DNA of 24,032 bases from a virus, in the IMG/VR virus record IMGVR_UViG_3300017744_000147, positions 1 to 24,032 of that record. One strand, written 5' to 3'. The position numbers and the translations under genes are program-made. Positions 1 to 24,032 of the stretch are shown here, piece after piece. The notes under the pieces were generated by a model. The model worked only from the letters and a program-made list of their open reading frames with translations, was not told the origin of the DNA and did no database searches. How positions within the stretch are numbered: position 1 is the stretch's first letter; every line of letters begins with the position of its first letter.

Positions 1-1
1 C

Positions 2-91
2 GGACCAGGCGGACCAGGCGGACCAGGCGGACCAGGCGGACCAGGCGGACCAGGCGGACCAGGCGGACCAGGTGGACCAGGTGGACCAGGT
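2..91. repeat. 9-bp tandem repeat, 10 copies (GGACCAGGY)
   Basis: Seven copies of GGACCAGGC are followed by three copies of GGACCAGGT, with no spacers, starting at the left edge. In forward frame 2 the unit reads Gly-Pro-Gly and stays open into the gene at 170. Frame 1 reads Arg-Thr-Arg and ends at a TAG at 91-93. Frame 3 reads Asp-Gln-Ala and ends at a TAG at 129-131. The reverse strand can read Gly-Pro-Pro, a collagen-like triplet. It could be the tail of a repeat-coding gene cut by the window edge or a non-coding repeat; the sequence does not decide. A NotI-like GCGGCCGC follows at 93-100. Confidence 0.95.
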
Positions 92-103
92 AGCGGCCGC
101 CCC

Positions 104-132
104 TTGCACCCCCCTTGCCACCGTGGTATAGT
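104..132 (+). promoter_or_regulatory. Sigma70-type promoter P1
   Basis: TTGCAC at 104-109 and TATAGT at 127-132 are separated by exactly 17 bp, close to the bacterial housekeeping consensus. The predicted transcription start is about 138-140. About 30 bp of this promoter recur almost unchanged at 569-597, including the second TTGCCACCG inside the spacer. It would drive the gene at 170 rightward. Confidence 0.8.
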
Positions 133-138
133 GATGGA

Positions 139-153
139 GCCGGATCCCCCGGC
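139..153 (+). promoter_or_regulatory. 5'-terminal leader hairpin of P1 transcript
   Basis: GCCGG (139-143), loop ATCCC, CCGGC (149-153) gives a perfect 5-bp all-GC stem that begins at the predicted +1 of P1. The same stem with a different loop occurs at the same place after P2 (604-618), so the stem is kept while the loop changes. 5'-end hairpins are known to protect mRNA from decay in bacteria and in T7. That role here is inference. Confidence 0.6.
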
Positions 154-169
154 CTACAGTGGAGCCCCC

Positions 170-511
170 ATGAAAAAGTATAACCACCAGTTCCCGCCGA
201 TTACCGTCGTGGACGGGCGCGATTGCGCCGAACCTGTCGAGGAACTCGACATCAGCCTTACCTATGACAAGGGCGGCTGGACCGGCAGGCGGGGTTGGAG
301 CCTCCACGTCCAGCCGCTTTCCCGCGTGCGTCCGGCCCCGGGCGTCGTGATTAACCGGTACGCCCCGCGTGAGGGGGTCCGCCGGTTTGTTCACCCGGTC
401 AACCGGGCAAGCGCTAAGGGGCTCCGGGACGCGATTGCGGCTGCCGAAGAGGCGCTTCCCTCCCTGGTGGATTTCTGCTTTGGGCACAACCCTCACTTGT
501 CCCGGGCGTAG
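170..511 (+). CDS. Small phage protein of unknown function
   Basis: A 113-residue protein beginning MKKYNHQF. The frame is open further left (an earlier ATG lies at 134), but 170 is chosen because GGAG at 161-164 sits 5 bases upstream and because P1 and its leader hairpin lie between 104 and 153. The centre (DISLTYDKGGW, RGWSLHVQPL) resembles, from memory, small proteins of phage accessory regions that share a 'YDKGG ... RGYYLHVQP' pattern and have no assigned function. There is no signal peptide, membrane segment or catalytic motif. It has its own promoter and terminator (530-557), so it is a self-contained, moron-like unit. It is probably an early or accessory gene. The identity as a real gene is firm; the function is unknown. 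Confidence 0.8.
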   Translation: MKKYNHQFPPITVVDGRDCAEPVEELDISLTYDKGGWTGRRGWSLHVQPLSRVRPAPGVVINRYAPREGVRRFVHPVNRASAKGLRDAIAAAEEALPSLVDFCFGHNPHLSRA

Positions 512-529
512 CCTTACTTCGTCTCGTTG

Positions 530-557
530 CCCCCGTCGGTTCGCCCGGCGGGGGTTT
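530..557 (+). terminator. Intrinsic terminator T1
   Basis: A 10-bp stem (530-539 with 545-554, one T:G wobble), loop TTCGC, then TTT. It lies 19 bp after the stop at 509-511. The stem-loop is base-for-base identical to the one at 1094-1118. The T tract is short, so efficiency is uncertain. Confidence 0.75.
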
Positions 558-568
558 GCGCACTACCC

Positions 569-597
569 TTGCACCTCCCTTGCCACCGCGGTATAGC
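569..597 (+). promoter_or_regulatory. Sigma70-type promoter P2
   Basis: TTGCAC at 569-574, 17-bp spacer, TATAGC at 592-597. It is a near copy of P1, differing at two spacer positions and the last -10 base. It lies 11 bp beyond terminator T1, so it starts an independent unit containing the genes at 639 and 863. Confidence 0.8.
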
Positions 598-603
598 AAT
601 GAG

Positions 604-618
604 GCCGGATGAACCGGC
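604..618 (+). promoter_or_regulatory. 5'-terminal leader hairpin of P2 transcript
   Basis: GCCGG (604-608), loop ATGAA, CCGGC (614-618). It starts 7 bases after the -10 box, as in P1. The stem is identical to the P1 leader stem and only the loop differs, which is the pattern expected of a selected structure. Its function is inferred. Confidence 0.6.
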
Positions 619-638
619 GCATAGCAAGTGGAGCTACT

Positions 639-866
639 ATGCCGACCCTGACCCCTGCCTACGGGCGCGACTACAAGAGTAAGGCGGCCGTCGAGGCCGA
701 CTTCAAGGCGGGCAAGGACTTCGTCCTGAACGATATGTCCTCCCCCCACCATGGGCGCTACGTCAACGTCCAGGACGCCCGCGGCGCCGGGTGGGCGACC
801 GTCAACCTCCGGTACAAGCGCTTGACCCGCGTGGCCGTGGTCAAGGTCCCGGGGGGTGGCAAGTGA
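639..866 (+). CDS. Small phage protein of unknown function
   Basis: A 75-residue protein beginning MPTLTPAYGRDY. Start 639 is preferred to an in-frame ATG at 609 because GGAG at 630-633 lies 5 bases upstream and 609 falls inside the leader hairpin loop. The patterns TPAYGRDYKSK, FKAGKDFV, SSPHHGRYVN and VNLRYKRLT match, from memory, a widespread short phage protein family of unknown function. It is basic overall, with no membrane segment. It is the first gene of the P2 unit and its stop overlaps the start of the next gene (GTGA, 863-866), so translation is probably coupled. Confidence 0.85.
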   Translation: MPTLTPAYGRDYKSKAAVEADFKAGKDFVLNDMSSPHHGRYVNVQDARGAGWATVNLRYKRLTRVAVVKVPGGGK

Positions 867-1072
867 GCCTGACTCTTCGGAGCTACTCAATCGTGGGGGG
901 CTACCCCTTGTTCCATGTCACCCGGGACAATGCCGCGGTCTGTACCGCTTGCGCGGTGCGTCGCTTGGAAGACGACTGTGAGCACGACAAGCCCGTCCAG
1001 ACCGCTCCCAACTGGGAAGATCGATACCTGACGTGCGAGGATTGCAGTAGCAGGATCCCCTCCGCGTACTGA
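863..1072 (+). CDS. Small Cys-rich (putative zinc-ribbon) phage protein
   Basis: A 69-residue protein starting at GTG 863, which overlaps the previous stop. The frame is open further left but only inside the upstream gene. CxxC pairs at residues 27-30 and 58-61 plus Cys39 and nearby His suggest a small metal-binding fold. The opening (RSYSIVGGYPLF) and the end (CEDCSSRIPSAY) match, from memory, small phage proteins of the same accessory neighbourhoods that end 'CxxCgxxIeSAY'. The function is not known. An AAGG is followed by a G-run just upstream and could serve as the ribosome site. The terminator at 1094 closes this two-gene unit. Confidence 0.8.
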   Translation: MSLTLRSYSIVGGYPLFHVTRDNAAVCTACAVRRLEDDCEHDKPVQTAPNWEDRYLTCEDCSSRIPSAY

Positions 1073-1093
1073 CCCCGCGTCGCCTCACCTCTG

Positions 1094-1121
1094 CCCCCGT
1101 CGGTTCGCCCGGCGGGGGTTT
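1094..1121 (+). terminator. Intrinsic terminator T2
   Basis: A 10-bp stem (1094-1103 with 1109-1118), loop TTCGC, then TTT. It lies 21 bp after the stop of the Cys-rich gene. It is identical in stem and loop to T1 at 530-554, showing that the terminator was duplicated along with the promoter module. Confidence 0.75.
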
Positions 1122-1160
1122 CGCGCGTCCGGGCCCCACCGCCGGACCCCGCTGTCCACC

Positions 1161-1214
1161 GCCGGACTTTCACCCCCCGCCGGACTTTCACCCCCCGCCG
1201 GACTTTCACCCCCC
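1161..1214. repeat. 18-bp tandem repeat, 3 perfect copies
   Basis: The unit GCCGGACTTTCACCCCCC occurs at 1161-1178, 1179-1196 and 1197-1214, with partial copies at 1141-1150 and 1215-1222. No convincing gene covers it. A reverse frame would read Gly-Gly-Glu-Ser-Pro-Ala repeats but lacks a credible start. It sits between a rightward terminator and a leftward operon end. Confidence 0.9.
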
Positions 1215-1247
1215 GCCGGACTGGGGAGGGGGGAGAGTCGCCAGGCC

Positions 1248-1403
1248 GAGCTCCGCCAGGTCGCCAGGTCGCCAGGCCGCCGAGCTCCGCCAGGTCGCCA
1301 GGTCGCCAGGCGGTCGAGCTCCGCCAGGCGGTCGAGCTCCGCCAGGCGGTCGAGCTCCGCCAGGTCGAGCTCCGCCAGGTCGAGCTCCGCCAGGTCGCCA
1401 GGC
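1248..1403. repeat. Nested GAGCTC-centred repeat array
   Basis: GAGCTC occurs seven times, at 1248, 1282, 1316, 1334, 1352, 1367 and 1382, giving spacings of 34, 34, 18, 18, 15 and 15 bp. Each core is followed by CGCCAGG, and the longer units contain extra GTCGCCAG copies. This looks like stepwise slippage or recombination that trimmed a 34-bp unit to 18 and then 15 bp. Reverse-frame reading gives Leu-Ala-Glu-Leu-Asp repeats, but there is no ribosome site. With the 18-bp array it fills the gene-free stretch 1122-1416. Confidence 0.85.
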
Positions 1404-1416
1404 CCCAACGCAGAAG

Positions 1417-1440
1417 CCCCCCTCCCGAGGGGGAGGGGGG
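1417..1440 (-). terminator. Hairpin terminator of the leftward small-gene operon
   Basis: A perfect 10-bp stem (1417-1426 with 1431-1440) with a 4-base loop, 22 bp beyond the stop of the leftward gene ending at 1463. On the reverse strand the stem is followed by CTTCTGCG, so the T tract is poor. Its position fits a terminator or an RNA 3'-end stabiliser. Confidence 0.6.
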
Positions 1441-1462
1441 CAGGGTGAGGGGCGGGGCCGGG

Positions 1463-1915
1463 TCAGTCGGTGAGATCGCGGACCGGGACACCTGCAGATC
1501 GGAGGTCATCGGCGATTGCGGCGAGCGTGTCGGCGCTCCAATCCTGCCCATCAATCCGGCGCTGAATCTGCCGGAGGGCGCGCGACTTGTTGAGGAGCTC
1601 CCGCGTCCGCCGGTTGTCGATCTCGATCTGGCGGGCCCTCCCTTCGGCGAGGCCGGTGAGGAAGGCGCGCATCCCCGCCAGGAGCTCCGCCTTGGTTCCC
1701 CGGGGGAGGATCGTGCGCTCGCCTCCTCCGTCGTTAACCAGCTGGGCGAGGGCGACGCCTCCATAGGCGTAGTCGAGGACGAACGTCCCGACGTTGCAGA
1801 TCTGGGTCCCGTCCTCCTGGCGGGTCCACCCTTCGAGCTTCTGTCCAAGGACCTGGTTGATAAGCTCGACCTGGCGGACCAGGTCTTTCTTGGTTGCGCG
1901 GTGCCGGTAGGCCAT
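1463..1915 (-). CDS. Phage protein with 'AYGG...NxGGG' family N-terminus, function unknown
   Basis: A 150-residue protein beginning MAYRHRATKKDL, with GGAG about 8 bases before the ATG on the reverse strand. Residues about 8-92 (KKDLVRQVELINQVLG, GTFVLDYAYGGVAL, VNDGGG, TKAELLAGMRAFLTGL) match, from memory, a very common small phage protein family with the pattern 'N-L-L-N ... Y-x-L-d-x-A-Y-G-G ... N-x-G-G-G ... T-K-r-E-l'. That family has no established function. The C-terminal third is helical and Arg-rich, with acidic residues at the end. It is the last gene of the leftward operon, separated from the upstream gene by a two-hairpin module. Confidence 0.85.
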   Translation of the reverse strand: MAYRHRATKKDLVRQVELINQVLGQKLEGWTRQEDGTQICNVGTFVLDYAYGGVALAQLVNDGGGERTILPRGTKAELLAGMRAFLTGLAEGRARQIEIDNRRTRELLNKSRALRQIQRRIDGQDWSADTLAAIADDLRSAGVPVRDLTD

Positions 1916-1952
1916 CTGTGTTCTCCGTTGTTGGTTGGTTGAGGCAGCGCCT

Positions 1953-2014
1953 CCGTCGCAGCTCCGAGCTTGAAGCGGCGACGGTGGCGCCCCTCCCCGA
2001 AGGGAGGGAGCGCC
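1953..2014 (-). promoter_or_regulatory. Intergenic two-hairpin module, copy 1
   Basis: Two stems lie between leftward genes. Hairpin one (1986-2014) has 12 base pairs with one bulge and loop CGAA on the forward strand, that is C(UUCG)G in the leftward transcript, an exceptionally stable RNA tetraloop. Hairpin two (1953-1984) pairs CCGTCGC with GCGACGG around a longer loop. The whole segment is repeated with changes at 2486-2546. Possible roles are partial termination, RNA processing or protection of 3' ends. Confidence 0.7.
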
Positions 2015-2022
2015 GGGGGGGC

Positions 2023-2265
2023 TCAGCCCTTGAGGGGGCGAACCAGGCTGCGGAGCTGCTCAACGGAGCTGCGGGAGTAGTCGAGCCACTCCCCCCGGGC
2101 GTCGCTCCAGACCTGGGTTGCGATCTGGATTCCGACGCCGCGGTCGTAGAACGACCCCGCCCGATCGATGCGGAACTTGAGGCCTCGCGCGCCACGGGTC
2201 GAGATCCCGAACTCAGCGGGGAAGGTGGCCACGATGGTATCGATCTCGTTGCGGAACTTGTTCAT
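2023..2265 (-). CDS. Small phage protein of unknown function
   Basis: An 80-residue protein beginning MNKFRNEIDTIVATF. The frame is open far upstream to 2421, but 2265 is chosen because AGGAGA lies a few bases before this ATG and because the upstream part overlaps a hairpin and the neighbouring gene. The pattern 'F-R-I-D-R-A ... V-G-I-Q-I-A-T-Q-V-W ... E-W-L-D-Y-S-R' resembles, from memory, other small unannotated phage proteins with a 'W-L-D-f-S' motif. It has a mixed alpha/beta appearance and is basic, with no membrane segment. It is the third gene in the order of transcription of the leftward operon. Function unknown. Confidence 0.8.
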   Translation of the reverse strand: MNKFRNEIDTIVATFPAEFGISTRGARGLKFRIDRAGSFYDRGVGIQIATQVWSDARGEWLDYSRSSVEQLRSLVRPLKG

Positions 2266-2282
2266 GTCGTCTCTCCTGGGTT

Positions 2283-2302
2283 GGCCCCCCCGAAGGGGGG
2301 CC
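2283..2302 (-). promoter_or_regulatory. Intergenic UUCG hairpin
   Basis: A perfect 8-bp all-GC stem (2283-2290 with 2295-2302). The leftward transcript has loop UUCG closed by C-G. It sits between two operon genes, 18 bases before the start of the downstream ATG. It matches the loop design of the two larger intergenic modules. Confidence 0.7.
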
Positions 2303-2314
2303 GGGTTGGTTGGT

Positions 2315-2446
2315 TCAGAGGGCCTGAAGGGCCCGGAAGATGAGCTCGCCACCGAGGTCGGTGATGCGAGCCCCAAAGGCCATGGCCGCCAGGGCCACAA
2401 AGCACGTGATCGAGAATCCAAGAAGCGTTTCGTTCAGGTTGTCCAT
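2315..2446 (-). CDS. Very small single-pass membrane protein
   Basis: A 43-residue protein beginning MDNLNETLLGFS. Start 2446 is chosen over the open frame to 2524 because GTGGAGAA lies just upstream and the longer form runs into hairpin sequence. Residues about 8-28 form one hydrophobic helix (LLGFSITCFVALAAMAFG), with an acidic N-terminus and a second short hydrophobic stretch at the end. It is too short for a known holin family to be assigned; a holin-like, membrane-anchored regulator or simple membrane peptide are options. It lies in the middle of the leftward operon with the same leader design (CCAACCAACC, then GTGGAGAA) as its neighbours, which supports it being a real gene. Confidence 0.7.
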   Translation of the reverse strand: MDNLNETLLGFSITCFVALAAMAFGARITDLGGELIFRALQAL

Positions 2447-2485
2447 GTGTTCTCCACTTGGTTGGTTGGTTGAGGCGGGGTGCCT

Positions 2486-2546
2486 CCGTCGCAGCTCCAG
2501 GGGCCGAAGCGGCGACGGTGGCACCCCTCCCCGAAGGGAGGGGGCC
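2486..2546 (-). promoter_or_regulatory. Intergenic two-hairpin module, copy 2
   Basis: This is a second copy of the 1953-2014 module. The UUCG hairpin spans 2520-2546 (11 base pairs with one bulge) and the CCGTCGC/GCGACGG hairpin spans 2486-2518. Sequence outside the stems and in the larger loop has diverged, while both stems are kept. A CCAACCAACC stretch follows on the transcribed strand before the next ribosome site. Confidence 0.7.
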
Positions 2547-2553
2547 GGGGGAC

Positions 2554-3048
2554 TCAGTCCATCTCGGCGAGGATGAACGCGGTAATGCCGGCGGCGACGT
2601 CCTCGCGGGTCATCTCGTGACCGTGGGCGATCGGGCCTTCAGCGACGTGAGGCGAATCGCTCAGGATCGAGGCGATGAGCCGGATCGCCTGGTCAAGGTC
2701 GACGGTGACAGTCGCGTGGTCCACGTGATCGGTGACGTTTTCGATCTCCACTTCGACCACCTTCTCGATCTCGATCGACTGTCCTTCGACCTCGATCTCG
2801 ATCGTCGCCATGACCTCGATCGTGGCCCACCGCTGGCCGTAGCCGAGCTCTTCAAGATCCCCGCGGATCTGGCCGCTCTTCTGGAGGAGGGCCGCGGGGA
2901 GCGTTGGGGGCTCGACCGCCTCCAGCTCCTGAAGGGAGCCCGCGGTGAACTGAAGGGCGGTGAACGCCCGGGCCAGTGTGGCCCGAGCCTCCGCCAGGGC
3001 GTCGATGCTTTGAAGGAGGGTTGCAATCTGGTCTTCGCGCTTGCTCAT
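2554..3048 (-). CDS. Acidic protein with alternating Ile/Glu beta segment, function unknown
   Basis: A 164-residue protein beginning MSKREDQIATLLQS, with TGGAGAAA just before the ATG at 3048. The first 65 residues look helical. Residues about 75-120 alternate hydrophobic and acidic residues (TIEVMATIEIEVEG, IEIEKVVEVEIENV, TVTVDLD), which predicts several beta strands. The underlying DNA is itself repetitive in GATCTCGATCG-like words (about 2745-2825). The C-terminus is acidic. I do not recognise the family. It is the first gene after the putative leftward promoter at about 3112, so it heads the operon. Confidence 0.8.
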   Translation of the reverse strand: MSKREDQIATLLQSIDALAEARATLARAFTALQFTAGSLQELEAVEPPTLPAALLQKSGQIRGDLEELGYGQRWATIEVMATIEIEVEGQSIEIEKVVEVEIENVTDHVDHATVTVDLDQAIRLIASILSDSPHVAEGPIAHGHEMTREDVAAGITAFILAEMD

Positions 3049-3086
3049 GGTTTCTCCACTGTGGGTTCGCCGTGGCTCCATGCCGT

Positions 3087-3141
3087 GGCCCTCTGGGCCT
3101 AAGCCGCCCATACCAGGTCGGCAAGAAAGAGTTTTAAACTC
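3087..3141 (-). promoter_or_regulatory. Leftward promoter with palindrome and +1 hairpin
   Basis: On the reverse strand an extended -10, TGG-TATGGG, lies at 3115-3107. The -35 position (about 3135-3130) falls inside the palindrome GAGTTT-T-AAACTC (3129-3141), a likely operator. A GGCCC-AGA-GGGCC hairpin at 3099-3087 begins at about the predicted transcription start, repeating the P1/P2 design. The leader to the ATG at 3048 is about 52 bases. The -35 is poor, so the promoter is a moderate-confidence call. Confidence 0.5.
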
Positions 3142-3200
3142 CGTCGAGAACTCCGCCACAGCGCAGGTCTTCGGCGGTGGGAATCTTGCCCCCCCCTGCT

Positions 3201-3234
3201 CACCTGGTCGACCCCTCCACCTGGTCGACCCCTC
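3201..3234. repeat. 17-bp direct repeat with GGTCGACC palindromes, in divergent control region
   Basis: CACCTGGTCGACCCCTC occurs twice in tandem (3201-3217 and 3218-3234), placing two 8-bp GGTCGACC palindromes 17 bp apart. It lies in the 414-bp gene-free region between divergent genes. The rest of 3142-3408 is C/G-rich with no credible gene; an open forward frame through it has no ribosome site. Confidence 0.8.
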
Positions 3235-3408
3235 CACCCCTCGCGAGGGAGAAGGGAGCGCACCCCGCCACCAGTCCAACCCCTCCCGCCGCACCCTCAA
3301 CGCGGGCCCGCGTGTAGGAGAGGCACCGACCCCCATGGGGGAGGGGGGGCCACCCCTGCGGACAGCCGTCATGGTACCTACCGGGAACCCCCTTCCGGAA
3401 CCGAAGCA

Positions 3409-3447
3409 TTTTTTCAAAACTCCATACCAAGGTGTCCGTGTTATACT
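3409..3447 (+). promoter_or_regulatory. Extended -10 promoter with A/T tract for the RHH-like gene
   Basis: TGT-TATACT at 3439-3447 is an extended -10. The -35 position (3419-3424) has no consensus but carries AAACTC, the half-site of the palindrome at 3129-3141. A T6 tract followed by CAAAA (3409-3419) could be an UP element. The predicted start is near 3454, giving a leader of only about 10 bases that contains GGAGG (3454-3458). Confidence 0.55.
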
Positions 3448-3462
3448 CCCCCCGGAGGCAAG

Positions 3463-4041
3463 ATGACCACGTCCACTCAGAAGAAGCTTTACGTCCCTGT
3501 CAGCCAGTCAGAGCTCGACCTGCTCGACAGCATGATTCCGACCGTCGCCCAGATGCCCTTGGTTCTCGAGCTGGGCATCTCGGTCTCCCGCTCGACCGTG
3601 GCCCGCATGGCGCTCGTCCGTGGCCTTCGGAGCCTGGAGTCCACTGGAGGGTCCGCAGAAAAGCCGGAACCCGAGCCTGCCCCCACAGCGACCTCCCAAA
3701 AGCCTGCCGATGCAGCCCCTCAAGAACCACAGGAAGTGGACAACGTCCCGACCTTCGACCTGGACAGCAAGGGCCTCATCAAGCCGCCTGACGGCTGGGA
3801 GCGCTGGTCAGACAACGAGATGGTTCCGCAGAGCCAGGGAGACGTCCACACCTACTACACCAACCATGGCTGGGAGCGTTGGTGGGGCACGTCCGGGCGC
3901 GAGAACATCTCGTTCTACTGGAACCGCAACCCAGACGCAGAAGAGCTCTCACCGTGGCCCAACAAGGGGCCAAACGGCGGCACGATCAAGAAGCAGACCA
4001 CACCGTGGGGAGAAGGGCACATCATCCCGCACGGCTGGTAG
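3463..4041 (+). CDS. Putative ribbon-helix-helix DNA-binding regulator with GWERW repeats
   Basis: A 192-residue protein, ATG at 3463 after GGAGG. Residues about 8-57 (KLYVPVSQSELDLLDSM ... LGISVSRSTVARMALVRGL) fit the ribbon-helix-helix layout: a short beta strand, a helix, then a 'G-I-S-x-S-x-x-A-R-x-A-L' second helix. Residues 62-95 are a Pro/Ala/Glu-rich linker. The C-terminal half has two GWERW motifs (111-115 and 136-140) in a Trp/Tyr-rich domain ending in HGW that I do not recognise. It is divergent from the leftward operon, and AAACTC sequence lies at the -35 positions of both promoters, so autoregulation and control of that operon are plausible but inferred. It converges with the scaffold-like gene 17 bp downstream. 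Confidence 0.65.
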   Translation: MTTSTQKKLYVPVSQSELDLLDSMIPTVAQMPLVLELGISVSRSTVARMALVRGLRSLESTGGSAEKPEPEPAPTATSQKPADAAPQEPQEVDNVPTFDLDSKGLIKPPDGWERWSDNEMVPQSQGDVHTYYTNHGWERWWGTSGRENISFYWNRNPDAEELSPWPNKGPNGGTIKKQTTPWGEGHIIPHGW

Positions 4042-4058
4042 CTGCCCGCAGGCCCTGC

Positions 4059-4925
4059 TTAGAATGCGGTGCGCTGGGCAGCCCGGCGCATCTCATCCAT
4101 GATGTCGTCAAAGCTCTTGGCCTTGCCCGACTGCGTCCCGGTGCGCCCGCCGTCCATGTTCATCAGCTCAACACCCTTCGGCGGAGCCTCGGGTTCGGGC
4201 TTGGGGGCTGGGGCTCCGTACTTGGCGCGGACCATCTGCACTGCATCCTCGGGAGATGCCCCGCCCGTACAGAGCACACACCAAGTGTAGAAGGCGTCGT
4301 CGTTGGCAACGACATCGGGAGCGGTGTCTTCAAGCCAGGTTTCAAGCTCATTGACCTGAGCCTCCACTTGCTGCTCTTCCTGCGCTTGCCGCGCCTGCTC
4401 AAACTGCTGGATCTTGGCCACGGCCTCGTCGCGAGAACGAACCGCATCCTGGAGCTCCCCAGAGCTGGCGTTGCGAATGTCGTCGAGGGCCTTCTCGTAC
4501 TCCGTCCGGAGCGCGCCGAGGGCAGCTTCGTGCTGCACCTTCATCCGCTCCATCTCGCTGCGGGTCTCTTCCAACGGGTTTTCGTCGCCGTACATCCATC
4601 GCTGCACGCGCTTTTCGTGCTCCTTGAGCTGGTTCTCACGGTCCCGGAACTTCGTCCGGGTCGTCGCCAACTCCTGGAACTTGGACGTGTAGCCCTTCTC
4701 CCAGTTGTTGTACTTCTGACGAATCCCGCCCATCAGGCCCTGGCGCACCGGCTCATCCAACTGGTTGAACCAGTCTGCCTGCTCCAAGGACTCGACCTCG
4801 CCATTCCACTCAAAGCCGCTGCCCGCGTCCATGGAGCTCGATTCCATAGAACCCGAGTCAACAGCTCCCGAAGAGCCCCCGTCGCTTTCGACAGGGGCCT
4901 CAACCGTCTCGTTTACGTCGCTCAC
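4059..4925 (-). CDS. Putative capsid scaffolding protein
   Basis: A 288-residue acidic protein starting at GTG 4925, with AGGAGG overlapping the upstream gene's stop. The layout is an acidic Ser/Gly/Glu-rich tail (1-40), a short ordered segment WFNQLDEPVRQGL (52-64), a long heptad-type coiled coil (about 75-200), a further helical region, a Pro-rich linker and a C-terminal basic helix (SFDDIMDEMRRAAQ). Podovirus scaffolds are typically acidic, helical and elongated, with a basic C-terminal helix that binds the capsid protein, and this matches. It lies in the leftward block downstream of the portal. The alternative is another coiled-coil virion protein. The capsid gene it would serve is on the other strand at 11780. 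Confidence 0.7.
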   Translation of the reverse strand: MSDVNETVEAPVESDGGSSGAVDSGSMESSSMDAGSGFEWNGEVESLEQADWFNQLDEPVRQGLMGGIRQKYNNWEKGYTSKFQELATTRTKFRDRENQLKEHEKRVQRWMYGDENPLEETRSEMERMKVQHEAALGALRTEYEKALDDIRNASSGELQDAVRSRDEAVAKIQQFEQARQAQEEQQVEAQVNELETWLEDTAPDVVANDDAFYTWCVLCTGGASPEDAVQMVRAKYGAPAPKPEPEAPPKGVELMNMDGGRTGTQSGKAKSFDDIMDEMRRAAQRTAF

Positions 4926-4933
4926 ACAGCCTC

Positions 4934-5401
4934 CTACTCGGCGGGAGCCTCGGTCTCCATGACCTCGGTCTCTTCCACAGCCATCTGGTCAGCAGCACCG
5001 CCCGCGATCTTCTCGAGCTCCATACGAAGCGAGAAGTCCTTCTTCAGCATGTCTGCCAAATCCTTGGCCGACTTGCCACGGGTCTTCGCCATCTGCTGTG
5101 CAGCATCCATCAGCGCCTGCGCCTGAGCACCCTCGATGCCCAGCGCGTCGGCCAGCATCTGGATGTCATCGGACATCGCCTCGTCCATCATGCCCTCTTC
5201 CGCCATGTTGTCACGCATCTGCGCGGCACCCTCGGCGTCCTCCATGGCCATGCCCTCTGCGGCCATCTCCCCTGCAGGGGCGCCCTCAGGTCCGGCATTT
5301 GCCACGGCGGCAAGCATGCTTTCCAGGTTGTCCATCTCAGGCTTCACGTCCCGGGAGGGGATCATTGCCTTGTCGCTGCCAGCCATCATTTCGTTTGCCA
5401 T
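4934..5401 (-). CDS. Met/Ala/Glu-rich phage protein, unknown function
   Basis: A 155-residue protein. ATG 5401 is chosen because GAGG lies 6 bases upstream; an in-frame GTG at 5413 has no ribosome site. Residues about 25-80 are extremely Met/Ala/Glu-rich and low in complexity (GEMAAEGMAMEDAEG, MAEEGMMDEAM). Residues about 82-125 look helical and ordered (IQMLADALG, AKDLADMLKKDF). It is acidic overall. Its position between the portal and the scaffold-like gene, with a 9-base gap to the latter, suggests an assembly or head role, possibly an accessory scaffold. No family is recognised. Confidence 0.7.
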   Translation of the reverse strand: MANEMMAGSDKAMIPSRDVKPEMDNLESMLAAVANAGPEGAPAGEMAAEGMAMEDAEGAAQMRDNMAEEGMMDEAMSDDIQMLADALGIEGAQAQALMDAAQQMAKTRGKSAKDLADMLKKDFSLRMELEKIAGGAADQMAVEETEVMETEAPAE

Positions 5402-5444
5402 TTCGATCCTCACGTTACCATGTTGGTTGATTCTTTGCCAGTTG

Positions 5445-5675
5445 TCATGATGCAGCTTGATTCTGTTCCTGCCTCATGAGCGCCCACTCAAAGGCTACTT
5501 CCGGTCCAAGAGCCAACAACAGCTTCCTGGGAAGTGCGAACCGAAGTCCACGGGCAACATCTTCATACCAGACGCTGTCTATGATGGCGTCATCCATCAC
5601 CTTCCGGAGCACGCGCCGAGCCTTCTTGGCTCTCAGCGAGCATTCTGGGAGCCTGGGATCGCTAAGCAAGGACAC
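5445..5675 (-). CDS. Small phage protein of unknown function
   Basis: A 76-residue protein starting at GTG 5675, 14 bases inside the end of the zinc-ribbon gene. The ribosome site is weak (GGGAAAGAG). The sequence is basic at the N-terminus (RAKKARRVLRKVMDDA) and then amphipathic (ARGLRFALPRKLLLALGPEVAFEWAL). There is no clear membrane helix or motif. Its place in a tightly packed leftward operon and the absence of any other gene in this interval support it. Function unknown. Confidence 0.6.
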   Translation of the reverse strand: MSLLSDPRLPECSLRAKKARRVLRKVMDDAIIDSVWYEDVARGLRFALPRKLLLALGPEVAFEWALMRQEQNQAAS

Positions 5676-6183
5676 GGCTCTTTCCCGCGAGAGCGGCAGG
5701 GCGCGGAGCGGTCGAGTTGTTGCTCGGGCTGATGAGCTCGTTGGCGCTCTTTTTCGTCATCTCATCGCCCCTCGTACCCATTCGGGTCGCCCGGTCGATT
5801 TCTGACCGCACATTCGCCAGGGCCTGATTGTCGATGCCCTTCGCGCGTCGCGCGACCTCGACCTTGTGCTTGTGCTCCTCGATGCGCGTCAGCTTCTGCG
5901 TGTCCGATTCACGGGTCACGTTGATCTCGGCGCCCGGATAGCGCTGGCGGATTACCGCGCAGGCCCGGTCGTACTTCTCCTTCGTGTCGCACATCCCCAG
6001 GACGCCCATGTCGATCGGCGTGAACGAGCCGTATCCTCCGCCTCGGATGCCGATGTTGACCCCGTAGCGGTAGTCGCGCTTCAAGGTCTCTCCGCACTCT
6101 GGGCACGGGGGGTACTGCCCGACCTTGAAAATCAGGGTGTCCTCTTCGTATCCACAGTCACACATGAAGTCTGCAACAGGCAT
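5662..6183 (-). CDS. FmdB-like zinc-ribbon protein
   Basis: A 173-residue protein beginning MPVADFMCDCGYEED. Cys8/Cys10 and Cys27/Cys30 (CDCG ... CPECG) form a short zinc ribbon resembling the putative regulatory FmdB-type ribbon, which usually starts 'MP-x-Y-x-Y-x-C'. Residues 40-85 contain a Gly-rich stretch (GIRGGGYGSFTP), and the rest is basic and helical (EEHKHKVEVARRAKG). Its start overlaps the portal stop (TGATG at 6185-6181), giving coupled translation. Similar small zinc-ribbon proteins occur next to portal genes in other environmental podoviruses, as far as I recall, but no function is established. A virion or assembly role is inference. Confidence 0.7.
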   Translation of the reverse strand: MPVADFMCDCGYEEDTLIFKVGQYPPCPECGETLKRDYRYGVNIGIRGGGYGSFTPIDMGVLGMCDTKEKYDRACAVIRQRYPGAEINVTRESDTQKLTRIEEHKHKVEVARRAKGIDNQALANVRSEIDRATRMGTRGDEMTKKSANELISPSNNSTAPRPAALAGKSRVLA

Positions 6184-7946
6184 CAGCCCTCCTGGGGTGC
6201 GCTACCCGCCATCAGCAGGGCAGCAATCTCGGGCGGTAGGTTCTGTGCCGCTCCACCCTCTGCAGCGGCAGCCTCTGCTGCGAGGGCCTCTTCAGCCATC
6301 GCTTCATCCTGCGCCATCGCCTCTGCGGCCAGGGCCGGCGCGCCTGCAGCAGCCCCGCCCAAGGAGCGCTGCTGCTCAGCCATGATGGCCTGCTCTTGCT
6401 GCTGCATCGCGGCCTGCTCTTCTTGCTGGATCTGCTCTTGGGTCTTCACCATGCGGGCGGGGAACCCAAGCCCAGCTACGACCTGTTCAGTCAGCGTCTG
6501 GAAGTCGATGTTGGGGTTCTGCGACAGGAACGGCAGCATCTGGATGATGGCCTCGACCATGACCGCAGGATTCTTGCGGACCGGGTTGTAGGACACCATC
6601 TTGAAGTCCATGTCCACGTCTTGCAGTGTCTGGAACGACACGGCCTGCCACTGCTGCGACCCAGAGATGCGGACCATCTTCTCGCCCCTCATGTACTTCC
6701 GCATCAGGTAGAAGGCCTTGCGCCCAACGTCCTCAATGGCGTCGTTGAGGTGCCCCTCACGGGTCGCAAGCCGCGTCCGCATCTGGGCATCGATGATTGC
6801 CATCTCCGTCGCTGTGCGGGCTCCTGCGACCTGTCCTCGCGCCGCCTCAGCCAGCGCCGAGATGAATGCGGCGTCGTTCTCCTGCCGGTCCACAAACGCC
6901 ACCACGCTCGCCGGAGTGTCCGGCGTCGGCAGCGGGAAGAACAGCGTGTTGAGCGTCCGAAGTGCCTCGCTGTTCTCAGGGCGGATTCCGACAAAGGAGC
7001 CCGTTGTGCCAGCCACGGCCTTGTTCAGGTCTTCTTCGGTGATTCGGCCGGAATCGTAGAGGATGCGTGGGATCTGCAGGTACGCAATCTCCTTGAGGTG
7101 CGAGAGCAGGTCATTGACCGTCTCCTGCTGGTTGAGCACCAGCTGAACCTCGGAGAGCCCTGTGCAGTCAATGCCTGACTGGTTGAGGCTGAACATCGAG
7201 TAGGGCACGTAGTCAATCTTGTCCTCAAAGACGACGGCGTTGGCCTGCTTGACGTAGTGCTGAACGATCCCGCTATCGACGTTGTAGTACTCGTAGACCG
7301 TCACCCACTGGAAGGCGTCTCGCACCGTCTGGACGTCCCCCTTCTGGGTCTCGGACACCAGCCACGAAGGATACCGGTCAGGGCGGATGTCAGCGTTCTG
7401 GGGGATCTGGTAGACGCCCGAGGCGACCCGGCCCTTGAACTCCTCGTAGGAGATGACCGTCACCTCAATCCAGTAGCTGATGTCATCGACGTCGCGAACC
7501 GTCAGGTCGAAGAACAGCCGCGAGGGGTCCACCGTCTTGATGACCGGCCTGTCCTTCTCCGAGTTCCATCCTGTCTTGAAGATGCCGCGCTTGCACAGAA
7601 CCGAGTCAATCAAGGCGGTTGCCGACCGACGACGCATCTTGTTTTCGTCGAAAACAAACTCCACGAGGCCGTTTACGGCCATCATCGCCTCTTGTGAGCG
7701 CGGGTTGCGCGGCACGCAAGCGACCTGAGGGTTGGGCCCCAGCAGGCTGCTGACTGCAGTGTCAGCGATGGCGTAGATCAAGTTCTTTGAGCAGAGCAGG
7801 AGGCGGTCTACCCCCTCAGACTCAGCTCTCTTCACAGAGTAGAAGTCGCCCCGGTAGAACCGTCGAGCCTTGTCGAAGTCCTTCTTCTCGTTGCGCTTGT
7901 AGTACCGCTCATGGCGATCAATCAGATTGGAAAGCTTCGGGGGCAT
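6183..7946 (-). CDS. Portal protein (head-tail connector)
   Basis: A 587-residue protein that would form the dodecameric ring through which DNA is packaged and ejected. ATG 7946 is preferred to an in-frame TTG at 7949 because GAGG lies 6 bases upstream. Diagnostic stretches are LIDRHERYYKRNEKKD near the start, SSLLGPNPQV, FKTGW, DPSRLFFDL, and the long helix-rich core ending QLVLNQQETVNDLLSHLKEI and PRILYD. This is the usual organisation of podovirus portals (P22-like). The C-terminal 80 residues are Gln/Ala/Glu-rich, as expected for a barrel or tail. The length fits the 500-700 range for podoviruses. Both ends overlap neighbours by TGATG, linking its translation to the upstream small gene and the downstream zinc-ribbon gene. 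Confidence 0.88.
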   Translation of the reverse strand: MPPKLSNLIDRHERYYKRNEKKDFDKARRFYRGDFYSVKRAESEGVDRLLLCSKNLIYAIADTAVSSLLGPNPQVACVPRNPRSQEAMMAVNGLVEFVFDENKMRRRSATALIDSVLCKRGIFKTGWNSEKDRPVIKTVDPSRLFFDLTVRDVDDISYWIEVTVISYEEFKGRVASGVYQIPQNADIRPDRYPSWLVSETQKGDVQTVRDAFQWVTVYEYYNVDSGIVQHYVKQANAVVFEDKIDYVPYSMFSLNQSGIDCTGLSEVQLVLNQQETVNDLLSHLKEIAYLQIPRILYDSGRITEEDLNKAVAGTTGSFVGIRPENSEALRTLNTLFFPLPTPDTPASVVAFVDRQENDAAFISALAEAARGQVAGARTATEMAIIDAQMRTRLATREGHLNDAIEDVGRKAFYLMRKYMRGEKMVRISGSQQWQAVSFQTLQDVDMDFKMVSYNPVRKNPAVMVEAIIQMLPFLSQNPNIDFQTLTEQVVAGLGFPARMVKTQEQIQQEEQAAMQQQEQAIMAEQQRSLGGAAAGAPALAAEAMAQDEAMAEEALAAEAAAAEGGAAQNLPPEIAALLMAGSAPQEG

Positions 7947-8446
7947 CAACGGCCTCGAGAGTAGTTTGGCGACTTCGATCCCTTCTGCGGTGATCGGCGC
8001 TGGTTGGAGCCGCCCCTATCGATAAGGGCGCCTTCTGCTCGCAGGGTTTCCTTTTCCTCGTCCGTAAGGAGCTCTGACAAGGATGGCGGGAGCTTCTCCA
8101 TAGGGCCCTGATGCAGCGCAAGGAATCGAGCCGATGTGATTGGCTTGCTCGCATCGCTCAACGCGCTCAGGGCATTGTAGGACTCAATCATGGCCGCCCC
8201 AACAGGGCCTCCGACCAGCCTGCCCAGAGCTCTGGCTCCAGCGGCTCTTGCCCCGGCTCCAGCCAAAGCCTTGGCCACACTCTTCTTGGCAGTCCTTTGC
8301 GCGGCCTCCGTGGCGGCGGCTTTGCCAAGGCCCTGTACTGCAGATGTCTGCGCCGTCCTCTCCTTGTAGTCTTCTGCCCTCGCCTGCTGCATGCGCTGCC
8401 GCAGCATCTCGTCGATGTCTTCGCGCTGAGCCATGACTACATCCAT
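7946..8446 (-). CDS. Ala-rich small phage protein between terminase and portal
   Basis: A 166-residue protein. Two starts are possible: ATG 8446, which overlaps the terminase stop, or ATG 8434, which has a weak GGAT 6 bases upstream. The layout is a charged helix (REDIDEMLRQRMQQARAED), a basic Ala-rich segment (residues 40-85, many AxxA/GxxxA steps that could be helical or membrane-associated), an ordered SLSELLTDEEKETL helix, and a basic tail ending YSRGR. The position between terminase and portal is where head-assembly accessory proteins occur. No family is recognised. Confidence 0.7.
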   Translation of the reverse strand: MDVVMAQREDIDEMLRQRMQQARAEDYKERTAQTSAVQGLGKAAATEAAQRTAKKSVAKALAGAGARAAGARALGRLVGGPVGAAMIESYNALSALSDASKPITSARFLALHQGPMEKLPPSLSELLTDEEKETLRAEGALIDRGGSNQRRSPQKGSKSPNYSRGR

Positions 8447-10092
8447 TCACGAGGTACAGGGCGGGCAAACTCACGCTGCTTGCCCTTGCGAAGCTTGTCG
8501 AGGTCCCCGATGGTAACGCGGCCAGGCACGTATTCGCGAGCCTCTTCTCGCAGACCTGTCGGGGTGAAGTTGCGGCGGCTCAACACATCAGCAGCCATGA
8601 CCGCAGTTCGCGCCCGGTCAAAGTGGTGCGTGCTGCCGTCGAGGCCCTTCACCCGCCTCTTGCGAGACCCGTCATAGTTGAGGAGCTGGTGGAGGAGCCC
8701 GCGACTTCGCAACAGGAGGTCTTGATCGCGAAGCATCTTCACAAGCTTGGCCTCAGCCTCTTGGATGCGCTTTTCAGTCGCATACCAACCAGGGTGGTTG
8801 CGGTTGGTCCACAGCAGCCTCCGGGTCCCCGACTCCTTCAGCAGCGTGATGCACGCGGTCGCGTTGGACTCCACCACCAGCAAAGCATTGTTGTACCGCT
8901 TCTGGATTCGCAGCAGCCGGCGAGCGAATCGATCAGGGGCCTCTCGGTCCTCCCAGAACGCCACCTCGCGCCGGTTGATGGCATCAAAGACAGTGACGGC
9001 GCTTTTGTCGCCAGAGCCTCCAAAGCCAGCAGGGTCAGCGGTAATCAAGTACGACCCATTCGGGTGTGGAGATTCAATCTCGCGCACGCCTGCGGGCCCA
9101 ATCTCTGGATCTACAATGGCTCGATCAAGCAGCGGCTGCAGGAGCTCCGAAGGCATGACCGGAGCCAGGCTACCAATCCAACCATCATAGGCGTTTGACG
9201 GGTACTTCGACGAGAAGAGGCGGGGGTCTCCAGCCATCTCCGTCTCCAGGGAGAGCCGGCGAAAGGCCAGGTGGTTCATGCTCATCCCAGGATGCTGCGC
9301 CAGGTATTCCCGCTCCTGGTTCGTGGGCTCAAACCCCGAGGTGAAATCCACCTGACAGCTGTCGTCGTGCCACCACTCGAGGAAGAGCGGATGGAATCGG
9401 CCCCGACCCTCCAGGGCGTTGCGCCACATGGTTTCATGGTGTGAGCCTGCCCGGCCAGGGGTGGACTCCAGGATGACTCGAGCGTTCGGGCGCTTGTTGA
9501 GAGTTGGGAAGATGTTGATGGCGGCCTTCTTCTGCCACTGAGCCTCACCAAACTCCGTGATAATCAGGCGGTCCACCGAGCGGCCAATGGCAGGAGACCG
9601 GCCACCTGCGGTCAGGATCTTGATGGACCCGCCATGCTCAAAGTGAATCTGGGTGGTGCCGGCCTTCCGTCCCTTCGCCAGAGGCATCTGCACATCTTTG
9701 GGAAGCCGCTTGTAGGCGTACAAGATGCGCTCAAAGATGTCTTCAGCGGTGTCCTGGCGCTCTGCAATGAGCAGCCCCTTGACTCCCGACAGATACATGC
9801 AGTCGCGAAGCAGAAGCATCACGCTGATAGTCGTGATCTTGGCCTGCCTGAACTTGTTCACAAGCAGCCAACGGTTCTGTGAAAAAGCCCTCAGGACCTT
9901 TCGCTGAGTCAGGGTCGGCGTCAGATAGCCGCTCGACTCGTCCTCTTTCACGATCTGGCACATGGACACAAAGGCGTCTGGGGTGCTGAACAGCGCCCGA
10001 ACCTTGACCATGTTGAGGCCGTCTGCTTCATGGAGGTTGGCGCCGTTGGGCAACAGCGCAGGACGGCGCGAGTCGGGGTTCTGTGCTACCAT
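8437..10092 (-). CDS. terL: Terminase large subunit
   Basis: A 551-residue DNA-packaging motor with ATPase and nuclease halves. ATPase: deviant Walker A at about 80-88 (KFRQAKITT, of the K-x-R-Q-x-x-x-T-T type), Walker B at about 175-180 (RLIITE, Glu180 catalytic, Thr instead of the usual Asp), and coupling motif ESTPGRAG at 209-216. The conserved PLFLEWW sits at about 235-241. RuvC-like nuclease: Asp353 in ITADPAG, Asp362 in GDKSA, Glu408 in VVESN, and Asp492/Asp502 in HHFDRARTAVMAAD. The length is normal. It is the first gene of the leftward block and diverges from the basic-protein genes at 10138. A small terminase subunit is not recognised in the window. Confidence 0.93.
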   Translation of the reverse strand: MVAQNPDSRRPALLPNGANLHEADGLNMVKVRALFSTPDAFVSMCQIVKEDESSGYLTPTLTQRKVLRAFSQNRWLLVNKFRQAKITTISVMLLLRDCMYLSGVKGLLIAERQDTAEDIFERILYAYKRLPKDVQMPLAKGRKAGTTQIHFEHGGSIKILTAGGRSPAIGRSVDRLIITEFGEAQWQKKAAINIFPTLNKRPNARVILESTPGRAGSHHETMWRNALEGRGRFHPLFLEWWHDDSCQVDFTSGFEPTNQEREYLAQHPGMSMNHLAFRRLSLETEMAGDPRLFSSKYPSNAYDGWIGSLAPVMPSELLQPLLDRAIVDPEIGPAGVREIESPHPNGSYLITADPAGFGGSGDKSAVTVFDAINRREVAFWEDREAPDRFARRLLRIQKRYNNALLVVESNATACITLLKESGTRRLLWTNRNHPGWYATEKRIQEAEAKLVKMLRDQDLLLRSRGLLHQLLNYDGSRKRRVKGLDGSTHHFDRARTAVMAADVLSRRNFTPTGLREEAREYVPGRVTIGDLDKLRKGKQREFARPVPREWM

Positions 10093-10118
10093 GCTGTCAC
10101 GGTATCACTGACCATCTG

Positions 10119-10148
10119 TCCATACAAGAGGTGCGTTGTGCCCGACAA
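10119..10148 (-). promoter_or_regulatory. Possible leftward promoter for the terminase block
   Basis: On the reverse strand TTGTCG (10148-10143), 18-bp spacer, TATGGA (10124-10119). It would give a leader of about 20 bases before ATG 10092, but no good ribosome site is visible there. A second, weaker extended -10 (TGA-TACCGT) lies closer to the start. It overlaps the start of the rightward gene at 10138. Low confidence. Confidence 0.3.
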
Positions 10149-10371
10149 GAAGGACTTCATCAGCAAGGCCATTAAGCGCCCTGGTGCGCTGCGAAAGGCG
10201 ATGGGCGTCAAGAAGGGCGAGAAGATCCCCAAAGACGAGATTGATGCCAAGCAAAAGGCCTTGCAGGAGGAGGCGAAGGGCGACAAGAAGCTCCCTCCAG
10301 CCAAGCGACGCCTCCTGCGACAGCTCACCTTGGCCAAGACCTTGGACAAGATTCGCAACAAGAACAAGTAG
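10138..10371 (+). CDS. Small Lys/Arg-rich phage protein
   Basis: A 77-residue protein starting at GTG 10138 after AGAGG. An upstream open frame exists but overlaps the terminase start. The N-terminus (KKDFISKAIKRPGALRKAMGV) carries the 'I-K-x-P-G-A-L' pattern found, from memory, in many small basic phage proteins near packaging and capsid genes. The remainder is highly charged (KKGEKIPKDEIDAKQKAL, PPAKRRLLRQLTLAKTL). It is strongly basic, with no Cys and no membrane helix. It is the first of four consecutive basic genes. Binding to DNA or to the capsid interior is a reasonable guess only. Confidence 0.75.
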   Translation: MPDKKDFISKAIKRPGALRKAMGVKKGEKIPKDEIDAKQKALQEEAKGDKKLPPAKRRLLRQLTLAKTLDKIRNKNK

Positions 10372-10373
10372 CT

Positions 10374-10799
10374 ATGGGCAAGTACGACCACATCAACATG
10401 AAGCCGTCGCAGTCCACTGCCTCTGCTGCGAAGCGGGGCTTGGAGCTGCGTCGCAAGCAGCCGAAGAGCGGCAAGGCGGGACTCAGCGCGAAGCAGGCAA
10501 AGGCTCAGGGCATCGGCTCAGGCGTTCAGCGAGCGTCGAATATGGCCAACCGCAAGACCTTGAGCTCGGAGACCTGGAAGAGGGTCAAGGCTTACCATGA
10601 TCGCCACGCCAAGAATCGCAAGCTTGATCCTGGAAAGAAGCCCCATGAGGACAAGGGTTACGTCGCCTCATTGCTCTGGGGTGGCGACGCAGGCTACTCT
10701 CAGGCCAAGAAAATCGTTCGGCAGATGGAAGCGGCAGACAAGAAGAGCAAGGGCGGGCGCCGGAAGATGCTTCGGTCTGTCGTGAAGAGCAAGAGGTAG
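10374..10799 (+). CDS. Basic conserved phage protein with 'LSAKQAKAQGIGSG' motif
   Basis: A 141-residue protein starting 2 bases after the previous stop, with no separate ribosome site, so translation is probably coupled. Residues 36-60 (GLSAKQAKAQGIGSGVQRAS, then NMANR), about 61-85 (LSSETWKRVKAYHDRH) and 93-114 (DKGYVASLLWGGDAGYSQA) form motifs that I recall from unannotated phage proteins ('...VAWLLWGGDAG...'). I cannot name the family. It is very basic at both ends (MLRSVVKSKR). The central 'WGGDAG' block suggests a folded domain rather than a disordered basic peptide. Its placement before the capsid operon suggests a virion or DNA-binding role. Confidence 0.8.
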   Translation: MGKYDHINMKPSQSTASAAKRGLELRRKQPKSGKAGLSAKQAKAQGIGSGVQRASNMANRKTLSSETWKRVKAYHDRHAKNRKLDPGKKPHEDKGYVASLLWGGDAGYSQAKKIVRQMEAADKKSKGGRRKMLRSVVKSKR

Positions 10800-10801
10800 C
10801 C

Positions 10802-11011
10802 ATGGCCAAGTGCCCCCAGGACAAAGCCAAGGACAAGAAGAAGCTTGAGCGGTACAAGAAGACGTACACCAAGCCTGGTGTCCGGCTCAAGATTTTCAAG
10901 CGCATCCTGGCTCGCAACACGCATGGGACGAAGTCTTGCCAGTGGTCCGCGCGCAAGGCCCAGCTCCTGGCCAAGGAGTACAAGGATGCGGGCGGGGGGT
11001 TCAAGAGCTGA
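10802..11011 (+). CDS. Small basic protein, N-terminal half of a DUF5872-like pair
   Basis: A 69-residue protein. ATG 10802 lies 2 bases after the previous stop, with GAGG just upstream. The C-terminal part (CQWSARKAQLLAKEYKDAGG, residues 46-65) matches, from memory, the 'WSARKAQLvakkYK-x-x-GGGY' signature of the uncharacterised family I know as DUF5872, which occurs in phages and large eukaryotic viruses. The N-terminus is Lys-rich. Its stop overlaps the start of the next gene (TGATG, 11009-11013), which carries the other half of the fused version. Function unknown. Confidence 0.75.
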   Translation: MAKCPQDKAKDKKKLERYKKTYTKPGVRLKIFKRILARNTHGTKSCQWSARKAQLLAKEYKDAGGGFKS

Positions 11012-11256
11012 TGGCCCTGACCAAGGAACAGCGCAGCCTGGTCAAGTGGACCAAGCAGAAGTGGCGGACCCGCTCGGGCAAGAAGTCGTCCGAGACAGGA
11101 GAGGTCTACGCCCCTGAGAAGGTCATCAAGGGCCTCATGAAGAGCCGCAAGGGCAAGAAGAAGCTTGCGGAAGCTACGCGCAAGAAGCGCGAGGCAACCA
11201 AGAAGGGCAAGCAGTTCGCCAAGCATGGGCTGCATAAGGGCAAGAAGTACAAGTAG
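11011..11256 (+). CDS. Small basic protein, C-terminal half of a DUF5872-like pair
   Basis: An 81-residue protein with its ATG overlapping the previous stop. The pattern SLVKWTKQKWRTRSGKKSSE, then TGEVYAPEKVIKGL and KGKQFAKHGL matches, from memory, the second half of proteins in which 'W-S-A-R-K-A-Q-L' and 'W-T-K-q-k-W-R-T-k-S-G-K' lie on one chain. Here they are two coupled genes. About one third of residues are Lys or Arg. No enzymatic motif is seen. The family recall is moderately certain; the coding call is firm. Confidence 0.75.
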   Translation: MALTKEQRSLVKWTKQKWRTRSGKKSSETGEVYAPEKVIKGLMKSRKGKKKLAEATRKKREATKKGKQFAKHGLHKGKKYK

Positions 11257-11298
11257 GCCTGCATGCTAAATGCAGCAGCCCATAATAAAGGAACTTAC

Positions 11299-11613
11299 AT
11301 GTCTCTCCTTGATTTCTACACAAAGCAGACCTTGGCGATGGATGCGCCCCAGACTGCTGGGGGCAAGGGCACCACCGGTCCGGTCAGCTCTTCTGCCGAT
11401 GAGCTCATCTACTCAAACATCGGTGACATCGTTGGCACGATGTACCGTCGCCGAAAAGATCGCAAGGCGGTCAAGGATCAGTACGCTGCCGCCAATCAGG
11501 GAGTGCCACCGACCAGGGCTCAGCTGAATGAGGCCGTGGCTGCCCGCGACAAGTTGAGGCCTCAGGCTGCCCTTCCTTCCCCATCGTCCGCTGAGGACAG
11601 CAAGAAGGAATAG
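11299..11613 (+). CDS. Small phage protein upstream of the capsid gene
   Basis: A 104-residue protein beginning MSLLDFYTKQTL. Start 11299 is chosen over an in-frame ATG at 11263 because AAAGGAAC lies just upstream and 11263 falls in a small inverted repeat (CTGCAT-GCTAA-ATGCAG, 11259-11275). A weak extended -10-like TGC-TAAATG lies in the same repeat. The pattern is a short hydrophobic start, a Gly/Ser/Thr linker, an ordered helix (ADELIYSNIGDIVGTMYRRRKDRKAVKDQYAA) and a Pro/Ser/Lys tail. The neighbourhood (just before the capsid promoter) suggests a minor head or assembly role. No family is recognised. Confidence 0.75.
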   Translation: MSLLDFYTKQTLAMDAPQTAGGKGTTGPVSSSADELIYSNIGDIVGTMYRRRKDRKAVKDQYAAANQGVPPTRAQLNEAVAARDKLRPQAALPSPSSAEDSKKE

Positions 11614-11615
11614 TC

Positions 11616-11644
11616 TTGACGCGGACAGAATCTGTCAGTACAAC
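11616..11644 (+). promoter_or_regulatory. Promoter of the major capsid gene with spacer palindrome
   Basis: TTGACG (11616-11621), 17-bp spacer, TACAAC (11639-11644). The spacer holds the palindrome GACAGA-A-TCTGTC (11624-11636), a likely operator because a protein bound there would block RNA polymerase. It lies 2 bases after the stop of the previous gene. The predicted transcription start is about 11651. Confidence 0.6.
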
Positions 11645-11650
11645 AATATT

Positions 11651-11779
11651 GCACCCGCAGGTAGGACAGCTCGAAAGAGTCCTCTGAAGACCGTACACGG
11701 GCAGGCACACAGCATCTCTACAACCCATCCACTATGTGGTCGGTGAGCTGTTTCTGCTCTGCCCGACCGGAGACTCAAA
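11651..11779 (+). promoter_or_regulatory. Structured 5' leader of the major capsid mRNA
   Basis: A long untranslated leader of about 129 bases, unusual here because other leaders are 10-50 bases. It contains CTC-GAAA-GAG (GNRA tetraloop) extended by AGGA/TCCT with a bulge (11663-11683), and a larger hairpin (GTCGG/CCGAC and GAGC/GCTC, 11739-11767) ending one base before the GGAG ribosome site (11769-11772). It may stabilise the mRNA or control translation of the most abundant virion protein. Confidence 0.5.
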
Positions 11780-12853
11780 ATGGCTATCTCTACCGAAGTC
11801 CTGAACACGACCTTCGCAGACCTGCGTGGTCCCCTCGTCAACTCCTTCGTCCGCTCCAACGAGCTGTTTGAGGCCCTTGACAGCAAGGCCCGCATGCCGA
11901 TGGAGGGCGGCTCCCTGATCGAGCGCTCCTTCACTGGCGGCGCCCCCGCTCGCGGTGTCGGCATCTATGTCGGCGACGAGCTCCTCAACATGACCCGTCG
12001 TCAGCAGATCAAGAAGTTCCAGGTGGAGCCCCACCGGATCGTGGTCGCGGTCAACATCCCGAAGAAGGAGCTCCTGATGAGCAGTGGCAAGCTTGCCATC
12101 ATGCGCCTCATCGAGGAGTACCCGAAGACCGTGATGGACGGTGTCAAGGCCGACATCAACAAGTACTTCCTGATCGGCGTGTCTCGCGGCATCGTCTTCC
12201 AGACTTCTGAGCTTCGTGGCTTCCTGAGCCTCAACGGTCAGGTCTCCACCGGCATCGGTACTGGCGTCACCAACGGTCTTCTTGACTTTGCGACTCCGGC
12301 CAACCAGACGGACACCGTTCAGGGTGTGGCAAAGAGCAACAGCTACTTCCACTTCAACCAGTTCGGTGACATGGCTGGTACCGCCTTCGACATCTCGGTC
12401 CTCCGCAAGTCGTACCGCGAGTGTGCTCACTACGCAGGCGGCATGGGCAAGGGTCCGGACCTGGTCTACATGGACCAGGACACCTACACCCAGTTTGAGG
12501 AGAACCAGGCCAACAACTTCCGGATCAACGTCAACACGGTGCAGGATGGTGTGGACAACAACAGCAACACCATTGAGCTGAGCCTCGGCCTGGCCAAGGT
12601 GTACTCGTCCATCGATCTCGATACGGCCGACTTCACCAACCCCGGCGGCGGCGCTCCACGTCCCGATCAGGGCGTCACCTACATCCTGAACACGGACTAT
12701 CTGGAGATGCCGACGATGGAGGCTCCCACCATGTCTCAGTTCACTGAGCGCGTTGGTGACCAGGATGTCGTGACCGCGATCTTCTCGATGCAGGCCAACC
12801 TCATCTCGACCAAGCTCCCCGCACACGGCTGTGTTGCTGGCGGCAAGGGCTGA
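11780..12853 (+). CDS. Major capsid protein
   Basis: A 357-residue protein expected to form the icosahedral shell with an HK97-type fold. GGAG lies 7 bases before the ATG. Features typical of phage capsid proteins are an N-terminal helix (LNTTFADLRGPLVNSFVRSN), a positively charged loop region (SLIERSFTGGAP), the ordered core with TRRQQIKKFQVEPHRIVVAV, the helix KTVMDGVKADINKYF, and an end rich in beta structure (GVTYILNTDYLEM ... VGDQDVVTAIFSMQANL). The length matches podovirus capsid proteins. It has a dedicated promoter and long leader, and is followed by a strong hairpin and a decoration-like gene, which supports high expression. No delta domain or protease gene was seen. Confidence 0.87.
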   Translation: MAISTEVLNTTFADLRGPLVNSFVRSNELFEALDSKARMPMEGGSLIERSFTGGAPARGVGIYVGDELLNMTRRQQIKKFQVEPHRIVVAVNIPKKELLMSSGKLAIMRLIEEYPKTVMDGVKADINKYFLIGVSRGIVFQTSELRGFLSLNGQVSTGIGTGVTNGLLDFATPANQTDTVQGVAKSNSYFHFNQFGDMAGTAFDISVLRKSYRECAHYAGGMGKGPDLVYMDQDTYTQFEENQANNFRINVNTVQDGVDNNSNTIELSLGLAKVYSSIDLDTADFTNPGGGAPRPDQGVTYILNTDYLEMPTMEAPTMSQFTERVGDQDVVTAIFSMQANLISTKLPAHGCVAGGKG

Positions 12854-12862
12854 ACCTGAATC

Positions 12863-12888
12863 GAGGGGGCCGGATTGCCGGCTCCCTC
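12863..12888 (+). terminator. Strong hairpin after the capsid gene
   Basis: An 11-bp stem (12863-12873 with 12878-12888, one G:T pair), loop ATTG, starting 10 bp after the stop. No T tract follows, so it may be a partial terminator or an mRNA 3'-end protector that raises capsid expression over downstream genes. Confidence 0.6.
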
Positions 12889-12899
12889 ATCCCCTCATC

Positions 12900-12926
12900 T
12901 GCTACTATATTTAGATTCGGAGAATC
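12900..12926 (+). promoter_or_regulatory. Extended -10 promoter plus SD-in-loop hairpin
   Basis: TGC-TACTAT at 12900-12908 is an extended -10 with no -35. At about the predicted +1 a hairpin GATTC-GGA-GAATC (12914-12926) places GGAG of the ribosome site in and beside its loop, 3 bases before the ATG at 12929. This is the clearest late-gene example of the design. Confidence 0.5.
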
Positions 12927-12928
12927 CC

Positions 12929-13429
12929 ATGGCCTATGGCAACCGCGTCAAGACCGATTCCGTAACCACCGTGTACGCCAGCGAAGTCTACCCGGTTGGT
13001 TCTGTGTTTGTGCAGCCAGCCGACGAGCTGGTCGCAGACGAGTCCCTTCAGGGTGACCGCACCTGGCTCTTTGTTGAGTCGGATGGCGGCTGCACCGCCA
13101 ATGCGCTGCTCAAGCGAAGCTCGAGCACTGCCTCTTACAAGGCAACTGATTCGTCTGCGTCCAACATCACCGAGCTGATCAACTTGATCGGCATCGCCAA
13201 CCACGAAATCCCCACCGGCAAGTACGGCTGGATCATCGTGAAGGGTGAGACCCAGGTCCTGGGTGCGGTGGCTGTGACCAACGGCAACAACCTCGTCAGC
13301 ACCAGTGGTGGCGCAGGCAAGTGCAAGCCCGCTGCTGGTGGCAACACGGACTCGTTCGCTGTGTTCGGTCGCGCTATCGAAACCACTGGCGGTGCCGCGA
13401 CCGTCAAGTGCTACGTTGACTTCCGATAG
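12929..13429 (+). CDS. Putative capsid decoration (cement) protein
   Basis: A 166-residue protein beginning MAYGNRVKTDS; start 12929 follows GGAGA. Predicted beta-rich. The second half (YGWIIVKGETQVLGAV, then NGNNLVSTSGGAGK, AVFGRAIETTGGAATVKC) follows the beta-barrel pattern of phage head-decoration and head-fibre proteins ('G-w-v-x-v-x-G-x-a-x-v ... a-G-d-l-l ... G-x-A-l-e'). Such proteins bind the outer capsid surface and are often encoded just after the capsid gene, as here. Two Cys residues lie in the second half. The alternative is a minor capsid protein without decoration function. Confidence 0.65.
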   Translation: MAYGNRVKTDSVTTVYASEVYPVGSVFVQPADELVADESLQGDRTWLFVESDGGCTANALLKRSSSTASYKATDSSASNITELINLIGIANHEIPTGKYGWIIVKGETQVLGAVAVTNGNNLVSTSGGAGKCKPAAGGNTDSFAVFGRAIETTGGAATVKCYVDFR

Positions 13430-13441
13430 TTGAAGCCAGCG

Positions 13442-13479
13442 TGCTACGATGAAGGTCCGGGGGGCAACCCTCGGGCCTT
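13442..13479 (+). promoter_or_regulatory. Extended -10 element with GNRA hairpin
   Basis: TGC-TACGAT (13442-13450) is followed by a 12-bp hairpin (13452-13463 with 13468-13479, two G:T pairs) with a GCAA tetraloop. The hairpin is 22 bp beyond the decoration gene stop. It may act as a terminator or RNA stabiliser for read-through transcripts. New transcripts from the -10 would start inside the stem. Confidence 0.45.
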
Positions 13480-13497
13480 CTTGCGCTTGGAGGTCTT

Positions 13498-14982
13498 GTG
13501 AACGTCAGCCTATCTGAGCTTCGTGCTCGCATCCTGGACTTCCGTGCGACGGACAGTCCTGGAGAATCCTACAATGAGCGCATCCTGAAGGCGATCAATG
13601 TCGCCCTGGACCGCTTGGCGGGGGACGTTCCTGAGGCGCTTGTTCCAGACGATGAGCACGTTGTGCTGCTGGCAGATGTCGTAGGCAGCGATGCTTCCGT
13701 CAACGCCACCATCCGCATCGAGCCCAATGACACCCGCGTCATGGAGTTCGTCAGGTCGGGCGCATGGACGCCGACCACGGACGGTACCTGGGACTCGATC
13801 ATGCACCTCGAGTTCACAGACCCAAAGGGCCAGAAGCATCGACGGCAGGCCCTGGAGTGGTGGGTCGATACCGGGGTCTACTACGTCACCATTGACCGCC
13901 CATGGCCCGCTGCCCTTGTTGTGGGTGACGTCATGGACTTCCGCATCACCATGCAGGAGTTCTTCTTCTCGGACGATGTGATGGAGGTCCTGGAGCCTGC
14001 TCGCATCTTCGACGAGACACGGCAGCAGGTTTGGGCCATCGATACTGGTGGCGCATACCGTCAGGACATGGTGGACTTCAACGGTGAGGTCAAGGGGCGG
14101 CCATTCCGGATGTGGCGCTCCCGCCATGTCCAGATTCCAGCGCCCCGCCGCAAGCCCATCCTGAAAGCATTCTCCGAAGAGAAGTCTACTTCGCCATGGA
14201 CCGGTCCTGAACGACAAGGAAAGTTCCGGGTCTGCTACACCTACGTCAAGGGCCGCAAAGACGAGGAGTGGCAGGACAGCCCGCTGGATGTGCGCGACCC
14301 TCAGTTTGAGTCAGCACCCAGCCCGGTGAGCGACGCGATTGACTATGCCACCCTGGCCCCTGGCTCTGGGGCGCTTCGGATGATCGCAACCAACATCGAC
14401 GCGATGACGGGCTTTGATGTCCCCAGCACCAGGCGTCAAGGTCGCTCCGGATACCGCATTCGCTTCTACATCGCTCGAGACTCTGTCTTCGGTCTTGGTG
14501 ATGCTCAGTTTACAAACGTCGAGACTGCAGGCGTATTCTACTTGCTTGCCGAGGTTGAGCCTTCTTCCCTCAACACGTCTGGTGCAGCCACTTTCATCTG
14601 GGATGGGAGTGTGACCCCAGACTACTTCCGGCCCCTCAAGCACAGCACTGGATACTATGCTCACAAGGTTTATCCTCATCCGGACAATCGATATGAGCTT
14701 GACTTCAGGGTCTTGAGGCTTCCACGGAAGTTCAAGTTCGATACAGATACCGCTCCGATCCAAAGAGATGCTGTTCCGGCTCTGATTGAGCTCTGCCTGT
14801 ACTACGTGTCATTGACTGATGGCGCAGACCAGTCTGGAGCCCAGATTCACCTTGATCGATTCCAAGAGCTCGCTCAGCGCTTCCGGGCTCGGTATGCCAA
14901 CCCTGGAAGGATTGTCGAGCCGGTACCGCTCACAGGCTACGCTTTGCGGCGTCGTTACGGCACCTTCACCTCGACGGGTTGA
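13498..14982 (+). CDS. Putative head-tail adaptor/connector protein
   Basis: A 494-residue protein starting at GTG 13498, with GGAGG 4 bases upstream. The N-terminus (LSELRARILDFRATD ... YNERILKAINVALDRLAG) is the helical pattern common to podovirus adaptor and tail-tubular-A-type proteins. Residues about 60-200 are beta-rich. The middle (FRVCYTYVKGRKDEEWQDSP ... GYRIRFYIARD) resembles a fibronectin-like beta domain. The C-terminal helices (ALIELCLYYVSLTDGA ... IHLDRFQELAQRFRARY) also fit adaptors. It is longer than typical adaptors (about 160-200), so it may be a fused adaptor plus a beta domain. It lies upstream of the nozzle-like gene, as expected. Confidence 0.6.
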   Translation: MNVSLSELRARILDFRATDSPGESYNERILKAINVALDRLAGDVPEALVPDDEHVVLLADVVGSDASVNATIRIEPNDTRVMEFVRSGAWTPTTDGTWDSIMHLEFTDPKGQKHRRQALEWWVDTGVYYVTIDRPWPAALVVGDVMDFRITMQEFFFSDDVMEVLEPARIFDETRQQVWAIDTGGAYRQDMVDFNGEVKGRPFRMWRSRHVQIPAPRRKPILKAFSEEKSTSPWTGPERQGKFRVCYTYVKGRKDEEWQDSPLDVRDPQFESAPSPVSDAIDYATLAPGSGALRMIATNIDAMTGFDVPSTRRQGRSGYRIRFYIARDSVFGLGDAQFTNVETAGVFYLLAEVEPSSLNTSGAATFIWDGSVTPDYFRPLKHSTGYYAHKVYPHPDNRYELDFRVLRLPRKFKFDTDTAPIQRDAVPALIELCLYYVSLTDGADQSGAQIHLDRFQELAQRFRARYANPGRIVEPVPLTGYALRRRYGTFTSTG

Positions 14983-14990
14983 CACGCTGG

Positions 14991-15020
14991 TGGTATGATG
15001 TAGCCGAAACCTCGGAGGTT
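14991..15020 (+). promoter_or_regulatory. Extended -10 element with SD-bearing hairpin
   Basis: TGG-TATGAT (14991-14999), then the hairpin AACCT-CGG-AGGTT (15008-15020) starting near the predicted +1. GGAGG (15014-15018) of the ribosome site spans loop and stem, so ribosome access could depend on opening of the stem. It precedes the TTG start at 15024. Confidence 0.45.
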
Positions 15021-15023
15021 CCT

Positions 15024-15464
15024 TTGTCTGGAAACCAGTATTTCTCCTTTGCTCGCCCTGAGCTCGGAGACAAGATGCACCGCTTCAACCTCAACGGTCA
15101 GTATGAGGAGGCGATGATTACCGCCATCATCGGGCCAGAGGATGAGCCGGACATCTGGAAGGCGACCATTACGACGGCCAACGGCTTTGAGTTCGTGGGC
15201 TCCGACAAGGAGTACCGTGGTCGTTTCGATTGGGTTCCTCACGATTGGAACTTCGACGAGCTGGCCAAGACCTGGAAGCCCCCTGGTGTGGCCCGCGAGC
15301 GGCTGAACATCCCCACGCCCGACGTCGGAGAGCACTACATGAAGTGGCGCAAGCGGGTGTACGTGGCATGCCCTCAGCTGAAGAGCATGCCGGGCGGCGC
15401 GCAGATCATCGCCCAGAAGTGGGCTGAGCGAGAGCTCGTTCAGACGGACAAAGCGACGGCGTGA
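15024..15464 (+). CDS. Virion-region protein of unknown function
   Basis: A 146-residue protein. TTG 15024 is inferred as start because GGAGG lies 5 bases upstream; the frame is open left to 14979 but has no ATG or ribosome site there. Residues 1-75 look beta-rich (YEEAMITAII, IWKATITTANGFEFVGSD) and the rest is helical and basic (GEHYMKWRKRVYVACPQLKS ... AQIIAQKWAERELVQ). It sits between the adaptor-like and nozzle-like genes, so a tail-assembly role is probable. No family is recognised. Confidence 0.65.
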   Translation: MSGNQYFSFARPELGDKMHRFNLNGQYEEAMITAIIGPEDEPDIWKATITTANGFEFVGSDKEYRGRFDWVPHDWNFDELAKTWKPPGVARERLNIPTPDVGEHYMKWRKRVYVACPQLKSMPGGAQIIAQKWAERELVQTDKATA

Positions 15465-15487
15465 TACTGTGCGTGGGAGGTAGCCCA
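15462..15487 (+). promoter_or_regulatory. Extended -10 element before the nozzle-like gene
   Basis: TGA-TACTGT (15462-15470) overlaps the stop codon of the previous gene. A short stem TGGG/CCCA (15474-15477 with 15484-15487) encloses the AGG of the GGGAGG ribosome site. The stem is weak (4 bp); the promoter call rests on similarity to the other late extended -10 elements. Confidence 0.35.
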
Positions 15488-17754
15488 TGGCAGGTCCAGA
15501 TCGTCAGCGACTGATCTCTCTGTACATTCCCTTCGGGGAGTCGGAGGTTCAGTACGGCATGAGTGAGCTTGGGCGGGAGATTCTGAACTTCGACGCGACG
15601 TCAGATCAAACGCTCAAGTCCTCATCGGGAATCACGATCTACGAGCCTCCTCCCGCAGAGCTCCCGTCGTACCGCAGCGAGAACATCCATTCGGTCTTCC
15701 ACACGCGCCTCTTTGGCGGCCTGACCGACATGTTGCTGGTCCGCTGGGGGGATGCCCTGTACTGGCACAATGGGTGGAGCCGGACGTATGCAAAGCTCGT
15801 AGTCTCAGAGTCTACTGCTGTTCCGCTTTCCGATGAGCTTCGGACGACGTACCCAGATCAGTACGTGGTCTTGAACGACCGCATCATCTTCACGAACGGT
15901 GTGGACCGGCCGAGGCTGATTACCTACGAGGGGATGTCTTTTCCTTTGGGCTTCGGCTCCCCGCCGCCCAGCCCTCAGGCTTTGAGCCCGACGCCAATCC
16001 CGACGATCGATCAGAGTCAACAGCTTGTTCCTTCACTTTCAAGCTCTCCGCTGGATCGAACCAACAACGGGAAGAGGGCGCTGGCCCGGTATCAGCAGGA
16101 GACGAACTACCGAGGCTATTCGTGGCCTGGCCGCATCGGAACGATCGGAGATGTTCTGGATGGCGTGACCGGCTCGGTGCTCGCGGGATCCTGGTTCTAC
16201 TACATTCAGCTTGAGGACTTCTTCGGGAACCTGAGCGCCTTGTCTGGTGCCAGCAACCCGGCACGCCTGGGAACCGCAAATGCTGGCCCCCCTGCAATCA
16301 AGGGTCAGGTCAAAATCGGCTGGTTCGCTCGCATTGCCAGAAACTCTGCCGGAGGTGGGACCACTGAGTTCATCAACGGCCCGGACTCTGACAACACTGA
16401 AATCGATGACTTGCTCAAGCAGTTTGTGGTTTCAATCAGCAACCGCCTGCCTCACAACACGGCAGCGATTCGCATCTACCGCACCCCTGACACAAAGCGT
16501 GAGGGGGTCGAGCCCAGGCTCCTGGCGCGCGTTGCGGGTGCTGGAGTTCGACACTACCCCGACAACCTCCCCGACCAGTACCTGGGCGACGAAGCTCTTC
16601 AGACGATCAAGGTGCCGATCTTCCGCACGATGTGTACCCATCAGGGTCGCCTCATCATCGCGAACACCCAGGGAGATCCAGGTATCGTGCGTCGTTCTGA
16701 GCCTGGGGCGCCCGGCACCTTCGTCAGGAACGAGTTTGTGGTCCCGGATGCAGGGGGCGCGGAGATCACTGCAGTCGCGAGCCATGCGGGACGCTTGCTC
16801 GCCTTCACGGAGGATACCGTCTACTCCCTCCAGCAGTTCTCGGCGCCCATCCCCCTGTCGCAGGGCATCGGCTGCGTCGCTCCGCGAAGCATTGTCGCCA
16901 TGCCTGATGGGCAGCTGATCTGGATGGGGAGGGACGGTTTCTATGGCCTGAGGCCCGAGGGCGGCATTCAGAGGCTGAGTGGAGTGATTGACCGAACGGT
17001 CCACCAGTTCTTGAATCAGAGCCGCAAGCGCATGTCTGTGGCGTCGTACAGCTACGAAGCCATGGAGTATCAGTGCGCGGTGGCGGAGGCTGGGTCCAGC
17101 GAGAACAACCTGGTTTTGTGCTTTGGTCAGGGCGGATGGCGCAGAAAAAGGTATGGCATGGCCATTCGCGACATCTGCACCACCAAGGATTGGAGAAAGT
17201 ACACTCTAATCGCCGCAAATGAGCTGAAGACCGCTACTCGCGGTGGGGTTCCAGTATCGTCTCCATCCACGACCAACGACGTGTATGTCCTGGATCGCGA
17301 GACAGTGGCCTACACGCCCCCTGATCGAACCATTCGCTACCGTAGCAACTGGTTGAGGCCTGAGCAGAACGGGCTCACCCCAGCAGCCATCCGGACGATG
17401 TATGTCGGCATGCTGGACTCTTTCGATGGGGACATCACGGTCCGCTTCTACGAGAATGGTTCCTGGGCAGAGGCTGTCTCAATGTCAGACCTCAAGACTG
17501 TGGGGACAGATTCTGGTCAGGGGATTGTCTCAGATGTGGCCGGCAAGGCCGTTATCGGCACAGCCCGAACCAGGGACCCTCGGCTGTTTTGGCGCCAGGT
17601 TCCCGTCAAGCTGAACGATTCCCGCCTGTGGGCGTTTGAGGTAGAGGTCTCTGCTGCTGATGGTGTGATTCACCTGGCTGCGGTTGGCTTTGATGTCAGC
17701 ATCGCAACAATGGGCAACCCCAACAGCCGCGTTCCTCGCAGGTCGGACGTCTGA
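15487..17754 (+). CDS. Putative podovirus tail nozzle / tail-tubular-B-like protein
   Basis: A 755-residue beta-rich protein, GGGAGG 6 bases before the ATG. Residues about 115-160 (DQYVVLNDRIIFTNGVDRPR, LITYEGMSF) are typical of large podovirus tail hub and nozzle proteins, which contain a beta-propeller-like platform. The region about 440-560 (AVASHAGRLLAFTEDTVYSL ... IVAMPDGQLIWMGRDGFYGL ... VASYSYEAMEYQCAVAEAGS) repeats propeller-type strands. Such proteins form the distal tail below the portal and adaptor and carry the surface proteins. Length and position (after the adaptor-like gene) fit. Its stop overlaps the next start (TGATG). Confidence 0.7.
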   Translation: MAGPDRQRLISLYIPFGESEVQYGMSELGREILNFDATSDQTLKSSSGITIYEPPPAELPSYRSENIHSVFHTRLFGGLTDMLLVRWGDALYWHNGWSRTYAKLVVSESTAVPLSDELRTTYPDQYVVLNDRIIFTNGVDRPRLITYEGMSFPLGFGSPPPSPQALSPTPIPTIDQSQQLVPSLSSSPLDRTNNGKRALARYQQETNYRGYSWPGRIGTIGDVLDGVTGSVLAGSWFYYIQLEDFFGNLSALSGASNPARLGTANAGPPAIKGQVKIGWFARIARNSAGGGTTEFINGPDSDNTEIDDLLKQFVVSISNRLPHNTAAIRIYRTPDTKREGVEPRLLARVAGAGVRHYPDNLPDQYLGDEALQTIKVPIFRTMCTHQGRLIIANTQGDPGIVRRSEPGAPGTFVRNEFVVPDAGGAEITAVASHAGRLLAFTEDTVYSLQQFSAPIPLSQGIGCVAPRSIVAMPDGQLIWMGRDGFYGLRPEGGIQRLSGVIDRTVHQFLNQSRKRMSVASYSYEAMEYQCAVAEAGSSENNLVLCFGQGGWRRKRYGMAIRDICTTKDWRKYTLIAANELKTATRGGVPVSSPSTTNDVYVLDRETVAYTPPDRTIRYRSNWLRPEQNGLTPAAIRTMYVGMLDSFDGDITVRFYENGSWAEAVSMSDLKTVGTDSGQGIVSDVAGKAVIGTARTRDPRLFWRQVPVKLNDSRLWAFEVEVSAADGVIHLAAVGFDVSIATMGNPNSRVPRRSDV

Positions 17755-19400
17755 TGCCGTACATCTTCCCAAAGCGAGTCCTGACAGACGGCGATGTCCT
17801 CGACCCTCTGGACTTCAACTACGACATCATTCCTGTGACAGAGGTCTACAGCGGGGGCCTCAACGAACACAATCTCAAGGGCGGAGTCGCCCCAGGCCTC
17901 AGGGGACTTCCTGAGGATAGCGTTGCTCGCGGCGCCTTCTATACCGTGCAGAGCCAGTTCAAGATCGTTGATCCTGACATCGGCACTGGAGCACTCCCTC
18001 AGCTCACCAACATCACGACAGCCGACCGCATCCCGAACGACGCCGGCTGGCACGCTCTGGAGCTCAACAGTCTGGGCAAAACGACCGCAACGACGACAGA
18101 TCAGAACGCAGTGATTTGGATTGAGGCGCAGCTGCAGTACTCCATCAGCCCAAAGACGATGGATGTGTCCTCTTACAGCAACTCGCCCCCAGCAGCCCCT
18201 AACAATGGTTCTTTCTCTGGCCGTTATCTGGCGGGAAACATCGCTGATCGCCTGCTGGGAACCGTGTTTGGCGCGCGGGTACAGTTCGCCATCCGTCTTG
18301 ATGGAGCCATCCTCCCTTGGACGATCACGGGACATGAGGATCCGTATGACGGTGCTCCACGTGGAGAGAAGCCGTCAGTCGCCTACCCAATCTCAAGCAT
18401 CGGTGAGCTTCTCGCAAACGCTCCCGGGCCTCGAGTTGAGCAAGACAGCGACCTTGGCCAGATCGGGAACTACATCTACCCGGTCCGTTTTGGCGTGGTT
18501 GTTCCTGTTAGCGCGGGCGCTCATACGATTGAGCTCGTGGCGAGGCGCTGTCAGTTTGCTGATCAGACCATCCCAGCAGAGTACACCGACATCATCTCGG
18601 TCTACACGCGCAAGCTGGTGATGATTGAGATCCCACAGATTCCACGGGCATCATCAACTTTTGATTCGATTGAGGTCACGCCGTTCGATTCAGAGTCACC
18701 TGTGACGGAGGCTGCCTTCGACAGCTCGGTTGTTGCGTCCAGGACGAAGCTCAATGCTGTTGCAGACGGAGCCTTGTCCAGGGGAGCTCTTCGCGACGTT
18801 CACCTGCCTCAGCCATACCTCAACTCAAATACTGCATCTTCAACGACAAGAGTTTCAACAGTCAACACCTTCCCTGGTTGGCCGGCTTCGTCGAGCCCTG
18901 CCTCTTCTGCGGTGGACGGCACCTCGGGATCCGCAACATGGCAGATCTTCTCTCAGTGCGACGTCACATACACCTCGTCGCGAGCAGGCAACAAGCTCTT
19001 TGTTCTCACCGACGTGCATGTTGAGCGGCTGGAGAGGATTCCCTGTGATGGCCGCGAGAACGATGTCATTGGCTCGATCGCTCTGGCGTACAGCACCAAC
19101 GGGGGGACCGACTGGGTTGTCATGGAGGACTCTGTAGTTCTGTTCAACAACACCCAGAACAGCTTTGTCTACAACCCCTCGACTGTTGCCTCAAACTCGT
19201 CCTCAATCTCCAGGGTGCATCTCAATATTCCGACAATGTCGGTCCTCACGCTCCCTGCGGCAGCTTCTGGGGCGACATACACCGTGGCCGTCGTTGGCTG
19301 CCTGGCGCCAACGGTTCTTACAAGTGGCTCATACACATTCACCCACTCGATGACTGTTGTCCGCCGACAGCTCTCCGCCATCATCCTCCGAGCAGACTGA
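17754..19400 (+). CDS. Virion surface/tail protein, paralogue 1
   Basis: A 548-residue protein coupled to the nozzle-like gene by TGATG. The N-terminal 45 residues (MPYIFPKRVLTDGDVLDPLD ... YSGGLNEHNL) match the start of the next gene (MP-x-I-x-P-x-x-V-x-x-D-G-x-V-L-D, then G-G-L-x-x-x-N-L), so the two are paralogues sharing an attachment-like N-terminus. The rest is Ser/Thr-rich and beta-predicted, with two ordered blocks (about 160-285 and about 395-545). No catalytic motif, trimerisation motif or collagen repeat is seen. The place after the tail nozzle suggests a fibre, spike or head/tail surface protein. Function not established. Confidence 0.65.
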   Translation: MPYIFPKRVLTDGDVLDPLDFNYDIIPVTEVYSGGLNEHNLKGGVAPGLRGLPEDSVARGAFYTVQSQFKIVDPDIGTGALPQLTNITTADRIPNDAGWHALELNSLGKTTATTTDQNAVIWIEAQLQYSISPKTMDVSSYSNSPPAAPNNGSFSGRYLAGNIADRLLGTVFGARVQFAIRLDGAILPWTITGHEDPYDGAPRGEKPSVAYPISSIGELLANAPGPRVEQDSDLGQIGNYIYPVRFGVVVPVSAGAHTIELVARRCQFADQTIPAEYTDIISVYTRKLVMIEIPQIPRASSTFDSIEVTPFDSESPVTEAAFDSSVVASRTKLNAVADGALSRGALRDVHLPQPYLNSNTASSTTRVSTVNTFPGWPASSSPASSAVDGTSGSATWQIFSQCDVTYTSSRAGNKLFVLTDVHVERLERIPCDGRENDVIGSIALAYSTNGGTDWVVMEDSVVLFNNTQNSFVYNPSTVASNSSSISRVHLNIPTMSVLTLPAAASGATYTVAVVGCLAPTVLTSGSYTFTHSMTVVRRQLSAIILRAD

Positions 19401-20341
19401 TGCCAACCATCATCCCTTCGTATGTCTATAACGATGGAGCGGTGCTTGATTCAGACGGGCACTCGCGAAACATCTACGACACGGGCAGTGGCCGTGGCCT
19501 GATGTCCACCGCGAATGGAGGCCTGGACCAGGGGAATCTTGGTACCGGATTTCAGGTCCAATCAGAGCACATCCTCCCTCAGCTGAAGATCCGAACCAGC
19601 GATGCGTTCGCCCTGGAGGGCATTGATTGCTTTCAGGGTGCCTTTGCGACGGATGTCGCAGGCTCTCCATCGCGCTTCAGCTTTTCCGACGCTCCCGCAG
19701 AGCTGTGGAATCCTGTTCCTGGATGCGGGCTTCGCTTCTATCTTCCTCACCGATCGCAGTGCCTGCTGCGGCTCGGCTTCTTCTGCCATCCGTTTCGTGT
19801 TTGCTACTTGCCGATAACTACTGAGACCTACGACACTTCGACGGTTCCGACCAGCACTATCGATGGTAGAGAGTCGGTTTTTGGTCTTGCAGTTGGGTGG
19901 AAGATTGACGGTGTGATCAAGGATCAGACCAGACGACCTCTTCCGAACACCGCCCGCTACAGGGTCAACAGCGTCAATACTGGAGAAGGTCATACGGCAA
20001 GTGTGCCAAGCGACACGGACTACTCCGAGCGGCGCACCGCGACTTGGTACGACATGCACTTGCTTGAGACGTTGGACGCAGGTGTTCATGACGTTCAGCT
20101 TTGTCTGTACATGGAGTCGGTCAGCCTGAAGCGCGTCCAGTCCTCTACGTCAGAAGGATCTTCAGGGACTACGGGTCACGTCAAGCTGCCTCGCCAGCGC
20201 TACTCGTTCTCCGACAAGCAGTCAGACGGAAGCACGGACTCCTCGCAGTACGGCTTGATTGAAAAGCGGAATGCCCATCTTTTGTTTCAGCGTGCTACTT
20301 TCGGCGTGCGGAGCGCCCGCGTGCTTGCCTTCGGCGTGTAG
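19400..20341 (+). CDS. Virion surface/tail protein, paralogue 2 (Cys-rich)
   Basis: A 313-residue protein coupled to paralogue 1 by TGATG. The N-terminus (MPTIIPSYVYNDGAVLDSDG ... NGGLDQGNL) matches that of paralogue 1. Residues about 70-140 contain five cysteines (IDCF, PGCGLRF, RSQCLLRLGFFCHPFRVC), unusual for an intracellular phage protein, so metal binding or disulfides after release are possible. The C-terminal half (TRRPLPNTARYRVNS, RRTATWYDMHLLETLDAGVH) resembles the corresponding beta region of its neighbour. Probably a second surface protein using the same docking site. The exact role is unknown. Confidence 0.65.
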   Translation: MPTIIPSYVYNDGAVLDSDGHSRNIYDTGSGRGLMSTANGGLDQGNLGTGFQVQSEHILPQLKIRTSDAFALEGIDCFQGAFATDVAGSPSRFSFSDAPAELWNPVPGCGLRFYLPHRSQCLLRLGFFCHPFRVCYLPITTETYDTSTVPTSTIDGRESVFGLAVGWKIDGVIKDQTRRPLPNTARYRVNSVNTGEGHTASVPSDTDYSERRTATWYDMHLLETLDAGVHDVQLCLYMESVSLKRVQSSTSEGSSGTTGHVKLPRQRYSFSDKQSDGSTDSSQYGLIEKRNAHLLFQRATFGVRSARVLAFGV

Positions 20342-20350
20342 GAGAAGCGA

Positions 20351-20941
20351 ATGCCACTGCCACTTCTTGGATCTGCAGCAATCGTTGCCGGCACTGGTCT
20401 GGCCGCCGGGGCTATCGGTCGCGGCATCAAGGGCCGCCAGGCGCGCAAGATGCGCGAGAGGTTTGAGAAGACTACGGCAGGCGCAGCAGAGAAGAGGGCC
20501 CTGGAACAGGCAGCAGCCCGTCAGATCTCTGGCGACTACGGATCTGGTGCTGCAAAGATGCGCCAAGACGCGAGCCGTGCCGCAGAGGGCGGTCGTGAAG
20601 AAGCGCGGATGGCCCGGCGAGAGATGCTTGCAAACGTCGTCAAGGGTGGCGGCTTCGGCCGAAGCGGGGCCGCTACGGACGCCTTGACTGGCATCAGCCA
20701 GGCTCAGATGGCCAATCAGGCGCAGGCTGGTCGGACGGCAGCAGACATCTCTCAGCGTACCGCAGAGGCGACCCAGAGAATGGATAGGGGTGTCTTGGAG
20801 GCAGGTGTAGCCGCAGAACGCATGTACGAGAAGCGGTTGCAGAAGATGAGGCAGAGGGGCGCAGAAATGGGCCGACAGATTGGAACCTCGTTGGCTTCAG
20901 GCGCCATCGCGGGCCCAGCAGAGACTGCTGCAACCGCTTGA
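20351..20941 (+). CDS. Putative internal virion (DNA ejection) protein
   Basis: A 196-residue protein, GGAG overlapping the upstream stop. Residues 4-27 are a Gly/Ala-rich hydrophobic helix (LLGSAAIVAGTGLAAGAIG), followed by a long Ala/Gln/Arg-rich helical body (about 30-180). This layout, and the length, match small podovirus ejection proteins such as T7 gp14 and P22 gp7, which leave the capsid and insert into the cell envelope to help form a DNA channel. Neighbouring genes for large helical virion proteins support this. A generic coiled-coil virion protein is the alternative. Confidence 0.65.
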   Translation: MPLPLLGSAAIVAGTGLAAGAIGRGIKGRQARKMRERFEKTTAGAAEKRALEQAAARQISGDYGSGAAKMRQDASRAAEGGREEARMARREMLANVVKGGGFGRSGAATDALTGISQAQMANQAQAGRTAADISQRTAEATQRMDRGVLEAGVAAERMYEKRLQKMRQRGAEMGRQIGTSLASGAIAGPAETAATA

Positions 20942-20956
20942 TGACGGGAGTGATTG

Positions 20957-23854
20957 ATGTCTGTCTCTGATGGTTCTGGCCTTGGCGGTGACTCGCTTTT
21001 CGACCTGGTCGTGGACTCTATGGGGATCAACCCAGACGAGCCCGTCCTGGACATGGCGGATCGTATCAGGCTTGAAGAGGAGCTAATCAAGCTCCGTCGG
21101 ATCACCGCGAACCTCACCAAGAAGCGCGAATCCAGTGTCGCCAAGCTGTATCTCGAGGAGCGCAAGAGAGAGCTTGAGATTGCGAAGACGGTTGACAAGC
21201 TCTCAGCCGACCTTCGCAAGGCTCGAGCGAGTGATGCGACCCAGGTCCGTGTTGCGGTTATCAATGCCAGTCAGAGGGCTCAGAAGTACATCTCCGAGCA
21301 GCAGGAGCGCATTTTAGAGCCAGACATGAGCCGCGTTCTTCAGGCCGTCCAGGGCGCTGACAACGCCCCTCTGGTTGTTCAGAGGCTTACGGGCGACTCG
21401 ATCATGGAGACCAGCGCAGGTCTATCTGCGGCCTCAGATGAGCTTGTCTATGCGCGATTGCTGAAGTTCTCAAAGGAGAACCCGACCCTCTTCAGTCTCG
21501 ATGGAGACAAGGTCACCCTTGGTGCTCAGCTGCAAGGCGCTCCCAGCCAGACCATCGAGGATCTGAAGCAAAGGGTCGCGGCAACCTACCCAGCTTTTGC
21601 CCGAGTTCAGAAGACGATCGATCAGTCTCAGGCCTTTGTTGACGAGGCGAGGCGGATCGAGACAGATGAGGATGCAGTCTTTGACAAGACGGTTCTCGGC
21701 GACCTCGGTGAATCTCTTCGCGCCATTAAGGTTCGCACGCCTAAGGAGGCCCAAAAGCTGGTCGATGAGGGCGTAGAGCTTCTGGAGCAAGGTGACCGGG
21801 AGCTTACTGGAGCGCAGCAGCAGCGAGATCGAATCGAGTCTCTGCTCCAGTCCATGCCTCGGGACAGGGCGAGGGCTGCGCTTGCCAGGGCGGTTGCCAA
21901 TCCCAACTTCCGTCAGTGGGCAGAGTCGAACGGGTTTCGCCTTGGGACTTCGGATGAGGCTGGTTCGGAGGCCTCTTATCGTGAAGGTCGTGATGACGTT
22001 CGCGCGGTCATTTTGTTCGCGATGCAGGACCGGACCGGCATGCGGCTGGCCAAGCGTCGTGGCCGCATGGTGTCCCTGCCCTCGCGAGAAGAGTTCGTCG
22101 AGACCTTCACCGAAACGGAGAAGAAGGCGCAGGACTATGCCAGGCGCGCTCTTTCTGGTGAAGAGGGTTTCGGCTCAGTTCAGTACAGGGAGGATGACGG
22201 CAGCATCTCGCATATCGCGTATAAAGACGGTGATCCTAATGCCGTCAAGATCCTTGCCGACGGCTCCGTAGTCTCTGTTACTGAGGAGAGCTTGTTCGGC
22301 GACAAAGCAAAGCTGGATCGGTACATCTTCCCTACGTCTGCGGCTTCTTTCACGGACAACGGGAACACCGTTACTTTCGACCCCGAGACCAAGGTCTTCA
22401 CGTACACCTTCAATAAGGATGTGGGGGGCAGGAAGAAGGGTGAGTCTGTGACGGTTGGGCCTGAAGACGTCGGCCCATACGAGGCAATCATGAAGGTCGC
22501 CGAGGGCAAGATCCCCGCCCCGGATGATCTTCGCAGGGCTGTTGGCAGGATTATTCCCGACCGTCAGGCCTCGGGGTCCGGCATGTATACGGAGATCCGT
22601 CTGACCGCTGGCGACATTCGTCGTGGCGTTCGGGTTCTCCAGGACATTGAGAGCGGCGACATCATCGAGGTCCCACTCGATACCAAGATTGAGGTCGTCG
22701 AGGATATCCGCGTTCCGCTGACGGAGCGCATCGGCAAGCGGGCAGATGAGCGCTTCTTTGAACGAGAGCGCAAGCGATTCCAGGACGACCTCCTCGGAGA
22801 AGAAGAGCTCCCCCGTCCGCGAGAGCGTCCAGAAGATTTTGAAGGCGAAGAACCAGAACGTGTCGCGGGCCTTCCCGATGTCACCGAGGATCTGGAGCTG
22901 GATCTGGCTGACAGTGACGACCGCTTCCTCCCCAGAGAGCGGAGGGAGACGCTGCGTCGCCGCGAAGACGACCGGACCCGCGCCCAGTTCGCCAGGGAGG
23001 CCGGTGCGGCAGAGGTTGGGCCAGGCCTTCCGCTGTCCGACGAAGACAAGCTCCAGATGCTTGCTGAAGAGCGCAGGACTGCGGGCATGTCGCGAGCTCA
23101 AGCTCTGAGGCGCGCGAGGGAGGCCCTCGCAGAGGAAGATCGAGCTCCCGCCAAGCGGTCTGCTCCTGAGCCACAGGAGGCGCCCGATATGCGGCGACAG
23201 GCTGAAGCTCGATTGGGTCAAGCCACCGGCCAGCCTGAGAAGCAGGAGCAGTTCGCCGGGTTTGCGAGTGCCGCCGCTGCGGCGAGGCAGCGTCAGCCAG
23301 GCGATGCACAACCTGAGCGCTACGTTCCTCCGTTCCAGGAGCCGGCAGCCCCGGAGTCCAGTCGATTCGACCAGTTCGTGGAGCGCATGCGTGCGCTTCG
23401 CGGTGCCCGACAGGGCAGGAAGGCCGATCGCAAGGACCTGAGGGAAGACCGCAAAAGGATGCGCGCCGAGCGCCGGGTCACCGGCCTTCGTCCGAGCCCA
23501 GAGGCGCTTGAAGCAGGCGCTGCGCCACTCTCCGACTCTCTTGCGGGGCTCATCGTGCCAACCGCCCCCCCGGTCATGAAGCCGTTCCCCGTGAACGAGT
23601 ATCGTGAATCGGGCGAAACTGAAGACACAGTCATCACGTTTGATTCAGACGCAGATGCCTTCAGCTACAGGCGCGTAGGAAAGGATGGCCAGATCTTGGG
23701 GCAGGGCCAGATTACTCGCCAAGATGATCAAGAACTCTATGATGATCTGGCCAAGAACACTGGCCTGCTCCAGTCGGGAGTTCCGCTTACTCCGGAACAG
23801 ATTGATGAGCGCAGGAACAGGCGACCCTTAGGAAATCAGGCTGGGGAGCAGTAA
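20957..23854 (+). CDS. Large internal virion/ejection-type protein
   Basis: A 965-residue protein. ATG 20957 is chosen with GGAG 6 bases upstream; an in-frame TTG lies at 20954. Residues 1-340 are helical and coiled-coil-like (EEELIKLRRITANLTKKRES). About 400-520 contain a beta module (NTVTFDPETKVFTYTFNKDV). About 600-860 are extremely charged and disordered (RERPEDFEGEEPERVAG; many Arg/Glu/Ala). The C-terminus (about 885-915) repeats the beta module (DTVITFDSDADAFSYRRVGK). There is no lysozyme or transglycosylase motif. The size and place after a gp14-like gene suggest an ejected internal core protein comparable in role to T7 gp15/gp16, by inference from context only. Confidence 0.6.
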   Translation: MSVSDGSGLGGDSLFDLVVDSMGINPDEPVLDMADRIRLEEELIKLRRITANLTKKRESSVAKLYLEERKRELEIAKTVDKLSADLRKARASDATQVRVAVINASQRAQKYISEQQERILEPDMSRVLQAVQGADNAPLVVQRLTGDSIMETSAGLSAASDELVYARLLKFSKENPTLFSLDGDKVTLGAQLQGAPSQTIEDLKQRVAATYPAFARVQKTIDQSQAFVDEARRIETDEDAVFDKTVLGDLGESLRAIKVRTPKEAQKLVDEGVELLEQGDRELTGAQQQRDRIESLLQSMPRDRARAALARAVANPNFRQWAESNGFRLGTSDEAGSEASYREGRDDVRAVILFAMQDRTGMRLAKRRGRMVSLPSREEFVETFTETEKKAQDYARRALSGEEGFGSVQYREDDGSISHIAYKDGDPNAVKILADGSVVSVTEESLFGDKAKLDRYIFPTSAASFTDNGNTVTFDPETKVFTYTFNKDVGGRKKGESVTVGPEDVGPYEAIMKVAEGKIPAPDDLRRAVGRIIPDRQASGSGMYTEIRLTAGDIRRGVRVLQDIESGDIIEVPLDTKIEVVEDIRVPLTERIGKRADERFFERERKRFQDDLLGEEELPRPRERPEDFEGEEPERVAGLPDVTEDLELDLADSDDRFLPRERRETLRRREDDRTRAQFAREAGAAEVGPGLPLSDEDKLQMLAEERRTAGMSRAQALRRAREALAEEDRAPAKRSAPEPQEAPDMRRQAEARLGQATGQPEKQEQFAGFASAAAAARQRQPGDAQPERYVPPFQEPAAPESSRFDQFVERMRALRGARQGRKADRKDLREDRKRMRAERRVTGLRPSPEALEAGAAPLSDSLAGLIVPTAPPVMKPFPVNEYRESGETEDTVITFDSDADAFSYRRVGKDGQILGQGQITRQDDQELYDDLAKNTGLLQSGVPLTPEQIDERRNRRPLGNQAGEQ

Positions 23855-23855
23855 G

Positions 23856-24032
23856 ATGTCATTTAGCGAAAGGCTCAAGGCCCTTGAGGCGGCCCGGGCG
23901 GCAGGCAGAGCCGCTCAGGACGGCAGCAACGCTGTGCGCGATGAGGGAGGGGTGGAGCAGCCAGACGGAACCGGGGGCGGAACCGGGGGCGGAACCGGGG
24001 GCGGAACCGGGGGCGGAACCGGGGGCCGAGCC
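23856..24032 (+). CDS. 5' end of a Gly/Thr-repeat protein (partial, runs off window)
   Basis: The first 59 codons, no stop before the right edge. GGGGAG lies 7 bases before ATG 23856, 1 base after the previous stop. The N-terminus is a charged helix (MSFSERLKALEAARAAGRAA), then an acidic stretch, then five Gly-Thr-Gly-Gly repeats from a perfect 12-bp DNA repeat. The design (helical anchor plus flexible Gly repeat) is compatible with a virion protein, but the rest is missing. It may continue into a Gly-Pro repeat like the one at the left edge; that is speculation. Confidence 0.75.
   Translation, partial: MSFSERLKALEAARAAGRAAQDGSNAVRDEGGVEQPDGTGGGTGGGTGGGTGGGTGGRA
23967..24026. repeat. 12-bp tandem repeat, 5 perfect copies (GGAACCGGGGGC)
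   Basis: Five identical units at 23967, 23979, 23991, 24003 and 24015, encoding Gly-Thr-Gly-Gly in the partial gene. There is no sequence divergence between copies, so the array is recent or copy-number variable. Six bases of other sequence follow before the window ends. Confidence 0.95.

Follow-up and report, generated by a model that had tools for sequence, protein, structure and literature searches.

Why does a phage genome hold four small, strongly basic proteins between its terminase and its capsid gene? Double-stranded DNA phages are usually thought to package their DNA with polyamines and cations, not with dedicated histone-like proteins. The window, which is the whole 24,032-nucleotide stretch of viral DNA that we analysed, contains four adjacent plus-strand open reading frames (genes A, B, C, and D, 10138–11256) between the divergent terminase gene TerL and the capsid gene. 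An earlier note on this DNA had described such a linked set of small basic genes. The reading frames, the charges, and the TerL and capsid positions bore this out, and the lengths (77, 141, 69, and 81 aa) and motifs quoted there were correct.

Genomic setting of the four genes

Gene A (10138–10371, plus strand; 77 aa, pI 10.4; phrog_15706) has a GTG start; an ATG at 10030 opens a longer frame, which however overlaps TerL antisense. It is followed on the same strand by gene B (10374–10799; 141 aa, pI 10.9; phrog_2859), gene C (10802–11011; 69 aa, pI 10.3; phrog_17747), and gene D (11011–11256; 81 aa, pI 10.8; phrog_14910). The stop codon of C and the start codon of D overlap as TGATG. Net charges per 100 aa were +19.5, +19.1, +23.2, and +28.4 for A, B, C, and D, respectively, at pI values of 10.3–10.9, whereas 16 other credible window genes examined fell between −13.8 and +6.1. 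Comparison with the related contig L003 revealed substitutions at codon positions in the order third > first > second in all four genes, and each protein has homologues conserved at the protein level. Thus, A–D are real, selected protein genes.

The rightward block opened by A–D also holds the podovirus-type major capsid protein (MCP; 11780–12853, plus strand; NCBIfam NF033394, E = 5.5e-29; phrog_9953), a weak cement-like candidate, and an internal-virion-like protein. It diverges from TerL (8437–10092, minus strand; phrog_2, E = 7.8e-22) and from the portal gene (6183–7949, minus strand). A search around the cluster gave no promoter-like match, and its terminator-like matches did not exceed chance level. 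The 116-aa reading frame ahead of the MCP (11263–11613) probably starts at 11299, where AGGA precedes an ATG, which gives about 104 aa. Another basic protein (196 aa, pI 11.0) is encoded late in the structural block, at 20351–20941. The G+C content is 65–70% in positions 1–3000 and 57–62% over most of the remaining window.

In Pfam, A–D had no match to HU/IHF, eukaryotic-type histones, or other known DNA-packing families, and searches with their profiles against the sequences of solved structures gave no match.

Gene A and the VP2 family

Residues 6–75 of gene A matched the Pfam family of fusellovirus VP2 (PF25632; E = 1.8e-4, 22.3 bits), which was also matched by half of its phage relatives. 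Because 22.3 bits lies below the curated cutoff of 27 bits, we classify A as a VP2 homologue and not as a PF25632 member. A profile built from the phage members only was then compared with 2000 composition-preserving shuffles of VP2. SSV1 VP2 scored 18.4 bits, against 10.9 bits for the best shuffled sequence. ORF9 of the Thermus virus IN93 scored 19.9 bits, rising to 30.1 bits in the second profile round. Both proteins ranked above all other SSV1 and IN93 reading frames and above B, C, and D. Alignment of the gene A family with VP2 by hhalign resulted in E = 2.3e-5. The similarity covers the whole length and goes beyond composition.

SSV1 VP2 and IN93 ORF9 align with A end to end, from the FISKAIKRPG start to the KRRLLRQLTLAKTLDKIR end, and they are equal to it in size and charge. 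ORF9 is located just upstream of structural genes, as A is. Their viruses are spindle-shaped or tailless, whereas A belongs to a tailed phage. Within the window, A lies beside its C–D partners. In one relative of A (L126), a single open frame continues into recombination endonuclease VII, with a possible internal GTG start there. The archaeal SSV1 VP2 is a known virion DNA-binding protein; one review contains both an account in which it is dispensable and an account in which it is essential (PMC9608457). This homology makes DNA binding by A likely. As a VP2-type protein, A would most likely bind packaged DNA through its charge and be carried in the virion.

The C–D pair and its cellular relatives

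Judged from sequence, C and D are the N-terminal and C-terminal halves of a single DUF5872-like protein. D was present in 10 of the 10 loci fetched with C, and C in 77 of the 80 fetched with D, where the three exceptions lie at or near contig starts. C was upstream of D in all 92 distinct same-strand pairs, and in about half of the cases the two genes were no more than 25 bp apart. Natural C–D fusions of 131 aa occur in many viruses (86 viral loci with fusions as the query) and align to positions 7–110 of the 116 in DUF5872 (PF19197), with an E value of 5.6e-5 but a score that falls short of the curated cutoff. Window C or D alone did not match PF19197 in Pfam; therefore, they are treated as homologues of DUF5872 halves and not as members. 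Relative to DUF5872, the window carries the two halves as separate genes, without the SAP- or H1-like tail. The annotation of the algal giant virus CpV-BQ1 likewise includes DUF5872 (PMC12085832).

The midpoint-rooted tree of the joined C–D cores separated the split from the fused forms (support 0.95), which under this rooting suggests a single fission or fusion. Sixty-four of the 68 genome-derived sequences were found in one clade (support 0.97). In three contigs of the same phage group (L045, L102, and L103), C–D follow the portal gene rather than sitting beside the MCP, and the pair thus moves as a unit. Several phages have it near lysis, tail, or replication genes and not near the capsid gene; in HTVC034P, it adjoins a DnaA-like replication gene. 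Searching the PDB with the fold of the C–D fusion yielded nothing usable and no match to a solved DNA-binding fold. A stretch of a 1022-aa phage ParB/sulfiredoxin protein (BFVD A0A6J5PCY7) matches part of the C–D model (48 columns, 54% identity).

A genome scan with the C–D fusion gave 265 relatives, and the details that follow rest on the best 80 of them (L300–L379). These come mainly from Methylobacterium, Roseomonas, Aureimonas, Sphingomonas, and Pseudomonadaceae, Stutzerimonas among the sources, and each of the 80 encodes C and D as a single reading frame. A motif rule assigned a Rho_N/SAP-like C-terminus to 60 of the 80, and about five of 11 others also look so; nine carry an Ala/Lys/Pro-rich, histone-H1-like tail with a net charge of +22 to +67. 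The best Pfam Rho_N match (L323, E = 3.9e-5) scored just below the cutoff. Against DUF5872, L323 (27.6 bits) and L326 (29.4 bits) exceeded the curated cutoff of 27.5 bits. The weak matches of one tail in the PDB were the Ku autoantigen and Rho, and NCBIfam has no family for the three chromosomal fused proteins tested. None of the 80 loci contained a TerL, MCP, or portal of the window type. The sampled neighbours were housekeeping genes (AmpE, a chemotaxis receptor, Ada, and COX2), which indicates ordinary chromosomal sites.

The bacterial proteins with H1-like or Rho_N/SAP tails (Methylobacterium, Roseomonas, and Stutzerimonas) have the full C–D region in common with the window; unlike window C and D, they are cellular, fused, and tailed. 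They provide the strongest new argument for C–D as a putative nucleic-acid-binding unit, and this homology and domain company make DNA binding by C–D likely. C and D would function as a pair, and the segments WSARKAQ...YK..GGG of C and W..W.T.SGK of D probably mediate their assembly on DNA. Before packaging or while it proceeds, the pair would coat the phage DNA or make it more compact, and the chromosomal relatives probably do likewise on host DNA.

The tailed chromosomal proteins would also suit a purely intracellular function, in which A and C–D cover the DNA of the phage or of the host in the infected cell and are not packaged. Nuclease protection, a replication compartment, or host chromosome remodelling would then be their roles. 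The DnaA-like neighbour in HTVC034P is consistent with this, as is the B homologue gp148 of PaBG, which has topoisomerase genes as neighbours and carries a DNA-binding annotation. We consider this explanation unlikely, given that A–D head the capsid operon in the window, VP2 is a virion protein, and B is fused to head proteins elsewhere. The suggestion in the earlier note that the set modifies host chromatin gained no specific support.

It is very improbable that the proteins bind RNA or associate with ribosomes and thereby modulate the translation of the host. A small, Lys-rich composition fits ribosomal proteins too, Rho_N domains can bind RNA, and one C member matched Ribosomal_L30 (E = 0.05). 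However, the L30 match is at chance level, and the VP2 homology and the head-protein fusions point to DNA and the capsid.

Gene B, gene combinations, and a proposed role in packaging

Some viruses encode B as a free-standing protein, whereas in others it is the N-terminal region of a larger one. The module was found fused to Peptidase_S78, the XkdF protease, Phage_capsid_4, and Mu_F, and weakly to DUF2213; in named phages, B is listed under capsid, minor-head, and head-morphogenesis annotations. The head proteins of phrog_2859 that carry the B module at the N-terminus (Vibrio phages 1.122.A and 1.118.A, and Limnohabitans DC31) are encoded near the capsid gene, as B is in the window, and S-CBS4 gp019 is a stand-alone B. 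Compared with these head proteins, window B is stand-alone, more basic, and clustered with A, C, and D. No protease or capsid domain accompanies it in the window, where its 141 aa constitute the module alone. The AlphaFold model of B is all-helical (pLDDT 80), and the fold search against the PDB returned no usable match and no solved DNA-binding fold. One further fusion joins the module to a TUDOR-like domain (L020:5893–6825; PF11160, E = 1.2e-15).

Through these fusions, head association of B is likely. B would deliver its basic helical module to the site where heads are assembled, as the fusions to prohead proteases and capsid proteins do elsewhere, and it probably links DNA-binding proteins or DNA to the inner prohead. 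These fusions, including those to Mu_F-like proteins, together with the acidic nature of the MCP, the portal, and several neighbours, could also be read as signs of head-assembly factors that bind the acidic inner prohead, portal, or scaffold, DNA binding being incidental. Since this would leave both the A–VP2 homology and the chromosomal C–D proteins with DNA-binding-type tails unexplained, we regard it as improbable.

The genes combine in several ways. A, C, and D, and with them a fifth basic family (E), recur together in unrelated viruses. The orders observed for A with C–D were CAD, CDA, A-CD, and ABCD, and C–D were present in 26 of the 96 A-fetched loci (loci overlap between scans); in some loci, A occurs without C–D or C–D without A. 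Among 25 B-fetched loci, A, C, or D was found in only two, both of the window's clade, and in none of the other 23. The full ABCD set turned up only in 3300038530_001810, 3300021197_001468, and the window itself. The small basic family E (IRFGxQG...SFKARHAKNIAKGKMSAAYWADKVKW) is a commoner partner of A and C–D than B. It adjoins C–D in 62 of 80 D-fetched loci (for example, L103:5490–5813; also L045, L079, L114, and others). C–D and E commonly adjoin in aquatic phage contigs, including Pelagibacter and Roseobacter phages, where they are annotated only as hypothetical. C and D are carried by the Pelagibacter phages HTVC033P and HTVC034P and by the Puniceispirillum phage HMO-2011, and A is carried by HTVC027P.

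E was lacking in the window and in both relatives that carry B. Of six contigs that share the TerL/portal or MCP type of the window, three have B but no E, and the other three have E but no B. B lies directly upstream of C, at the place of E in L045 and L103. This suggests that B took E's place, as read from six related contigs, some of which are fragments. We do not claim homology between B and E; theirs was the best of ten family pairs, but hhalign gave E = 0.003 and a probability of 10% over 22 columns.

These patterns bear on the idea of a fixed four-protein system, which did not hold: B lacks A, C, and D outside the clade, A and C–D each occur alone, and E is the more usual partner. The earlier note had counted a lack of co-occurrence elsewhere among the things that would refute its idea; A, C, and D did co-occur elsewhere, B only within this phage clade. 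The set had also been called undescribed, which holds only in part: the VP2 family and DUF5872 are already in databases and VP2 homologues have been reported in bacterial viruses.

Taken as a whole, the explanation that we favour, with moderate confidence, is that A–D are late nucleic-acid-binding head proteins that open the capsid operon. Judging by the VP2 homology of A, the relatives of C–D with DNA-binding-type tails, and the capsid-protein module in B, these proteins most likely serve to coat or compact the phage DNA as it is packaged. Packaging of all four proteins in the virion is plausible on the same kind of sequence evidence. Against the explanation, the window proteins do not reach the curated PF25632 and DUF5872 cutoffs, B lacked A, C, and D in the 23 other B loci, C–D lie away from the capsid gene in several phages, the accounts of whether SSV1 needs VP2 conflict, and neither of the predicted folds (B and the C–D fusion) matched a solved DNA-binding fold. 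A literature search for virion proteomes of phages bearing C–D or A yielded no evidence; the main text on the virion proteins of PaBG, where only 14 Coomassie-visible proteins were identified, does not mention gp148. The virion DNA-condensing role proposed in the earlier note is accordingly supported in part, by homology: A to VP2, C–D to proteins with nucleic-acid-binding or H1-like tails, and B as a head module.

More tentatively, and with the balance leaning against it, the mix-and-match basic families (A, the split DUF5872-like C–D, B, and E) may make up a kind of phage chromatin: several proteins would jointly coat and condense the phage DNA, both inside the infected cell and in the virion, and giant viruses and bacterial chromosomes would share part of this set. 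Through the link to VP2-type and to bacterial SAP- and H1-tailed proteins, the hypothetical C–D and E proteins would become a class of viral DNA-coating proteins that is open to direct tests.
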